DNA of 64,000 bases from Chryseobacterium sp. W4I1 (GTDB lineage: Bacteria > Bacteroidota > Bacteroidia > Flavobacteriales > Weeksellaceae), in NCBI RefSeq assembly GCF_030816115.1, contig NZ_JAUSXQ010000001.1, positions 2,976,001 to 3,040,000 on the forward strand, in the 5' to 3' direction. Under the pieces are notes generated by a model, which was not told the DNA's origin, did not search any database, and was given only the letters and a program-made list of their open reading frames with translations. Each line of letters begins with the position of its first letter. Position 1 is the first letter of the stretch. Position numbers and translations under genes: made by a program. Below, in pieces: positions 1 to 64,000 of this stretch.

Positions 1-797
1 CCAATATCCTGAGTTCCACCCATGGTGAGCCTTAGTTTATCTCCTGCATTAAAGACGCCCACATAGGTAAATGCCAGAGACTGTCCCACATCTATAGATC
101 CGGGAAGAAGAGTCGTAACGGACAAAGCTCCTGCTGTGGAACTGCTTGTAGTGTCATTAATAGGTCTCCAGGTAGCATCCAGTGCCGTACTCAGCTCTAG
201 ATCAAGTTTCGATTTGAGGTTAATGATCACCCCTATACAAAGCGGTGTACTAATGTCCAGCGCCCCACTTTTGAATGAAACCTTATATAATCCTTTTGTA
301 TTGATATTGATCACATTACTAGTAGCTGCAGCTAATGAAACGTCTGTCGTAATTTCATTAAAACTTGGTGTAGCAGTTGTAAAATTAACACTGGCTGCTG
401 TACAGGTTCTAACAGTGAGAGCACAGGCCAGTCCGCAGGTTCCGCAGCTGGTAGTAACCGTTCCGGATCGTATGAAACGAGCCATTTTATTGTTTTTCAT
501 GGTCGTTACAATAGGATCTGATATTTTCCAGGTTGTACCGTCGTTCTGTACTATACTTCCGGTTTCTCTATTGAAAATGATTGAGCCTTGGGTTCCGGTT
601 CCTGTGGTACCAACTGCAGAAGTGGGAAGTATTGAAGCAGTATTGGATCTGGGCATACGTGCTGCATTGTTGTCCTGTTTTACATGCAGAAGTGTTCTTG
701 TATCAGGTTGGAAGCCGGGAATTTTAGCAATCCCAACCTGGGCATTGACCCTTATAAAGCAAAGTATAAAGGCCAAGAGGAAATAATAGATTTTCAT
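1..797 (-). CDS. Secreted C1q-like-family protein, C-terminus cut by window edge
   Basis: The minus strand is open from an ATG at 797 to base 1, giving 265 codons and no stop, so the C-terminus lies outside the window. The protein starts with a signal peptide (about residues 1-19, ending VNA) followed by QVGI, the same mature N-terminus seen in the secreted proteins at 38044-40716. The middle contains a segment like GSIIFNRETGSIVQNDGTTW, typical of Flavobacteriia surface proteins, and a later NTKGLYKVSF motif resembling the start of a C1q/TNF-like jelly roll. A CGTCGLAC cluster is unusual among its relatives. The function is unknown; cell-surface or extracellular location is inferred from the signal peptide. 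No separate membrane anchor is visible in the part seen. Confidence 0.8.
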   Translation of the reverse strand, partial: MKIYYFLLAFILCFIRVNAQVGIAKIPGFQPDTRTLLHVKQDNNAARMPRSNTASILPTSAVGTTGTGTQGSIIFNRETGSIVQNDGTTWKISDPIVTTMKNNKMARFIRSGTVTTSCGTCGLACALTVRTCTAASVNFTTATPSFNEITTDVSLAAATSNVININTKGLYKVSFKSGALDISTPLCIGVIINLKSKLDLELSTALDATWRPINDTTSSSTAGALSVTTLLPGSIDVGQSLAFTYVGVFNAGDKLRLTMGGTQDI

Positions 798-1007
798 TTT
801 TGTTTTTTTTTATCATTCTTGGTGTATTAAATTTATGAAATATTATGATTTAAATGATATCAATCCTCAAAAAGTAGTGTTAAATAAAAAGAAAAAAAGA
901 AAAAGCTAGATTTATAAAGGAATTCAAAGACTAAGCAACTAATTTAAAATTGAAAAAAAGAAACTATTTTACATCATATTGGAGCATTTTTCTACTTTAT
1001 AAAAAAA

Positions 1008-1044
1008 ATAAATCACCATTTCTTATTAAAAAATGGTGATTTAT
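1008..1044 (-). terminator. Hairpin terminator after the OstA-like gene
   Basis: AATAAATCACCATTT and AAATGGTGATTTATT form a long perfect stem, with an A-run on the plus strand giving a U-tract for the minus-strand transcript. It lies 24 bases past the OstA-like stop codon. Confidence 0.7.
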
Positions 1045-1067
1045 TGTTCCACTGAAAAAATATTCAT

Positions 1068-2801
1068 CTATTTTCTTACCCTTTTGGGTTTTTTGGCTTC
1101 TTCTTTGGCTTTCTCTTTGTCTATAGCTTGTTGCGCCTGATCAAACAGCTCATTATCAGAAGAATATTTTATTTCTTCGTAATTAGGGCTATCTACAAGA
1201 ATATCCTGCCATTTTCTGATCCGGTCTTTCGTATTCCAGTTGAAATCCGGAAATTTTCTTTTATCCGGTTCAATTTTACTCATAGGATAGGTATCTGAAT
1301 TTGCTCCTATACTACATGAAATAATCTGTAATGCTCTTTCTTCAAACAAAGCGCCTATAATACCACAGGTAGAAAGGGTGATCCCTATTCTCTGAGGCTT
1401 CTTGGTTTCCTGATCAACATCATCAACATAGGCTATCGATTGAGCATTTCCAACAACCCGGGCTTCTTTAATGTCGTTCTTCTCATAATAAACGGTCATG
1501 AACTTTCCTTTCACCTGGTTAAATTCATCTTTCAGATTTAAAGAATCTACTTTGCTGATGGCAAATGCATTTCCTATTACTTTAAGTGAATCAATGTTTT
1601 CATTTTTTGTATTGAAATAGGCCTCCACTTTGTCACCAGTCACCTGTTTTTCACCACTCCAAAGAATGGGACTGGTGTACATATGCATTATTCCGTCTGT
1701 TTCATTGAAGGCAATTGAATCTGCCCTTCCCTGTGCGTTTGATTTGAAAATACGTGCTTTTTTAAAGGCTCTTAAAAAGCTTTTCTTCAGGGTGATATCT
1801 GCTGAGTCAGGTCTTTGGTAAGAGAGAATCTTTTCTGCTGCAAAGTAAATGGAATCTTTCTCCATGATTTTCACGGCATAGGGCCCTTTGGTCATCATTG
1901 CAGAATCTTTCTTCTGGAAAACCTCACCGTAACCTCCTTTTATGTATCTTCTTTCGATGGGATCATCCAAGGTAACATTCCCTGTCGCTTTACCAAAACC
2001 GGTTATATTATTGAAATACATATCGTCACCGGTAAGAATTTTGTCGTTATAAAATATCTTGGAGTTTTTATTAAGGAAAGCTTCCTTAGTCTCCATTTTG
2101 TAGGTTCCTCTTTCGGTGTAGATCCGGTTTTTAGGATTCGCACGATTGGTGATGGTTGTAGGTCCGAAGAATTCGGCAACTTTTGTATTCTGATTCTGTT
2201 TAATATTAGGACCTTCTATAATATAATCAGGACTGTCTATTTTCACATTTCCAACAAAATCGATCATTTTGGTGTTTAGAAAATAGGTCGCAGATTTCGT
2301 GTACATCACATTTTGTGCATCACTGATTGTACCTCCTGTATTAAAATAGGCCTGATTGGCAAGTCTGTCATAATAAAGAATATCTGTTTTAATAGTCTGT
2401 TTCGGGTCGGTAAGAACAACATCTTTTTTAGCAACTCCTTTTTGAGTAACTCCGTTATACTCCATTTCATGGGCTGTAATCACAGAACCGTCTGCATTCT
2501 GAAGCTTTGCGTTACCGATAGCTTTTACAAGACTCTGATCATTATAAATAATAACTTCATCCGCAAAGAGAACAGATCCCTGGTGCTCTATCTGAACATG
2601 ACCTACGAGATATTGGTTACCTTCATATTTGGTATCTTTTTTAAACTCATCGGTATGGATGATCTTCACCTTATCTTCCGGTCTTACAACAGGCGAAGTT
2701 TTTCCTTTATTTTGAATATAAGGATCCATCTGCGTGGTTTTATTGTCCTGTGCGGAGCTGAACGCAGAAATAAAAATAAACAGAAAAAGGATTATTCTCA
2801 T
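1068..2801 (-). CDS. OstA-like protein (LptA/LptD N-domain family)
   Basis: The 577-residue protein has a signal peptide (about 1-17, ending SSAQ) and then repeated beta-rich segments such as HVQIEHQGSVLFADEVIIYN and a GNVTLDDP-type repeat, the pattern of the OstA/LptA jelly-roll fold that carries lipopolysaccharide across the periplasm. It is much longer than LptA but lacks a recognisable C-terminal LptD barrel and ends in a Lys-rich tail, which fits the OstA-like proteins of Bacteroidota. A role in LPS transport or outer-membrane assembly is inferred from the family. Its start lies 3 bases past the Fur-family stop codon, so the two are probably cotranscribed. Confidence 0.85.
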   Translation of the reverse strand: MRIILFLFIFISAFSSAQDNKTTQMDPYIQNKGKTSPVVRPEDKVKIIHTDEFKKDTKYEGNQYLVGHVQIEHQGSVLFADEVIIYNDQSLVKAIGNAKLQNADGSVITAHEMEYNGVTQKGVAKKDVVLTDPKQTIKTDILYYDRLANQAYFNTGGTISDAQNVMYTKSATYFLNTKMIDFVGNVKIDSPDYIIEGPNIKQNQNTKVAEFFGPTTITNRANPKNRIYTERGTYKMETKEAFLNKNSKIFYNDKILTGDDMYFNNITGFGKATGNVTLDDPIERRYIKGGYGEVFQKKDSAMMTKGPYAVKIMEKDSIYFAAEKILSYQRPDSADITLKKSFLRAFKKARIFKSNAQGRADSIAFNETDGIMHMYTSPILWSGEKQVTGDKVEAYFNTKNENIDSLKVIGNAFAISKVDSLNLKDEFNQVKGKFMTVYYEKNDIKEARVVGNAQSIAYVDDVDQETKKPQRIGITLSTCGIIGALFEERALQIISCSIGANSDTYPMSKIEPDKRKFPDFNWNTKDRIRKWQDILVDSPNYEEIKYSSDNELFDQAQQAIDKEKAKEEAKKPKRVRK

Positions 2802-2804
2802 TAA

Positions 2805-3281
2805 TTAATCATTCTTGGTGCCATAGAAATACAGCGAATGCGAATCAATATTTACGCCAAATGCTTCTTCAATTGCTTCTTTAATTCCCTGAATTCTTGG
2901 GTCACAGAATTCGATGATTTCTTCAATTTCTTTATCAGAGCCTTTTTTGTAGATCACCAAGTGGTCATGCTGCTTGTCAAAATAAGACTTCTCATAAGAG
3001 GAAGAGGTTAATGTTTTTTCTCCAAACTGATGCTTACGGATCAATCCGGCATCAAGGAAAATTTCAATAGTGTTGTAAATCGTTGCTTTTGAAACATGAT
3101 ATTTCTTCTGCATCATCAGAAGATACAGATCATCCACATTGAAGTGATGATCCATACTATAAATCTCCTCTAATATCGTATATCGTTCAGGCGTGTTTCT
3201 GAAACCCTTTTCTAATAAGTAGTTTCTCAAAACATCCTTGATCAAAGCAATATTTTTTTCTTTTTGTACTGTATCCATCAA
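2805..3281 (-). CDS. Fur-family transcriptional regulator lacking CxxC zinc motifs
   Basis: The 158-residue protein has a winged helix (about residues 25-90, with the KATIYNTIEIF recognition helix) and a C-terminal dimerisation domain. Putative regulatory-metal ligands remain: His45/His46, the HDH motif at 105-107 and His148. The two CxxC motifs that bind structural zinc in most Fur and PerR proteins are absent: the first is replaced by YKKG at 111-114, and the only Cys is Cys126. It is therefore Fur-like but its metal is uncertain (iron, peroxide/manganese or zinc sensing are all possible). It sits just upstream of the OstA-like gene and downstream of kup. The second Met (3278) is an equally good start. 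Confidence 0.85.
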   Translation of the reverse strand: MMDTVQKEKNIALIKDVLRNYLLEKGFRNTPERYTILEEIYSMDHHFNVDDLYLLMMQKKYHVSKATIYNTIEIFLDAGLIRKHQFGEKTLTSSSYEKSYFDKQHDHLVIYKKGSDKEIEEIIEFCDPRIQGIKEAIEEAFGVNIDSHSLYFYGTKND

Positions 3282-3345
3282 AAAAATTATCTACAAATTT
3301 ATTGATTTTTATTTAAATAGACCTTATGGTTTGGTACCCGACCTT

Positions 3346-5340
3346 TTAGGAATTATGACGAAAGAATCCGGATTGTTCAATCTTACTGTCGTAAACCGTA
3401 AGTTCAGTAATCGGTGCAGATTCTACTTCTACGTTATGCGAAGATACTCCCCAGGCTTTGAAATCATCACTTCCTATGTACTTCACAAAGTTGTATATAT
3501 TAAGCGTAATCTTCTGTTTAACAGTTAAAAGTATATCGTTAATATATGTATTATCTATAATTACATATTTCAAATCCGGCGGAATATTATGAGCTCTAAG
3601 AGACGGATGGCTGCTTCTTGAAGGAATAGTTCCATCTGCCATAAGGTCTTTCAATACCATACTGAAATAATCGTTGATCCTTCGGTCTACTTTAAATCCT
3701 AAAAGGAAATTAACTTTATATACTGTTCCCGGAAGAATTTCATCCACCGTATATTTAAATGTATATGGATCTTCCTGATTGACAATACTTAATATAAAAT
3801 AATGATCTGCTCTTTTCGGTTGTTTCTTGATAATGGAATAGATAATTTTTGATTCTACTTCATCATTTCTTTTAGCTCTGCTCAGATAGGCAAGATTGGT
3901 TGCATATTTAGGAATGCTTTCATCCAGCTTCATGTCTTTTATGATGGCTACATATTTTTCTATTTTTACAAACTGGATAAATCGTGTTTTTATCAGTCTG
4001 CCATTATACCATGCGTACATAGAAATTCCGATAGACCCGGCCAGGACTACCGTGATCCAGCCACCTTCCATAAACTTGATAATATTGGCACTGAAGAATC
4101 CTAATTCAATGGCCATATATACCATGGCAAAAAGTACAATTAATACTTTGCTTACTCTATGTTTTAATAACCAGAAAACCAACAGAATTGTTGTCATCAA
4201 CATCGTTACTGTAATGGAAAGTCCATAGGCGGCTTCCATTTTTCCTGATTCTCTAAAATGAAGCACTACAATAATACACAGAATCAGAAGTCCCCAATTG
4301 ATTCTGGGAATATACATTTGTCCTTTGACTCCGGAAGGATAATCAATTTTTTGATTAGGCCATAAGTTAAGAGACATTGCTTCAGAGAAAATAGTAAAAG
4401 AACCTGTAATTAGGGCCTGACTTGCAATAATTGCTGCTGCAGTTGCCAAAATTACTCCCGGTACAATCATCCATTCTTCCATGATTCCAAAAAATGGATT
4501 GACTACTGAAAATCCTGGTTTTGCATGATTGGTTAAGAGCCAAGCTCCCTGGCCGAGATAATTTAAAATAAGCATAATCTTAACAAATCCCCAGCTTACT
4601 CTTATATTTTTAGCACCACAATGTCCTAAGTCTGAGTAAAGCGCTTCTGCCCCTGTTGTACAAAGGAAAACAGCACCAAGAATAACAATGGCACTAGGAG
4701 AGTTCGCAATAAGCTTGTATGCGTAATAAGGGTTGAAAGACCTCAAGATCTCGAAGTTTTCGCTTAAATGCATTATTCCCAAACCACCTAATACTAAAAA
4801 CCAGACAACCATTACCGGTCCGAAAAACCTCCCGATAAAACTGGTCCCAAATTGCTGAACTACGAAAATGACAATCAGAATTCCAATAGTAATAGGAACT
4901 ACAGGGGTATGAGGATTATATATCTCAAGACCTTCAATAGCCGACATTACTGTAAGCGAAGGGGTAATCACACCATCTGCAACTAAGGCTGCTGCACCTA
5001 TGATAGCAATGAGATACAGCCATCCTTTCTTAAGGTTTTTAACTAATGAGAATAAAGCTAAAATACCACCTTCTCCTTTGTTGTCTGCCCTTAAAGCGAT
5101 GATCACATATTTTATTGTCGTCTGAAGAGTAAGTGTCCAAATAATACAGGAAAGAGCTCCTTCTATATATTCGTTGAAAGGCATATTGCTACCACCATCT
5201 CTTGCATTTACGATCGCTTTCATTACGTAAAGCGGCGATGTTCCGATATCTCCAAAAACAATTCCGAGAGAAACTAAAACTCCAATAAAAGAAAGCTTTT
5301 TTATATCAAAATGATAACCTTCTTCTGTAACGTCTGCCAT
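3346..5340 (-). CDS. kup: Kup/HAK-family potassium uptake protein
   Basis: The 664-residue protein has the family signature GDIGTSPLY at residues 30-38, roughly twelve hydrophobic helices up to about residue 450, and a C-terminal cytosolic domain. Kup proteins take up K+ by proton symport across the inner membrane. The length is normal for the family. The gene is separated from the downstream Fur-family gene by 64 bases with no clear hairpin, so some readthrough is possible. Confidence 0.95.
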   Translation of the reverse strand: MADVTEEGYHFDIKKLSFIGVLVSLGIVFGDIGTSPLYVMKAIVNARDGGSNMPFNEYIEGALSCIIWTLTLQTTIKYVIIALRADNKGEGGILALFSLVKNLKKGWLYLIAIIGAAALVADGVITPSLTVMSAIEGLEIYNPHTPVVPITIGILIVIFVVQQFGTSFIGRFFGPVMVVWFLVLGGLGIMHLSENFEILRSFNPYYAYKLIANSPSAIVILGAVFLCTTGAEALYSDLGHCGAKNIRVSWGFVKIMLILNYLGQGAWLLTNHAKPGFSVVNPFFGIMEEWMIVPGVILATAAAIIASQALITGSFTIFSEAMSLNLWPNQKIDYPSGVKGQMYIPRINWGLLILCIIVVLHFRESGKMEAAYGLSITVTMLMTTILLVFWLLKHRVSKVLIVLFAMVYMAIELGFFSANIIKFMEGGWITVVLAGSIGISMYAWYNGRLIKTRFIQFVKIEKYVAIIKDMKLDESIPKYATNLAYLSRAKRNDEVESKIIYSIIKKQPKRADHYFILSIVNQEDPYTFKYTVDEILPGTVYKVNFLLGFKVDRRINDYFSMVLKDLMADGTIPSRSSHPSLRAHNIPPDLKYVIIDNTYINDILLTVKQKITLNIYNFVKYIGSDDFKAWGVSSHNVEVESAPITELTVYDSKIEQSGFFRHNS

Positions 5341-5363
5341 ATCAGCTTATTTTTTTAAACGCG

Positions 5364-5371
5364 CAAATTTA
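5364..5371 (-). promoter_or_regulatory. Candidate -7 box of kup
   Basis: On the minus strand this reads TAAATTTG, matching the Bacteroidota -7 consensus TAnnTTTG, 23 bases before the kup ATG. I see no good TTG box at the expected distance upstream, so the call is weak. Confidence 0.3.
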
Positions 5372-5420
5372 TACTAATTTTATGACGTCATGAACTATTC
5401 TTCATGCATAGAATAAATGA

Positions 5421-5444
5421 AAAAACTTCCTTTCGGAAGTTTTT
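5421..5444 (-). terminator. Hairpin terminator after pdhB
   Basis: AAAAACTTCC and GGAAGTTTTT form a perfect 10-bp stem with a 4-base loop, located 11 bases past the pdhB stop. The stem ends are A/T runs, so it could work in both directions. Confidence 0.75.
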
Positions 5445-5455
5445 CTCTATAACAG

Positions 5456-6436
5456 TTATTTTACGTACATCGCTTTTTTAATTTCCTCTTTCACTTTTTC
5501 AAGCTTAGGGAACCATTCTGCAAATAATGCAGCGGAATATGGTGCAGGAGCATCAGGCGTTGTAATTCTCTTGATAGGAGCATCAAGGTAGTCAAATGCT
5601 TTTTGCTGTACCATATAGGTAATTTCAGAAGATACTGAACCAAATGGCCACGCTTCTTCTAAGATCACGAGTCTGTTTGTTTTTTTAACAGAAGCCAAAA
5701 CGGTGTCAAAATCAAGAGGACGAACTGTTCTAAGGTCAATCACTTCTACAGAGATCCCTTCTTTAGCCATATCTTCAGCAGCCTGAATAGCCAGCTTCAT
5801 GATTTTCCCGAAAGAAACTAAAGTTACATCCGTACCTTCTCTTTTGATATCTGCTTTACCTATCGGCAGGTAATATTCTTCTTCTGGAATTTCCATTTTA
5901 TCACCATACATCTGCTCAGATTCCATGAAAATAACCGGGTCATTGTCCTGGATAGCCGTTTTTAATAATCCTTTTGCATCATATGGATTGGAAGGAACCA
6001 CTACTTTAAGGCCCGGAATATTAGCAAACCAGTTTTCAAAAGCCTGAGAGTGGGTAGCTCCTAATTGACCTGCAGAAGCAGTAGGACCACGGAAAACGAT
6101 TGGACAATTCCACTGACCACCGCTCATCTGGCGGATTTTCGCAGCATTATTAATAATCTGATCAATACCTACCAACGCAAAATTGAAGGTCATATACTCT
6201 ACAATGGGTCTGTTACCATTCATCGCAGCTCCTACAGCAATCCCTGTAAAACCAAGTTCTGCAATAGGTGTATCGATTACTCTTTTGGCGCCAAACTCAT
6301 CCAGCATTCCTTTTGAAGCTTTGTATGCACCATTGTATTCTGCAACTTCCTCCCCCATTAAAAAGATGGATTCGTCTTTACGCATTTCCTCGCTCATTGC
6401 CTGTGCAATTACCTCACGAAAAGTATATTCTGCCAT
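5456..6436 (-). CDS. pdhB: Pyruvate dehydrogenase E1 component, beta subunit
   Basis: The 326-residue protein is collinear with E1 beta subunits: an N-terminal transketolase-type pyrimidine-binding domain with GEEVAEYNGAYKASKGM and RVIDTPIAELGFTGIAVGAA, then a C-terminal domain with VEVIDLRTVRPLD. It works with E1 alpha to decarboxylate pyruvate using thiamine diphosphate and to acetylate the lipoyl E2. No alpha or E2 gene is in the window next to it, so this subunit stands alone with its own terminator. A branched-chain E1 beta is the main alternative, but the close match to PdhB motifs favours pyruvate. Confidence 0.93.
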   Translation of the reverse strand: MAEYTFREVIAQAMSEEMRKDESIFLMGEEVAEYNGAYKASKGMLDEFGAKRVIDTPIAELGFTGIAVGAAMNGNRPIVEYMTFNFALVGIDQIINNAAKIRQMSGGQWNCPIVFRGPTASAGQLGATHSQAFENWFANIPGLKVVVPSNPYDAKGLLKTAIQDNDPVIFMESEQMYGDKMEIPEEEYYLPIGKADIKREGTDVTLVSFGKIMKLAIQAAEDMAKEGISVEVIDLRTVRPLDFDTVLASVKKTNRLVILEEAWPFGSVSSEITYMVQQKAFDYLDAPIKRITTPDAPAPYSAALFAEWFPKLEKVKEEIKKAMYVK

Positions 6437-6491
6437 ATTTATTTGAAAAATTTAGACTACAAAAATAGTGTTTTTTTATTATACACATAAC

Positions 6492-6518
6492 AAAAAAGGC
6501 ATCACATTGTGTGACACC
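6492..6518 (-). terminator. Hairpin terminator after the sigma factor operon
   Basis: GGCATCACA and TGTGACACC pair with two G-U wobbles around a 3-base loop, and six plus-strand A's supply the U-tract for minus-strand transcripts ending at 6533. Confidence 0.7.
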
Positions 6519-6532
6519 TCATATTAATTATA

Positions 6533-7147
6533 TCAAAAAAGCTTTTCTTCTGCCTGGCTAAGTTCTCTGTAGTTTTTTCGCAGATCAGACAGGATTTTAC
6601 CATAAGTCCTTTTATAGATCAGGTATACAATATAAAAGCTGAGCAGCATAATAAAACCAAATACAGCATAATTTCCCCAGCCGGGCGCCATACTCTCAGG
6701 GTTAGTATGCACGATGATATCCTGACCTCTATTCCAGCCATCTCTGGCACCTGCCATAAAATCTTTTGTATAGAGGTCAAAATGAATCAGATTATCCAAA
6801 ATAACCATAAAAAAAGAAATCGCTGCGTACCCGAAGATCAGCTTTCGCAGATTCAGAATATTTTTCATTAATGATAAAGAATTTTGTCCGGTCTTCAATC
6901 TTCTGAACAGCAATACGGCCAGCATAATAAATCCAAAAAACAAGATTATTCTCAAATAGGGAAACTCACTGTTGATATAGCCATAAAGTGACCAGAGTAT
7001 CATTTCTATCAATCCAACTACGAATAAAATTTTCGCCACTGAAATTGATTTTTGTTTGATCATGGAATAGATTTCATTTTCTGAATACTCTTTAAATTGC
7101 ACTTTTTCTCTATTCCAGTCTTTTTTCAAAAGTTCTAATTCTTCCAT
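6533..7147 (-). CDS. Four-helix membrane protein paired with an ECF sigma factor
   Basis: I do not recognise a named family. The 204-residue protein has a charged cytosolic N-terminus (about 1-35, rich in Glu and Lys) and four hydrophobic segments at about 36-57, 64-82, 103-121 and 160-180, with a Lys/Arg-rich tail. Its ATG lies one base past the sigma factor stop codon, so the two are surely cotranscribed. That position is the usual place for an anti-sigma factor, but no zinc-binding HxxxCxxC motif or FecR domain is visible. An anti-sigma role is an inference from position only. Confidence 0.8.
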   Translation of the reverse strand: MEELELLKKDWNREKVQFKEYSENEIYSMIKQKSISVAKILFVVGLIEMILWSLYGYINSEFPYLRIILFFGFIMLAVLLFRRLKTGQNSLSLMKNILNLRKLIFGYAAISFFMVILDNLIHFDLYTKDFMAGARDGWNRGQDIIVHTNPESMAPGWGNYAVFGFIMLLSFYIVYLIYKRTYGKILSDLRKNYRELSQAEEKLF

Positions 7148-7148
7148 A

Positions 7149-7646
7149 TTATTTTATGCTTATTTTGGCTTTTAAATTATTCTTCGCCCTGTTCATCTTT
7201 ACTCTTGCATTTCCTTCAGTTATTCCGAGAACTTCTCCGATTTCTCTATAGGATTTATCTTCCAGGTACATCATGATCAGAGCTTTTTCTACATCAGACA
7301 GCTCATAGATGGCTTTATACATTTTTTTCAGCTTGTACTCATCATCTTCATACACTTCATATTCCATTTTCAAAGAAGAAACATCTACATCAGTATGTTG
7401 CAAACCTCTTTTCTGAGGTTTTCTAAACAGGGTCATTGCCGTATTGAGCGCTACTTTATACATCCATGTTGAAAATTTAGCCTCTCCTTTAAATCCCGGG
7501 AAGGATCTCCAAAGCTGAACCGTAATTTCCTGAAACAAATCCTGATGATCTTCTGTATTATCTGTATATATCCTGCATATTTTGTGAATAAGCCTTTGAT
7601 TAGGCTTAAAAAATTCAACAAAGGTTTTCTCCAGTTCTGTGCTCAT
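7149..7646 (-). CDS. ECF-type RNA polymerase sigma factor
   Basis: The 165-residue protein has sigma region 2 (about 15-75, with DLFQEITVQLWRSFPGFKG and STWMYKVALNTA) and region 4 (about 110-160, with LEDKSYREIGEVLGITEGN and a K/R-rich helix). It is a normal-length ECF sigma factor. It is the first gene of a two-gene operon with a membrane protein that may hold it inactive. The stress it answers cannot be read from the sequence. Confidence 0.93.
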   Translation of the reverse strand: MSTELEKTFVEFFKPNQRLIHKICRIYTDNTEDHQDLFQEITVQLWRSFPGFKGEAKFSTWMYKVALNTAMTLFRKPQKRGLQHTDVDVSSLKMEYEVYEDDEYKLKKMYKAIYELSDVEKALIMMYLEDKSYREIGEVLGITEGNARVKMNRAKNNLKAKISIK

Positions 7647-7698
7647 ACCTTATGAGTGGGAAGTTTTAATTTTCGTTACACTTTTTTTGAAAAATAAT

Positions 7699-7729
7699 AA
7701 AAAAACGGCATCTCATTTCTGAAATGCCG
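7699..7729 (-). terminator. Hairpin terminator after the DUF2147 gene
   Basis: CGGCATCTC and GAAATGCCG pair with one wobble; an A-run on the plus strand provides the U-tract for the minus-strand gene ending at 7754. Confidence 0.75.
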
Positions 7730-7753
7730 TGTTATCATTTTATTTAAACCTGG

Positions 7754-8173
7754 TTAATTTACTTTATCCCAGGTCTGGGTTCTTCCTAATATAGATACTC
7801 CCATGTATCCTCTTACATTTAGTTTGTCACCGCTTTTTGTGATGGTACATTTGTAAGTTTTACCTGTTTTAGGGTCTGTAATAGTTCCTCCAGTGAATTC
7901 ATTCCCTTCTTTTTTCAGTCCTCTGATGATCTCCAGTCCTAAGATTGGCTTCCCTTTTCTGTCATCTTTACATGAACTGCAGTTTGGGTCTGCTGGCTTT
8001 ATAAGCAGCTGTGAAACTTTTCCGTAATACTTTCCGTCAGTCTTTTTATAGATCTCAACAACAGATTTGGCCTGCTTGGTTTCATCATCTATGGTTTTCC
8101 ACTTTCCTTCGATCTGTGCAAACGATAATACGCCAAACAGAGAAAGCACGAATGTCAATAATACTTTTTTCAT
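7754..8173 (-). CDS. Secreted DUF2147-domain protein
   Basis: The 139-residue protein has a signal peptide (about 1-19, ending LSFAQ) and one DUF2147 domain: IEGKWKTIDD at the start, SVVEIYKK, a NCSSCKDD motif with two Cys, GLEIIRGL and the closing RTQTWDKV. The fold is expected to be a small periplasmic or outer-membrane-associated beta barrel of unknown function. It has its own terminator and stands between the sigma factor operon and the LTA-synthase-like gene. Confidence 0.88.
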   Translation of the reverse strand: MKKVLLTFVLSLFGVLSFAQIEGKWKTIDDETKQAKSVVEIYKKTDGKYYGKVSQLLIKPADPNCSSCKDDRKGKPILGLEIIRGLKKEGNEFTGGTITDPKTGKTYKCTITKSGDKLNVRGYMGVSILGRTQTWDKVN

Positions 8174-8326
8174 ATTTTTTATAGTTTTAATTCTGATATA
8201 CGTTTTTTGTTGTCTATCTATTGATAAAAATATAAATTAAATTTTAAACAGACAAAAACTTTTACTATCCTTAGCATTATATAACAACACTTATACCAAA
8301 ATTAAGAATTTAAACACTGCTACGCA

Positions 8327-10255
8327 TCAATACAGCTTCCTGTTGATCACCCTGTCCATATAATCCTGATACCAGGCTTTTGCAGTTTGCATTCCCATTT
8401 CTATTTCAGGCGTTTTTACTTTACCCAACAGGTTTTTTTCAAATCCAAGATCATTTTTATCATATACTCCTGTAATCTCCTTTCCATCAAAACGGTACAT
8501 ATGGTTTCCTATGATGAATTGTTCCGAAGCTCCATCTGAATTCACTACGATGGATGGATATTTGTTATCGCTTACAAGACTCCTGCCCCAGCTTCGGATC
8601 TGCTTATGATATCCGATAAGATCTGCCAGTGTAGGATAGATATCTATCTGCTGAGCCACTTCAGGATTTACTCCTTTAAGATTGTATTCAGGATTTGGGG
8701 AATACAGGATAAGCGGAACAGCAAAACGGTTCATTGCTTTCTCATATTCACCGTAAGCAACCTGATTGGTATGATCTCCCGTGAAAACAAAGATGGTATT
8801 GTTGAACCAAGGTTCTTTTTTAGCAGTTTCAAAATATTTTTTGATGGCATAATCCGTATACTGGATAGGCTCATGCATTTCTATGGTTCCTTTTTTGAAT
8901 TTGCCATTGTATTTTTCAGGAATTTTAAACGGGTGGTGTGAAGAGGCCGTAAATACTGTGGTCATAAACGGCTGCTTCTTTCCTACATTTTTAGCAAAAT
9001 ACTGAAGAAACGGTTCGTCCCATATTGCCCACATTCCGTCAAAATCTTCATCATGATTGTATTCATTTTTCCCGAAATAATGCTTAAATCCTAATATATT
9101 TCCAAATCCGAGAAAACCCATCGATCCGTTCGGAGCTCCGTGATAAAAAGAGGTATCATAGCCCAGATCATTGCAAACTGAAACAATAGACTGGATTTTC
9201 TGATTGGAATAGGGTGAGCTGGTAAAAGCATCGGTAAGGCTTGGAATTCCTGCCAGTACGCTGCTCATCCCATGAATAGACTGTCTTCCATTGGCAAAGG
9301 TATTCGGAAAAATCAAGCTCTGGCCCGCAAGGCTGTCTATAAAAGGGGTGTAAGAAACGTAACCTTTTATATTTTTATCTTTATTAAAAGCTCCTGAATA
9401 TTCTCTACCAAAAGATTCTACAATAAAAATGACAACATTGGGACGGTTCTCTACTTTCCTATCGTATATTTTATAAGGCTGAACATGATCAGCAATATAT
9501 TTTTCATCTACAAAATGAACTTCTTTAAAATTATTGGTTCCCAGAGTTCTGAAAAATGAAAATGTACTGTTTAAAACTATATTTCCCTGAAGCGGGTTAA
9601 CGACAAAACGATTGGCATCCACTAAATTGATTGGTCTTGTGCTGTGCTTGAAATCACCACGGATTCCTCCCACAACTAAAACCGCTGTGCCACATAGGGT
9701 AAGCACAGACCAGATAAAGTACGGAATAAGGTGTTTCGGTTTCTGTTCTGTGATCTTCACTTTTTTATAGAGGAAAACCCAAACTGCCATTAAAACAACA
9801 AACCAGATCAGAACAAAAGGATGTTGGCCTAAAGAAACTGTAAAGACTTTAAAAACATTGGATTCATGCTTGGCAACGTCCAAAGCTGTAGAGGTCAGTC
9901 TTGCTTGTGAAAACTTGTAATAGATAAAATCACCAAAATTCATAGCATAGGCAATGCCATTGGTTACAAAATACAGCCAAAACAAAACGGTTTGATACGT
10001 TTTTTTTGTATTGATAATGATTGGAACAAGACTCAACAAAATAAACAGGGCATTAACGTATAAAATGGCCGTAGTATCAAAGGCGGTTCCATGAAATGCC
10101 AGACTGAAATAATCTGAAACAGAATCCACTTTGATGAGTTCTTTATTGAAATACCAAAACAAAAGACGGGCAATCTGATAAAAAACATATGCTAAGAAAA
10201 TCCGGTACACAAGGACCAGAACTTCTTGTTTTCTAAATTCTTTAAAAAATTTCAT
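8327..10255 (-). CDS. LTA-synthase-like membrane sulfatase/phosphotransferase
   Basis: The 642-residue protein has five hydrophobic helices in its first 200 residues and then a large alkaline-phosphatase/sulfatase-superfamily domain (about 270-600) facing the periplasm. Metal-site motifs are visible: VVIFIVESFG with Glu280, FANGRQSIHGMSS around the expected nucleophile, and FTGDHTNQ. This is the architecture of lipoteichoic acid synthase and of enzymes that move phosphoglycerol or phosphoethanolamine groups. A Gram-negative has no lipoteichoic acid, so the real acceptor (lipid A, glycan or phospholipid) is unknown. The divergent neighbour is the phospholipid enzyme PssA, which fits head-group metabolism but does not prove it. 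Confidence 0.85.
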   Translation of the reverse strand: MKFFKEFRKQEVLVLVYRIFLAYVFYQIARLLFWYFNKELIKVDSVSDYFSLAFHGTAFDTTAILYVNALFILLSLVPIIINTKKTYQTVLFWLYFVTNGIAYAMNFGDFIYYKFSQARLTSTALDVAKHESNVFKVFTVSLGQHPFVLIWFVVLMAVWVFLYKKVKITEQKPKHLIPYFIWSVLTLCGTAVLVVGGIRGDFKHSTRPINLVDANRFVVNPLQGNIVLNSTFSFFRTLGTNNFKEVHFVDEKYIADHVQPYKIYDRKVENRPNVVIFIVESFGREYSGAFNKDKNIKGYVSYTPFIDSLAGQSLIFPNTFANGRQSIHGMSSVLAGIPSLTDAFTSSPYSNQKIQSIVSVCNDLGYDTSFYHGAPNGSMGFLGFGNILGFKHYFGKNEYNHDEDFDGMWAIWDEPFLQYFAKNVGKKQPFMTTVFTASSHHPFKIPEKYNGKFKKGTIEMHEPIQYTDYAIKKYFETAKKEPWFNNTIFVFTGDHTNQVAYGEYEKAMNRFAVPLILYSPNPEYNLKGVNPEVAQQIDIYPTLADLIGYHKQIRSWGRSLVSDNKYPSIVVNSDGASEQFIIGNHMYRFDGKEITGVYDKNDLGFEKNLLGKVKTPEIEMGMQTAKAWYQDYMDRVINRKLY

Positions 10256-10259
10256 TCGG

Positions 10260-10267
10260 CAAATTTA
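10260..10267 (-). promoter_or_regulatory. TAnnTTTG box four bases before the LTA-synthase-like ATG
   Basis: The minus strand reads TAAATTTG, a perfect -7 consensus, followed by CCGA and the ATG. If used, transcription would start at or next to the start codon, giving a leaderless message. No clear -33 TTG was found, so this is a suggestion. Confidence 0.35.
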
Positions 10268-10320
10268 CATCAAAATCATATTCATATATTTTTTCCTTCA
10301 TAATATTTCAGGTTAAAATT

Positions 10321-11058
10321 ATGAAAAACCCTATTTTTGCCAGTATGAATTTCATAAAAAATAATCTGGCCAATTTGCTGACGCTTGCTAATTTATTTGC
10401 AGGCTGTATTGGAGCAATACATCTTATTTTAGGAGATTATCAGACTACAGCAATCTGTCTGGTTCTTTCTTCTATCTTTGATTTCTTTGACGGGTTTGTT
10501 GCCCGGGCCTTAAAATCAAACTCCAATATGGGTCTTCAGCTGGATTCTCTTGCGGATATGGTGAGCTTCGGACTGATTCCGGGACTTACAATGTACAAAG
10601 CTCTTGAGCCTTTTGGAAATGAAATTTTAGGATTACACCTTCCTTTTGACATTAGCTACATCGGCCTTTTGGTGACGGTTTTCTCATGTCTTAGATTGGC
10701 AATATTTAATCTTGATGAGGAACAGCGTTATTATTTTAAAGGACTGAATACGCCAACCAATACTGTATTGCTTTTTGGTTTGTATTATGCCTTTAAAGAA
10801 ACGGGAACCTTTGGCTTTCTATTTGACAATTCATTGTTGCTGATCCTGCTTACCATTATTACATCATGGCTTCTGATTAGCCCGATCAAGATGATGGCCA
10901 TGAAATTCAAATCGAAAAAGCTGCAGGACAATTATCCGAAAGTTATTTTATTAGGCGGCGGAATTGCCATTCTGATTCTATTTCAGACCGTTGGTATTCC
11001 CATGCTTGTTATTTATTATATAATAGTATCACTGGTTTTTCAGAGACAGTTGAAGTAG
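10321..11058 (+). CDS. pssA: CDP-diacylglycerol--serine O-phosphatidyltransferase
   Basis: The 245-residue membrane protein carries the CDP-alcohol phosphotransferase signature: Asp57-Gly58, Ala61-Arg62, Gly71, Asp75 and Asp79. It makes phosphatidylserine, the precursor of phosphatidylethanolamine, from CDP-diacylglycerol and serine. About seven hydrophobic helices follow the family pattern. An internal Met at residue 9 (position 10345) is a possible alternative start because the conserved region begins soon after it. The gene opens a plus-strand block divergent from the LTA-synthase-like gene. Confidence 0.9.
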   Translation: MKNPIFASMNFIKNNLANLLTLANLFAGCIGAIHLILGDYQTTAICLVLSSIFDFFDGFVARALKSNSNMGLQLDSLADMVSFGLIPGLTMYKALEPFGNEILGLHLPFDISYIGLLVTVFSCLRLAIFNLDEEQRYYFKGLNTPTNTVLLFGLYYAFKETGTFGFLFDNSLLLILLTIITSWLLISPIKMMAMKFKSKKLQDNYPKVILLGGGIAILILFQTVGIPMLVIYYIIVSLVFQRQLK

Positions 11059-11136
11059 ATTTCAGAATCAGACAGTAGATGTTTGAGACGGTACATTTTC
11101 AAATTAATAGATTTTTCAAATTATCAAATTATAGAC

Positions 11137-11901
11137 ATGAATTTAAAACTCCATAAACCTCTTTGCATTTTTGATCTTGAAACTACAGGAACCAATATTG
11201 GAAAAGACAAAATTGTAGAGATCTGTATTTTAAAAGTAAATCCGGACGCATCGAGGGAAAGCAAAACCTGGCGTGTAAACCCGGAAATGCCCATTCCTAA
11301 AGAATCCAGCGAGATCCATGGAATTTATGATGAAGACATAAAAGATGCCCCTACATTCAGAGACATTGCGGCGAAAGTGATGGAAATGATTTCAGGAAGT
11401 GATTTGGGAGGCTTCAATTCAAACCGTTTCGATGTTCCTCTTTTGGCGGAAGAACTTTTAAGAGTAGACATTGATTTTGACCTGAATAAGTTCAAACTGG
11501 TGGATGCACAGACAATTTTCCACAAAAAAGAACCGAGAAACTTAGGAGCAGCTTACCAGTTTTACTGTGGAAAAGTTCTTGAGAATGCCCACTCTGCAGA
11601 AGCAGATGTAATGGCTACTTTTGAAGTCCTGGATGCGCAGGTCGGGAAGTATGACGATATCCCGAATGAAATTGCTCCTCTAAGTGAATTTACATTCCAT
11701 AACAAGAATGCTGATCTTGCAGGATTTATCGGATACAATGATAAAACGGAAGCTGTTTTCAACTTCGGAAAATATAAAGGACAGGTAGTGAAAGCTGTAT
11801 TCCAAAAGGATTTAGGCTATTACGGATGGCTTCAGAATGCAGATTTCCCACTTTACACGAAGAAAGTCTTCACTAAAATTCAACTATCAAGCAAATTTTA
11901 A
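11137..11901 (+). CDS. DEDDh-family 3'-5' exonuclease (DnaQ epsilon-like)
   Basis: I start this gene at ATG 11137 (254 residues), not at the TTG at 11083, because the conserved core begins at residue 8 of the shorter form. The exonuclease residues are all present: Asp13 and Glu15 in IFDLETTG, Asp99 in NRFDVPLL, His152 and Asp157 in HSAEADVMA. The last 60 residues (NFGKYKGQ, YYGWL) resemble the short domain found after such exonucleases in Bacteroidota. It degrades single-stranded DNA or RNA ends; whether it proofreads with DNA polymerase III or acts elsewhere cannot be told. The next gene starts 3 bases later. Confidence 0.9.
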   Translation: MNLKLHKPLCIFDLETTGTNIGKDKIVEICILKVNPDASRESKTWRVNPEMPIPKESSEIHGIYDEDIKDAPTFRDIAAKVMEMISGSDLGGFNSNRFDVPLLAEELLRVDIDFDLNKFKLVDAQTIFHKKEPRNLGAAYQFYCGKVLENAHSAEADVMATFEVLDAQVGKYDDIPNEIAPLSEFTFHNKNADLAGFIGYNDKTEAVFNFGKYKGQVVKAVFQKDLGYYGWLQNADFPLYTKKVFTKIQLSSKF

Positions 11902-11904
11902 TAC

Positions 11905-12303
11905 ATGTCAAACCTGGTCCGTTTTAAATTCTACGAAACAGCCCTTGAAGCCAACAGGGACAAACAAATCCTTGCCGAAAACGGAGTGAATGGTTTCATT
12001 GCCAACGAACAGCTGATCCAGTCGGACTGGTTGCTTTCACAAGCTGTAGGCGGTATTCAGCTACAGGTTTTTGAGGAAGATCTGGAGAAGGCCAAGCAGA
12101 TTCTGAAGGACTACAACGACAATGAAGCGTATTCACTGGAAGTGGAACATACCATTGAGAATCCCGGTTTTGACTTTGTATGTCCGAAATGCGGCTCAAA
12201 CCATATTTATAGAGATGACAGAGCCACGAGCTTTTTTGGAATTTCTATTTTGTCAAGCCAGAAATTTGTTTGCTATTACTGTGGGAATGAGTTTACGCAC
12301 TAA
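11905..12303 (+). CDS. DUF2007 protein with C-terminal zinc ribbon
   Basis: The 132-residue protein has an N-terminal DUF2007 domain (about 1-72), a small PII-like fold recognised by FYETALEANRDKQILAENG and IQLQVFEEDLEKA, and a C-terminal CPKCG...CYYCG zinc ribbon (about 92-130). DUF2007 proteins are described as putative signal-transducing proteins with no proven ligand. It begins 3 bases after the exonuclease, so the two share a transcript. Confidence 0.85.
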   Translation: MSNLVRFKFYETALEANRDKQILAENGVNGFIANEQLIQSDWLLSQAVGGIQLQVFEEDLEKAKQILKDYNDNEAYSLEVEHTIENPGFDFVCPKCGSNHIYRDDRATSFFGISILSSQKFVCYYCGNEFTH

Positions 12304-12354
12304 AATTGAATATTATTTAAGCCGATATAGACCCTGTTTATAATAAGAGATTGC

Positions 12355-12383
12355 TTCGTCATTCCATTCCTCGCAATGACGAA
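12355..12383. repeat. REP-like palindromic element
   Basis: TTCGTCATT and AATGACGAA form a perfect 9-bp stem around an 11-base loop, in the gap between the DUF2007 and FAH genes. The overlapping ATTGC/GCAAT pair offers a competing fold. It lacks a U-tract, so it is more like a dispersed intergenic repeat than a terminator. Confidence 0.5.
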
Positions 12384-12408
12384 CATATAAAACATAAATA
12401 AAAAAGTT

Positions 12409-13014
12409 ATGAAAATCATTTGTATAGGAAGAAACTACAGCGAACATGCAAAAGAATTAGGAAATGAAATTCCTGAAAAGCCGGTTATTTTCATGAAACC
12501 TGACACCGCGGTTTTAAAAGGAAATGATTTTTATATTCCTGAATTTTCCAATGACGTACACTATGAGCTGGAAGTTGTTGTAAAGATTTCAAAAGGAGGA
12601 AAATATATTCAGAAAGAAGTGGCCCACAAACATTATGAGGAGATTAGTTTAGGAATAGACTTTACGGCAAGAGATCTTCAGAGTGAGCTTAAATCCAAAG
12701 GTCTTCCATGGGAGCTTGCCAAAGGTTTTGACGGCTCTGCGGTAGTGGGAAATTTCTTCAATAAAGAGAGCTATGATCTTGAAGATCTTCAGTTTTCGTT
12801 ACTGCAAAACAAAGAAAAAGTTCAGGACGGCAATACAAAAGATATGATCTTTTCTTTTGATGATATTATCGCTTTTGCTTCCCAGTATTTTACATTGAGA
12901 GTAGGTGATCTTATTTATACCGGAACTCCAAAAGGGGTAGGAAAGGTGAATGAAAATGATGTGCTTGAAGCCTATCTGAAAGATGATAAAATTCTTGATA
13001 TCCGAATATTATAA
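12409..13014 (+). CDS. Fumarylacetoacetate hydrolase-family protein
   Basis: The 201-residue protein is a single FAH fold. Metal ligands are visible as Glu53 and Glu55 in YELEVVV and Asp84 in GIDFTARD; LPWELAKGFDGSA and YTGTPKGVG are family motifs. This small class includes acylpyruvases and oxaloacetate decarboxylases/tautomerases of the FAHD1 type. The exact substrate is not decided by sequence. It stands alone between a repeat element and the universal stress gene. Confidence 0.9.
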   Translation: MKIICIGRNYSEHAKELGNEIPEKPVIFMKPDTAVLKGNDFYIPEFSNDVHYELEVVVKISKGGKYIQKEVAHKHYEEISLGIDFTARDLQSELKSKGLPWELAKGFDGSAVVGNFFNKESYDLEDLQFSLLQNKEKVQDGNTKDMIFSFDDIIAFASQYFTLRVGDLIYTGTPKGVGKVNENDVLEAYLKDDKILDIRIL

Positions 13015-13073
13015 GTATTTAACATAAAAAACTGGGCAATTTTTCTTATCTTTAAATAACAAAATTAAAGGTC

Positions 13074-13511
13074 ATGATAAATATTGTACTACCCGTAGAT
13101 TTTGGGGACAAAACAGAGCAGCTTGTAGAAGGTGCCGTAAAATTTGCAAAACAGCTTAACGGAAGGATCTTTCTGATTCACGTGGCGCCATCGGATATTG
13201 GTTTTGCTATCGGTGATATGGGATATCAATATTTTCCTGAGGTGGAAGCCAATGAGATCAAGGAGGAGCTCGTACAGCTTAACAAGATCGAGCAGAGAAT
13301 CATTGCACAGGGTGTAGACTGCGAACATCTTTTGAAACAGGGGATCGCTAAAGATATTATCCTGGAATACGCAAAGATTAACCATGCAGATTATATCGTA
13401 ATGGGATCACACGGAAGAAGTGGAATCTACGATGTTTTCGTAGGAAGTTTAACGAAAGGGCTTACGAAGGACTCCCCGGTTCCCGTATTGGTACTTCCTA
13501 TCCACGACTAA
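13074..13511 (+). CDS. Universal stress protein (UspA family)
   Basis: The 145-residue protein is one Usp domain. Asp9 in LPVDF and the ATP-binding motif G-x2-G-x9-GS at residues 111-125 (GSHGRSGIYDVFVGS) are intact, so it should belong to the ATP-binding branch. Usp proteins accumulate in starvation and stress in the cytosol. It is the last plus-strand gene before a two-way terminator. Confidence 0.92.
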   Translation: MINIVLPVDFGDKTEQLVEGAVKFAKQLNGRIFLIHVAPSDIGFAIGDMGYQYFPEVEANEIKEELVQLNKIEQRIIAQGVDCEHLLKQGIAKDIILEYAKINHADYIVMGSHGRSGIYDVFVGSLTKGLTKDSPVPVLVLPIHD

Positions 13512-13537
13512 AGAAAATTAAATTTTAATCATTAATA

Positions 13538-13574
13538 AAAAAACCGATCAGAACATAGTTCCAATCGGTTTTTT
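13538..13574. terminator. Bidirectional terminator between usp and the 77-residue gene
   Basis: AAAAAACCGAT pairs perfectly with ATCGGTTTTTT across a 15-base loop. It lies between converging genes and has T-runs on both strands. Confidence 0.75.
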
Positions 13575-13591
13575 ACTATATAACCAATTAA

Positions 13592-13825
13592 TTAACCTTC
13601 TTTTTTATAGATCTTTGGATCGTAGTAAGGGTTTTTACCCTCAGTTGGAGAATAATAGTCTTTGTCTTTATCACCGCTCAGTTTTACTACCAGTACATAG
13701 CACCAGTAAGTAAACAAGGTACAGCAAACGATAAATAAAATCCAGTTTAGAACATTTCCAAATGTATCAAAAAAACCAAATGTAAATTTGAAAACTTTAC
13801 TTAAGAATAACCAGAAAGACGTCAT
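13592..13825 (-). CDS. Small membrane protein, DUF6341-like
   Basis: The 77-residue protein has two hydrophobic stretches (about 1-17 and 24-48, including WILFIVCCTLFTYWCYVLVV) and a polar C-terminus with YYSPTEGKNPYYDP. Size, membrane segment and neighbour match the small DUF6341 proteins found beside DUF6427 genes in Flavobacteriia; I recall this pairing but cannot verify it here. Function unknown. It is divergent from the DUF6427 gene. Confidence 0.7.
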   Translation of the reverse strand: MTSFWLFLSKVFKFTFGFFDTFGNVLNWILFIVCCTLFTYWCYVLVVKLSGDKDKDYYSPTEGKNPYYDPKIYKKEG

Positions 13826-13867
13826 TATTTTCCTTTTTTAAATTAACTTTGTACAAATTTATAAAAA

Positions 13868-14773
13868 ATGTTTAAATTACTTTCAAAAGAAAGCAATATT
13901 TTTTCAATCCCTGTTTATATTGGTTTTCTTCTTTTAGTAGTTATAATATTTAACATACTGAATTTCAATACATATGAAGCTATTATTGCCGGAATAACTT
14001 TCCTGGGAATTGCTTTGGGATATTTTTGTTTTCACAGTATTGCTCTTAATTACCAGACGCATCTGCCGTTATTTTTATATACATTTTTTATTTTTGGGCT
14101 GTACCCCGGAAAACTGGATATTGGAATTGCCGTATCGCTGCTTACGAACTCTTTCCTGCTTTTGCTGCTTACCAGCGCAGATGAGGATATCAGGAAAAAA
14201 TCTTACGTTTTGGTAGGAGCCATCGTTGCACTGAATTTTATTTTCCTGCCTACGACATGGCCAATGGCAGTTTTCGTGATTGTTCACGTTATTGCCACTT
14301 CACAAAAAATAAGTCTCAATCTCTTCAGGTTTCTTCTGGGAATTGTAATGATTGTATTCAGTTATTTTTCTATCATGTTCTTTTTCAATTTTACGACATG
14401 GAATATAGATTATTTCCCTTTCGGAAAAATGAAACCAATGACAGATTATACTGATCTGGTTCCTCTGATTCCTATTTTCCTGATGCTTATTTATGCAGTA
14501 TATGACCACTTTAAGAACTATAATAAGAAAAGCCCGATAAGCCGATATAAGTATACTTTCCTGCTTGTTTTTTCGGTGGCTCAGCTGATTACTATTATTC
14601 TGTATATGAATAAAAACTACGAATATTTACTGCTTCTGGCTTTTCCGTCAAGTATTATCCTTAGCAGGATGATAAGATTTCTTCCTAAATACTGGATGCA
14701 GGAGATAGGCTTATGGCTTATCATTATAAGCTTGATTGCTTTTAAAGCAGGTACTTATTTTAATTTATTTTAA
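13868..14773 (+). CDS. Multi-pass membrane protein, DUF6427 family
   Basis: The 301-residue protein has about eight to nine hydrophobic helices and starts with MFKLLSKESNIFSIP, the pattern of DUF6427 proteins of Flavobacteriia. It has no enzyme motif. Its neighbours are a small membrane protein (divergent) and a DUF3109 gene that starts 5 bases after its stop, so those two are cotranscribed. Function unknown. Confidence 0.75.
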   Translation: MFKLLSKESNIFSIPVYIGFLLLVVIIFNILNFNTYEAIIAGITFLGIALGYFCFHSIALNYQTHLPLFLYTFFIFGLYPGKLDIGIAVSLLTNSFLLLLLTSADEDIRKKSYVLVGAIVALNFIFLPTTWPMAVFVIVHVIATSQKISLNLFRFLLGIVMIVFSYFSIMFFFNFTTWNIDYFPFGKMKPMTDYTDLVPLIPIFLMLIYAVYDHFKNYNKKSPISRYKYTFLLVFSVAQLITIILYMNKNYEYLLLLAFPSSIILSRMIRFLPKYWMQEIGLWLIIISLIAFKAGTYFNLF

Positions 14774-14778
14774 AGATT

Positions 14779-15363
14779 ATGATTCAGATAGACGATAAAT
14801 TGATTTCAGAGGATATATTTTCCGAAGAATTTGTTTGTAACCTTACGAAATGTAAGGGTGCATGCTGTGTGGAGGGGGATGTAGGTGCTCCTCTGGATAA
14901 GGATGAACTTGAGATTTTAGACAATATTTTTGATAAAATAAAGCCTTATCTTACACAGGAAGGTATCAAAGCTCTTGAAGAGCAAGGCACCTGGACAACA
15001 GATCCTGCAGATGGAATGTATGTAACCCCTATGGTGGAAGACCGCGAATGTGCGTACGTTACTTTTGATGAAAAAGGAATTACAAAATGTGGTATTGAAA
15101 AGGCCTATGAAGATGGCGCTATAGACTGGCAAAAACCGATCTCATGCCACCTCTACCCGATCCGTATCACGGAATATTCTACGTTCACTGCCCTGAACTA
15201 TCATGAATGGAGTGTTTGCAGTGATGCATGTGCTCTGGGAAAAGAACTTCAGGTTCCTATCTATAAGTTCCTGAAAACTCCACTGACCAGAAAATATGGT
15301 ACAGATTTCTACGATGTTTTATGTGAGGCTGCCGATGAATGGAAAGCGGCTTATGGCTCTTAA
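14779..15363 (+). CDS. DUF3109-family cysteine-cluster protein
   Basis: The 194-residue protein begins with a Cys cluster (Cys20, Cys25, Cys29, Cys30 in CNLTKCKGACC) and has further conserved Cys in RECAY, TKCGI, ISCHLYP and SVCSDAC. This matches DUF3109, a relative of the YkgJ zinc- or iron-sulfur-binding proteins. Biochemical role unknown. It is the end of the DUF6427 operon and is followed by a strong terminator. Confidence 0.88.
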   Translation: MIQIDDKLISEDIFSEEFVCNLTKCKGACCVEGDVGAPLDKDELEILDNIFDKIKPYLTQEGIKALEEQGTWTTDPADGMYVTPMVEDRECAYVTFDEKGITKCGIEKAYEDGAIDWQKPISCHLYPIRITEYSTFTALNYHEWSVCSDACALGKELQVPIYKFLKTPLTRKYGTDFYDVLCEAADEWKAAYGS

Positions 15364-15370
15364 AAAAATA

Positions 15371-15396
15371 AAAACCGCAGACTGGTCTGCGGTTTT
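15371..15396. terminator. Bidirectional terminator between DUF3109 and M16 genes
   Basis: AAAACCGCAGAC pairs perfectly with GTCTGCGGTTTT; T-runs flank both sides. It serves the converging DUF3109 and M16 peptidase genes. Confidence 0.85.
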
Positions 15397-15421
15397 CTTT
15401 TTATATCAATTCTTCTAAGAA

Positions 15422-18280
15422 TTACTGTTTTACTACAGACACTCCTGCTGTTTCAGGTTTTGCCTCTTCTTTTTTAGCTTTTTCCCATCCGTCTTCCGGC
15501 ATCAGGGTTGCTGTGATCTTTCCTTTGGCAAGGTATTTTTTTGCTACATCCTGAAGATCTTTTACAGTAAGTGCTTTCACTTTTTCCTGATAATTCAGGA
15601 TATCATATTTATCACTTCCGTCCAGCTGGTTTTTGGCAATAGCACCCATCCAGAACATATTATCCTTTAGATCTGTTTTGTTGTCGTTGTACTCTCCTTC
15701 TTTGTACTTATCAAGATCTTTTTGCTCAGGACCTTTGTCAATCATTTTCTGAAGCTCAGTAACAGCACTTTTTGTCAGTTTTTCTGCATTTTCAGGTCCG
15801 CAAGGGAAGCTGATGCTGAAATTGTAGGCACTGTAAGGAATTTTGTTCATACTTCCTCTGGCACCACCGCCATAGATTCCGCTTTCATCTTCTCTAAGCT
15901 TCTCGATTACTTTAATGGTAGCTACTTCTCCCAAGGCTGCAAGTGCAAGAGCTTCATTTTCATTGTAAGGTGTTTCTCCACTGTAGGAGATCGTCACCAT
16001 ACTTTTAGGATCTTTTCCTTTTTTGTATACTTTGGTATAATCACCAGTCATCGGCCTATAGCCTGTATCTTTGAACGTAGCGGTCTTTCCTGCTGCAGGC
16101 AGACCACCAATGTACTGAAGTACCTGTTCTTTAAACTTAGCTTCATCTATATTTCCTACGAAATAGAACTGGAAGTTGCCGGTGTTTGCAAATTTCTCTT
16201 TATAGATATCGTATGCTTTTTTATAATCCGTATTGGCCCAGTCCTTTTCCATTGGGAACAGTCCGATAAATCTCGGATTCTTCTGATTCATGAATTTTGC
16301 ATGCTCATTGGAGAAATAAGCCTGAGGATTGGACAGCAGATTGTCCAGCATAGCAGACTGCTTTTCTTTATAAGCATTGAATGCTGCAGGATTGTAATTT
16401 AAGCCTGTAAAATAAGCATAGGTAAGCTCCATAGCGGTTCCTAAATCTTTCTGGGTAGTTCTTCCTGAAATTCCTTCATAATAAGGCCCAATCATTGGAT
16501 TTACACTCACCTGCTTTCCTGCTAGGTAGTTGGTAAGATCTGCTTTGGACAATCCACTTACTCCTGCTTCCGATAATGCTGCGAAAGCGAATTGGGTTTT
16601 AACGAAATCCGCATCTGAGATCAGAGAGTTTCCCCCTAAGCTTCTTGCTGAGAAAACAATTTCATCATCTTTGAAATCGGTCTTTTTGAACGTTACTTTA
16701 GCACCGTTGTTCAGCGTCCAGGTTGTTGTTCCCAGTTTCTCATCTGTTTCTGTTTTGGTAATTTTACCTTCAGATTTGAATGGTTTTACTAAATTTTTGA
16801 TCGTTGCTTTTTCTTCGTAAGGCTTAAGATCTGCCATTTTTACAGTTTCAAATGTATTGAGAACCATTGCTTCCGTAGGCATAGTAACATTGTCTTTTTT
16901 AGGCCCTGTTATCACAATTACCCTGCTGTCGTCTTTCACCATTTTCTTGATTACGTCATTGGTCTGCGCCAGCGTTACGTTTGGCAGGAAGGTCTTTGTA
17001 TCTTCATACTCCCAGGCAATTCCCGGCATAGGTTCCTGCTCCAGGAAATTTCTTACATATTCATCTACCAGCATATCACTTTCCGTTTTGTCACGGTTGT
17101 TGTAAGATCTTTCAAGATTGGAAATTACCTGCGCTTTTGCTCTGTCCAGCTCAGATTGGGTAAATCCAAATCTTTTGGCTCTTTCTACTTCTTCTAAAAG
17201 TACCTTCAGGGCATTCAGCTGGTTTCCTTCTTTTACCATGGCAAATCCCTGGAAAGCTTCTTTACTTCTCGCATAGGTTCCACCATGATATACCGATCCG
17301 AAAGTGAAAGGCGGGTTGTTTGAGTTGATCAATTCTTTCAGCCTATTGTTCAGCATTGTGGTAGAAAGACCTTCAATAATGCTTTGATTGTACTGCTGAA
17401 CGGTAACATCCGGCTTGTAAGCTTCAGCGTCTTTCATAATGAACTGAACCATAGAATTGGTAGCATCAGGATCTGTCTCTATGGCAACTAAAGTCTCTTT
17501 ATGGTTTGGTAAGTCAAATACCTTTCTTTCTCTTGGCTTGGAAGGGTTTTTATATTTGCTGAAATTGTCTTTGATCTTTTTTTCAACTTCATCTACATTG
17601 ATATCTCCCACTACCACGATCGCCATCAGATCCGGTCTGTACCATTCCTGATGAAATTTTCTGATCACATCAGGCTTGAAGTTTTCCAGCACCTCTTTTT
17701 TACCGATCGGAAGCCTGTCTGCGTACTGAGATTTGTACAATAATTTAGGAAGATACTTATCTGCCATTCTCTTGTCGGCACCAAGGCCCAGCCTCAGCTC
17801 TTCCAGAACGACTCCTCTTTCTTTATTGATCTGCTCATCAGAAAGTGTCGCGTTAAATGCCCAGTCTTCCATTACTTTCAGTCCTGCATCAAGATTTCCT
17901 GCTTTATCCAAAGGAACAGGGAGCATATATACGGTTTCATCAAAGCTGGTGTAAGCGTTAAGGTGCTGGCCGAATTTCACCCCGATAGACTGTAGAAAAT
18001 CTACCAGTTTGTTGTCCGGAAAATTCTTTGTTCCGTTGAAGTTCATATGCTCCATAAAGTGAGCAAGCCCTCTCTGGTTTTCATCTTCAAGAATAGATCC
18101 GGCATTAATGGCCAGACGGAAATCTACTTTCTTTTCAGGTAATGTGTTTTTTTTGATATAGTACTTCATTCCGTTGGAAAGGGTACCGATTCTCACAGAA
18201 GGATCCACAGGGATATTCTGCCCGAAAACATTTGAAGACATCAGGAAGATGACGGCAAATGAGGATAAAACTTTCTTCAT
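15422..18280 (-). CDS. Secreted M16-family zinc metallopeptidase (pitrilysin-like)
   Basis: The 952-residue protein has a signal peptide (about 1-20) and the inverted zinc motif HxxEH at His74-Glu77-His78, with the downstream Glu in ERGVVLEELRLG. Four M16 domains follow in one chain: an active half (about 25-460) and a second half (about 510-930) lacking the zinc motif, as in full-length pitrilysin and insulysin. It should degrade peptides in the periplasm. The next minus-strand gene upstream is a secreted LolA-like protein with its own terminator, so it is probably a separate unit. Confidence 0.93.
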   Translation of the reverse strand: MKKVLSSFAVIFLMSSNVFGQNIPVDPSVRIGTLSNGMKYYIKKNTLPEKKVDFRLAINAGSILEDENQRGLAHFMEHMNFNGTKNFPDNKLVDFLQSIGVKFGQHLNAYTSFDETVYMLPVPLDKAGNLDAGLKVMEDWAFNATLSDEQINKERGVVLEELRLGLGADKRMADKYLPKLLYKSQYADRLPIGKKEVLENFKPDVIRKFHQEWYRPDLMAIVVVGDINVDEVEKKIKDNFSKYKNPSKPRERKVFDLPNHKETLVAIETDPDATNSMVQFIMKDAEAYKPDVTVQQYNQSIIEGLSTTMLNNRLKELINSNNPPFTFGSVYHGGTYARSKEAFQGFAMVKEGNQLNALKVLLEEVERAKRFGFTQSELDRAKAQVISNLERSYNNRDKTESDMLVDEYVRNFLEQEPMPGIAWEYEDTKTFLPNVTLAQTNDVIKKMVKDDSRVIVITGPKKDNVTMPTEAMVLNTFETVKMADLKPYEEKATIKNLVKPFKSEGKITKTETDEKLGTTTWTLNNGAKVTFKKTDFKDDEIVFSARSLGGNSLISDADFVKTQFAFAALSEAGVSGLSKADLTNYLAGKQVSVNPMIGPYYEGISGRTTQKDLGTAMELTYAYFTGLNYNPAAFNAYKEKQSAMLDNLLSNPQAYFSNEHAKFMNQKNPRFIGLFPMEKDWANTDYKKAYDIYKEKFANTGNFQFYFVGNIDEAKFKEQVLQYIGGLPAAGKTATFKDTGYRPMTGDYTKVYKKGKDPKSMVTISYSGETPYNENEALALAALGEVATIKVIEKLREDESGIYGGGARGSMNKIPYSAYNFSISFPCGPENAEKLTKSAVTELQKMIDKGPEQKDLDKYKEGEYNDNKTDLKDNMFWMGAIAKNQLDGSDKYDILNYQEKVKALTVKDLQDVAKKYLAKGKITATLMPEDGWEKAKKEEAKPETAGVSVVKQ

Positions 18281-18385
18281 ATAATTTGAATTTATTTTCG
18301 GTTTAAAAGTATCAATTATTCACAATATGAGGAAATGTTAAAATTTGCTTTATAGTTAAATTTGAGTTAAAGTTAATCAGGCAGC

Positions 18386-18411
18386 AAAAAAGCCGGAAAA
18401 AATCCGGCTTT
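18386..18411 (-). terminator. Hairpin terminator after the LolA-like gene
   Basis: AAAGCCGGA pairs with TCCGGCTTT over a 5-base loop with a U-tract on the minus strand. Confidence 0.75.
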
Positions 18412-18433
18412 TGTATGGTAAAATAAACAGTTG

Positions 18434-19120
18434 TTATTTAAAATCGGCATCAGTGACACCGGCATTCAGGACAACTTTTGTAGTTTTAATACTTAATTTC
18501 TGTCCTTTTCCTTCAATATTTACTTCAGAAGGGAATTTCAATCCTTCTACAGTCATATAATTGGCTACTACCACGCTACCTTCTCCTACAGAAGATTTGT
18601 ATAAAAGTCCCGTAGCATTATCAAAATAGAATTTTCCTTTTTCTGAAGAAAGTACATTATAATCTTTGCCATCGACTTTTTCTACGGTCACAGTCTGAAA
18701 GTTGGAAGGATTGAAAGCAAGTGCCTCAATAGTAGTTCCTTTTTTAAGTTCTGCAATATTATCAGCCGGGAAATCTGTTTTCTGCCCTGCTCTTTCTATA
18801 TATCCTTTTTCTCCGTCAAAAACCTGATTAACCTGCTGTCCCATGGCATTTTGCGTAGATCTGAATTTATTTCCCTGCTTTTTGGTACTCATGGTGACAT
18901 CCATCCCCTGGACGTTGAGTGTATTATCAATAACTGTAGACTTTACGGCTTCCAATTTAGATTTTCCTCCCAGAGCTTTAAAATAATTATCTATCACTTC
19001 TTTTGGTGTAAGTTTAGATTTCACGACTTCCGTCTTTGCGGGAGCTGCGCTGGTCTGCTGAGCTGCTGCCGGTACTGAAAAAAGTACGGCACAGAAAAAC
19101 GGAATGATGATCTTTTTCAT
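18434..19120 (-). CDS. Secreted LolA-like lipoprotein-carrier-fold protein
   Basis: The 228-residue protein has a signal peptide (about 1-20, ending AAAQ), then an Ala/Pro/Lys linker and a beta-rich domain beginning ALGGKSKLEAVKS, the usual start of proteins related to LolA/LolB carriers and DUF4292. Later segments alternate short beta strands (GEKGYIERAG, GKFYFDNATGLLYKS). There is no lipobox Cys, so it should be soluble in the periplasm. The fold assignment is an inference; the function is unknown. Confidence 0.7.
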   Translation of the reverse strand: MKKIIIPFFCAVLFSVPAAAQQTSAAPAKTEVVKSKLTPKEVIDNYFKALGGKSKLEAVKSTVIDNTLNVQGMDVTMSTKKQGNKFRSTQNAMGQQVNQVFDGEKGYIERAGQKTDFPADNIAELKKGTTIEALAFNPSNFQTVTVEKVDGKDYNVLSSEKGKFYFDNATGLLYKSSVGEGSVVVANYMTVEGLKFPSEVNIEGKGQKLSIKTTKVVLNAGVTDADFK

Positions 19121-19449
19121 ATCTATAATAAATTTAAGGTGTAAATATATGAATAATGACTACAACAAGTAAAACAAAGATTATTTATCAGGAAAACCTT
19201 ATAATTTCAGCTGTAATACATTAAGATTTTTTAAGAAAACAGGGTATTGAAAAGATTATTTTGGAAATAGAGAATCAGATTGGAAGTTGAGAGAAGACAG
19301 TATGCTTATTTTTCACGCAAGTCTGATTGTAATGCCGCAATATATAAGGAATGCAAAGAGGGAATCAATTGAATTGATTCAAATAAGCAAGTATTAAACA
19401 AAAAACCTCCGAATGGTCGGAGGTTTTGAAATATTTATATAGGAATAAA
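19121..19449. other. 329-base intergenic stretch
   Basis: No ORF of protein-like composition on either strand. It holds the tig terminator at its left end (19402-19427) and otherwise AT-rich sequence with the remnant-like string GAATTGATTCAAATAAGCAAG; I see no clear promoter. Confidence 0.5.
19402..19427 (-). terminator. Hairpin terminator after tig
   Basis: AAAACCTCCGA pairs perfectly with TCGGAGGTTTT, 23 bases past the tig stop. Confidence 0.8.
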
Positions 19450-20784
19450 CTACTTTTTAAGTTCTTCTAAAAATTCGTCGTGAGAAATTTTAGTTTCCTT
19501 TTTAGTAGCTTTTTCAAGAATTACATCTTTCAGTTTAGCCATAGCCACTTCAGAAGAAATTTGTCTTACCTGCTCCTGGTCTTTCAACATTTCAACAGCA
19601 TATTTCTGGATTTCTTCATCACCTAAATGGTGAATTCCGTAGATTGCTAACTGGTTTCTTACCAACTGCTCAGCCTGTGCCAATACATCAGCATAGTCTA
19701 ACTTGATATCGTTATCAGTCATTAATTTACCTTCAATAATCTGGTATCTTAACTGACTTTTTTCTGCTTCAAGAATTCCTTTTGCCTGCTCTTCAGACTG
19801 GATATTCTGGTTAGAGAATAACAACCATTTTACTAAGAAATCTTCCGGAAGTTTTACTTCTTCTTTTTCAGTAACCTGCTCCAATACTTTATTCACATAG
19901 TGAACATCAGCATTTTGCTGGAAATACTCATCCAGTTCAGATTTTACTTTTTCTTTAAGCTCTTCTTCAGAAGTGATTGTCCCTTCTCCGTAAACTTTGT
20001 CGAATAACTCCTGGTTAAGTTCAGCTAAGTTCAGTGAATAGAAATCTTTTACTTTAACTTCTACTTCAGCGTGGTGCAGGTGCTCTACTTCTTCCTTGGT
20101 GAATCCTAATTCTTTAGCTAATTCTTCGTCAGATGCAAGAGTTTCTTTAGATACTTTTACAGAACCATCCATTTTCAAAGCTTTTACCAATTTGAAAGCT
20201 TCTTTGTTTTCAGCAGTAATGGTAGTATTCTTTGGGTGGTGGTGGTGCTCTCCTTCAGCATCTTCTTCTACAACCTGAGAAATTTCTAAAGCGATATAAG
20301 AATCTTTAGTGATTTTATCCTGAGGAACCTGCTCTGCAAAACGCTTCTGCATGTTCTCAATGCTCTTTGTGATTTCTTTGTCAGAAGCTTCTACTTTGTA
20401 ATGAGGCGCTTCATATTTAGCTAAATCTATAGTGAATTCAGGCTCATATCCTACTTCAAAAGCAACTTCAACTTTGTCAGCGTTGTAATCCAATTGATTT
20501 ACTGGCTGAGGAACAGGCTGTCCAACTAATCTTAACTTGTTTTCGTTAACATAATTGTTCAATGCGTCAGAAACCTGTTTGTTGATTTCCTCGAATGCAA
20601 TACCTGCTTCATATTGTTTTTTAACCATACTTAAAGGCACTTTTCCTTTTCTGAAACCAGGAACTTGCGCATTTTTAGCATAATTAATCAACTGCTTGTC
20701 TACTTTTTCTTTGTAGTCAGATTTTTCCAATGTCACTGTAAGTAATGCACTTACGTCATCATGGTTTTGTGCGGTAACCTTCAT
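19450..20784 (-). CDS. tig: Trigger factor (ribosome-associated chaperone)
   Basis: The 444-residue protein has the ribosome-binding signature GFRKGKVP at about residues 43-50, an all-helical C-terminal chaperone domain (about 260-440) and a middle region where an FKBP-type prolyl isomerase domain is expected. That middle region is divergent: the usual FKBP core motifs are hard to find, and it carries a His-rich insert EGEHHHHP (about 173-180) and another HLHHAE. It should bind nascent chains at the ribosome exit; isomerase activity is doubtful. It has its own terminator. Confidence 0.93.
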   Translation of the reverse strand: MKVTAQNHDDVSALLTVTLEKSDYKEKVDKQLINYAKNAQVPGFRKGKVPLSMVKKQYEAGIAFEEINKQVSDALNNYVNENKLRLVGQPVPQPVNQLDYNADKVEVAFEVGYEPEFTIDLAKYEAPHYKVEASDKEITKSIENMQKRFAEQVPQDKITKDSYIALEISQVVEEDAEGEHHHHPKNTTITAENKEAFKLVKALKMDGSVKVSKETLASDEELAKELGFTKEEVEHLHHAEVEVKVKDFYSLNLAELNQELFDKVYGEGTITSEEELKEKVKSELDEYFQQNADVHYVNKVLEQVTEKEEVKLPEDFLVKWLLFSNQNIQSEEQAKGILEAEKSQLRYQIIEGKLMTDNDIKLDYADVLAQAEQLVRNQLAIYGIHHLGDEEIQKYAVEMLKDQEQVRQISSEVAMAKLKDVILEKATKKETKISHDEFLEELKK

Positions 20785-20877
20785 TATTGATTAAAATTTT
20801 AGGTTGCAAAAATATGAAAATTTTATGAGAATTACCCACTTATAATCAATTCTTAGTCGTCAAATATGTATAAATAA

Positions 20878-20903
20878 AAAACCACTGAAAAAATCAGTGG
20901 TTT
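20878..20903 (-). terminator. Hairpin terminator after the TonB receptor operon
   Basis: AAACCACTGA pairs with TCAGTGGTTT over a 6-base loop, 20 bases past the lipoprotein stop. Confidence 0.75.
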
Positions 20904-20922
20904 ATATCTATATGGAGTATTT

Positions 20923-21495
20923 CTAATTACTTAGGTTATATGTAGCTTCTGCATCTGTTTCTCCACCTACTACACTTCCCCAGGCAGTGCCGGCCTTGGC
21001 ATCATTTACACTTTGAGGTTCGTGGATAAGAGTCATTTTCAGGAAAGGAGCAGTTCCACCAACAGTTTGTGCCACATCCCATTTTGTTTTCAGCCCGACT
21101 CTTTTCCCGTCTTTTCTTAGATCGTTTCCATCTAATCTGGTAACGGCGATATTAGATTTTGGAAAATCGAAAATAAGGAAATGCTCATCTTTAGCATCAA
21201 TAATTTCTTGGGTAGCATCCTCATTTCCGTTTCTGAATTTAGCTTCAACGGTATAAGACTTTCCATCTTTTAAAGGAATTGTAGGTATCCCTCCTGCCCC
21301 GATGCTGTAATTATACTCTATGGCAGTTGATCCGGGAGTATCCTCTTTCACCAATAAAATAATATTGGTAAGCTCTTCCTGAGGAAGATCATCTTCTGCT
21401 ACAGACCCATCTCTCTGGCAAGAAATAACAGTAATGGTAATGAATAAAACAGCTAATAGTCTGATAATATTTTTAGTATTGAATAGTTTGTTCAT
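20923..21495 (-). CDS. Lipoprotein partner of a TonB-dependent receptor
   Basis: The 190-residue protein has a lipoprotein signal (hydrophobic stretch then VISCQRD, lipid-modified Cys at about 27). The mature part has no family I can name; it looks beta-rich (SYTVEAKFRNGNEDATQ, FLIFDFPKSNIAVTRLDG). It starts 51 bases after the TonB receptor stop with no hairpin between, so both form one operon ending in a terminator. A surface-exposed or periplasmic substrate-binding role with the receptor is an inference. Confidence 0.85.
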   Translation of the reverse strand: MNKLFNTKNIIRLLAVLFITITVISCQRDGSVAEDDLPQEELTNIILLVKEDTPGSTAIEYNYSIGAGGIPTIPLKDGKSYTVEAKFRNGNEDATQEIIDAKDEHFLIFDFPKSNIAVTRLDGNDLRKDGKRVGLKTKWDVAQTVGGTAPFLKMTLIHEPQSVNDAKAGTAWGSVVGGETDAEATYNLSN

Positions 21496-21546
21496 TTTTT
21501 AGAATTTTAAAATTGTGAAATTTAATTTAATGTTTTTCTGAAATCT

Positions 21547-23931
21547 TTAGAATCTGTATCTAAAGTTTAAAATAAAGTTTCTTCCTGCCTCATCTGCAAA
21601 GAACCTCAAACGGTTCAGATAATCTCTGTATGAAGTGTTGAAGAGATTATTTACGATAAGTCCCGCCGAAAGATTTTTGCTGATATTGATGCCCGTTTGG
21701 ATATTCCAAAGAGAATAAGTGTTGGGCGGTGTACTCAGGTCTATTGTTTTATTCGTCAATTCACCGTTCACATACACTTCCAACTCAACATTTCTTACAG
21801 GGAATCTGTTTTGTTTTAAAAACGTCTGGTTTTCAACAGTAAAATAGAAGTTATTCCATTTTTCTTTTTTAAACTGAAGTGCATTGGAAAAATTCGGCGG
21901 CATCATTAAGATCAAAGGTTCGTTGTGCGTATCATCCTGTCCATATACATAACTTCCTTTTCCAACGTAGGCAAGGTCATTTGTAAGTTTCCAGTTGATA
22001 TCCAGATCTACTCCATACATTTTAGCATCGATCTGCTGATATTCCCACTCTGGAAATACCCCTCTGATAGTCCCTTTAATCCCTACAGGAACCTGATTGA
22101 TGAAGTTTTTCGTGATGAATGCATATGGATTTACAGAAATATTCAGTCCCTTCAGTACATTGAATTTTGAATCTACCGTAAGGTTAAACTGATGTCCCTG
22201 TTCATTTTTCAATGCCATATCTCCTGTCTCGATCACGCCTGCGGAATGATGCAGTCCGTCTGAAAACAATTCTGCAATATTCGGAGATCTTCCCACTCTT
22301 GCATAATTGAATTTCAAATCAAAATTGGCATTTGGACGGTATTCCAGACCTGCATTGAAGGAAACGTTATTATAATTAAGCTTAGGACGCGTCAGAATCC
22401 TGTTTTTATCTTTCTTCACGTAAAACTGAGGAAATGCATCTGCATATAATTTATCCCAGTCCGCCTGATCATACCATTTGGTGACATCATACCGGGTAAA
22501 ATCATATCTCGCTCCTGCTTCAAAATTAAAATCATGGGAAATTTTATATTTTAAAACAGAATATACCCCTGCAGAATATTTATCATAATTAGGGATCAGG
22601 CGTCTTGCTTTTGTAGCCGGATCTGAATAATTGTTTTGAAAACTGGCATCAATTCCCGTTTCCAGAGACCATTTTCCTCTTTCCAGCAAATCATTAAGGT
22701 TAAACTGATGCGTCATGAGTTCCAAATCCAGAGAAGGCGTATCATTCAGCTCTCCTCTTCTGATGTCATATTCCTGCCTGTGATTGTATTGGTAACTGTA
22801 CGTTGCGGAAAGTTTTCCAATATTTTCAAATCTTTTAAAAGCTGACACTTTTGCGATATGATGCTCAATAACCTGTCTTGGATTATCTATATCATAACTG
22901 AATTTGCCGGAATAAATAGGTGGACTAGCCGTCATTGCCCTGTCATAATCTCCTGAACTTGAAACATGTGAATCTCTTAAAATTCCAATATTCTGGTTCG
23001 TCAGATAATAATCAAAGGAGATTCCTTTTTCGTAACTGTTATTCTGGACCGTGAAATTAAAAGAAGAAAAATCCATTCCCGTATTCTTCAGATTATAATC
23101 AGGAGCACTCTGATCTCCTAATTTTTTGATGCTTCCCCGGGTTTTTACAGCCCATCCGTTTTTCCAGATCTTGGCAACATCCACATCCAATCCAAGACCT
23201 CGGCCATTGGAAATTCCTGTAAGCCCTACCGACCCTTTTATCGTGTCTTTTTTAGGGAAAATTTCAGGCTCCAGCACCACGACTCCTCCAATGGCATCGC
23301 TTCCATATTTTAATGCAGAAGCTCCTTTGATGACATCGATATGCTGAAAATTATTAATATCCACATTGGGAGCATGCTCTACGCCCCATTCCTGCTCTGC
23401 AAGCTTTACTCCATTATTTAAGATAGAAATTCTGCTTCCGTAAAGCCCATGAATAATAGGTTTTGAGATATTATTCCCTGTTTTTAAAGTCGCTACTCCG
23501 GAAATTTTAGATAATAAATTCCCCAGGTTATCTGTAGAATTTCTTTCAATTTCTGACTTATCTAAGGTTTTGATGATTAAAGAACCATTAGATTTATGGC
23601 TCCCGTGGATGGTAACGGTCTCAATATCATGACTATGATGCTCCAGTGTAATTACCAAATGTAGATCCTGATCAACTCCTATATTTTCAGTATAATCATT
23701 ACAATCAGGATGTTTGGCAATGAGTGTATACTTTCCCGCAGGAATTTTATTAAATGTAAACTTACCTTTAGCGTTGGTTTTCGCTGTGAATCCACCGATA
23801 TTTACTACAGCATTTTCCAGCATGGTTTTGTCATGAAAATCCTGAACGGTTCCTTCCACCGAGTACGTTTTCTGTGCACTTATTGATGCCAGTCCACAAA
23901 AGACCAACATCAGGCTATATATCAATTTCAT
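21547..23931 (-). CDS. TonB-dependent outer-membrane receptor
   Basis: The 794-residue protein has a signal peptide (about 1-19), a carboxypeptidase-regulatory-like beta domain (about 22-95), a plug (about 120-230 with IIHGLYGSRISILNNGVKLAEQ and SALKYGSDAIGGVV) and a 22-strand barrel ending in the aromatic FRYRF. It imports a ligand across the outer membrane using TonB energy. It lacks a SusD partner, so it is not a glycan SusCD system. A His run (EHHSHD) before the plug and a small His/Cys-rich gene upstream hint at a metal ligand; this is an inference. Confidence 0.92.
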   Translation of the reverse strand: MKLIYSLMLVFCGLASISAQKTYSVEGTVQDFHDKTMLENAVVNIGGFTAKTNAKGKFTFNKIPAGKYTLIAKHPDCNDYTENIGVDQDLHLVITLEHHSHDIETVTIHGSHKSNGSLIIKTLDKSEIERNSTDNLGNLLSKISGVATLKTGNNISKPIIHGLYGSRISILNNGVKLAEQEWGVEHAPNVDINNFQHIDVIKGASALKYGSDAIGGVVVLEPEIFPKKDTIKGSVGLTGISNGRGLGLDVDVAKIWKNGWAVKTRGSIKKLGDQSAPDYNLKNTGMDFSSFNFTVQNNSYEKGISFDYYLTNQNIGILRDSHVSSSGDYDRAMTASPPIYSGKFSYDIDNPRQVIEHHIAKVSAFKRFENIGKLSATYSYQYNHRQEYDIRRGELNDTPSLDLELMTHQFNLNDLLERGKWSLETGIDASFQNNYSDPATKARRLIPNYDKYSAGVYSVLKYKISHDFNFEAGARYDFTRYDVTKWYDQADWDKLYADAFPQFYVKKDKNRILTRPKLNYNNVSFNAGLEYRPNANFDLKFNYARVGRSPNIAELFSDGLHHSAGVIETGDMALKNEQGHQFNLTVDSKFNVLKGLNISVNPYAFITKNFINQVPVGIKGTIRGVFPEWEYQQIDAKMYGVDLDINWKLTNDLAYVGKGSYVYGQDDTHNEPLILMMPPNFSNALQFKKEKWNNFYFTVENQTFLKQNRFPVRNVELEVYVNGELTNKTIDLSTPPNTYSLWNIQTGINISKNLSAGLIVNNLFNTSYRDYLNRLRFFADEAGRNFILNFRYRF

Positions 23932-24324
23932 TGTCTATAGATTGATTGCGTACCTTTTAACAGGTACATTTTTCGTAAAAATTTTGTTGAAGGGGAATTT
24001 AGATTGTAAAAAGTACAATGTAAAATGTATTAATGACTAATGCGATAGATGCCAGATTTCAGACGTCAGATGTCAGATTGTAAGTTTATAATTTTAAAAC
24101 TATAATCTTTAATTCTAAAACCTGAATCCCGAAACTGAATAGCCAAGTGTAAAGTATTTCTACTGAAGCTTTCAGAGACTCGCATCTCCCAACTTCCGTT
24201 TACATATCTTAAACATTGAACCTGAATTCCATATTACGAAACTCATATCCGGCCATTATCCAATAGCATTAAACCCCCAAATATTGAACTTAAAATGAAT
24301 TAAAGTCAATAAAAAATCTATGAT
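23932..24324. other. 393-base intergenic stretch with degenerate CAGAT repeats
   Basis: No gene seen. Just upstream of the receptor is GTACCTTTTAACAGGTAC, a short palindrome that may be an operator. At 24047-24080 there are three near copies of the string CAGATNTCAGA, of a kind that recurs at 24818-24875, so it looks like a dispersed intergenic repeat. Confidence 0.45.
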
Positions 24325-24681
24325 TTATGAAACTGCGGGAGGCCCCCGAAGCTGAAAAGTGAATTTGGTCTGAGACCATATTTTTTCCTGAACAGTAATT
24401 ACCTGCTTTACTTCATGAGTAAAATATCCGAAGGTAAAACCGAATTCCTCAGGAACGAGTGTATGTCCGGTAGCTAAGAAATGACAAGCCAGACAGTCGC
24501 CGGGCTTTTCTTTAGCTGAAGTTTTGGACATTGTATTTTCTGTCTTTTTAAGATTAAAATTCTTAAAATAATCAGCAGGATCGTGATGGTGAAAACTTTG
24601 AGAAAACAGCGCAATGAAGTATATCCCAAACAAAAGTTTGGCGATAAAGCTCTTCAGATTTCTGCTTTCTTTAAAAATCAT
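24325..24681 (-). CDS. Small His/Cys-containing membrane-anchored protein
   Basis: The 118-residue protein has one N-terminal hydrophobic helix (about 14-30) followed by FHHHDPADYF and a GDCLACHFL motif, then ends in FQLRGPPAVS. It resembles the small HYC_CC_PP-type proteins that lie next to TonB receptors and metal systems in Bacteroidota, with a His patch, a CxxC and a terminal RGPP. Metal handling in the periplasm is likely but unproven. It is on the same strand as the TonB receptor, about 390 bases upstream. Confidence 0.7.
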   Translation of the reverse strand: MIFKESRNLKSFIAKLLFGIYFIALFSQSFHHHDPADYFKNFNLKKTENTMSKTSAKEKPGDCLACHFLATGHTLVPEEFGFTFGYFTHEVKQVITVQEKIWSQTKFTFQLRGPPAVS

Positions 24682-24779
24682 GCTGTAAAATTATAAAAAT
24701 TATTTAAGTTTTAAATTAAGTTTTATTAAAAGACGGTGTAAAACTATTCAATACGTCGGTGAAAGTAATTTATTGTTAC

Positions 24780-24815
24780 AAAAATCCTTCTACGCATATC
24801 TTATGGGAAGGATTT
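24780..24815 (-). terminator. Hairpin terminator, probably for the ABC-F gene
   Basis: AAAATCCTTC pairs with GAAGGATTTT. It lies 148 bases past the ABC-F stop on the same strand, with degenerate repeats (ATGAGAT-type) in between and a U-tract downstream. Confidence 0.55.
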
Positions 24816-24962
24816 TAGATTTCAGACAACAGATATGAGATTCTTAGACATGAGATGAGAGATATGAGATATGGTATAAGATTCTAAAGATTAAATATCA
24901 ATACTATTCAGTAGTGATACTTATCAACTCTAATACACTCAAACACTCAAACCTCACAAGTC

Positions 24963-26888
24963 CTAGTCCAGCTGAGTTCCCAAATGCTCCCATTCCTGTA
25001 AAGCAACGTCTAATTCTTCTTTAGTTTTATTGTATTTTTCTAAAGTTTCCTCAGAAGGATTTTCTTTTGTAAAGGTAGCTTCCATTTTTTCAATTTCTGT
25101 TTCCAGCTCTGAAATTTTTTCTTCTATTTTTTTTAATTTATTCTGAATATTTTTTTGTTCTTTGCTTACAATGGTTGATTTGTCTTCAACTTTCACCTCT
25201 TTCGGAGCAGGTTTTACCTCAACTTTTACCTCTTCACCGTGAAGCTTTGCCTTTTCAGCAGAAATTTCTCTAAGGGTTTCTTTCTGCCTGTATTCAAGAT
25301 ATTCTCCAACGCTTCCCAGGAATTCTTTCATTCTTCCGTCTCGGAATTCATAGATCTTATCACAAAGTCCATCCAGGAATTCTCTGTCGTGAGAAATCAC
25401 GATCAATGTTCCCTGAAAATTCTGTAGAGCCAGCTTGATAATTTCTTTAGACTGAATATCCAAGTGGTTCGTAGGCTCATCCATGATCAGCGTGTTGAAA
25501 GGACGAAGCAACAATTTACAAAGCGCCAGACGGTTTCTTTCTCCTCCGGACAGTACTTTTGTTTTTTTGGAAACTGCTTCCCCCTGAAAAAGGAAAGATC
25601 CCAAAAGGTCTCTTACTCTCGGTCTTGTTTCTTCTGTTGCAGCATCTTCTGCTTCCTCTAAAACGGTTTTATTCGGGGTCAGTACTTCTTCCTGGTTTTG
25701 GGCAAAGTATCCGATGTTTACATTGTGTCCTAAATTCCAGGTTCCTGAATAATCTTTGATCTCACCGGCAAGGATCTTCGCTAAAGTGGTTTTTCCTTGT
25801 CCGTTCTGTCCTAAAAGGGCAATTCTGTCTCCTCTCTGAACGATAAAGTCTACGTCATCAAAAATCTGTTTTTTCCCGTATGCTTTTCCTAAATTCTCAG
25901 CTTCAAAAATAACTTTTCCGGGAACCATAGACTGCACGAAACGGATATTGAATTTTGAAACATCTTCGTTGTCCACTTCAATACGCTCTATCTTATCCAA
26001 TTTCTTAATAAGTGACTGTGCAAAAGATGCTTTGGTAGCACTGGCACGGAACTTATTAATGTTATCTTCCATCTGCTTGATCTCTGCATCCTGGTTCTTT
26101 TTAGCTCCGATAAGTTTTTCACGGCGCTCTTCACGCATAATCAGGTATTTGGAGTAGTTGGCTTTATAGTCGTCAACTTTTTTATTATTGATATCAAAAG
26201 TTCTGTTGCACACAGCGGTCATAAACTGCTTATCGTGACTTACAAGAACGATAGCTCCGGGATAGTCTTTCAGGAAGTTTTCCAGCCAGATAATGGATTC
26301 CATATCGAGGTGGTTGGTCGGCTCATCGAGAAGCATGATGTCATTTTTCTGAAGCAGCAGTTTCGCCAGCTCAATTCTCATTCTCCAGCCTCCGGAAAAT
26401 TCGTCAGTGATTTTCTGAAAATCATCTGCTTTAAATCCTAAACCAAACAATACTTTCTCCATATCGCCTTCCAGATTGTAGGCGTCATGATTCATCAGAA
26501 GGTCATTCAGTTCCGTCATTTTATTAATCAGATCCGTGTAAGCGTCGCTTTCATAGTCGGTTCTTACGGTCATCTGATGGTTCACTTCTTCCAGTTCATT
26601 TTTCCAGGCATTGATCTGTTCAAAGGCCTGCATGGTTTCAGCCCAGACTGTTCTTCCTTTTACGAAATCCAGATCCTGTTTCAGGAACCCGATGGTGGCA
26701 CCACCTTCACGAACTACAGTTCCTTCGTAGAAATTAATTTCTCCGGAAAGCATTTTCAATAAAGTAGATTTTCCTGCTCCATTTTTTCCTACGAGACCAA
26801 CTTTATCATCCTTTTTAATGGTGAAATTTGTATTTTGAAACAGATAGTTTCCCGAATGATGTAATCCTAAACCTTGAACCGAAAGCAT
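24963..26888 (-). CDS. ABC-F family ATPase (translation-associated)
   Basis: The 641-residue protein has two ABC ATPase domains without membrane segments. Walker A motifs GKNGAGKST and GQNGQGKTT, signatures FSGGWRMRIELAKLLL and LSGGERNRLALCKLLL and Walker B motifs ending LLDEPTNHLD and IMDEPTNHLD are intact. An ABC-F linker (about 230-300) and a C-terminal coiled-coil tail (about 545-640) are present, as in Uup/YdiF-type members. Such proteins act on stalled ribosomes; resistance-type ABC-F proteins are an alternative, not favoured here. Confidence 0.93.
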   Translation of the reverse strand: MLSVQGLGLHHSGNYLFQNTNFTIKKDDKVGLVGKNGAGKSTLLKMLSGEINFYEGTVVREGGATIGFLKQDLDFVKGRTVWAETMQAFEQINAWKNELEEVNHQMTVRTDYESDAYTDLINKMTELNDLLMNHDAYNLEGDMEKVLFGLGFKADDFQKITDEFSGGWRMRIELAKLLLQKNDIMLLDEPTNHLDMESIIWLENFLKDYPGAIVLVSHDKQFMTAVCNRTFDINNKKVDDYKANYSKYLIMREERREKLIGAKKNQDAEIKQMEDNINKFRASATKASFAQSLIKKLDKIERIEVDNEDVSKFNIRFVQSMVPGKVIFEAENLGKAYGKKQIFDDVDFIVQRGDRIALLGQNGQGKTTLAKILAGEIKDYSGTWNLGHNVNIGYFAQNQEEVLTPNKTVLEEAEDAATEETRPRVRDLLGSFLFQGEAVSKKTKVLSGGERNRLALCKLLLRPFNTLIMDEPTNHLDIQSKEIIKLALQNFQGTLIVISHDREFLDGLCDKIYEFRDGRMKEFLGSVGEYLEYRQKETLREISAEKAKLHGEEVKVEVKPAPKEVKVEDKSTIVSKEQKNIQNKLKKIEEKISELETEIEKMEATFTKENPSEETLEKYNKTKEELDVALQEWEHLGTQLD

Positions 26889-27004
26889 TTTGTTAAATAA
26901 AAATTAGTGATGAGTAATGAATTTTCGGGTGCAAAAGTACGGAAAAAGAAATGAATAGCCCAGAAATAAAAGTATGCTCCTGTAACACGGATATTTACCA
27001 CAGC

Positions 27005-27031
27005 AAAAAGGGACGCCCTGCCGGACATCCC
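27005..27031 (-). terminator. Hairpin terminator after the DUF2235 gene
   Basis: GGGACGCCC and GGACATCCC pair on the minus strand with G-U wobbles around TGCC, followed by five U's. It lies 45 bases past the stop. Confidence 0.7.
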
Positions 27032-27075
27032 CTCGTAACCTAAATTTAAAACTGAAAAGTATTGATAGCATTAAT

Positions 27076-28416
27076 TTAATTCTGTTCTGGTGCTAAAGAC
27101 CGCATCTCAATGGTACGGCTCCAGATATCGTTATTGGGTACATTGGTTCCATATAAAAAATCTGCAACGAAACTGTCTTCGGGAAGATGTAGATTGGTGA
27201 CCAGCCCGGTATGAATTCCCTGGTCTACAGAGTTGCTGCTGGGTACATTCAGGCCGTTGTTGATCAGTTCTGCTTCAATCTCTTCTGCTGATCTTTGCAA
27301 TACATGATCGCTGTAGAGACCAAAGTTGGCTGAAATATGGGTATAATCTGCAAACCCCGAATAATCATACTTTGGCTTCAGGGCTGGTGAAAAATTTTTG
27401 ACGTATGTGGCAAGATCTGTATGAAAATAAGTCAGAAAGGTATCATCTGCGATCTCAAGGCCTGAATTGGTAAGATCTGTACTGAAAATCCCAGGTAAAA
27501 CAGTATTGCTTTCCCCGAGCATTATTCTTCCGTATACTATTGAAAGGGTATTAAAAATCATTTCCCTGGAAACATAGGCCTGGGAAAGAACAACTCCTCT
27601 TTCGATCTGAAAAGTAGAGAGAAGTGAATCCCATATTTTATTTCCCTCAGCATCAGTTTTTGCATTTCTTACATCGGAAACATAATCCTGCAAGTCATTG
27701 ACATTAATAAAATCTGTAGAAATATATACGGAATGCGGCGCCTTTAGATATCCACCTCCTACATCAGCATGGGCTCCGGGAACGAAAATTTCTTTCCATA
27801 CGGAACCTGAAGTTTCAATTTTGGTGTCCTGCATATTCTTTGAATTTTCAAAAAAACCGGTAAGTGGAAAAAAGAACCGGCATTCATTTATTGCACAGAT
27901 ATGAAGAGCATTTTCCACTTCCTCAGGCAGGCTCATGTCATAGGTATTGAAGGGTTTGGATTCCACGGTATCAAAAACACCGAGGAATTTTATCTTAACA
28001 TTTCCCGAGGAATATTTTGAGACAAGCTGGTTGCAGAATTCTCTTGCAAGCATACTCCCCCTGCTGAATCCGTAGATATAAAAATGGCATTCAGTATTTC
28101 TATCGTACGCAATGCTCTGTACAAAGGTATCTGCTTTCTGCAGTTTATCATCGGAAGAATATCCGTTCCCGTCCGGAGGATTGGCACATGTAGCCATGGC
28201 AAAATTACTGTCTTCGCCGCCAGTCACTGTTCCTATCCCTTCTATATATATTTTTTGGTTTCCGTTAAATAAACTGAATAGTTTGTAAATATTGGTAGGA
28301 GCTCCTTTGTAGCTTTCATTACTTCCCGGTGGCCTGTCACCGGAAACTGCATTGATCCCGTTGTTTCCTGTTCCGTCAAAAAAAATTCCGACAGATAGTA
28401 TTGTATCATTTCCCAT
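27076..28416 (-). CDS. DUF2235 alpha/beta hydrolase (Tle-type lipase-like)
   Basis: The 446-residue protein matches DUF2235: FFDGTGN near the start, the nucleophile elbow GFSRG at 116-120 (Ser118), an acid in VFDTV (Asp149) and PGAHADVGGGY with His216. This is the family of type VI lipase effectors of the Tle1 kind and of related cytosolic hydrolases. There is no signal peptide. It lies just past a transcription terminator downstream of the response regulator gene, so it may be a separate unit. No T6SS structural or immunity gene is recognisable in the window, so an effector role is not supported here. Confidence 0.85.
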   Translation of the reverse strand: MGNDTILSVGIFFDGTGNNGINAVSGDRPPGSNESYKGAPTNIYKLFSLFNGNQKIYIEGIGTVTGGEDSNFAMATCANPPDGNGYSSDDKLQKADTFVQSIAYDRNTECHFYIYGFSRGSMLAREFCNQLVSKYSSGNVKIKFLGVFDTVESKPFNTYDMSLPEEVENALHICAINECRFFFPLTGFFENSKNMQDTKIETSGSVWKEIFVPGAHADVGGGYLKAPHSVYISTDFINVNDLQDYVSDVRNAKTDAEGNKIWDSLLSTFQIERGVVLSQAYVSREMIFNTLSIVYGRIMLGESNTVLPGIFSTDLTNSGLEIADDTFLTYFHTDLATYVKNFSPALKPKYDYSGFADYTHISANFGLYSDHVLQRSAEEIEAELINNGLNVPSSNSVDQGIHTGLVTNLHLPEDSFVADFLYGTNVPNNDIWSRTIEMRSLAPEQN

Positions 28417-28551
28417 CGTTGTGTTTGCCTTAATTATTTATATATTTTTTTACAACATCTTCATTGTGTAATCTTACTTTTAAGCTTTTAAGACTTATTT
28501 TTCAAATTAACGGAAGAAGGAAAAGCAATACTAGCGTGAAAAATACCAAAT

Positions 28552-28576
28552 AAAAAATTCCGTATTTCTACGGAAT
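28552..28576 (-). terminator. Hairpin terminator overlapping the response regulator stop
   Basis: ATTCCGTA and TACGGAAT form a perfect 8-bp stem with a TTTC loop; the outer base reaches the stop codon at 28576-28578 and six A's give the U-tract. It separates the signalling genes from the DUF2235 gene. Confidence 0.75.
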
Positions 28577-29253
28577 CAGATTTTATTAAGAGAATATATA
28601 TTGTTGACAATGGCATACACCACAATACCTACTGTATTCTTGGCTCCTATCTTTTCGAGGATGCGCTGGCGATGGCTTTCTACTGTTCTGGGGCTGATGA
28701 AGAGCTTTTCTCCGATCTCATTATTGGTATATTCCTGACAGATCAGCTTTACAACATCTTTTTCCCGTTCAGAGAGTTCGTCTTCCATTTCGAAGAGGGA
28801 TTTCTTTTTTGCAGAACTGTTCATATAGGTAAAAAGCATCTGATGATCTTCAGCAGTAAAGAACACTCCGTTTTTATGAACCATTGTAATGGCGTCAATA
28901 AATGTTTTCTTATCAGAGTTTTTAGGAAGAAAAGCAGAAACACCTAACTTAACCATATAACCCAAAATAGAAGTTTTGTAATGAGAAGACAGGATAATAA
29001 TCTTAAGATCAGGATATTTTTCTTTGAGAGCTTCTACCAATTCAAAACCGTTCATAGGCTGCATCTGTACATCTATGAGTGCGATGTGAGGAAATTCATC
29101 TTCGGAAAGTATTCCCAGTTTCTCAATAAAGTCCGGGCCATTATTGGAGGTAAGACATACGGATATATTTTTTTCATTGGAAAGCAGCATTTTTACCCCT
29201 TCCAGGATCAGCTGCTCATCGTCAATTAAGGCTATTTTGATTTGGGAATTCAT
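28576..29253 (-). CDS. LuxR/NarL-type response regulator
   Basis: The 225-residue protein has a receiver domain (about 5-125; acidic pair Asp11-Asp12, phosphoacceptor Asp61 in LIDVQM, Lys in LPKNSDK) and a C-terminal LuxR-type helix-turn-helix (about 160-220 with LSEREKDVVKLI and SPRTVESHRQRI). It is partnered by the kinase whose 3' end it overlaps by 32 bases. Its target genes are unknown; the cluster itself is a natural first guess. Confidence 0.93.
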   Translation of the reverse strand: MNSQIKIALIDDEQLILEGVKMLLSNEKNISVCLTSNNGPDFIEKLGILSEDEFPHIALIDVQMQPMNGFELVEALKEKYPDLKIIILSSHYKTSILGYMVKLGVSAFLPKNSDKKTFIDAITMVHKNGVFFTAEDHQMLFTYMNSSAKKKSLFEMEDELSEREKDVVKLICQEYTNNEIGEKLFISPRTVESHRQRILEKIGAKNTVGIVVYAIVNNIYSLNKI

Positions 29254-30013
29254 GACTTTTTGGAATTATAATGATTAAACGGGTTCCTTTATTTAAGGTG
29301 CTTTTCCATTTGTGGACGGCATTCATTGATTTTATCCTGGATTCGATGTTTTTTATTCCCATCCCTTTTTTCACTTTATCATAATCAAATCCCTGTCCGT
29401 TGTCTGAAATAATGACTACCATATCCCGGGGATAATCTCTGATATAGATCCACACGTCCGTAGCTGATGAATGCTTGATAACATTGGTAGTAAATTCCTG
29501 GATAATCCGGTACAGCTGGACTTCTACAAAGATATCTTTTTTCTCATAGCCGGGCATGACCTGCATGAAAATATTGATTTTGTGTGAAAGATTGGCAATC
29601 AACTCTTCCACATAAAGAACAAATCCTACGGATTCAAGGTTGACAGGATACAATGAATGAGAAATACTTCTGGCGGCATCGATCAGGGATGACATCTGAC
29701 CGTAAATATTTTTTTTGATCAGCTCATCGCCTTTTGTATCGAGGTTATTAAGCCACAATGAAAGGATATTAAGCCTGTTCCCGATATCGTCATGAATCAT
29801 CACAGCTATTCTTTTTCTTTCTTCTTCCTGGGCTTTGATGTTTTCAAGCACAAGTTTTTTCTGATGCTGAACTTCTGTCTGATGCTGAACGTTCTTTTCT
29901 TTAATGATCCGGCTGATGAAAGATCTGTAGGCAAGGAGAATGAAGGATACGATAACTGCTATGGTAACAATTATAAGAATGAGAAGGCTGATATTTAGTG
30001 TTACTTCTTTAAT
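29222..30013 (-). CDS. Membrane-anchored sensor histidine kinase with non-canonical start
   Basis: The kinase core (HisKA_3 with VMIHDDIGNR, phosphoacceptor His; HATPase with SDNGQGF and KGMGIKNIESR) is clear. The first canonical start codon in frame is GTG 29851, but the frame is open upstream to a TAA near 30066 and encodes a hydrophobic helix (NISLLILIIVTIAVIVSFIL) and a basic/coiled linker that kinases of this family have. I therefore extend to an ATT at 30013, giving 263 residues with the helix at about 7-29 and His74. Upstream of the GTG there is no ATG, GTG or TTG. The start overlaps the 217-residue gene by 13 bases, suggesting coupled translation. Confidence 0.75.
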   Translation of the reverse strand: MKEVTLNISLLILIIVTIAVIVSFILLAYRSFISRIIKEKNVQHQTEVQHQKKLVLENIKAQEEERKRIAVMIHDDIGNRLNILSLWLNNLDTKGDELIKKNIYGQMSSLIDAARSISHSLYPVNLESVGFVLYVEELIANLSHKINIFMQVMPGYEKKDIFVEVQLYRIIQEFTTNVIKHSSATDVWIYIRDYPRDMVVIISDNGQGFDYDKVKKGMGIKNIESRIKSMNAVHKWKSTLNKGTRLIIIIPKSHEFPNQNSLN

Positions 30014-30654
30014 TTGATGAAGGTATATAAAAATGAACAGTATAAAATGCTTGACAGAATATTATTGACACTGAGGATAATATAATAATCATGTTCAGAC
30101 AGGTTAGCAATCTGATGCTGAATAATAAAAATAAACACAGAAACAGAATAATAGAAAAAAATACACGCATCTGCCAGTAAAAACCGATTCTGTACTGGAA
30201 CTCCATTGATCTCCCGAAGCAGGGCAAATCCTGAAAGACAGATAATAGCTATATTAGAAATCACTTTCACAGTATCGCTATTGGAAGGGAAATCATAGAC
30301 ATATTTCGCAACCATAAATCCACAAGCCAGCAATGCAGTAATGCCCAGAAAGTATTTCGGAAGCTCCAGTTTCCTGATAAACAAAGTGGTAAGCAGGAAA
30401 AATTCACCGGCTATGTACAGAGGATAGAGAAACGAAGTATCATTAAGATTAAAAATATAAGGCAGAACCAGGTTCAGGAGTTCAATAAAAAAAAGAAAAG
30501 CAATACAGTGAAAATATTGCTTTTCTTTATTATTGAGGATACGGTATTTTGCTGCTCCCAAAATTATGATGGATAGAAGCAGACCATAATTTAGGAATAA
30601 AATTACTTTGAAAAAATCTGTCATTCCTGTCTCTCCTATATATTTAAAATCCAA
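30001..30654 (-). CDS. Multi-pass membrane protein of the kinase cluster
   Basis: The 217-residue protein has about seven hydrophobic helices and no soluble domain; I recognise no named family. Its start overlaps the 245-residue gene by 11 bases, and its end overlaps the kinase. Met11 (30624) is an alternative start. It may be the sensing partner of the kinase, which itself has only one helix. This is an inference from the tight overlap. Confidence 0.8.
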   Translation of the reverse strand: MDFKYIGETGMTDFFKVILFLNYGLLLSIIILGAAKYRILNNKEKQYFHCIAFLFFIELLNLVLPYIFNLNDTSFLYPLYIAGEFFLLTTLFIRKLELPKYFLGITALLACGFMVAKYVYDFPSNSDTVKVISNIAIICLSGFALLREINGVPVQNRFLLADACIFFYYSVSVFIFIIQHQIANLSEHDYYIILSVNNILSSILYCSFLYTFIKLKK

Positions 30655-31381
30655 GTTCAGGGATACGGCAGACAGGAGGACATGGTTTTGCCCAGTCGTA
30701 AGTATTTGAAATAACGCTCATACTGTCATCCCCCTGAAGAAGTTCGTGGAAAGAAATAAAGATCAGTGTTACCAGCATTCTCTGGTAAATATCATTATAT
30801 CTAAGCCCGAATGAGCATTTGATCCCGGCAATCTTCGGTTCCGGGTGACAAAGGTCATCCATTGGAATATAGAATCTTTTAAAAATTCTTTCTCCCCTGA
30901 ATTCATTACATTCACGGAAAAACCAATCCATTCCTTCATTTCTCCAACGTTCAATAGCATCTACAGCAATATCCTGATCAAGGATCGGCTGTTCAGATAC
31001 CGGAAGAGTTGTATTGGTATTATCATCTATTTTTGTAAGATTGCTGGAAAGAACCGCATTTTTAACGACTATAAATTCTTTTGATTCTTGCAGTCTCAGA
31101 TCATATTTAAGGGGTTCGAGAGTAGTGTACTGGTATTCTGAAACTCTTTTATCAATGTGCCCTTTTTCATCTAACGGAAGAAAAATAAGTACTAACTTCC
31201 CTCCGAATATACCTACTTCTGCACAGGCATCTACATATTTATTTGCTTCTTTGATTTTCTCAATCTTCTCTGCAGTCAGATCAAAAATGTAATTGGTAGG
31301 AATCAGGTTTGAGATTAAGTAATAATCCGACAGGCACCTGCTCCACTCAGCAATCGCCAGTTTGTAATCGTTCTCGTTCAT
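30644..31381 (-). CDS. Unrecognised soluble protein heading the kinase cluster
   Basis: The 245-residue protein has no signal peptide, membrane helix or motif I can assign. It is acidic at the start (MNENDYKLAIAEWSRC), with Cys-containing ends (KPCPPVCRIPELGF) and a segment RWRNEGMDWFFRECNEFRGER. It is the first gene of a four-gene run (this protein, membrane protein, kinase, regulator) with overlapping ends, so it is probably functionally linked. Function unknown. Confidence 0.8.
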   Translation of the reverse strand: MNENDYKLAIAEWSRCLSDYYLISNLIPTNYIFDLTAEKIEKIKEANKYVDACAEVGIFGGKLVLIFLPLDEKGHIDKRVSEYQYTTLEPLKYDLRLQESKEFIVVKNAVLSSNLTKIDDNTNTTLPVSEQPILDQDIAVDAIERWRNEGMDWFFRECNEFRGERIFKRFYIPMDDLCHPEPKIAGIKCSFGLRYNDIYQRMLVTLIFISFHELLQGDDSMSVISNTYDWAKPCPPVCRIPELGF

Positions 31382-31575
31382 AAGTTCATGGTTTGTTTAG
31401 TTTTGTATAAAATTATGTAAACTAAACATCCTGCACAAATAATCGTATTATAATTTTATTATTTATGAAATAAATTTAATTTTAGACTTCAAAAAGCCCG
31501 ATATAGCTTAAAAAATCAGGTTTTTAATTAATACTAATACTTCACAGAAAGGAGAACAGATCAGGTTTATAAAGA

Positions 31576-32196
31576 TTAATAATTCCTTACCGTAATATGA
31601 TAACAGCTCTGCTGTCTTTCTTTAATGTAATAGATCCTGCCAGCGGCTGCATAGTACTTTAAAACCTTTTCCAGAGCCGCTTCCATCTTCGGATTGTATT
31701 TCAGGACATCATTGAATCTTATATAAGAAATATCAAAAGAGTTCCCATAATTGTGGGAGCTGATTCCCAGCGATGCATTGGAGTTCACTCTTCTCAGTCT
31801 GCACTGATCTTCCAGCGTTCTGGTCATTGAGGAAACGGTAAAGGTATGCCCTTTTGTTTCTTTGCTGAATTTGGCTGCCATCTTTTCCAATGTGCTTTTT
31901 GCCTTGGCAACCATATAGCCCCGGCTATAATCAAGCTTCTGAACCCGGTATCCTTTTCCTGTCTTTTTTATTTTATGGAATTTTCCACTGCTGATGTATT
32001 TCTGTACGGCTTTGGAATCTTTAAGCAGCTTTACTCCAAAACTTTTTGAAGCATCAAGATGCGGCTTGTACAGAGCAGTAGGTTCTACTTTTAAAACTGT
32101 TGTAAGATCATAACAGGGAAGCGCTTTCTTGGCAGCCTGTGAATAATAAAAGCTATACATAAAGGGTACAAAGACCACACAAAAATACTTTTTCAT
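31576..32196 (-). CDS. Secreted DUF5715 protein (M15-like peptidase fold)
   Basis: The 206-residue protein has a signal peptide (about 1-20) and a domain with SSHNYGNSFDISYIRF and a late CYHITVRNY, which resemble the SxHxxGxAxD and xxH zinc motifs of M15 D-Ala-D-Ala carboxypeptidases. It matches DUF5715 of Bacteroidota. A cell-wall peptidase role is plausible; I have not seen all M15 ligands spelled out. It is a monocistronic gene. Confidence 0.8.
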   Translation of the reverse strand: MKKYFCVVFVPFMYSFYYSQAAKKALPCYDLTTVLKVEPTALYKPHLDASKSFGVKLLKDSKAVQKYISSGKFHKIKKTGKGYRVQKLDYSRGYMVAKAKSTLEKMAAKFSKETKGHTFTVSSMTRTLEDQCRLRRVNSNASLGISSHNYGNSFDISYIRFNDVLKYNPKMEAALEKVLKYYAAAGRIYYIKERQQSCYHITVRNY

Positions 32197-32379
32197 TAAC
32201 CATGCTTTAAATTACTATCGAAAGATAAACATTTATGCCATATTATTCAATTCCAGCATACTGTCATTACTTTAAAATTCCCAACAAACTTTAAACCAAA
32301 TTATTAAATCATCAATTTTTCTTCCCTAAAATTTGAAATATTTTTTAAGATTTATCTTTTTATTTTAAGATTTAAATTT

Positions 32380-32387
32380 TACATTTG
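32380..32387 (+). promoter_or_regulatory. Candidate -7 box of aqpZ
   Basis: TACATTTG fits TAnnTTTG, 22 bases before the aqpZ ATG. No clear -33 TTG is seen at the right distance. Confidence 0.35.
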
Positions 32388-32409
32388 AGATAACATTTAA
32401 ATAAACAAC

Positions 32410-33129
32410 ATGATAAAAAAACTTTTTGCTGAATTTTTCGGCACATTTTGGCTTGTTTTCGGTGGCTGTGGAAGTGCAGTTTTTGCCGCCGGAGTTCCCG
32501 ATATTGGAATTGGTCTTTTAGGCGTAGCTTTAGCCTTTGGACTTACAGTTCTTACGATGGCTTACGCTGTCGGTCACATTTCCGGTGGACATTTTAATCC
32601 AGCGGTTTCTTTTGGGCTTTTGGCAGGTGGAAGATTCCCGGCAAAAGACCTTATTCCTTACATCGTAGCGCAGTGTCTTGGTGCTTTAGTGGCAGCAGGA
32701 TGTCTGTATGTGATTCTTAACGGTTCCGGTGCAGTAGATTTTTCAAAACCGGGAGCCTTTGCTACCAATTTCTATGGAGAGGCAGTCTATAACGGGAAAG
32801 CATTCAGTATGGGTGCAGCGTTCCTTGCAGAATTTTTGTTAACGGCTTTCTTCCTTATTGTGATCATGGGAGCTACAGACAAATGGGCTAACGGTAAATT
32901 TGCTGGTATTGCTATCGGACTTGCTTTGACACTGATTCATTTAATTTCTATTCCAATCACCAATACTTCAGTGAATCCGGCAAGATCGCTTTCACAGGCA
33001 GTGTTTACAGGCGGACTTGCGATGTCTCAGCTTTGGCTGTTCTGGGCAGCTCCTATTTTGGGAGGAGTCGTAGGTGGATTGATCTACAAGTTTCTGCTTC
33101 AGAGAGATACCGCTGAAGTTACCGACTAA
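32410..33129 (+). CDS. aqpZ: Aquaporin Z, water channel
   Basis: The 239-residue protein has six helices and two NPA boxes (HFNPAVSFG and SVNPARSLS), with the His/Arg filter region NTSVNPAR typical of water-specific AqpZ. It moves water across the inner membrane. The late [19 protein letters not shown] closely parallels the E. coli protein. It is a single-gene unit with a terminator. Confidence 0.95.
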
Positions 33130-33151
33130 TATAAATCATTGATTTCAATAC

Positions 33152-33178
33152 AAAATCCTGTCACCTGGCAGGATTTTT
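33152..33178 (+). terminator. Hairpin terminator after aqpZ
   Basis: AAAATCCTG pairs with CAGGATTTT followed by a T-run, 22 bases past the stop. Confidence 0.8.
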
Positions 33179-33406
33179 TCTGTTATGTATACAGATCTGT
33201 TTTCATTCCGATATGGTTTTAGGAATTTTCAACCTTAATTTACAGTACTCTTTCATTTAGAGAGAAATTTCACATTTATACAAAAAGAATAAGCAGTTAT
33301 TGGATAATCTTCCACATTTACCAATTCCCTTTTTGATACGTTGATAATAAGTTTCAATTTTAGAGGACAGAATAAACTAAAATTATTAACTTAAAATTTA
33401 ACAAAA

Positions 33407-34189
33407 ATGAAAAAACTTCTCTTATTGCTGTCTTTTGTATTGATTTGCCAAGATCAATTGAATGCACAAAAAAACACAGTCCCTGGACCCACCTACAATA
33501 TTGTTGTTATCAGAGATGATCTTTTTCAACACACTATACCTGGCCATGCTCATACCAGCATCACGGTTGATCTGAAAATTGGGTCTACTGAGCGTACCAA
33601 TACTCCTTTTCTTCCTGATGTTGCTACATCTAAAGTATATAATTTCCCTGTAGTTTTTGTATTGCCAGGAAATTCTCCTCCCACCAGATATGCCAAAGTA
33701 ACCTTTAGTAATACTCCTCCATTGTTTAGTGGCTATTATCCTCTTACCACAGTAGTTGGAGATCATACTACAATTGCTTCAGATCCTACAATGATTGATT
33801 ATACAGGACAATTTGGATATGGAGTAGATATTACCTGCACAGGTCCGAACCAATACACCATAAGCGCAGCCAGATTTGAGTGTTACAGATGTGTTCCTCC
33901 TATTGGAAAAAACACTATAGCTGGAAAAATAAATACCCCTGCTACAGCTTTAGTAGATAATCCAGCATTAGGAATCAGTGAGATATATTATACAGCTTCT
34001 GATAAGGAAACTATTTCAGTAAATGTAGTAGACCTACATGGAAAAACAGTCAGATCTTATACTACAGATATACCAGCTGGGCTTAACAAACTTCCGGTTG
34101 ATCTTCAAAATAACCTGAGTGGTGTTTACCTTGTTAAATGGAAATCCAGCAACGGAACAAACGGAACTTTGAAAATGGTGAAAAAGTAA
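33407..34189 (+). CDS. Secreted protein with T9SS type A sorting domain
   Basis: The 260-residue protein has a signal peptide (about 1-20), a beta-rich central part of unknown family with two CxxC-like Cys pairs (ECYRCVPP), and a C-terminal T9SS type A domain (about 190-260: SVNVVDLHGKTVRSY, LSGVYLVKW, GTLKMVKK). It should be exported by type IX secretion and either anchored on the cell surface or released. No other T9SS component is in the window. Confidence 0.9.
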   Translation: MKKLLLLLSFVLICQDQLNAQKNTVPGPTYNIVVIRDDLFQHTIPGHAHTSITVDLKIGSTERTNTPFLPDVATSKVYNFPVVFVLPGNSPPTRYAKVTFSNTPPLFSGYYPLTTVVGDHTTIASDPTMIDYTGQFGYGVDITCTGPNQYTISAARFECYRCVPPIGKNTIAGKINTPATALVDNPALGISEIYYTASDKETISVNVVDLHGKTVRSYTTDIPAGLNKLPVDLQNNLSGVYLVKWKSSNGTNGTLKMVKK

Positions 34190-34215
34190 TATTTTCCAGT
34201 TTATTTTTTATACTG

Positions 34216-34247
34216 AACTCCTGTAAAAACTGCAGGAGTTTTTTTGT
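34216..34247 (+). terminator. Hairpin terminator after the T9SS cargo gene
   Basis: AACTCCTG pairs with CAGGAGTT over a 9-base loop, followed by seven T's. Confidence 0.85.
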
Positions 34248-34790
34248 TTATTTTTTTCTGATATCAAAAGGATTTCTGAAAATAAGTTCTTCCTGCTTAC
34301 CTTTGATCTCCATTTTACGCTGCAATAAATTTAAGGCCATTTTCCGGATAAAAAGATCTTTGTCATTTAGTTTCCAGTAAGGATCTTCGTGTACTCTTTT
34401 AGGCTTGCGTATGAGATAGAATTCTGTTTCCCAGGTGTCTGCATTATGGTAAAATTCAATAATTCCGCAGTGTTCGGGAATTAAGGCATGATCTATCATT
34501 CCCATCGGAAGCAGAAAACTAAACGCATTGCAAACGTAGTCACCGCAGGAAATCTTATCATGTTTCAGGAATTTTTCACCGGTATCTTTATTAAAGTATG
34601 ATTTTTTGAAATCATTTTTAAAATCACTTTTGGAAAGTTTGATCTCAATTTCATGACTGAATCCTTCAGAATCTATGAACAGCATATCCGCTTCCCAGTC
34701 GGCCTGGAAATAATTCGTCAGTACAATTTCTTTTTCAAAATCGCAGTGAGTATGGATGTAAGCATGAACAAGCTCTTCTATTTTCAGCAT
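34248..34790 (-). CDS. Putative PD-(D/E)XK nuclease-like protein (MmcB-like)
   Basis: The 180-residue protein has WEADMLF followed by EIEIKLSKSDF, which fits the D...ExK catalytic pattern of PD-(D/E)XK nucleases of the MmcB type. No other domain is seen. It is the last gene of a run with a LuxE-like synthetase and a small secreted protein (gap 23 bases). Function is uncertain; DNA repair has been suggested for MmcB-like proteins. Confidence 0.6.
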   Translation of the reverse strand: MLKIEELVHAYIHTHCDFEKEIVLTNYFQADWEADMLFIDSEGFSHEIEIKLSKSDFKNDFKKSYFNKDTGEKFLKHDKISCGDYVCNAFSFLLPMGMIDHALIPEHCGIIEFYHNADTWETEFYLIRKPKRVHEDPYWKLNDKDLFIRKMALNLLQRKMEIKGKQEELIFRNPFDIRKK

Positions 34791-34813
34791 AAAAATTTAA
34801 GTTTAGAGTAAGA

Positions 34814-35314
34814 TTATTTCTTCTGCAATTCCACAACACCGTAATGCAGCCAGATTCCGAAAACACCTGTTTTGGTAAAATATTTTTCATCTTTCCCGAA
34901 AGTGACGGTTGTATTTGGTAATGTCTGGCAAATAAAGAAATGTCCACCATCAATACAGCTTATTTTTCCCTTTTTATGAAGATCTGTCCAGCCGAATTCC
35001 TTATAAGCATCTTTATTATTTTTAACATCAAATAAAAAGCGTTTAACACTTATTTTATCTTTACCTCCGTCTCTTTTTGAAGTCATTGACCATCGGGCTA
35101 AATCTGATTCTTCCTTAGCCGGAATTTTATCAGGATCAGCATCCGGAATTCTGGCAATAACCAAAGTATCCGTAGTCGTGGTTTGTGTCCCTTCTTTATT
35201 GGTCTCATTAACGAAATAAGTTCCTGGCCAGATATCCTTTTCTGTCTTTTTCTGTGCAGATAAAAAAGATGAAATTCCAATCAGAATTAAAAATAAACTT
35301 TTCTTAAGATTCAT
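34814..35314 (-). CDS. Small secreted protein of the LuxE-like operon
   Basis: I place the start at ATG 35314 (166 residues), where a clear signal peptide begins (about 1-18, ending SFLSAQ); the frame remains open upstream, but that part only shadows the LuxE-like gene. The mature part includes WPGTYFVNETN, RWSMTSKRDGG and CIDGGHFFIC and has no family I recognise. Periplasmic location is inferred. It lies between the LuxE-like gene (31 bases) and the nuclease-like gene (23 bases). Confidence 0.75.
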   Translation of the reverse strand: MNLKKSLFLILIGISSFLSAQKKTEKDIWPGTYFVNETNKEGTQTTTTDTLVIARIPDADPDKIPAKEESDLARWSMTSKRDGGKDKISVKRFLFDVKNNKDAYKEFGWTDLHKKGKISCIDGGHFFICQTLPNTTVTFGKDEKYFTKTGVFGIWLHYGVVELQKK

Positions 35315-35345
35315 ATCCGGAAGTGGTATTTGCTTAATTGAATTT

Positions 35346-36329
35346 TTAAGAAACCAATAAACTGCATCCTCGGATATCAGAGTGATCAATTCTTCCCAAC
35401 ACCTGAAACCGGTCTCCCGGAAGAGTTTTACCCAAATCCTGAGTGGCAATAAAGGAACATGAATGAGTATTGGCCAGATCTATAATATTAACTGCTCCGG
35501 TTCTCCCCTCTTGTTCATAGGAAAAAGGATCTTCTGCATTCCGGATCATAATTTTCATCCAGTTTGGACATTGATATTCATTATTTCCAAGGGAATAAGC
35601 CTGCGAAAGCAGTTCCGTCATAGAATATTCTGAATAGATTTTCTCAGTTTTAAAACCGTTCTGAAGAATTTTCAGGAGCTCATCTTTGGTCATTTCCTCT
35701 TTTCTTCCTTTCATTCCACCGGTTTCAATGACGGTAAGACTTTGGGATTCAGAAACAGACAGCTTAAGAGATTCAACGGAATCCAGAAAGTCAAGCAGGG
35801 CAAAAGACACTCCGAAAAGAATGACTTTTTTATTTTTTAATTGATTTAAAAGCTCAAACAGCTCGGAATGATTGTACAGAAAATACCCGTTCTCCGGTTT
35901 GGCGGATTTTTTCATCAAATAATCCACCATATAGATCAGGGATGAATTCTGTTTTTCCAGATAACTTGGCAGCAATCCAAGGAAAATAAAATCTTCAGGC
36001 TTTCCTATAAACTGCTCAAAACTTTTATAGATACTTTCTTCATAAAGATTGGTATCTGCAATATAATGTTTTGAAAGATTCATCTGTGTGGTTCCTGAAC
36101 TCTGAAAAAAAAGATCAGCATTGGCATTTTTGTCCAGGATCTGATGGTTTTTAAACATTTCTATCGGCAGGAAGGGAATATTTATCAGGCTGTTAACTTG
36201 GTCCGGATTTACATTTAAAAAATCCACGAACTTTCTATATATCTCAACATTTTCATACTGATAACGAAAAGTTGCCAACGCTGCACTCAGGAAATCCTGA
36301 TTGGTCTGTATGCTGAATATATTTTCCAA
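35346..36329 (-). CDS. LuxE-like acyl-protein synthetase
   Basis: The 327-residue protein matches the LuxE/acyl-protein synthetase family: an adenylation-type P-loop FFQSSGTTQMN, PIEMFK near the start and YSMTELLSQ further on. LuxE activates a fatty acid as acyl-AMP or acyl-enzyme. No luxC, luxD or luciferase gene is nearby, so this is a metabolic or surface-polysaccharide relative as found in many Bacteroidota. It heads an operon with a small secreted protein and a nuclease-like protein. Confidence 0.85.
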   Translation of the reverse strand: MENIFSIQTNQDFLSAALATFRYQYENVEIYRKFVDFLNVNPDQVNSLINIPFLPIEMFKNHQILDKNANADLFFQSSGTTQMNLSKHYIADTNLYEESIYKSFEQFIGKPEDFIFLGLLPSYLEKQNSSLIYMVDYLMKKSAKPENGYFLYNHSELFELLNQLKNKKVILFGVSFALLDFLDSVESLKLSVSESQSLTVIETGGMKGRKEEMTKDELLKILQNGFKTEKIYSEYSMTELLSQAYSLGNNEYQCPNWMKIMIRNAEDPFSYEQEGRTGAVNIIDLANTHSCSFIATQDLGKTLPGDRFQVLGRIDHSDIRGCSLLVS

Positions 36330-36510
36330 TTTTTCTAAAACTATTTTAGACTTCTTTTTATAATGTTCTGAACAATAATGTAAAAAAAGTATGTTTTTTT
36401 AATATTTTTTAATTGAAGAAATAGACTTTGGTAAACTTCTTGCAATTATTTAACCGGAATATGGATTAAAAACAAGAGTAGATTTTGGTCTATTCGGAAT
36501 TACCTCTCTC

Positions 36511-37302
36511 TCAGGGGTAATTTTTTTTTGTGCCGTCTGCAAATGTTTTCAACTCAAAATCTTTTTCAAAAACACCGTAGGTAAAATAAGAAATCCAGTC
36601 TCCGAGGTTGATGTATTTTGAATCCTGACCCATTTCCAGCACCATAGGAAGGTGGCGGTGGCCGTAGATAAAATAATCTATCTCCTGGGTTTTCAGTTTT
36701 TCTTTTGAGTAGATGATGAGAAACTCTTTATCTTCTCCTAAAAAAGCTTTGTCCTCATCCCCGGAAATCATCTTGTTTTTCTGGGAAAGATAAAGTGCCA
36801 CTTTCATGGCAATATCGGGATGAAGCCACTTAAAAAACCACTGTGCTACAGGATTGGTAAAGAGTTTTTTCATTCTCTTGTAGCCTTTATCACCAGGTCC
36901 GAGACCGTCTCCGTGCGCTAACAGAAACTGTTTTCCGCCCATTTCGAAATACTGCTTTTTGTAAAAAACGGTGCAGCCTATTTCTTCTTCAAGATAGTCC
37001 TTCATCCACAGATCATGATTTCCAACAAAAAAATAGATGTGAATTCCCCGGTCTTTCAGTTCTGCTATTTTCCCTAGAACACGTACATATCCTTTAGGAA
37101 TGACGTGTTTCCATTCATGCCAGAAATCAAAAAGGTCACCCATTAAAAACAATACCTGGGCGTCTTCCTTGATCTCGTCCATCCAGCGGATAAATTTCTC
37201 TTCCCGCACCTTGCTCTCCTTAGGAGTAGGAGCTCCAAAATGCTGGTCTGAAGCGAAATATACTTTTTTTCCAGGTTCTAAATTAATGATTGTTTTTAAC
37301 AC
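36511..37302 (-). CDS. lpxH: UDP-2,3-diacylglucosamine diphosphatase
   Basis: The 263-residue protein is a calcineurin-type metallophosphoesterase: DQHFG, GDLFDFW, GNHDLWM, a later HGDG and GHRH are all present. It converts UDP-2,3-diacylglucosamine to lipid X in lipid A synthesis at the inner membrane. It starts 29 bases after queD, so they are probably cotranscribed. LpxH of Bacteroidota is close in length; a generic phosphoesterase is the only alternative. Confidence 0.88.
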   Translation of the reverse strand: MLKTIINLEPGKKVYFASDQHFGAPTPKESKVREEKFIRWMDEIKEDAQVLFLMGDLFDFWHEWKHVIPKGYVRVLGKIAELKDRGIHIYFFVGNHDLWMKDYLEEEIGCTVFYKKQYFEMGGKQFLLAHGDGLGPGDKGYKRMKKLFTNPVAQWFFKWLHPDIAMKVALYLSQKNKMISGDEDKAFLGEDKEFLIIYSKEKLKTQEIDYFIYGHRHLPMVLEMGQDSKYINLGDWISYFTYGVFEKDFELKTFADGTKKNYP

Positions 37303-37331
37303 CAGTCTGAATTTTTATTGGAAAATTACTG

Positions 37332-37778
37332 TTATTTATTATCTTCTGCGAACCATTCTCCATAGGAATTTTCCGTTTCGTGAAGCTTTAAATAGGCCAG
37401 CGAAACCTCAGCCGGAAGTTTTGATTTTATTTTTGCAGCAATAGCATACAGCATATTTTCGCAGGTTGGCTGGAAGCTGCAGTAGATCACTTTGTGTCCT
37501 TTATTTTCCAGGTCTTCACCCAGTTCCTTATGAGGAGATAACGCATTTACAAGAACTGCATGATCCCAAAGGTCTACAATTTCAGATTTTACGATACTTT
37601 TTATATCTCCAAAATCCACTACCATCCCGTTTTTGGAATTCTCCAAATCATTAATCACTTTTCCTTTTACCGTTACAAACAGTTTATAGGAATGCCCGTG
37701 CATATTTTTACATTTTCCATCATAGTTGTACAGCACGTGGGCTGTCTCGAATGTGAAAATTTTTGTAATACGTATCAT
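37332..37778 (-). CDS. queD: 6-carboxytetrahydropterin synthase
   Basis: The 148-residue protein has the zinc motif HGHSYKL with a preceding His in FETAH and the catalytic Cys in GKCKNMHGH. It converts dihydroneopterin triphosphate to 6-carboxytetrahydropterin in queuosine synthesis; a 6-pyruvoyl-tetrahydropterin synthase role is a known alternative in this family. It is upstream of lpxH. Confidence 0.9.
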   Translation of the reverse strand: MIRITKIFTFETAHVLYNYDGKCKNMHGHSYKLFVTVKGKVINDLENSKNGMVVDFGDIKSIVKSEIVDLWDHAVLVNALSPHKELGEDLENKGHKVIYCSFQPTCENMLYAIAAKIKSKLPAEVSLAYLKLHETENSYGEWFAEDNK

Positions 37779-37898
37779 ACTAATGTATTATTTTTTAAAT
37801 ACCTGGTTTTCATTATATTAAATTTACAATAAACTTAATCGTGTCAAAATGTGTATCAACAATTAGAAAAACCATCAAATAATGTTCAAATTTAAAAT

Positions 37899-37926
37899 AA
37901 AAAAGAGCAGGAAAAAAACCTACTCT
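37899..37926 (-). terminator. Hairpin terminator after the C1q-like gene cluster
   Basis: AGAGCAGG and CCTACTCT pair with one mismatch around a run of A's; plus-strand A's give the U-tract. It lies 118 bases past the last stop. Confidence 0.6.
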
Positions 37927-38043
37927 TAATTTTGTTTGTATTTTGTCGGGAATGCTCTTGAGTCTTTACAAATCTTTTATATGTGTTGTCTAAATATTTT
38001 GCTGATTATATTTAAGCGTTTCTCATCTTTCTTTGATAATCTT

Positions 38044-38955
38044 TTACTGTTCAACTATCGTAAGTGCGTTGTATACTCCACTTCCTGAAACATCAAACTG
38101 GCTGACTGTACCATCGAATGCCACCGTAATCCACGTAAAAGGTCTTAATTTGTCACCTTTGTTTAAATATACACTTACTGTACAGGCTGAGCCTACTGGT
38201 ACTGCATTAGGGCTTCCTCCGGTGTCAGAAGCATATCCGTTATTTGTTTTTATTCTTTGAGTAATTGCGTTGGTCGAATTTCTGACTTCCCATATTGCTT
38301 CAGTCTGATTATTAGCACCTGTATTCACCTGGCTGGACTGTAGCGCAAAAGTAAAAGTTGCAAAGTATACACCGTCTCTTGGAGCTACGAATTCACCTGT
38401 AGCCGGGCTGAAATTTGAGGTTGGGACACCTGAATCAGAGTCTAAATTTTCCGTCCAGTTAGTCAGATAAGAGGATCTTCTTTGAACAATACCGGTCTTA
38501 GGTCCTATCTCTGAAGGTGTACCACTTTCAAATACATAGGTATCCTGAGTGGTTTTACTTGCCATTACTACAATACGGGGCTTTCCTTTAGGGAAAAAGC
38601 TGACCCAGTTTGTACCGTCGGAAAATTCTAAATATCCTTTTACTCCAATGGCAGGGCTTGCAACATATCGTAATGCACCTGCACCAGCCTGAACAGCTGT
38701 TTTCGTAGTATTTCCGATAGCTATGGAACCATTTGCAGCACTGCGCAGATCCAAAGCTACTTTTGGATTAGTAATCAGAGTCCCTATTTTGCCTGAATTG
38801 TCAATTATAATATTACCGGCATCTGTTTTAACTTCAACGGGGTTTGTTGGGTTTGGTATTCCTATTCCTATTTGAGCATTGATATATGTTACTTTAAGTG
38901 AAAAAGCAATAACAGTATAAATCAATCTTTTTATTTTATTTTTTGGTCCCATCAT
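38044..38955 (-). CDS. Secreted C1q-like protein, copy 3 of a tandem cluster
   Basis: The 303-residue protein has a signal peptide, then the mature motif QIGIGIPNP, a GTLITNPKVALDLRS segment and a C-terminal C1q/TNF-like jelly roll with the tell-tale NFSPATGEFVAPRDGVYF and a closing NALTIVEQ. No T9SS domain is visible. Its gene is last of three tandem relatives (9 bases after the second). Function unknown; a trimeric surface or extracellular binding protein is the guess from the fold. Confidence 0.8.
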   Translation of the reverse strand: MMGPKNKIKRLIYTVIAFSLKVTYINAQIGIGIPNPTNPVEVKTDAGNIIIDNSGKIGTLITNPKVALDLRSAANGSIAIGNTTKTAVQAGAGALRYVASPAIGVKGYLEFSDGTNWVSFFPKGKPRIVVMASKTTQDTYVFESGTPSEIGPKTGIVQRRSSYLTNWTENLDSDSGVPTSNFSPATGEFVAPRDGVYFATFTFALQSSQVNTGANNQTEAIWEVRNSTNAITQRIKTNNGYASDTGGSPNAVPVGSACTVSVYLNKGDKLRPFTWITVAFDGTVSQFDVSGSGVYNALTIVEQ

Positions 38956-38964
38956 TATATATTT

Positions 38965-39813
38965 TTACAATTCGCTGATACTTAAATTATTTAATTTACT
39001 GTCATTGAGAGTGTTTCGTGCACTGCCTATATTATGTTTTACACTAAATTTTATAGTATCATCTTTTTTAAGATTGAAAATAGCATTACAGTTACCACCT
39101 ATATAATTACTGACTGCGCCTGCCTGAAAAGCAGGATAGGAATTTACCGTTTTAAATACCGGGATATTATTGGTACTTTGATTACTTTCTATGGCAGTTT
39201 CTATAAATGTGTTTTTGGGTATATTTCCGGTAGCCAAGGTAATATTGAATGAAACAAGATAAAATCCATCACGCGGAGCTTTAAAAACTCCGTTTACAGG
39301 ATCGAAATCTCCATTGGCACCGGCACCTAAATCAACTGTTTCTGTCCAGCCGGTAATGACTGTTGAAGCTGCAGTTGCAATACTTTGTGCAGAGCCTTTA
39401 CTGGCATTCACCAATGCTTTGGTCGGAGCTGTAAGTGGCAGTGCTATCCATTGTTCGCCATCGGAATATTCTAAAAACCCACTGGCATTATAACGGATGG
39501 CTCCTCCACCTGCTGCAGAAGGACTTTGGGTATTGGTCCCCAACCCGATGATTCTTTGGTCGTTCGCAGACCTGAGATCAACTTTAGTAATTGGGTTTAA
39601 AATTCCAACCCCTATTTGTCCCGCTGACGTAATAACAACATCATTGGATATTTTTGTCGCATCAGGAGCGGAACCGTTGTCTTTTCCTGCATCTATATGT
39701 AAGGGTTGTGCAGGTGTAGCTGTGTAAAACCCTATTTGTGCGGTCGTTTTAATTGCAGAAAAAACTAAAATACCAGCGAATAGTTTATAAGCTATATTGA
39801 TTTTCTTTTTCAT
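38965..39813 (-). CDS. Secreted C1q-like protein, copy 2 of a tandem cluster
   Basis: The 282-residue protein has a signal peptide ending about residue 25, the QIGFYTATPAQPLHID segment with an AGKDNGSAPDA insert, VGILNPITKVDLRS and a jelly roll starting FDPVNGVFKAPRDGFYLV and ending LNNLSISEL. It is clearly a paralogue of its two neighbours. It lies between them with gaps of 9 and 6 bases, so all three form one operon. Confidence 0.8.
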   Translation of the reverse strand: MKKKINIAYKLFAGILVFSAIKTTAQIGFYTATPAQPLHIDAGKDNGSAPDATKISNDVVITSAGQIGVGILNPITKVDLRSANDQRIIGLGTNTQSPSAAGGGAIRYNASGFLEYSDGEQWIALPLTAPTKALVNASKGSAQSIATAASTVITGWTETVDLGAGANGDFDPVNGVFKAPRDGFYLVSFNITLATGNIPKNTFIETAIESNQSTNNIPVFKTVNSYPAFQAGAVSNYIGGNCNAIFNLKKDDTIKFSVKHNIGSARNTLNDSKLNNLSISEL

Positions 39814-39819
39814 AATATC

Positions 39820-40716
39820 TTAATGTTCTATTATGGTTAAATTATTAAACCCATCATCCGGATTTGCCGGATCTGAAGGGTTAGTGGTAACCCTGAGCGG
39901 AATAGCACCTGTACTGAGATTCTGATACAGTCTGACGCTTATTCTAGTCCCTGCAGTCAAAGTAAGGGTAACGGTACTTGATCCTCCAGCCTGTGTGGAG
40001 CGTGTAGAATTTGCATCATCGGCTGTACCTGTCATAGACTGACCGAAAGTTTTATAAACACTCGCAAGAACGGTACTGGTAGCAGGATTATAGAATTGTG
40101 ATTCAACTCTGGAGCCGTCAGCAATAACGGTCCCGCTAAAATTAAATGTTAGTAAAAAAGTATAGGTTCCATTACGAGGCGCTGTAAATTCGCCAGAAGT
40201 ATAATCAAAGCTATTGCTCATGTCCCGCACTTCGCTCCAGTTAGTAATAGTTGTTGCAGCAGCTGTTGGAACTGACTGGCTTGTAATTTTACGAACAACA
40301 ACTACTGCCTTTTGAGGGGCAATATATGCTTTGTTCCATACCGCACCATCGGATACTTCAATTTTAGCGCCTACCGGTACATTGTTTACATCATATCGTG
40401 TAGCGCCTGCCCCTGCTGCCGCTGCCGACATACTGGTGGTCCCTAAACCAAGGGCATTTTCATTTGCTGCCGATCTCATATCTAACTGTACCTGAGGACT
40501 AAGAACTCCAGCACCAATAAAACCTGTTGCTTTATTTATAATAACGTCATTAGAAATTTGCGCTGCTGTAGGTACTCCCGAAACAGGATTGTCTTTAGCA
40601 CCATCTATGTGCAAAGCTCCTAGTGGGTTGTTGGTTCCAATTCCAACTTGCGCGTTAAATAAATTGATAATGAAACAAAGTGGGAGTATCAATATTTTGT
40701 GTATTTCTTTTCTCAT
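39820..40716 (-). CDS. Secreted C1q-like protein, copy 1 of a tandem cluster
   Basis: The 298-residue protein has a signal peptide (about 1-22), then QVGIGTNNPLGALHIDGA, a LDMRSAANENALGL segment and a C1q/TNF-like domain (about 135-298) marked by FDYTSGEFTAPRNGTYTF and a closing FNNLTIIEH. It is the first gene of the cluster and has the long upstream region 40717-41334. The family is widespread in Flavobacteriia with no proven function. Confidence 0.8.
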   Translation of the reverse strand: MRKEIHKILILPLCFIINLFNAQVGIGTNNPLGALHIDGAKDNPVSGVPTAAQISNDVIINKATGFIGAGVLSPQVQLDMRSAANENALGLGTTSMSAAAAGAGATRYDVNNVPVGAKIEVSDGAVWNKAYIAPQKAVVVVRKITSQSVPTAAATTITNWSEVRDMSNSFDYTSGEFTAPRNGTYTFLLTFNFSGTVIADGSRVESQFYNPATSTVLASVYKTFGQSMTGTADDANSTRSTQAGGSSTVTLTLTAGTRISVRLYQNLSTGAIPLRVTTNPSDPANPDDGFNNLTIIEH

Positions 40717-41334
40717 ATTCTCATTTGAAATTTAAAGTTGTGTTTAAAATTGTGAGCTGTACATTCTTAAATGATAGATAGTATATTTGCTTTAACCAGG
40801 AGGAATCCAGACAATTTTAAAATTTGCATCCAGGAAATGAGCAAAATTTAAAATTTATAAATTTTCATACATATCATACGCTTAAGCAGATACAACTGTC
40901 TTGATCTAATTTAATTTCTTATAATGTGTTTTCAGAATCTTTTATTCAGCTGAAATAGATACTACTGATTGATAATTTTCTTGCAAAATTCATAGTTTTT
41001 TGTGAGCAAGCAAAAGAAAACACATCGATATACTTCGATATACTTAACGATTTTTTCCGTTTTAAGGTTTTTAGATGTGGGATATTACCAAATTGGGTAT
41101 TCCAATGTAAAATATTTGGTATAAGGCTGAAGTTTCATACAATGTGTTTTTTTGTAAAGCTACACAATTTTTATAAGAATATGAGGTAAAATTTCTTCAT
41201 AATGCAATAAGAAATTATAATTTAATATCTCTTTAATGAATTATTTCCCAAGTATTTAAAGATACCCGGAAATAAATACTGAGTAAGTTTAATATAGACT
41301 CACCTACTATGATTCAGTAAAATAAAACATATGA
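40717..41334. other. 618-base intergenic stretch upstream of the C1q-like cluster
   Basis: No protein-coding frame seen. It contains a 10-base direct repeat, TCGATATACT, twice in a row at 41025-41044, and long AT-rich tracts. The cluster promoter should be at its left end, but I find no convincing TAnnTTTG box within the first 100 bases. Confidence 0.5.
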
Positions 41335-41724
41335 TTATTCCGTAAGTTTATCCAGCCAGTCACTATCCAGTCTTTTAATCTTCTGAGTTTTCAAATCAAC
41401 CAAAACCCAAAGCGTACTTGAATCTACTACAAGTTTGTCATTACAGTAAAACTCTACTTTCCTTGGTTGCTTTATACCTTCAGGTGCTTTCGGATAGGTC
41501 TTGACGGTAATAATATCTCCAAGATAGACCTGTTTTTTATATTGGATATGATGGTCAACGAGCATCCAGATATCGTCCGGATAATCCGTTTTCTCCTTAA
41601 CAAGTTCCCAGTGCTCAGTTGCCATTTCTTCTACCCAATGTACGTACTGAACATTGTTGACATGATTATTCTGGTCGATGTGTGCTTCTGTAACCTGGAT
41701 TTGTTTCTGGTAAGTTAAATTCAT
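41335..41724 (-). CDS. Acyl-CoA thioesterase (hotdog fold, YbgC-like)
   Basis: I start at ATG 41724 (129 residues) because the conserved part begins there; an upstream TTG at 41787 adds only a poorly conserved stretch. The protein has the 4-hydroxybenzoyl-CoA-type HIDQNNHVNNVQYVHWVEE motif, with the Asp that marks the catalytic site, and FYCNDKLVVDSSTLWVL. It hydrolyses acyl-CoA or acyl-ACP thioesters; the acyl chain is not predictable. Confidence 0.85.
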   Translation of the reverse strand: MNLTYQKQIQVTEAHIDQNNHVNNVQYVHWVEEMATEHWELVKEKTDYPDDIWMLVDHHIQYKKQVYLGDIITVKTYPKAPEGIKQPRKVEFYCNDKLVVDSSTLWVLVDLKTQKIKRLDSDWLDKLTE

Positions 41725-41790
41725 TATTCTTTCGGCTTCATTAATAATCAAATATATGAAGTTTAAGGTTTTATTCTTTATTCCCAACTA

Positions 41791-41817
41791 AAAAACCTTC
41801 TCAAAACTGAGAAGGTT
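41791..41817 (-). terminator. Hairpin terminator after aceA
   Basis: AACCTTCTCA and TGAGAAGGTT form a perfect 10-bp stem with an AAAC loop and a U-tract on the minus strand, 35 bases past the aceA stop. Confidence 0.85.
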
Positions 41818-41851
41818 CACATCTAAAAATTTTATATAACATGGAAAATGA

Positions 41852-43132
41852 TCAATGAAACTGTGCCGTTTCCGTAGAGTCTTTCATGGCAACCGTTGCG
41901 GAAGAACCATTGGTCACCACATTCTGAACCTCATCAAAATATCCTGTTCCTACAAACGACTGGTGTTTTACCGCTCTGAATCCTTTCTGCTGAAGGGCAA
42001 ACTCACGCTCCTGAAGCTCAGAATATCCCGCCATGCCTCTTTCTTTATAAGCTAAAGCAAGCTCGAACATAGCCGTATTTAATGCATGGAAACCGGCCAG
42101 TGTTATGAATTGGAATTTATAGCCCATTTTGGCAAGCTCTTCACGGAAATTAGCCATTTCTTCAACACTTAGTCTTGCCGCCCAGTTGAAGGAAGGTGAA
42201 CAGTTGTAAGCCAGCATCTTTCCCGGAAATTTCGCATGAATCCCCTCTGCAAATCTTTTCGCCTGTTCAAGATCAGGGTTAGAAGTTTCCATCCAGATCA
42301 GGTCTGCGTAAGGTGCATAGGAAAGACCACGATCTATTCCCTGCTCTACTCCGTTATTTACAACGTAGAAACCTTCGGAAGTTCTTTCTCCGGTTACAAA
42401 TTTCTTATCTCTGTCATCAATATCCGAAGTTAAAAGATCTGCAGCATCGGCATCCGTTCTAGCAATAATAATACTCGGAACACCCAATACATCTGAAGCC
42501 AGACGGGCTGCCACCAGTTTATTAATCGCTTCCTGGGTCGGTACCAAAACCTTTCCTCCCAAATGGCCGCATTTTTTAGCCGAAGAAAGCTGATCTTCGA
42601 AGTGTACCGCTGCTGCTCCGGCTTCAATCATCTGTTTCATCAGTTCAAAAGCATTCAGGTTTCCTCCAAATCCGGCTTCAGCATCTGCAATAATGGGAAC
42701 CAGATATTCTTTATCTCCCTTTCCGCTCACGGATTGTACCTGATCTGCCCTTAATAAAGCATTATTAATTTTTTTCACCACGGAAGGCACCGAGTTCGCA
42801 GGATACAGTGATTGATCAGGATACATTTCACCGGACAAATTAGCATCCGCAGCCACCTGCCATCCTGAAAGATAAATGGCTTCCAGACCTGCATCCACTT
42901 CCTGAACCGCCTGGTTTCCTGTAAGGGCACCCAAACCGGCTACATAATCCTGATTATTCAGTTTGTCCCAGAATTTTTTGGACATTTCTGTTGCAATGGT
43001 ATAGTCAATTGTATAAGAACCTCGCAGCTTCAATACTTCTTCAGCCGTATAGGTTCTTTTTATTCCGTTCCAGCGGGGATTGTTCAGCCAATCCTGTTCT
43101 ATAGCCTGGATCTGCTCTTGTCTTGTTTTCAT
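41852..43132 (-). CDS. aceA: Isocitrate lyase
   Basis: The 426-residue protein has the catalytic [17 protein letters not shown] loop with the active Cys, and metal-site residues in [12 protein letters not shown] and HFEDQ. It splits isocitrate into glyoxylate and succinate, the first step of the glyoxylate shunt. It follows malate synthase on the same strand; an inverted repeat fills the gap. Expect induction on acetate or fatty acids. Confidence 0.95.
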
Positions 43133-43176
43133 AATACTATTTGGATTTTTTGTTAGATTTTAGGAATTAGGTGAGA

Positions 43177-43252
43177 GGGTTTTAGAGTGGAAGAGTTTTA
43201 GAGTACCTGAGTCATAATTTTATCACCCTAAAACTCTCCCACTCTAAAACTC
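43177..43252. repeat. 28-bp imperfect inverted repeat between aceB and aceA
   Basis: Arms at 43177-43204 and 43225-43252 are reverse complements at 25 of 28 positions around a 20-base spacer. Each arm contains TTTTAGAG-type octamers like those at 47214-47285. It starts 3 bases past the aceB stop and could act as an attenuator, an RNA-stability hairpin or a dispersed repeat; there is no U-run of a classic terminator. Confidence 0.7.
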
Positions 43253-43254
43253 TC

Positions 43255-44832
43255 CTACTCAATAAATGGATAAGCTTTCAAAGTCAGGAATTCTTCAAAT
43301 TTTTCCGAGAACACCAGTTCATTAAAAATCTCTTTGGCCAAATTGAATTTTCCGTTTTTGAAACGTTGTTCGCCTACATATTTCTCAATGTGTTCTATTT
43401 CTTCTGCTTCCCACTGGAGAATCATTTCACGGGTCAAGGTAAGACCAGTGTCAAGCTTGGCTTCATTTTTTAGCCATTGCCACAATTGCGTTCTTGAGAT
43501 CTCTGCGGTGGCAGCATCTTCCATCAGGTTATAAATAGCTGCTGCACCTGTACCCATCAGCCAGCTTTCCAGATAGAGAATTCCAACATTGATATTCTTT
43601 CTTACACCTTTTTGTGTGATCTCACCTTTCGGAACTTCAAGAAGATCTGCTTCTTTAATATGATATTCAAATTTTTTATCGATTTGATTGTCTGTCGGCA
43701 TATACTGGTCAAAAATATCTTTCGCTACAGAAACCAATGCCGGATGTGCCACCCAGGTTCCATCATGGCCGTTTTTTACCTCCCGCTTCTTGTCATTACG
43801 TACTTTTTCAAAAGCAATACTGTTGGCTTCATAGTTGTCCTTCACGGGAATTTGAGCTGCCATACCTCCAATTGCATGAACGTTTCTTTTATGACAGAGC
43901 TCAATCACTCTTTTTGAATAGGCACTCATAAATGGTGATGCCATTGTCACCTGATCTCTGTCCGGCACCATAAACTCGGGAAGGTTTCTGAATTTTTTGA
44001 TGAAGGAGAAAATATAATCCCATCTTCCGCAGTTCAGCCCGGCACTGTGCTCTCTTAGTTCATATAAAATTTCATCAATCTGAAATGAAGCGGTGATAGT
44101 TTCGATCAACACTGTGGCTTTAATTGTTCCTGCAGGAATGCCAAGATAGTTTTGGGCAAAAACAAAAACATCATTCCACCAACGGGCTTCCTTATAGTGT
44201 TCTAATTTCGGAAGGTAAAAGTAAGGACCGCTTCCGTTTTTAAGAAGCTGCTCTGCATTGGTGAAAAAATAAATTCCAAAATCAATCAGTGAACCTGATG
44301 TTTCTTCACCGTTGATCTCAACATGCTTTTCCGAAAGGTGTAAACCTCTTGGCCGCACCTGAAGAACAGCTGTCTTTTCATTAAGGTGATAAAATTTTCC
44401 ATTTTCAGCAGTAAAATCAATATTCCGATTTATAGCATCTGCAAGATTGATCTGTCCCTGAATACAGTTTTCCCACGTGGGCGAATTGCTGTCTTCAAAA
44501 TCAGCCATAAAAGTAAGAGCTCCTGAATTCAATGCATTGATGATCATTTTACGGTCTACGGGACCTGTGATCTCCACCCTTCTGTCTAAAAGATCAGCAG
44601 GAAGTGATGCACATATCCAGTTTCCATTTCTGACTCCTTCAGTTTCCGGCAAAAATCCGGGAAGATTTCCCTGATCAAACTGCAGCTGTATTTTTTTTCT
44701 TTCTTCTAAAAGTTCAAGTCTTTTATGATTGAAGTTCTGATGAAGTGCAACCAGAAAATCGGTCAATTCAGGACTAAAAACTGCTTCAAACTGCTTCTGT
44801 GCCTTTATTTTTAATTGAGTCTGAGTTTCCAT
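43255..44832 (-). CDS. aceB: Malate synthase A
   Basis: I start at ATG 44832 (525 residues); the open frame extends 17 codons further but without similarity. Family motifs are visible: MADFEDSNSPTWEN, RPRGLHL, TVLIETITASFQ, GRWDYIFSF, and a late catalytic region GVRKNINVGILYLESWLMGTGAA. It condenses glyoxylate with acetyl-CoA to malate. It is the first gene of the glyoxylate pair and is divergent from the regulator, sharing a 126-base region with a palindrome in its centre. Confidence 0.94.
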   Translation of the reverse strand: METQTQLKIKAQKQFEAVFSPELTDFLVALHQNFNHKRLELLEERKKIQLQFDQGNLPGFLPETEGVRNGNWICASLPADLLDRRVEITGPVDRKMIINALNSGALTFMADFEDSNSPTWENCIQGQINLADAINRNIDFTAENGKFYHLNEKTAVLQVRPRGLHLSEKHVEINGEETSGSLIDFGIYFFTNAEQLLKNGSGPYFYLPKLEHYKEARWWNDVFVFAQNYLGIPAGTIKATVLIETITASFQIDEILYELREHSAGLNCGRWDYIFSFIKKFRNLPEFMVPDRDQVTMASPFMSAYSKRVIELCHKRNVHAIGGMAAQIPVKDNYEANSIAFEKVRNDKKREVKNGHDGTWVAHPALVSVAKDIFDQYMPTDNQIDKKFEYHIKEADLLEVPKGEITQKGVRKNINVGILYLESWLMGTGAAAIYNLMEDAATAEISRTQLWQWLKNEAKLDTGLTLTREMILQWEAEEIEHIEKYVGEQRFKNGKFNLAKEIFNELVFSEKFEEFLTLKAYPFIE

Positions 44833-44885
44833 AACGTGTTGATTTTGAGATTTGATGTTACAAACATAAATAAAAATATTCACAA

Positions 44886-44903
44886 TTAGCGAACGTTCGC
44901 TAA
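44886..44903. promoter_or_regulatory. 18-bp perfect palindrome, candidate operator of the glyoxylate divergon
   Basis: TTAGCGAACGTTCGCTAA is perfectly symmetric. Its centre lies about 62 bases upstream of aceB and 64 bases upstream of the regulator gene, nearly midway. The GC-rich core stands out against AT-rich surroundings. A binding site for the adjacent regulator is the simplest reading. Confidence 0.65.
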
Positions 44904-44947
44904 ATAATTTTTAAAATTTATTATGCTGAAAATCGCATTCAATTTTT

Positions 44948-44955
44948 TATATTTG
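44948..44955 (+). promoter_or_regulatory. TAnnTTTG box three bases before the regulator ATG
   Basis: TATATTTG fits the -7 consensus and is followed by GGT and the ATG at 44959, so a message started from it would be leaderless or nearly so. No clear -33 TTG is seen. Confidence 0.3.
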
Positions 44956-44958
44956 GGT

Positions 44959-46440
44959 ATGAATTCAGAAAGTGATTATATTAAAACGGTGTTCGGACTC
45001 AAGCTGAAACAGCTCAGACAAAAGAAAAACTGGTCTCTGCAGGATCTTGCCTTAAAGACCGGTTTATCAAAATCTTACCTCAATGAAATTGAAAACGGAA
45101 AAAAATATCCGAAACACGATAAGATCATCCTTCTTTCTGAGTCGCTGAGCAGCACTTTTGATGAGCTGGTTTCTACGAAGCTTGACAAAGGTTTGGCTCC
45201 GTTTAATGAAATCCTGCAGTCTGATTTTTTTAAAGAAATTCCACTGGACCTTTTTGGAATCAACAAAAATAATCTAATCAGCATTATCAGTGACGCTCCC
45301 AAAAAAGTAACGGCTTTTATAAATGCGCTGATCGAGATCTCACAGAATTATAATTTAGGAAAGGAGCGTTTTTACTTTGCTGTACTGCGGTCTTTTCAGG
45401 AGCTCTATGATAATTATTTTCCTGAAATTGAGGAGAAAGCAATGGAATTCATCAGGGAAAACGGAATAGACATCAATGAAGATCTTCAGGCTTCGGTTTT
45501 GGAGAATATTCTTGCTGAAAAGTTTAAATACAATATCAGATCTGATGATTTTGAACAGTTCGGAACTCTTGATAATCTCCGCTCACTGTTTATTCCTGAA
45601 CAGAAACTGCTGCTGCTGAACAGGAAGCTTGAAAAAGACCAGCGAACCTTTATTTTAGCAAAGGAAATAGGATTTAATGTCCTGGAACTGAAAGTACGTC
45701 CGAATACCTATTCATGGCTGGATTTTGGAAGTTTTGAAGAAATTCTGAATAATTTTTATGCTTCGTATTTTGCAGGCGCTTTACTGATCTCAAAGAAAAG
45801 GACTGTTGAAAAAACCTCAGAATTTTTCCTACAGCATACCTGGGAACCAAAAGGTTTTGAAGCATTGATCGAGAGTTTTACAGATTCTCCTGAAACGTTT
45901 TATTACAGGCTTACAAATCTTCTTTCTTCGGAAATGGGTATCCGGGATCTTTTTTATCTGTGTCTGGTGAAGAAAAAAGGCTCGGACAAGATTCAGATCT
46001 TAAAGGAGCTTCACCTGAACCATCAGCAGGCACCACATGCGAATGCCATGAACGAGCATTACTGCCGGAGATGGATTGCAGTGAAAAACCTGCATCATCT
46101 AAAAGAAAACGAAACGCTGACTGATGCCCAGATCTCTCATTATAAAGATCAGGGAGTGAGTTATCTTGTGATCTCCACTTCTCAGAAAAACCCGTTTTCG
46201 GATGGCAGCAACAGAAGCTACTGTCTTGGGATCCTGCTCAACTCACAGACGATCAAGAAAATCGGCTTTATAAAATCTCCAACAATAAAAACAATCAATG
46301 TAGGAGTGACCTGCGAATCCTGCAGTATTGCAGACTGTGAAGTAAGGCAGGCTCCGCCGGTAAGGCTGGAAAAGGAATATTTTAACCTTAGCATGAAGAA
46401 TGCTGTTGAGAAGATCAGGAAACAGGTGAATAATGAATAG
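44959..46440 (+). CDS. RamB/ScfR-like transcriptional regulator of acetate metabolism
   Basis: The start at ATG 44959 gives 493 residues; an ATG at 44923 is possible but adds an unconserved stretch. Order of domains: a Cro/XRE helix-turn-helix (about 8-70, LKQLRQKKNWSLQDLALKTG), a degenerate IrrE/DUF955-like middle part (RTFILAKEIGFNV, with no HExxH) and a C-terminal Cys-containing domain (GVTCESCSIADCEVRQAPP). This is the layout of short-chain fatty acyl-CoA regulators such as RamB, ScfR and MccR. Divergence from aceB supports control of the glyoxylate shunt, probably sensing an acyl-CoA. Confidence 0.85.
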   Translation: MNSESDYIKTVFGLKLKQLRQKKNWSLQDLALKTGLSKSYLNEIENGKKYPKHDKIILLSESLSSTFDELVSTKLDKGLAPFNEILQSDFFKEIPLDLFGINKNNLISIISDAPKKVTAFINALIEISQNYNLGKERFYFAVLRSFQELYDNYFPEIEEKAMEFIRENGIDINEDLQASVLENILAEKFKYNIRSDDFEQFGTLDNLRSLFIPEQKLLLLNRKLEKDQRTFILAKEIGFNVLELKVRPNTYSWLDFGSFEEILNNFYASYFAGALLISKKRTVEKTSEFFLQHTWEPKGFEALIESFTDSPETFYYRLTNLLSSEMGIRDLFYLCLVKKKGSDKIQILKELHLNHQQAPHANAMNEHYCRRWIAVKNLHHLKENETLTDAQISHYKDQGVSYLVISTSQKNPFSDGSNRSYCLGILLNSQTIKKIGFIKSPTIKTINVGVTCESCSIADCEVRQAPPVRLEKEYFNLSMKNAVEKIRKQVNNE

Positions 46441-46475
46441 TGAATAGTGAATAGTGAATAGTGAATAGTGAATAG
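46434..46475. repeat. Six tandem copies of the heptamer TGAATAG
   Basis: Six exact tandem copies begin inside the last codons of the regulator gene; the first copy supplies its TAG stop codon. Each unit contains TGA and TAG, so the array puts stops in all three plus-strand frames. Confidence 0.8.
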
Positions 46476-46542
46476 TGAAAAATTAAAGATTCTCTCTAAC
46501 TTCTAAACTCTAGTTTGTAACTTTTAATAAAAAAACACACCG

Positions 46543-47196
46543 ATGATATTAGATTTATTTTTTCCGAACCGCTGCATTGAGTGCAACCGGATCATAGACC
46601 CGGATCTTTTGGTTTGTGGCTTATGTTTTGAACAGATCCATTTTACTCATTTTGAGTATTCCAGTGATGATGTCATCAAAGAAAAATGCAGACTCTTCTT
46701 TCCTGTTGAAAATACTTTTGGACTAATGAAGTTCGAACAGGATGGGTTAAGCCGCAAACTCATTCATGAACTGAAATATAAAAATAGGGAAAATGTAGGT
46801 AAGACTCTTGCCAACTGGACGATTGAAAGGCTGGATTTTAAGGATGAAAGTCCCGACATATTGGTCTCTGTTCCGCTTCATCCTAAAAAATTAAAAGAAA
46901 GAGGTTATAATCAGCTCCATTTATTTACGGAAACCTTATCAAAGTTTTATGAAATTCCTTTTGATCATGATTTAATTCAAAGAAACCATTACTCAAAAGC
47001 GCAGGCCTTAAAAGATAAGAAGCACCGCCTGGAAGCAGTCAACCCTTTTTCTCTTTCAAAACCGATTTCGGGAAAGCATATTTTATTGATTGATGATGTT
47101 TTCACAACAGGAAATACAGTTTCATCTATTGCCTGGGAAATTTTAAATGCAGGAAACAATAAGGTGAGTGTGATGGTGATGGCGGTGGATGTGTAG
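46543..47196 (+). CDS. ComF-family phosphoribosyltransferase-like protein
   Basis: The 217-residue protein has an N-terminal zinc finger (CIEC...CGLC, about 11-31) and a phosphoribosyltransferase-type fold with the PRPP-loop motif ILLIDDVFTTGNT. It matches ComF proteins, which help natural DNA uptake in competent bacteria, but the same fold serves elsewhere. No other competence gene is next to it. Confidence 0.9.
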   Translation: MILDLFFPNRCIECNRIIDPDLLVCGLCFEQIHFTHFEYSSDDVIKEKCRLFFPVENTFGLMKFEQDGLSRKLIHELKYKNRENVGKTLANWTIERLDFKDESPDILVSVPLHPKKLKERGYNQLHLFTETLSKFYEIPFDHDLIQRNHYSKAQALKDKKHRLEAVNPFSLSKPISGKHILLIDDVFTTGNTVSSIAWEILNAGNNKVSVMVMAVDV

Positions 47197-47213
47197 GTCT
47201 TGTGTTTGAGGGT

Positions 47214-47285
47214 TTTTAGAGTTTTAGAGTTTTAGAGTTTTAGAGTTTTAGAGTTTTAGAGTTTTAGAGTTTTAGAGTTTTAGAG
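47214..47285. repeat. Nine tandem copies of the octamer TTTTAGAG
   Basis: Nine exact copies lie in the gap between the comF-like and hydrolase genes. A reverse-complement copy (CTCTAAAA) sits at 47423-47430, and the same octamer forms the arms of the inverted repeat at 43177-43252. Confidence 0.85.
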
Positions 47286-47491
47286 TAAAATATAGTTTGT
47301 TCAGCAATGATTAAACGATAATGTCAATTATAAATTTTGTTTTACAAGTAAATAATAAAATATTAAATAACTAATAACCATCAACCAACAACCAGCAGCT
47401 AACAACCCATTCAACGCAAAAACTCTAAAACCCTCAAACTCCCCTTTCCTTTTCCGATTCTTTTTACTAATTTTCCTGTAAACTATTGATC

Positions 47492-48181
47492 ATGAAAAAT
47501 CTGCTGTTGCTGCACGGTGCATTGGGACACAGTGATATTTTTAAGCCTTATGAAAAGGAGCTTTCAAAACACTTTAGTATTCATACGCTTTTATTTTCAG
47601 GACATGGAAATACCGAGGTGCCGGAAAGTGGCATCAGCATTGAAAAATACACTAATGAATTAAGAGATTACATCCATAAGGAAGATTTAAAAGATGTTTA
47701 TATTTTCGGTCACAGCATGGGTGGTTATGTGGCACTATGCTGTGCTTTGCAGAATCCTGAAAACATTTATTCTGTCATGACACTGGGAACGAAATTCGAC
47801 TGGACTGAGGAACAAGCCTTAAAGGAAAGCAAAATGCTGGATCCTGAATCTATTCTTTTGAAAGTACCCAAATATGCTGAACAATTGGAAAAGCAACATG
47901 GCAAGAAATGGAAACAGCTTCTTCCGGCTATTGCTAATATGATGGTTTCTTTAGGCAAAAATCCAGTGTTGAATGAAAGCAATCTTTGGGCAGTCAATCT
48001 TCCGGTACAGATTATGACGGGAGATAAAGACAATATGGTGAGTATTGAAGAAAGCATCAATGCATACCGCAGTATTCCGAATGCAAAATTGGCCATACTT
48101 CCGGATACAAAACATCCTTTGGAAAAAGTACGGCCAAATTTATTATTTGATCTGATGAAAGATTTCTGGAATCTTCCTTAG
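47492..48181 (+). CDS. Alpha/beta hydrolase
   Basis: I start at ATG 47492 (229 residues) and not the TTG two codons earlier. It has the oxyanion LLLHGALGH, the nucleophile elbow GHSMGG, the acid in MTGDKDNMV and the His in PDTKHPLEK. It is a generic esterase/lipase-type hydrolase of the cytosol with no signal. It converges on upp with a 3-base gap and no terminator between them. Confidence 0.88.
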   Translation: MKNLLLLHGALGHSDIFKPYEKELSKHFSIHTLLFSGHGNTEVPESGISIEKYTNELRDYIHKEDLKDVYIFGHSMGGYVALCCALQNPENIYSVMTLGTKFDWTEEQALKESKMLDPESILLKVPKYAEQLEKQHGKKWKQLLPAIANMMVSLGKNPVLNESNLWAVNLPVQIMTGDKDNMVSIEESINAYRSIPNAKLAILPDTKHPLEKVRPNLLFDLMKDFWNLP

Positions 48182-48184
48182 TAT

Positions 48185-48838
48185 TTATCGTTGAAGTTTT
48201 TCACCATAGCTAAGATCTCCGGCATCACCAAGTCCTGGTGTGATGTATCCTTTTGAGGTCAGTCCCTCATCGATGGCTCCTACCCATATTTTTGCATCCG
48301 GATACGCTTTTTCAATAGTTTCCACGCCTTGTCTGGAAGCAATTGCCGCAACAATATGCAGCTGAGTTGGCGTTCCGTTGGTCAGAAGATCTTTGATAGC
48401 TTCGATTAACGATGCACCTGTTGCCAGCATCGGATCAGCTACAATTAATGGTCTGCCTTCAATATTCGGACAGGTAAGATAATCCTGTTTGATGGAGAAA
48501 TAATCATTGGCATCATGCTTTCTGTAAGCTGCTACGAAACCGCAGTCGGCTCTGTCAAGGTAACTTAAAATTCCTTCAAACAAAGGTACTCCTGCTCTCA
48601 AAATAGTGGTTATCACGGGCTGAACTGCTATTTCCTGAACTTTTATCTTATCTAACGGAGTCTGGATCTCTACTTCTTTATATTCTAATCCTTTACTGAT
48701 CTCAAAAGCAGCAATCTCTCCAATACGTTCCATATTTCTACGGAATCTCATTCTGTCATGCTGGATGTCTATATTCCTAAGCTCATTGATCCAGGAGTTT
48801 ATTAAAGAAACTTGTTCTGACAATACAACTGTATTCAT
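48185..48838 (-). CDS. upp: Uracil phosphoribosyltransferase
   Basis: I start at ATG 48838 (217 residues) because the upstream 13 codons are not conserved in the family. It has the PRPP motif LIVADPMLATGAS and the C-terminal uracil loop GYITPGLGDAGD. It makes UMP from uracil and PRPP in pyrimidine salvage. Convergent with the hydrolase gene. Confidence 0.93.
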   Translation of the reverse strand: MNTVVLSEQVSLINSWINELRNIDIQHDRMRFRRNMERIGEIAAFEISKGLEYKEVEIQTPLDKIKVQEIAVQPVITTILRAGVPLFEGILSYLDRADCGFVAAYRKHDANDYFSIKQDYLTCPNIEGRPLIVADPMLATGASLIEAIKDLLTNGTPTQLHIVAAIASRQGVETIEKAYPDAKIWVGAIDEGLTSKGYITPGLGDAGDLSYGEKLQR

Positions 48839-48885
48839 TATTCTGAAAAAACTTTTATTTAAACGATTAAATTTCATATGAACAA

Positions 48886-48915
48886 AATCCCTCTTAGAAA
48901 AATCTAAAAGGGATT
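48886..48915 (-). terminator. Hairpin terminator after der
   Basis: AATCCCTCTTAGA pairs with TCTAAAAGGGATT with one wobble. The T-run is short. It begins 6 bases past the der stop. Confidence 0.6.
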
Positions 48916-48920
48916 ATTTT

Positions 48921-50231
48921 TTATTTCTGTCTGAAATACACTTCAATAGGAACTCCGGTAAATCCGAATTGTTTCCTCAATTGGTTTTCAGTAAATCTTT
49001 TGTAAGGTTCTTTTACGTACTGAGGCAGGTTACAGAAAAATACAAACTGTGGTGAAGGTGTCGGAAGCTGTACACAGTATTTGATTTTAATATACTTTCC
49101 TTTGTTGGCTGGTGGTGGAGTCTGCTCAAAAATAGGAAGCATCACTTCATTTAATTTTGAAGTTTTGATCTTTTTCTTACGGTCTTCATACACAACCATT
49201 GCCATTTCTACTGCCTTCAGAATTCTTTGCTTCGTTAATGCTGAAACAAAAAGAATTGGAATATCACTGAACTGACCAATCTTTTCTTTAATTGAATTCT
49301 CAAAATCTCTTACGGTGTTGGTTTTCTTATCTTCAATAAGATCCCATTTATTTACAACAATGACAATTCCTTTTCTATTTTTTTGCGCAAGACCGAAGAT
49401 ATTCATATCCTGAGATTCCCAGCCCAGCGTAGCATCAACCATGATGATCACAACATCTGAAAATTCAATAGAACGGATAGATCTCATTACAGAATAGAAT
49501 TCCAAATCTTCATTTACTTTAGATTTTCTTCTCATTCCTGCAGTATCTACCAAAACAAACTCGTGCCCGAATTTATTATAAAGGGTTTGGATACTGTCTC
49601 TTGTTGTACCTGCAACATCCGTTACGATATTTCTTTCAACATCAAGTAAGGCATTTGTCAATGTAGATTTTCCTACATTTGGACGACCTGCAATTGTAAT
49701 TTTAGGCAACCCTTCAAATGGGTCTTTATAATCTGTTGTAGGAAAGTCTTTAACGATATCATCTAAAACTTCTCCGGTTCCGGAACCTGTAGCAGAAGAT
49801 AAAGTGTAATATTTTTCAATACCTAACTGATAGAATTCAGTAGCATTTATTTCTTCTTTAGCAGAATCTACTTTATTGATAACGATATAAACGGGCTTGT
49901 TTGCTCTTCTAAGAAGTTCATAAATCTCGTAATCTGTATCGGTAAGGCCTTCTTCCACATTCATCATAAAAATGATAGAAGTAGCTTCATCTATTGCCAG
50001 CTGTACTTGTTTACGGATCTCTTCTTCAAAAATATCATCCGTTCCTACATCATATCCGCCGGTATCTATAACGGTAAAATCTACCCCGTTCCAGTCAGAT
50101 TTCCCGTAATGACGGTCTCTGGTAACCCCAGCCGTAGAATCTACGATGGCTTCTCTTCTTTCTAGTAAACGGTTAAAAAGTGTGGATTTTCCTACGTTGG
50201 GACGCCCAACGATTGCAACAATATTTGACAT
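48921..50231 (-). CDS. der: Ribosome biogenesis GTPase Der (EngA)
   Basis: The 436-residue protein has two tandem GTPase domains: P-loops GRPNVGKSTLFN and GRPNVGKSTLTN, switch motifs GVTRDRHYG and GTTRDSIQT, DTGG and DTAG, and two NKxD motifs (VINKVDS, VVNKWDL), then a KH-like C-terminus. It helps assemble the 50S ribosomal subunit. It stands alone with its own terminator. Confidence 0.96.
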   Translation of the reverse strand: MSNIVAIVGRPNVGKSTLFNRLLERREAIVDSTAGVTRDRHYGKSDWNGVDFTVIDTGGYDVGTDDIFEEEIRKQVQLAIDEATSIIFMMNVEEGLTDTDYEIYELLRRANKPVYIVINKVDSAKEEINATEFYQLGIEKYYTLSSATGSGTGEVLDDIVKDFPTTDYKDPFEGLPKITIAGRPNVGKSTLTNALLDVERNIVTDVAGTTRDSIQTLYNKFGHEFVLVDTAGMRRKSKVNEDLEFYSVMRSIRSIEFSDVVIIMVDATLGWESQDMNIFGLAQKNRKGIVIVVNKWDLIEDKKTNTVRDFENSIKEKIGQFSDIPILFVSALTKQRILKAVEMAMVVYEDRKKKIKTSKLNEVMLPIFEQTPPPANKGKYIKIKYCVQLPTPSPQFVFFCNLPQYVKEPYKRFTENQLRKQFGFTGVPIEVYFRQK

Positions 50232-50462
50232 AAAAATGTTTAATAAATGAAATTATTAATGGGTTTCTCCAACTTTTGGAGCCCAATTTTTTGCAAAGAT
50301 AAGATTTTATTATTTAGTCACTGAAAAAGAACAGTTCTTCTAATGACCTATGATTAATTTTTTCGCAAACTTATACTACTAATAATCATCGAATTATGTT
50401 TAAACACTATAATTTCTGACACTAACCAGCGAAAATTATTTTTTCAATTAAATATTTTTTTA

Positions 50463-50470
50463 TAGTTTTG
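50463..50470 (+). promoter_or_regulatory. Candidate -7 box of tRNA-Gln
   Basis: TAGTTTTG fits TAnnTTTG, with 16 bases to the start of the tRNA. No -33 TTG could be placed. Confidence 0.4.
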
Positions 50471-50486
50471 CGCCACCAAAATAAAC

Positions 50487-50557
50487 AGACCCATGGTGTA
50501 ACGGTAGCACTCTGGTTTTTGGTACCATCAGTTGGGGTTCGAATCCCTGTGGGTCTA
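50487..50557 (+). tRNA. tRNA-Gln (anticodon UUG)
   Basis: A 71-base cloverleaf folds by hand: acceptor AGACCCA/TGGGTCT, D arm GTGT/GCAC, anticodon arm CTGGT/ACCAT with loop TTTTGGT giving anticodon UUG, and T arm TGGGG/CCCTG with loop TTCGAAT. The top anticodon-arm pair is a C-T mismatch, which is tolerated. CCA is not encoded. It is followed by a strong terminator. Confidence 0.9.
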
Positions 50558-50560
50558 CAA

Positions 50561-50588
50561 ACCATCCTTTTTTAAGGGTGGTTTTTTT
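50561..50588 (+). terminator. Hairpin terminator after tRNA-Gln
   Basis: ACCATCCTT and AAGGGTGGT pair with wobbles around a T-run loop, followed by seven T's. Confidence 0.75.
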
Positions 50589-50754
50589 ATTTACGTCAAA
50601 TAAGTTAATTGCTGAGATCTTCATATATAAACTGCTCTTCATTCAAAAATATTATTTCCACCAAAATCTATATATATCACATATCCTATATTACGAAATC
50701 ACCAACATTTATCAATAATTTCAAACTAATTAATCACCAAACAGTGTTTTTTTA

Positions 50755-50785
50755 TTTGGGCTATTACATATTTTATTTATATTAG
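50755..50785 (+). promoter_or_regulatory. Candidate promoter of the double-glycine peptide gene
   Basis: TTTG at 50755-50758, a 19-base spacer and TATATTAG (one mismatch to TAnnTTTG) give a plausible Bacteroidota promoter, with about 50 bases of leader to the peptide ATG at 50842. Confidence 0.45.
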
Positions 50786-50841
50786 CATAACAAAATAATA
50801 TCCGAAAACCGGATAGAGTAAAAAATTAAGCCAAAATTATC

Positions 50842-51039
50842 ATGAAAAATCTAAAAAAACTTTCAAGAGAGAATTTAAAATCTGTAAAAGGAGGAATTAC
50901 ACCAGAATGTGCAGTGTATTGGAGTTCAGGTCAACCTTATTATAAAACTGAAGCTGCTTGTATTCAAGCGTCTACAATAAATAATCCTGATGATTTTGCA
51001 TTATGTCACAATGCCTGTGGACGTTGGTATGCTTTTTAA
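50842..51039 (+). CDS. Short peptide with double-glycine leader, bacteriocin-like
   Basis: The 65-residue protein begins MKNLKKLSRENLKSVKGG, a leader of the double-glycine type (L..E.L..V.GG) seen on small bacteriocin-like precursors in Chryseobacterium. Cleavage after Gly18 would leave a 47-residue core with four Cys (23, 40, 55, 59) and many aromatic residues (VYWSSGQPYYKT, GRWYAF). There is no exporter, modification enzyme or immunity gene next to it, so its processing is unknown. The promoter and terminator suggest a real monocistronic gene. Antimicrobial or signalling activity is inferred only. Confidence 0.7.
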   Translation: MKNLKKLSRENLKSVKGGITPECAVYWSSGQPYYKTEAACIQASTINNPDDFALCHNACGRWYAF

Positions 51040-51062
51040 ATTCCTGAAAAAATAAATTAAAG

Positions 51063-51093
51063 TGGCTGTTTTCTCGTAAAACAGTCATTTTTT
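51063..51093 (+). terminator. Hairpin terminator after the double-glycine peptide
   Basis: TGGCTGTTTT and AAAACAGTCA pair with one wobble over a 5-base loop, followed by a T-run, 24 bases past the stop. Confidence 0.8.
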
Positions 51094-51215
51094 TATTGAG
51101 AATCTTTAAATATCAAACCAATCATGGTTCTTTATTTTGAAATAGGATAAATATTTTTTGTTGCCAAGTCAATTTATTTTTAAGTTTTTTTGTAACAATT
51201 TATTAACCTTATCGA

Positions 51216-51249
51216 AAAAGCCATCCTATTTTTATTTTAGGATGACTTT
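51216..51249 (-). terminator. Hairpin terminator after the 410-residue surface gene
   Basis: AAAGCCATCCTA and TAGGATGACTTT pair on the minus strand with a G-U wobble and a U-tract, 25 bases past the stop. Confidence 0.7.
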
Positions 51250-51273
51250 TATTATATCTGATTACATCAAAAT

Positions 51274-52506
51274 CTAATACCTGGAAATCAAAACCCATGC
51301 AGATCCGGTACTTTGTACTGAAATGGCCCTTCCAAAATTACTGTTATTTAAATCATAATTGGTAAAATTCCCTCCATTGATCCGGAATGTTCCGCTCACC
51401 GTAACGGTAGCAGCAGTATCATTAACCAGATTATAAATTTTCCCCTGATTGGCTGTACTTGCAGCAGGAAGAGAAATATTTCCTGTTACGAGAACTGTAT
51501 AATCATCGGCGGCAACAGTTCCTGAAGCTACGGTTCTTATTTTTGCATTCAAAGATGAAGTGTCTTTCCAGGAGAGAGTTCCGGCGCCATCCGTTACCAA
51601 AGCCTGATTGGACTGGCCATTTGTTCTCGGAAAAGTATATGACCCCTGAGGATTCCCGGATGTATCTTTATAGGAAAAGGTAACCCCTTTATTTTTTTCA
51701 AGAGTAACATTGGTTACCCCCGTTGTTCCTCCATCGTGACTCAGAATTAAACTATTACCGGTTCCATTACTTATTCCCCATATAGAGGCATTTACACTTT
51801 GATCCTGATTAACAGCTACCATACCAAAAGATCCGCCCGTAGACTGTGAATAGGTTGCTATGGAGCCCCCACTATCTCCATAATTTGATTGTAAGGTGGT
51901 TAAACCCGGTCTTGCCATAACCACACCTAAACTTGTAGCAGCTGACAGATCACTATTATCTGAATAATAGATACCACTGCCTGCTCCTAAAAGGTTAGTA
52001 TCTACACCAAAGTAATTGCTTCCGGTTCCATATTGAGCTTTCATATCACCTTTCACTTCAAACTGTCTGCCAGATACGGCATCAGCAGCCGTAAATCCAA
52101 TCCCTACTTTACCATTCTGGTAAATATTTTGAGTATTAGCAGTGGAAGGGTTTGCTGTATTTTGAATATTCCATGGTGATGTAATAATTCCTGAATTAAG
52201 TTTTACCCATTTATTCAGATCCCCGTTAAAATAATAATACCCCTCAGAATTTACATCAGCTGTTTGCCCTGTTAAAGCTCCGGCAGCAGTTACATAAACC
52301 AATGCTCCCGTTTGTAAAGCAGTATAATTTTTTGCATTTAACTGATCTCCGGTAATTCTGGGAGCAATCATTCCGTCAAATTTTGAAGTATCGTCCGGAT
52401 TTCCAACTACATCGAAAGTAGCATTGGGAGTTGATGTATTAACTCCAACCTGGGCAAAGCCAAAAGAGCCTACCAATAAGAAGGCAGGAAATAATTTTTT
52501 AAGCAT
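51274..52506 (-). CDS. Secreted surface protein with tail-fibre-like features
   Basis: The 410-residue protein has a signal peptide (about 1-18) and then QVGVNTSTPNATFDVVG, the mature N-terminal theme shared with the C1q-like proteins. The middle is rich in Gly, Ser, Asn and Thr with GKVGIGFTAADAVSGRQFEVKG and many short beta strands. No T9SS domain is evident; the C-terminus ends in GSAWVLISRY, a pattern of cell-surface tail-fibre-like proteins in Flavobacteriia. Function unknown. Confidence 0.75.
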   Translation of the reverse strand: MLKKLFPAFLLVGSFGFAQVGVNTSTPNATFDVVGNPDDTSKFDGMIAPRITGDQLNAKNYTALQTGALVYVTAAGALTGQTADVNSEGYYYFNGDLNKWVKLNSGIITSPWNIQNTANPSTANTQNIYQNGKVGIGFTAADAVSGRQFEVKGDMKAQYGTGSNYFGVDTNLLGAGSGIYYSDNSDLSAATSLGVVMARPGLTTLQSNYGDSGGSIATYSQSTGGSFGMVAVNQDQSVNASIWGISNGTGNSLILSHDGGTTGVTNVTLEKNKGVTFSYKDTSGNPQGSYTFPRTNGQSNQALVTDGAGTLSWKDTSSLNAKIRTVASGTVAADDYTVLVTGNISLPAASTANQGKIYNLVNDTAATVTVSGTFRINGGNFTNYDLNNSNFGRAISVQSTGSAWVLISRY

Positions 52507-52590
52507 GTTTTATTTGTTTGTTTTTCAACAAATATATGATTAATTTAAATAATCGATCATTTTTTTAAATAATTTAAGTTAAAATAAATA

Positions 52591-52615
52591 AAAAAAGGCA
52601 GCTTTTTCAGCCACC
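52591..52615 (-). terminator. Hairpin terminator after katG
   Basis: On the minus strand GGTGGCT and AGCTGCC pair using G-U wobbles around GAAAA, with seven U's following. Confidence 0.6.
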
Positions 52616-52641
52616 TCTGCAATATTATGTTAAATTAATTA

Positions 52642-54927
<2,286 letters not shown>

Positions 54928-54975
54928 TTATTTTTTTATGTTGATTAAATACAATTTTATTTTTTTAAGACATGA

Positions 54976-55006
54976 CAAACTTACAAAGCCTACTTAATAA
55001 ATACAA
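54976..55006 (-). promoter_or_regulatory. Candidate katG promoter
   Basis: On the minus strand TTG (55006-55004), a 20-base spacer and TAAGTTTG (54983-54976) match the Bacteroidota promoter TTG-N19/21-TAnnTTTG, with about 50 bases to the ATG. Confidence 0.6.
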
Positions 55007-55028
55007 TCTATTAATTTTAATTTAAATG

Positions 55029-55043
55029 ATAGTCAAAAACTAT
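55029..55043. promoter_or_regulatory. OxyR-like ATAG-N7-CTAT half-operator upstream of katG
   Basis: ATAGTCAAAAACTAT carries ATAG-N7-CTAT, the core of the OxyR tetramer site ATAG-N7-CTAT-N7-ATAG-N7-CTAT. The outer quarter sites are not well matched. It lies about 25 bases upstream of the -33 element of katG, a typical activator position. Confidence 0.4.
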
Positions 55044-55256
55044 AATTAATTAAATTTTATAAATTCAGTCGTTGCATGAGGCCAAAAACCATAATAATGC
55101 AATTAAGTTAGTAAAAATTCAATAACATCTATACAAAAAGCATGATCAAAACAGCATATTTAGAATGATTCAAATAAGTATCCTACAAATTGATAATCAG
55201 ATTATTTCGATTTAATAAATTTTGATTATTTTTATATTTAAAAGCAATTATTTGAT

Positions 55257-55718
55257 ATGAAAAAAGTATTGGTTATCCTTCTTGTAGCATTTATTATCAT
55301 ACAGTTTTTTCCAATCGATAAAACTAATCCGCCCCCTACACCCGGTATGGATTTTCTGAAGATTAAAAATACTCCGGAACCTGTTGCAAAGATCATCAGT
55401 ACCTCCTGTTATGACTGCCATTCCAATGAAACTGAATATCCTTGGTATTCCAGTATTTCTCCGGCCTCATGGTTTGTTAAAAATCATATCGATGAAGGCC
55501 GAAAGCATCTTAATTTCTCTACCTTTGCCATGTACGAGCCTAAACAACAGGCTCATAAGCTTGAAGAATGTATTGAGATGGTAGAAAAAGAGGAAATGCC
55601 TCTGGAATCTTATTATGTAGGGCATCAGGATGCAAAACTGACTGCTGACCAACGTAAAGAATTAATCAAATACTTCAAAAAAGTAAAAGAAGATACCGAA
55701 AGGAAAATGTTATTTTAA
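55257..55718 (+). CDS. Haem-binding domain protein (CxxCH)
   Basis: The 153-residue protein has one N-terminal hydrophobic segment (about 1-18) and a CYDCHSNETEYPWY motif, with CxxCH for covalent haem, as in the haem-binding domain family of Bacteroidota (PF14376-type). It should be exported and anchored in the periplasm. The DCC-family gene begins 11 bases after its stop, so they share a message. Confidence 0.85.
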   Translation: MKKVLVILLVAFIIIQFFPIDKTNPPPTPGMDFLKIKNTPEPVAKIISTSCYDCHSNETEYPWYSSISPASWFVKNHIDEGRKHLNFSTFAMYEPKQQAHKLEECIEMVEKEEMPLESYYVGHQDAKLTADQRKELIKYFKKVKEDTERKMLF

Positions 55719-55729
55719 AATAAAATATC

Positions 55730-56143
55730 ATGCAGGAGAAATGGGAAGATAAACATATTGTTTTTTTTGACGGGGAATGTGGTGTATGCAATTTTTGGGT
55801 GCAATGGATTTTAGAACGGGATAAAAATGACAGATTCATGTTCGCTTCCCTACAGTCTGAGTTTGGGCAGAAATTTTTATATGAGAGAGGTCTGGAAACA
55901 AAAATATTCAATACACTGTATCTCTGGAAGCCCCGCCATTACTATTATACAAAATCACGGGCAGTGTTACAAATTGCTCATATCCTGGGTGGTATTTATA
56001 AATTATCTGCTGTCGGAAAAATATTTCCCACATTCTTAAGTGATCAGGTTTATGACCTTATTTCCAGAAACAGGATGAAAATGACCAACCAGAAGTGCTT
56101 TCTTCCGGATCAGGAGCAGAAGAAAAAATTTATTGACATTTAA
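55730..56143 (+). CDS. DCC-family thiol-disulfide oxidoreductase-like protein
   Basis: The 137-residue protein has the DCC motif FFDGECGVCNFW (DGxCxxC) and matches the DUF393 family. The CxxC may be redox-active, but the biochemistry is unproven. It is cotranscribed with the haem-binding protein, which may suggest a redox or haem-related task. Confidence 0.88.
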   Translation: MQEKWEDKHIVFFDGECGVCNFWVQWILERDKNDRFMFASLQSEFGQKFLYERGLETKIFNTLYLWKPRHYYYTKSRAVLQIAHILGGIYKLSAVGKIFPTFLSDQVYDLISRNRMKMTNQKCFLPDQEQKKKFIDI

Positions 56144-56361
56144 ATTTTTAACCCCGGATTGCACAGATTTTTCACAGATCTAATATTATGGAAATTCTGA
56201 TTTTAAGATTTGGCTAAGCCAATGATTTTATTAATGATAAAGGCAGAATCTTTATTGATTGAAATAAGAGCTTAGATAAAGATTTGTTATTCTAAAAGAA
56301 TCTATGGCTTTTAGCTTTTGACAGAAACCCCTGTTGATATTATTTCTATAGTGTTCAACAT

Positions 56362-56388
56362 AAAGCAAAGATGAAACACCTTTGCTTT
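56362..56388. terminator. Hairpin between DCC and amylase genes
   Basis: AAAGCAAAG pairs with CTTTGCTTT over a 9-base loop in the converging region. The U-tract is weak on both strands, so it is only a likely terminator. The same gap starts with the string GATTGCACAGATTTTTCACAG, which looks like a dispersed repeat. Confidence 0.45.
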
Positions 56389-56408
56389 CTTAAATAATTA
56401 ATATCTTT

Positions 56409-57842
56409 TTATTGGTTCAGTGACCATATTGAGTAACTGTTTGGTGGTGCCTGGATCTTTACCCATTTATCTCCCTGGGTCGTTGGATACCAGCTTGAAT
56501 TACCCGTAAAATCTTTAATTTGCTGACTGCTCCAATTCGTTTCCACCCATCTTTCCTGCCAGCTTGACGAATTATTGATATAAACGACCAGCCCGGGATT
56601 TCCGTTGTAGCCGTTTCTTCTAGCAATATATTCATCATTGTCTGTATACAGGATTGAAGTTGTTCCGGTAGCTTTATTATTATGGATCCAAATCAGGTTG
56701 TTCAACCTTTCTTTGTTTAACCATTCTTCATAGTCACGGTAGAAAATAGTTGGATAGCCCTCATGAGTCAGGATATAGGCATAAGCCGGCATTTTGTTGT
56801 TGATAATATCGGTATCATGATTGGCTACGAAAGTCACGGCTTTGTAAGGATTTCTTTTCCACATCATATCGTCATTCAGAACATTTAAATTTCCGTTGTC
56901 AAAAGCTTCATCCATTTTATAATAAGCCGCAAAATCAAATACGGAACTGTTGGCATTATTCGCCCAATATTCCAAGGTATTGACATTTGAATCCCATAAT
57001 TCACCTACTGAAAATCCACCTACATTAGCATTCCAGGTATTGACCACCCAAGGTCCAAAACCTTTTACATAATCAAATCTCCATCCGTCAAACTTCATGA
57101 CATTTTTATAGTATTTTCCAACAGAATCATCCCTTCCCCAAAGCCAGTCCTGAACATAGGGATTAGCATGACAAAGATCCGGGAAACCGCCAAAAGCACC
57201 TTCATCATTATTTCCGTAAGAGTTTTTATAGAAGTCATTGTAGCTTCTCTGAAATTTCCCGGAAGCGACCCCTGAGAAATCTGTCCAGGTATTTGTTCCG
57301 GTAAAAGGATTTGCATGAGATTGTCCTCCACTGTTATGATTGATGACAATATCTGCATAGACCTGCATATTTTCAGCATGAGCTTTTGTAATTAAAGCCT
57401 CAAGCTCAGTTCTTGACCCAAAGCGGGTTTCCACACTTCCATTCTGGTTAAAATTTCCGAAATCATAATAATCTGTAGGATCATACCCCATGGAATAGGC
57501 TCCGTTCTGAGCTTTTGAAGCAGGGGGAAGCCATACCGCTCCAATCCCGGAATCTGACCATGCCGTTAATTTATCTTTTACGGTATTCCACCAATTACCG
57601 CCTTCCGGAACATCCCAATAGAAACCCTGCATAAGCACTCCTCCTCCAGGACCGGAAACAAATTTCCCAGATACAGAGGTACTTCCTGTACTGAAGGGGC
57701 GGCCGTCATGATTGGTGACATTTACGGTTTTGTTGTGAGATTCCTGCTGCTGGATATTCTCATTATCATTTTCATCATTGCTCTGACAGGAATTAAAAAA
57801 TATCAAAACCAGCGTAGAAACTAAGAAATGTGTTTTTTTCAT
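56409..57842 (-). CDS. Surface alpha-amylase (GH13), lipoprotein
   Basis: The 477-residue protein has a lipoprotein signal (FFNSCQS, Cys at about 19) and a GH13 barrel: ADIVINHN (region I), GWRFDYVKGF (nucleophile Asp), VGELWDS (acid Glu) and FVANHDTD (region IV). It ends in an aromatic C-terminal beta domain (NSYSIWSL). It should cut alpha-1,4-glucans such as starch or maltooligosaccharides from the cell surface or periplasm. No other starch-use gene is beside it. Confidence 0.92.
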   Translation of the reverse strand: MKKTHFLVSTLVLIFFNSCQSNDENDNENIQQQESHNKTVNVTNHDGRPFSTGSTSVSGKFVSGPGGGVLMQGFYWDVPEGGNWWNTVKDKLTAWSDSGIGAVWLPPASKAQNGAYSMGYDPTDYYDFGNFNQNGSVETRFGSRTELEALITKAHAENMQVYADIVINHNSGGQSHANPFTGTNTWTDFSGVASGKFQRSYNDFYKNSYGNNDEGAFGGFPDLCHANPYVQDWLWGRDDSVGKYYKNVMKFDGWRFDYVKGFGPWVVNTWNANVGGFSVGELWDSNVNTLEYWANNANSSVFDFAAYYKMDEAFDNGNLNVLNDDMMWKRNPYKAVTFVANHDTDIINNKMPAYAYILTHEGYPTIFYRDYEEWLNKERLNNLIWIHNNKATGTTSILYTDNDEYIARRNGYNGNPGLVVYINNSSSWQERWVETNWSSQQIKDFTGNSSWYPTTQGDKWVKIQAPPNSYSIWSLNQ

Positions 57843-58015
57843 ACTTGTATTTTAATTGTTAATCTATTAACTAAATTACAATTTTATTGAAATAAATACT
57901 GTAAAACATGGAACATTTTAATTTCAATTATTAAATTACAGAGAAAGGGTATATAAAATTTTCATTAAAAAATCATAAACTTTTAATATTTTCAAAACAA
58001 TTTTCTTTTAATCCA

Positions 58016-58023
58016 TATATTTG
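58016..58023 (+). promoter_or_regulatory. TAnnTTTG box six bases before the DUF4290 ATG
   Basis: TATATTTG is a perfect -7 consensus, followed by CATATT and ATG 58030. As for the genes at 10255 and 44959, it predicts a leaderless or very short leader. No clear -33 TTG was seen. Confidence 0.35.
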
Positions 58024-58029
58024 CATATT

Positions 58030-58704
58030 ATGGAATACAATACCCAAAAAACCCAGCTTCATATGCCGGAATACGGCAGAATCATACAGCAGTTGGTTGA
58101 ACGCTGCAAAGAACTCCCTACCAAAGAGGAAAAGAGTGAAATGGCCATGGCCATTATTGATTTTATGGGTCAAAGAAACCCTCAGCTCCGCGACGAAGAA
58201 AATTATAAACATAAACTATGGGATCATCTTTTTATTTTAGCAGAATATGATCTTGATGTAGACTCACCATATCCTTTCCCTACCAGAGAAGAGCTGGCAG
58301 AAAAACCTAAAAGAATGGAATACCCTAAACTTCAGGGAGATTTTAAATTCTATGGAAAAAGTATTCTTCAGCTGATAGAAAAAGCAATAGAACTGGAACC
58401 TGGTGACGAAAAGGAAGCTTTGATCGAGGTGATCGCCAACAACATGAAGAAGTCTTATAATGTATATAATAAGGAGCATGTAACGGATGATGTTATATTT
58501 CGCCATCTGAAAGAGTTGTCTGAAAATAGGCTGGATCTCACAGGAATAGAATCTCTGGAAAAAAGTAAAATCTACTATACCAGCAATAACAATAACCGAA
58601 ATAACAACAGTAGCAGAAGCAATAGCAATAACAGCAACAATAATAAGAGCCAGACCAATAAAAGAAGGCACAATAATAACAACAACCATAAAAACAGAAA
58701 GTAA
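58030..58704 (+). CDS. DUF4290 protein with Asn-rich basic tail
   Basis: I start at ATG 58030 (224 residues); a TTG three codons earlier is the only other choice. The N-terminal 180 residues match DUF4290 of Bacteroidota (YNTQKTQLHMPEYGRIIQQLVE, DHLFILAEYDLDVDSPYPFP). The last 40 residues are almost only Asn, Ser, Lys and Arg, a disordered basic tail. Its stop codon directly abuts the murA ATG with no gap, so translation is coupled. Function unknown; linkage to murA points to cell-wall synthesis. Confidence 0.88.
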   Translation: MEYNTQKTQLHMPEYGRIIQQLVERCKELPTKEEKSEMAMAIIDFMGQRNPQLRDEENYKHKLWDHLFILAEYDLDVDSPYPFPTREELAEKPKRMEYPKLQGDFKFYGKSILQLIEKAIELEPGDEKEALIEVIANNMKKSYNVYNKEHVTDDVIFRHLKELSENRLDLTGIESLEKSKIYYTSNNNNRNNNSSRSNSNNSNNNKSQTNKRRHNNNNNHKNRK

Positions 58705-60012
58705 ATGAGTGGAACATTTCAAATACGAGGAGGAAAAAGGCTGCATGGAGAAATAACTCCACAAGGGGCAAAAAATGAAGCTTTGCAAATTTTATGCGCC
58801 GTTTTATTAACTGATGAAGAGGTAAGGATTAAAAATATTCCGGACATTCATGATGTCAACAGGCTTATTGAAATCCTTGGAGATTTTGGAGTGAAGGTAA
58901 CTAAAAATGGTCATGGTGATTTCACTTTCAAAGCTGATAAGGTAAACTTTGATTATATTAAATCAAATGAATTCAAAAAAGACGGTGCTAAACTGAGAGG
59001 TTCCATTATGCTGATGGGTCCTATGCTAGCCCGTTATGGTGAAGCTTATATGCCAACTCCGGGAGGTGATAAGATCGGAAGAAGAAGACTGGATACGCAT
59101 TTTCAAGGGTTAGTAGAACTTGGTGCCGAATTCAATTATGATGAAGATGAATATTTCTATTCATTAAAAGCCAAAGAACTGAGAGGAAAATTCATCCTGT
59201 TGGAAGAAGCTTCTGTAACCGGAACTGCAAATATTGTAATGGCTGCCACTCTTGCCAAAGGAAAAACAAGAATTTATAATGCCGCCTGCGAGCCTTATCT
59301 TCAGCAATTGTGTAAAATGCTGAACAGAATGGGTGCCAATATTTCAGGAATCGGTTCTAATCTGGTTACGATTGAAGGAGTAGAATATCTTCACGGTACG
59401 GAACACACGATGCTTCCGGATATGGTAGAAATAGGATCATGGATAGGTCTTGCTGCCATGACAAAATCTGAAATCACCATTAAAAATGTAAACTGGAGCC
59501 AGCTTGGCGTTATCCCAAATACATTCAGAAAATTAGGAATTCAGCTTGAACAGAGTAATGATGATATCTTCATTCCTGCTCAGGAAAATTATAAGATCCA
59601 GAAATTTATTGACGGATCTATCCTTACGATTTCAGATGCTCCATGGCCGGGATTCACACCGGATCTATTGTCTATCATTTTAGTGGTAGCTACTCAGGCT
59701 AAAGGAAGTCTCTTGGTTCATCAGAAAATGTTTGAATCCAGATTATTCTTTGTAGATAAACTGATTGATATGGGTGCCCAGATTATTTTATGTGATCCGC
59801 ACAGAGCTACGGTAATCGGCTTGAATCAGGAAGCTCCTTTGAGAGGAACAACTATGGTTTCTCCGGATATCAGAGCTGGAAATGCACTTCTTATTGCAGC
59901 CCTTTCTGCGGAAGGAAAATCCATCATTCACAATATTGAACAGATCGACAGGGGTTATGAGAATATTGACGGAAGACTGAAAGCGATTGGAGCTGACATT
60001 GAAAGAATTTAG
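58705..60012 (+). CDS. murA: UDP-N-acetylglucosamine 1-carboxyvinyltransferase
   Basis: The 435-residue protein is full-length MurA of the EPT fold. Lys23 in GAKNEA is the conserved catalytic residue. The loop that holds the reactive Cys in E. coli reads PGGDKIGRRRLD here, with Asp122 in place of Cys. Such Asp variants keep activity and are known to resist fosfomycin. It starts the first committed step of peptidoglycan synthesis. It is immediately after DUF4290. Confidence 0.95.
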   Translation: MSGTFQIRGGKRLHGEITPQGAKNEALQILCAVLLTDEEVRIKNIPDIHDVNRLIEILGDFGVKVTKNGHGDFTFKADKVNFDYIKSNEFKKDGAKLRGSIMLMGPMLARYGEAYMPTPGGDKIGRRRLDTHFQGLVELGAEFNYDEDEYFYSLKAKELRGKFILLEEASVTGTANIVMAATLAKGKTRIYNAACEPYLQQLCKMLNRMGANISGIGSNLVTIEGVEYLHGTEHTMLPDMVEIGSWIGLAAMTKSEITIKNVNWSQLGVIPNTFRKLGIQLEQSNDDIFIPAQENYKIQKFIDGSILTISDAPWPGFTPDLLSIILVVATQAKGSLLVHQKMFESRLFFVDKLIDMGAQIILCDPHRATVIGLNQEAPLRGTTMVSPDIRAGNALLIAALSAEGKSIIHNIEQIDRGYENIDGRLKAIGADIERI

Positions 60013-60033
60013 AAATACATTATATTCCAATAA

Positions 60034-60065
60034 AAAAGCGTTCAAAATAATTTTTGAACGCTTTT
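60034..60065. terminator. Bidirectional terminator between murA and the DUF2207 gene
   Basis: AAAAGCGTTCAAAA and TTTTGAACGCTTTT pair perfectly with a 4-base loop; T-runs on both sides. Confidence 0.85.
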
Positions 60066-60085
60066 ATTTTTTAGAGGTCTATGGC

Positions 60086-62011
60086 TTACCACCCACCGCC
60101 TCCGCCACCGCCACCGCCTCCTCCGGAGAATCCACCACCTCCGGAACCGCTGCTTGAGCTGGACGGCTGTGTAGATGCAGATTGTATGGACTGAGTAAGA
60201 CTTGAATTCAGGGTATTGGCAAAGGCATAGTGATTCATCACTCCTCCATAGTACCACGTATTATGATATTCCGTTGATGTTCTTTTCAGCAAATCATCAA
60301 ATTTCTGTCCCCAGATCTGATCCACATCCATTACCATAGCAAACGGAAGAAGTGTTTCGAAGACCTGTGGAGTCATCTGAGGAGGGTTATGGAATTTCAG
60401 CTGCTCGTTTTCTGCAGCTCCCATATACATTTTGAAACCCTCTATCAGTGATTTTTTTCTCAGCTTTTCTTTGGATGGCTGCTTAATTAAATACTGATAA
60501 AGCACCATTGCCGAAAATGCCAGCGCAAGGAAAATATAGCAAGCACTGAAGTTTACAGTTTGAGCATTTGTCCCTTCCTGAGAAATGACTCCGCCTATTC
60601 CCAAAACAATACTGAGTGGAATAGGAACCAGGAACAGAAGTTTCCAGGATAGTTTTTTCGTTAAAAATGCGATTAAGACAAATGCAATGAAAAGAATGAT
60701 ATATAAAAGTACTCCGGCAAATACTCTTTCAAATTCAGGCAGTATAGTGTAGCTTATAAATAGGCCAAAGCCGTACAGTAAACTGATCACAAGCCATGGG
60801 AATAATAACTTCTTTGTATTATTTCCTTCATTTAAAAATTCTTCATGCTGAAACCTCAGCGTTTCCTTGAAATTACGAACTGCCGTTTCAATTTTTGAGT
60901 CATACTTTCCATCGAACTTTACAGTATTTTCATGGCCTGAAAAAAGACTGTTGATCAGATTGATCTCTTCTTTCGGTAAAGATTCATCTGCTTCTTTTAA
61001 TTTTTCTAACGTAAAAGTCTTGGTATTGAAAAATCCAAGCAACCCGGAATCTTCCCCTTCAACAATCTTGATATACCCTTTTACGGCAAGGCTGACAACA
61101 GCTGCCGTAAGATATTTATTTTTAAAACTTTCAGAATTAATATATCCCAGGGAAGCCGGCGAAAGGTTTTCAGGAACATTGAACTGCGGGTAAACGGTAG
61201 GGGTTTCAGGATCTATCCCGTATTTTCTCCACGTTGAATAAAGATACATGATCAAACCTAAAAACAGGATGCATCCACCTACTAGAATTCCGTATTTTTC
61301 AAGCGTAGTTGGAGGCGGCGGCGGTACCATAATTCCTTTTTTGAAACCAACTGCAACGGTAAGACCTTCATTAGCCCTAAGTCCTGAAGCACTCCATTCT
61401 ATAGAATGATCCGAAAGTATATGCACTGTGCAATTCTGAGCATTGCTGCCATATTCTCCGGTATAGCAGGAGTTCTGAATGATTCCGGCATTCTCGGGAA
61501 GAGTTACTTTTGTAGAAATAGAATCTACATCAAAATCCCAGTAAGTTCCGTTCACGTTCCAGTAGAATTCATCATGCTTTGGGAAAAAACCAATCTGGTT
61601 TTCTGCCTTGTATTTTATTTCATAATCATAGGTTCCGGGATCCAGAATAACGTCTTTATTCCCGGCGTAGATTTTTAAATAGCCGTCTTCCTTTTTTTCA
61701 TGATAGTCTTCATCTGATCCGTTCTTTTTAACAGAAATAATATCATACTTTACTTTCTGCGTTTTATTATTAAGGTTCCTGGATAAAGGGAGCGCTCTGA
61801 AGATCCCCCGTTTAATATTATTTCCAAGGCTGTATACTTTTATGTTTTCTGTAACGGTAATTCCCGAATTTTTATCCACCTCAATATCGGAATGAAAGGA
61901 AATAATCTTTTCTGATCCGATAATAGAAAGCTGATCTGCCCGCTCGCCTTCATTTTGAGCAAAGGCCATGAAAAAAAACTGAAGAAGGAAAAGCTGCAAC
62001 CACTTTTTCAT
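60086..62011 (-). CDS. DUF2207 membrane protein with Gly-rich C-terminus
   Basis: The 641-residue protein has a signal peptide (about 1-18), a DUF2207 extracellular domain (IISFHSDIEVDKNSGITVTENI, GTYDYEIKYKAENQIG), membrane helices at about 244-260 and a cluster at about 400-490, and a low-complexity tail of Ser and then Gly ending in Trp. It begins 3 bases after the LemA stop. DUF2207-LemA pairs are common in bacteria and probably act at the cell envelope; the activity is unknown. Confidence 0.88.
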   Translation of the reverse strand: MKKWLQLFLLQFFFMAFAQNEGERADQLSIIGSEKIISFHSDIEVDKNSGITVTENIKVYSLGNNIKRGIFRALPLSRNLNNKTQKVKYDIISVKKNGSDEDYHEKKEDGYLKIYAGNKDVILDPGTYDYEIKYKAENQIGFFPKHDEFYWNVNGTYWDFDVDSISTKVTLPENAGIIQNSCYTGEYGSNAQNCTVHILSDHSIEWSASGLRANEGLTVAVGFKKGIMVPPPPPTTLEKYGILVGGCILFLGLIMYLYSTWRKYGIDPETPTVYPQFNVPENLSPASLGYINSESFKNKYLTAAVVSLAVKGYIKIVEGEDSGLLGFFNTKTFTLEKLKEADESLPKEEINLINSLFSGHENTVKFDGKYDSKIETAVRNFKETLRFQHEEFLNEGNNTKKLLFPWLVISLLYGFGLFISYTILPEFERVFAGVLLYIILFIAFVLIAFLTKKLSWKLLFLVPIPLSIVLGIGGVISQEGTNAQTVNFSACYIFLALAFSAMVLYQYLIKQPSKEKLRKKSLIEGFKMYMGAAENEQLKFHNPPQMTPQVFETLLPFAMVMDVDQIWGQKFDDLLKRTSTEYHNTWYYGGVMNHYAFANTLNSSLTQSIQSASTQPSSSSSGSGGGGFSGGGGGGGGGGGW

Positions 62012-62014
62012 CTG

Positions 62015-62563
62015 TTAGAATTTTACGGTTGGAACTTCCCTTTCGGCGATATTATCCAGTTCAAAGAACGGCGATTTCTCAAATTTGTACATATTCGCCA
62101 CAATATTGCTTGGGAAAGACTCTACCAGAGTATTGTTCTCGCGAACAGTCCCGTTATAATATCTTCTTGATTTTTCAACATCATTTTCTATAGAAGTAAG
62201 CTCGCTCTGCAACTGTTGAAAGTTGGTATTGGCTTTCAGATCGGGATATTGTTCTGCCACAGCAAATAAATTCATCATTGCCTGATTCAGATTTTTCTCT
62301 GCAGCTTCTTTAGCCTGAACCGAATCTGCATCTACAGCCTGAGTTCTGGCTCTGATCACACTGTCAAGGGTGTCACGTTCGTGAGTGGCATATCCTTTTA
62401 CTGTTTCTACAAGATTAGGAATAAGGTCATGCCTTTTTTTAAGCATCACATCAATACTGCTCCACGCTTCCTGAACAAGATTTCTCAGTTTTACCAGGCG
62501 GTTGTAGATAGAAACTCCGTAAAGGAGACATGCTGCGATTAAAACAATAATAACTATGGTCAT
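62015..62563 (-). CDS. LemA-family membrane protein
   Basis: The 182-residue protein has one N-terminal helix (about 1-18) and a helical LemA domain (YNRLVKLRNLVQEAWSSIDVMLKKRHDLIPNLV at about 21-53, ending YKFEKSPFFELD). LemA proteins are membrane-anchored helical bundles of unclear function. It is the first gene of the LemA-DUF2207 operon. Confidence 0.93.
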   Translation of the reverse strand: MTIVIIVLIAACLLYGVSIYNRLVKLRNLVQEAWSSIDVMLKKRHDLIPNLVETVKGYATHERDTLDSVIRARTQAVDADSVQAKEAAEKNLNQAMMNLFAVAEQYPDLKANTNFQQLQSELTSIENDVEKSRRYYNGTVRENNTLVESFPSNIVANMYKFEKSPFFELDNIAEREVPTVKF

Positions 62564-62730
62564 AATTTTTAAATTTTGTTCATTAAAAGTACTGTTTTTT
62601 TGCTAAAATTATTCTTTTATTAAGGAAATCAGAAATCTGCTGTAATTGCATACTACAAAGGGAAGTTTAAGATTTCTAACTTCCATTAAGAATGAACTTA
62701 AAAATGCTAAACCAATTTAATACAATAAAA

Positions 62731-62758
62731 AAAGTACCCGATGAAAACCGGATACTTT
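62731..62758 (-). terminator. Hairpin terminator after the NIL-domain gene
   Basis: AAAGTACCCG and CGGATACTTT pair with one wobble on the minus strand and a U-tract follows, 28 bases past the stop. Confidence 0.7.
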
Positions 62759-62785
62759 CTGTAATTAAAACTATATGAATCTCCC

Positions 62786-63103
62786 CTAAAAATACTTCCG
62801 GCAGTTGTATTCCACCATGGTACTTAAAAGTTTATTTTTATTCAGATAAAACTCCAGGTTCTGATAGTCTTCTGAACTGACATTAATGTATAACTGTATT
62901 GAACCAAAACTGTTCCCGTTCACATATTCCACATTAGCAGACAACACCTTGTGGCAGATCCCAAACTGATTGTAAATAGCATTCATTATATGCTCAAATT
63001 TCATTTTGCCATTTAATTCTATTTCCAGTATCAGTTCTTTTTTAGGCAGGCTCATCTTATTATTGGGGATGACCTGCAAAGTTGGATTAGGTGTAATCAT
63101 CAC
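62786..63103 (-). CDS. Standalone NIL-domain protein
   Basis: The 105-residue protein is almost entirely one NIL domain (about 22-100): LILEIELNGKMKFEHIMNAIY, KVLSANVEYVNGNSFGSIQLYI and the closing LLSTMVEYNCRK. NIL domains normally sit at the C-terminus of MetN, the ATPase of the methionine importer, where they bind methionine and inhibit transport. Here there is no ATPase domain and no MetI or MetQ gene nearby. A 23-bp imperfect palindrome lies 82 bases upstream. A cytosolic methionine-linked or other ligand-binding role is an inference. Confidence 0.75.
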   Translation of the reverse strand: MMITPNPTLQVIPNNKMSLPKKELILEIELNGKMKFEHIMNAIYNQFGICHKVLSANVEYVNGNSFGSIQLYINVSSEDYQNLEFYLNKNKLLSTMVEYNCRKYF

Positions 63104-63184
63104 TAAACAATTTTTTGGTTAAACATTTTCTAGATCATGGTTGCTTTCTTGCGTTAAATCTTTGACAAAAGTATAAAAAAATAT

Positions 63185-63207
63185 TAGTCCACCAAATTAG
63201 TAGACTA
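63185..63207. promoter_or_regulatory. 23-bp imperfect palindrome upstream of the NIL-domain gene
   Basis: TAGTCCAC and GTAGACTA flank CAAATTA; 9 of 11 base pairs around the centre match. It lies 82 bases before the ATG and is a good candidate operator, possibly for a sulfur-responsive regulator. Confidence 0.5.
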
Positions 63208-63337
63208 TTATTTTCAAATTTTAACATAATTTCTTTTGCTAAAATGGTAATGGCAAAATTAATGCTGACAAACTTTTTATTTTTTCACCTCTAGCAGATA
63301 ATGCAGATTTCTTTAAATAATTTTAACCCTAAAAAAA

Positions 63338-63370
63338 ATACCCCCGAAACAGCTTTATTTCAGGGGCATA
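63338..63370 (-). terminator. Hairpin terminator after the cysteine hydrolase gene
   Basis: ACCCCCGAAA and TTTCAGGGGC-type arms pair with one or two irregularities; eight A's at the left give the U-tract. It begins just 8 bases past the stop at 63378. Confidence 0.6.
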
Positions 63371-63377
63371 TTTTCAT

Positions 63378-64000
63378 CTACAACTCTCCTAGTTTTTCTA
63401 ATTTTTCGGAGGCAGCCAGTCCGTTGGGATTACATCCGGGTTTTCCTTCCGGAACTTCCAGGTTTTTCTTTTTGTAAAATTCTGTCCAGAATTCATTGAT
63501 TTTACCTGTTTTGGGATCTACGAATGTCATAGGTTCCAGCTTGAAAATATTGTATTCCCTGAATGCTCTTTCAATATAATCTGAACAGTAGTATGAATTT
63601 TCTTCTAAAATATAATTGAAATTATAAGGCTTCCCAACCATTGATTCAGCTTTTTTCAGAGCTTCAGGAATCGCTTTCTGAAATTTAGGTTTTAAGCGGT
63701 AAACAACCACTTTCTGTCCTTCATCAGACTGATCTTTAATAAAAGATGCGAGATTCTGTTTTTGGGAACCTCCTTTGGGTGCAGCATGAAGAACATACCA
63801 TTGCTTATCCTGTTCTTCCACAATTCCAATATGATCAAATGAGGCTTCTTTCTTTTTCTGAGTTACATTATTGATCGCTCCGGAAAGTCCGGTTTCTTTT
63901 GCCGTCACGAAAAGAAGATCTCCATTCTTTAGCCGCACTCCTTTAGAACGTGAAGTACAATATTGCAGCAGCAGAATTATAACAAGGAAAAAAGTATAGA
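63378..64000 (-). CDS. YiiX/NlpC-P60-like cysteine hydrolase, lipoprotein, N-terminus cut by window edge
   Basis: The frame stays open through position 64000, upstream of the first GTG at 63938. The added residues (TFFLVIILLLQYC) form a hydrophobic signal ending in Cys, so the real protein is a lipoprotein whose start lies beyond the right edge. The rest has the NlpC/P60-related features of YiiX proteins: SFDHIGIV with the His, LHAAPKGG, and SYYCSDYIERA with the catalytic Cys. It probably cuts cell-wall or amide bonds in the periplasm. Confidence 0.85.
   Translation of the reverse strand, partial: YTFFLVIILLLQYCTSRSKGVRLKNGDLLFVTAKETGLSGAINNVTQKKKEASFDHIGIVEEQDKQWYVLHAAPKGGSQKQNLASFIKDQSDEGQKVVVYRLKPKFQKAIPEALKKAESMVGKPYNFNYILEENSYYCSDYIERAFREYNIFKLEPMTFVDPKTGKINEFWTEFYKKKNLEVPEGKPGCNPNGLAASEKLEKLGEL

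Follow-up and report, generated by a model that had tools for sequence, protein, structure and literature searches.

In Paracoccus denitrificans, a host with the ethylmalonyl-CoA pathway, the XRE-type regulator RamB (class 2, ScfR family) is encoded divergently from malate synthase and isocitrate lyase, is an activator that binds CoA esters, and has a site made up of two nearly identical boxes 18 bp apart (PMC10370305, available excerpts). M. tuberculosis PrpR (MtPrpR) and RamB, whose relatives with the PrpR fold are named IsaR, are treated in the available excerpts of PMC6765138 (PDB 6CZ6, 6CYY, 6CYJ, 6D2S). In Proteobacteria, FadR, PsrA and FadP have targets similar to those discussed here, namely fatty-acid degradation genes, and PsrA in Shewanellaceae also targets aceBA, sdh and gltA (PMC5343134, available excerpts). 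However, these are GntR or TetR proteins, unrelated to the XRE/PrpR-fold regulator described below. In the open-licence PMC literature, we found neither a RamB/ScfR/PrpR-type regulator nor an acetate or fatty-acid operator in Bacteroidota, and the letters of our operator did not occur in the articles searched.

A regulator gene divergent from aceBA

We analysed a window of 64,000 nucleotides from Chryseobacterium sp. W4I1. Coordinates and strands agree with a sequence-only reading that had aceB, with aceA behind it, transcribed away from a regulator gene: both enzyme genes lie on the minus strand and the regulator gene on the plus strand (Table 1). Divergence from the glyoxylate operon, a RamB class 2 trait, is thus found here too. 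The products of this operon enable growth on acetate or fat. The thioesterase gene behind aceA is a possible third member of the aceB-aceA operon. aceB and the regulator gene are 126 bp apart if the latter begins at its conserved start codon, 44959. An upstream ATG at 44923, the listed start of the open reading frame, was dropped as probably wrong because it adjoins the degenerate O2 region and sits upstream of the regulator's -7 box. We consider it probable that the locus is a local autoregulated switch, in which a PrpR-fold regulator acting on the candidate operator O1 governs aceB(A) and its own gene.

Table 1 Features of the aceBA-regulator locus (window coordinates).
Feature	Position	Strand	Basis or remark
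Acyl-ACP/4HBT-type thioesterase gene	41335..41724	-	behind aceA, same strand
aceA, isocitrate lyase	41852..43132	-	122 bp after aceB
aceB, malate synthase A	43255..44832	-	TIGR01344, 786.7 bits
aceB -7 element TATGTTTG (TAnnTTTG), Bacteroidetes-type	44861..44868	-	19 nt from O1 core
O1, candidate operator, perfect 18-bp palindrome TTAGCGAACGTTCGCTAA	44886..44903	.	sequence, conservation
O1 conserved 14-bp core AGCGAANNTTCGCT	44888-44901	.	conservation among relatives
O2, operator-like, degenerate here (GCTGAAAATCGC)	44925..44936	.	relatives have GCGANNNNTCGC at equal offset
Regulator -7 element TATATTTG	44948..44955	+	3 nt ahead of start codon
Predicted PrpR-fold, ScfR-like regulator, 493 aa	44959..46440	+	domain, fold and profile matches
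C369 codon (EHYCRRW)	46063..46065	+	paired with MtPrpR Cys363 by position
C452-X2-C455-X4-C460 codons	46312..46338	+	aligned with MtPrpR C447-X2-C-X4-C455

A predicted PrpR fold with four invariant cysteines

The regulator contains an XRE HTH (residues 12-70; HTH_3 16-70), an IrrE-like fold, a GAF-like fold and a Cys-bearing C-terminal region, the layout of the PrpR fold as far as the model can tell. In the AF2 model (pLDDT 82.3, pTM 0.74), residues 137-485 match MtPrpR, and a profile of 49 relatives matches PrpR chains at E 0.002-0.003. The earlier description of an XRE domain, a degenerate IrrE-like middle and a Cys-containing C-terminus is broadly borne out, except that the IrrE-like/Peptidase_M78 match (21.4 bits) and the C-terminal ScfRs match (PF09856, 22.9 bits) fall just under their curated cut-offs of 22 and 24. 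At E 0.01, HTH_3 is found in 49/49 relatives, M78 in 47/49 and ScfRs in 39/49 (best E 1.2e-7). The 24-bit ScfRs cut-off is reached by none of the 10 relatives checked, which counts against our explanation; we therefore describe the protein as ScfR-like with a predicted PrpR fold and do not class it as a certified ScfR. Nor does it qualify as a RamB equivalog (NF038139, 41.5 bits versus a cut-off of 700), and its identity to M. tuberculosis PrpR/RamB is 19%. For the HTH, the DNA-binding domain of SinR (PDB 3QQ6, 1B0N, 3ZKC) is a near comparison, although SinR has no sensor domain. Rows of the VIA-align comparison are dominated by the HTH domain, and families absent from them carry no weight.

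C369, C452, C455 and C460 are invariant in all 49 relatives. In MtPrpR, Cys363 is the fourth Fe-S ligand (PMC6765138, available excerpts), and C369 is its probable counterpart. The four cysteines appear positioned for a [4Fe-4S] cluster, as in PrpR-fold regulators. More distantly, C-X2-C-X4-C is found in 29 of 47 class/phylum loci and C-X2-C-X6-C in 14 of 15 others inspected (three more were left out).

The predicted CoA pocket matches MtPrpR in part, which counts against our explanation. MtPrpR H319 corresponds to Y316 here (Q 26, Y 21 and H 2 in the 49 relatives), R338 to C335 (R 29, C 20) and the selectivity residue F155 to F140 (L 26, F 17, Y 4, S 2). The last position is too variable for the ligand to be read from the sequence, and an assignment of specificity from it was dropped.

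A palindrome between two predicted promoters

The symmetric 18-mer reported between the two genes is indeed a perfect palindrome, and its centre (44894.5) lies 1 bp off the midpoint of the gap. By chance, 0.02 such 18-mers would be expected per 64,000-nt window at up to 3 mismatches. Among relatives the outer TTA/TAA varies and the 14-bp core AGCGAANNTTCGCT is kept. A whole-genome scan at up to 3 mismatches gave a single copy of the 18-mer, and O1 was therefore rejected as one site of a multi-site regulon in its own genome. At up to 2 mismatches, AGCGAANNTTCGCT has 75 forward matches there versus 69 for the reversed control, which is background.

O1 differs from the class 1 box and probably from the class 2 boxes. 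The class 1 RamB/PrpR box TTTGC(A/G)AA is absent from both strands of the 126-bp gap. The main site is one inverted repeat, and RamB class 2 sites have two spaced boxes; judging from the wild-type and mutated oligonucleotides in the available excerpts of PMC10370305, the Paracoccus boxes would contain TGACAAAC.. and TGACAATA.., not AGCGAANNTTCGCT.

The promoter geometry is shared by many relatives. Of 142 distinct flanks, 72 carry TAnnTTTG, which we take to be the Bacteroidetes-type -7 consensus, at +15 to +25, where shuffling gives a mean of 1.2. In 71 of the 142, a -7 box ends 0-12 nt ahead of the assumed start of the regulator gene (2.2 on average after shuffling), so the regulator mRNA would be near-leaderless. 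The O2 sequence of relatives, GCGANNNNTCGC, occurs on the regulator side in 41 of the 142 distinct flanks, against a mean of 0.24 after shuffling; in 39 of these it stands at +22/+23. On the target side it occurs in 0 of 142. Some members of the family have a second operator-like site within the promoter of the regulator gene.

These promoters also bear on whether the palindrome could be a terminator or an RNA hairpin, as some extra copies elsewhere, at gene ends (mazG-like 3' ends, by sight), may be terminators. For O1 we regard this as extremely improbable: each of the divergent genes has its predicted -7 box downstream of O1, which should keep the palindrome out of both transcripts.

Co-occurrence of site and regulator across Bacteroidota

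The palindrome had been expected to be conserved beside orthologous aceB/regulator pairs in Flavobacteriia, and this holds well beyond that class. The 14-bp operator and the regulator show a near one-to-one species pattern, and AGCGAANNTTCGCT is nearly unchanging down to 32-42% regulator identity. Against our explanation, no site could be recognised within 400 bp at 8 of 47 class/phylum loci; at one of these (L302), an exact copy lies farther off, 504 bp upstream.

Perfect palindromes of O1's size are frequent TetR operators. Another regulator, for instance an acyl-CoA repressor of TetR type like FadP or PsrA, might thus bind O1 and control aceB and the XRE gene, with the XRE protein binding elsewhere. 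TetR regulators do govern fatty-acid genes in Proteobacteria, including aceBA under PsrA in Shewanellaceae (PMC5343134, available excerpts). However, an O1-type site accompanies the regulator gene without aceB or aceA in 16 of 25 class/phylum loci, the site is absent from 14/14 genus genomes that lack the regulator, and a self-regulated TetR protein would require its own copy of the site in a genome that has one. We consider a TetR protein at O1 very unlikely.

In the class and phylum sets, extra half-sites outnumber the shuffled expectation (56 versus 7.4) and frequently lie 21-23 bp away from the centre of O1. They are not enriched near the window's relatives (genus, 5 versus 5.5 shuffled; family and order, 17 versus 12.3), for which half-site arrays were dropped.

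Copies of the candidate operator at other genes

In other lineages, the same operator precedes beta-oxidation, PEPCK and TCA genes. Our sample of extra exact copies numbers 53: 41 sites from 40 loci and a further 12. The total is at least 53, as G642:C103, G732:C126 and a second G079 site, for example, lie outside this sample; L408 and L409 do not count as extra, their sites being the main sites of aceB. One lineage, that of the relatives of G781, carries nine sites. By mechanical ORF calls, 28 of the 41 sites are intergenic, and several others lie inside upstream-extended ORFs (L370, L373, L376).

In our own tally, 19 of 53 copies are found no more than 300 bp ahead of genes of beta-oxidation, the TCA cycle, gluconeogenesis or acyl-CoA use (L370, L372-L377 with two in L375, L387-L389, L391-L393, L397-L399, L418 and L419); L392, without a Pfam match, was counted through its likeness to L389. 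The other 34, judged mostly by sight and not by HMM, fall outside a carbon-use regulon, near other or unannotated genes, and count against it; they include all nine fetched G866/G872 extras and the mazG-like 3'-end copies of G239, G167, G225 and G254. As we chose the annotated neighbours and start codons ourselves, this tally is not a blind enrichment test, and with 34 of 53 copies not fitting we rejected the extra copies as proof of a regulon everywhere.

Sites in some lineages also precede genes for aconitase, the SdhC subunit of succinate dehydrogenase and dihydroxy-acid dehydratase IlvD, enzymes that carry Fe-S clusters. Together with the four invariant cysteines, they would suit an iron/redox switch that turns Fe-S-rich TCA steps down or reroutes them, with the cluster as main signal and acyl-CoA as a structural element. 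Most fitting targets, however, are beta-oxidation, PEPCK and aceBA, which have acyl-CoA carbon and not iron in common, and the buried MtPrpR cluster serves ligand retention (PMC6765138, available excerpts). An iron/redox switch is therefore unlikely in our judgement.

Proposed mechanism and scope

We then propose a model for the switch. The regulator, from a Bacteroidota clade with the PrpR fold, would contact O1 as a dimer through its XRE domains and thereby set transcription of aceB(A) one way and of its own gene the other. O1 lies approximately where an aceB -33 element would be expected, so its occupancy may recruit or block RNA polymerase. In the version that we prefer, aceB is activated in response to a ligand, and O2, where it exists, would be used for autorepression.

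It is quite conceivable, if short of an even chance, that the regulator is instead a classical repressor, blocking aceB at O1 on sugars and released by acyl-CoA or by loss of the Fe-S cluster. The overlap of O1 with the expected aceB -33 region would allow this, and M. tuberculosis RamB is reported to act in this way on icl1, which it represses (PMC6765138, available excerpts). On the other hand, Paracoccus RamB, likewise divergent from ms-icl, is an activator (PMC10370305, available excerpts), and an operator in place of a -33 box suggests an activator-dependent promoter.

The switch probably senses acyl-CoA, most likely acetyl-CoA or another short acyl-CoA. This ligand would sit between the IrrE-like and GAF-like domains, and a [4Fe-4S] cluster would stiffen the lid above it, as in MtPrpR. 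Of the compact acetate switch in the sequence-only reading, a RamB/PrpR-like regulator facing a glyoxylate-shunt operon across a conserved operator stands; the protein is no RamB equivalog, and acetate is a candidate signal. Since the same operator precedes beta-oxidation, PEPCK and TCA genes elsewhere, a switch for acyl-CoA or fatty-acid carbon seems to fit better than one for acetate alone.

Regulator and palindrome in many Bacteroidota likely represent an undescribed carbon-use regulator. It is tempting to speculate, with the chances evenly balanced, that this is an ancestral, phylum-wide regulator of acyl-CoA carbon: one PrpR-fold protein and one operator, rewired by lineage, integrating acyl-CoA with Fe-S status as a counterpart of FadR/PsrA, and shrunk to aceBA in most Flavobacteriales. 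If so, its lineage targets would comprise the glyoxylate shunt, beta-oxidation, PEPCK, aconitase, succinate dehydrogenase, citrate synthase and acetyl-CoA hydrolase. With protein, operator and predicted promoters in hand, direct tests become possible of how a large phylum controls its glyoxylate shunt and perhaps, in other lineages, fatty-acid breakdown. Studies of regulon rewiring would also profit from an operator that keeps its sequence when the protein has diverged to about 35% identity.

The MtPrpR site is TTTGCAAA and TTTGCgAA in tandem in the part of the source available, whereas the site here is one inverted repeat. Its half-box TTAGCGAA is like TTTGCGAA at 7/8 positions, and a common origin of the two is possible.

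Layout of the locus

In the 4.62-Mb, single-contig window genome, aceB and aceA run leftward and the regulator gene rightward, and the 18-bp palindrome occupies the centre of the 126-bp gap between aceB and the regulator, as the sequence-only reading had described. The whole genome contains no second copy of the palindrome at up to three mismatches. Among the matches listed, the closest named relatives of the regulator are Chryseobacterium species, with identities of up to 92%, which makes a Chryseobacterium the probable host. A gene for an acyl-ACP/4HBT-type thioesterase lies 3′ of aceA and is possibly a third operon gene, trimming acyl-CoA; with ~4 kb upstream covered per locus, 18 or more of the 80 named loci have a homologue near the equivalent position, and three more are short edge matches. 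By eye, the comF-like gene downstream of the regulator has short tandem repeats on either side, built of TGAATAG-like and TTTTAGAG-like units.

Coordinates of the features of the locus
Feature	Position	Strand	Remark
Thioesterase gene	41335-41724	as aceA	acyl-ACP/4HBT type
aceB	43255-44832	-	malate synthase A
Predicted -7 box, target (aceB) side	44861-44868		TAnnTTTG match
O1, putative operator	44886-44903		palindrome; 14-bp core 44888-44901
O2, second operator-like site	44925-44936		degenerate form of second site
Regulator gene	44959-46440	+	start 44959
Tandem repeats around comF-like gene	46435-46480; 47215-47290		by eye

Conservation of the palindrome beside the regulator

Judged by comparison of sequences, the putative operator and its regulator are a real, deeply conserved unit. 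With up to two mismatches, the palindrome occurs in 109 of 148 genus genomes. In the 41 genus genomes covered by both the palindrome and the regulator scan, the two are jointly present in 26 and jointly absent in 14; the remaining genome, G147, carries the regulator together with a palindrome of more than two mismatches, and its locus (L042) keeps the 14-bp core. The family/order set comprises 76 regulator loci, a selected subset of the matches; they come from the rest of the family outside the genus and from further families of the order. Here the exact core, AGCGAANNTTCGCT, lies within 400 bp upstream of the regulator in 62 loci, and 12 of the remaining 14 carry it with one change. The last two are L078, with an exact site 939 bp from the regulator, at aceB, and an inserted gene in between, and L121, with no site at the regulator and the sole exact site of its genome at an unlinked aceB. 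Among 47 class/phylum loci, the site is exact in 32 and has one change in five and two in two; it is absent within 400 bp in eight, and in one of these, L302, an exact copy stands farther upstream, at 504 bp. The 400 bp downstream of the regulator gave no match in any group, nor did any shuffle. The exact-core counts (62/76 and 32/47 regulator loci) bear out the conservation that the sequence-only reading proposed to check, and they reach far outside Flavobacteriia.

Without a preset motif, AGCGAA-N2-TTCGCT was the perfect inverted repeat seen most often in the family/order set (62/76 loci; runner-up, 7) and likewise in the class/phylum set (32/47 loci; runner-up, 9), the same site in another register being left out of both runner-up counts. 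The exact site is present in 75 of the 80 named loci among the matches listed. L293, L297 and L306 are regulators of large class-level genomes with no adjoining palindrome. G946 has two regulator copies: L305, divergent from PEPCK, with a site whose core is identical to the window's 14 bp, and L306. In deep-branching orthologues, most with the same operator, the predicted cluster motif C-X2-C-X4-C is replaced by C-X2-C-X6-C (L301, L307, L310, L311, L314, L318, L322, L324-L327, L329, L333 and L334).

Proposed assignment of the site to the regulator

Across 395 order genomes, matches to malate synthase A at E 1e-50 are confined to the same 91 genomes as matches to the regulator at E 1e-20. In the 42 of these outside the family, the two genes lie no more than 400 bp apart in 41; the exception is G377, whose regulator lacks a site and whose sole exact genomic copy stands 54 bp before aceB. 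Within the family (197 genomes), 115 have both genes, three the regulator only and none aceB only. aceB is absent from G239, G174 and G167, and their loci (L092, L097 and L098) retain the exact site 40-41 bp before the regulator. The exact site is likewise still beside the regulator in 16 of 25 class/phylum loci lacking aceB or aceA in the stretch examined. Since a third-party regulator would need to mimic all these separations, we attribute the palindrome to the adjoining regulator as its putative operator.

Comparison with known regulators

Paracoccus RamB is reported as an activator divergent from ms-icl that binds CoA esters (PMC10370305), and is on that account closest to the window regulator in layout and logic; its site, however, consists of two near-identical boxes set 18 bp apart, whose inferred letters are unlike those of the window operator. 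The MtRamB/PrpR operator is given as TTTGC(A/G)AA in PMC6765138. The half-boxes TTAGCGAA and TTTGCGAA are one base apart. The RamB/ScfR-like regulator of the sequence-only reading is borne out in its RamB-like layout, divergent from glyoxylate genes. The window protein falls below the RamB equivalog and Pfam ScfRs cut-offs, the latter like ten of ten relatives checked. Because both cut-offs are missed, we file it outside RamB and certified ScfR, in a PrpR-fold clade of Bacteroidota regulators that would work much as ScfR/RamB do.

Predicted promoter anatomy

The consensus of the Bacteroidetes -7 box is TAnnTTTG. Of 142 distinct loci compared with shuffled sequences, 72 have such a box on the target side, beginning 15-25 nt away from the core and most often 19-20 nt (shuffled mean, 1.2). 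On the regulator side, 71 loci show a box that ends no more than 12 nt ahead of the assumed start codon, usually 3-5 nt (shuffled, 2.2), and this closeness suggests a near-leaderless regulator mRNA. The sequence GCGANNNNTCGC, a second site that shares the internal spacing of O1, appears on the regulator side in 41 loci (shuffled, 0.24), of which 39 have it at +22/+23 and nearly all are family loci; none of the 142 has it on the target side. O1 would lie close to the -33 region of aceB, and O2 close to that of the regulator gene, positions from which we infer that O1 may regulate aceB and O2 may serve autorepression.

Possible wider regulon in other lineages

In the window genome the switch looks local, as genome-wide site scans revealed no second target. 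Exact sites are held by 39 of 41 class/phylum genomes with the regulator (1-2 in 32, 3-9 in seven), and the reversed control pattern occurs zero times in 31 of the 41 and once in 10. The 60 family/order genomes scanned comprise 58 chosen because they carry the regulator and, in addition, G079 and G107; exact sites occur in 51, and 41 of those have a single one. Seven loci have an acyl-CoA ligase/3-hydroxyacyl-CoA dehydrogenase operon divergent from the regulator (L308 by HMM, six by N-terminal likeness), and L303 has aconitase in that place, with one change in the site. Extra sites are followed by genes for acyl-CoA dehydrogenases, enoyl-CoA hydratase, 3-hydroxyacyl-CoA dehydrogenases, ETF, PEPCK, aconitase, SdhC, IcmF, acetyl-CoA hydrolase and citrate synthase. 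By our own tally, 19 of 53 extra copies examined precede such carbon-use genes and 34 do not fit. In G781, beta-oxidation or ETF genes follow five of eight extra places (6/9 sites); the other three have a nitronate-monooxygenase-like gene, a 4Fe-4S protein and an unclear context.

A fatty-acid regulon does not explain the sites at L395, L372, L400 and L401, near phenylalanine 4-monooxygenase, a homogentisate-dioxygenase-like gene and dihydroxy-acid dehydratase (L401 by sight). In two genomes of one genus (L390 and L394), the site lies 103-127 bp before similar-looking proteins of 409-413 aa with signal-peptide-like starts and no Pfam match at 1e-6; this shared target is possibly a porin. In four family genomes (L410-L413), a gene that is mazG-like by sight carries at its 3′ end a conserved palindrome of the AGCGAATTTTCGCT type, which probably acts as a terminator and not as an operator.
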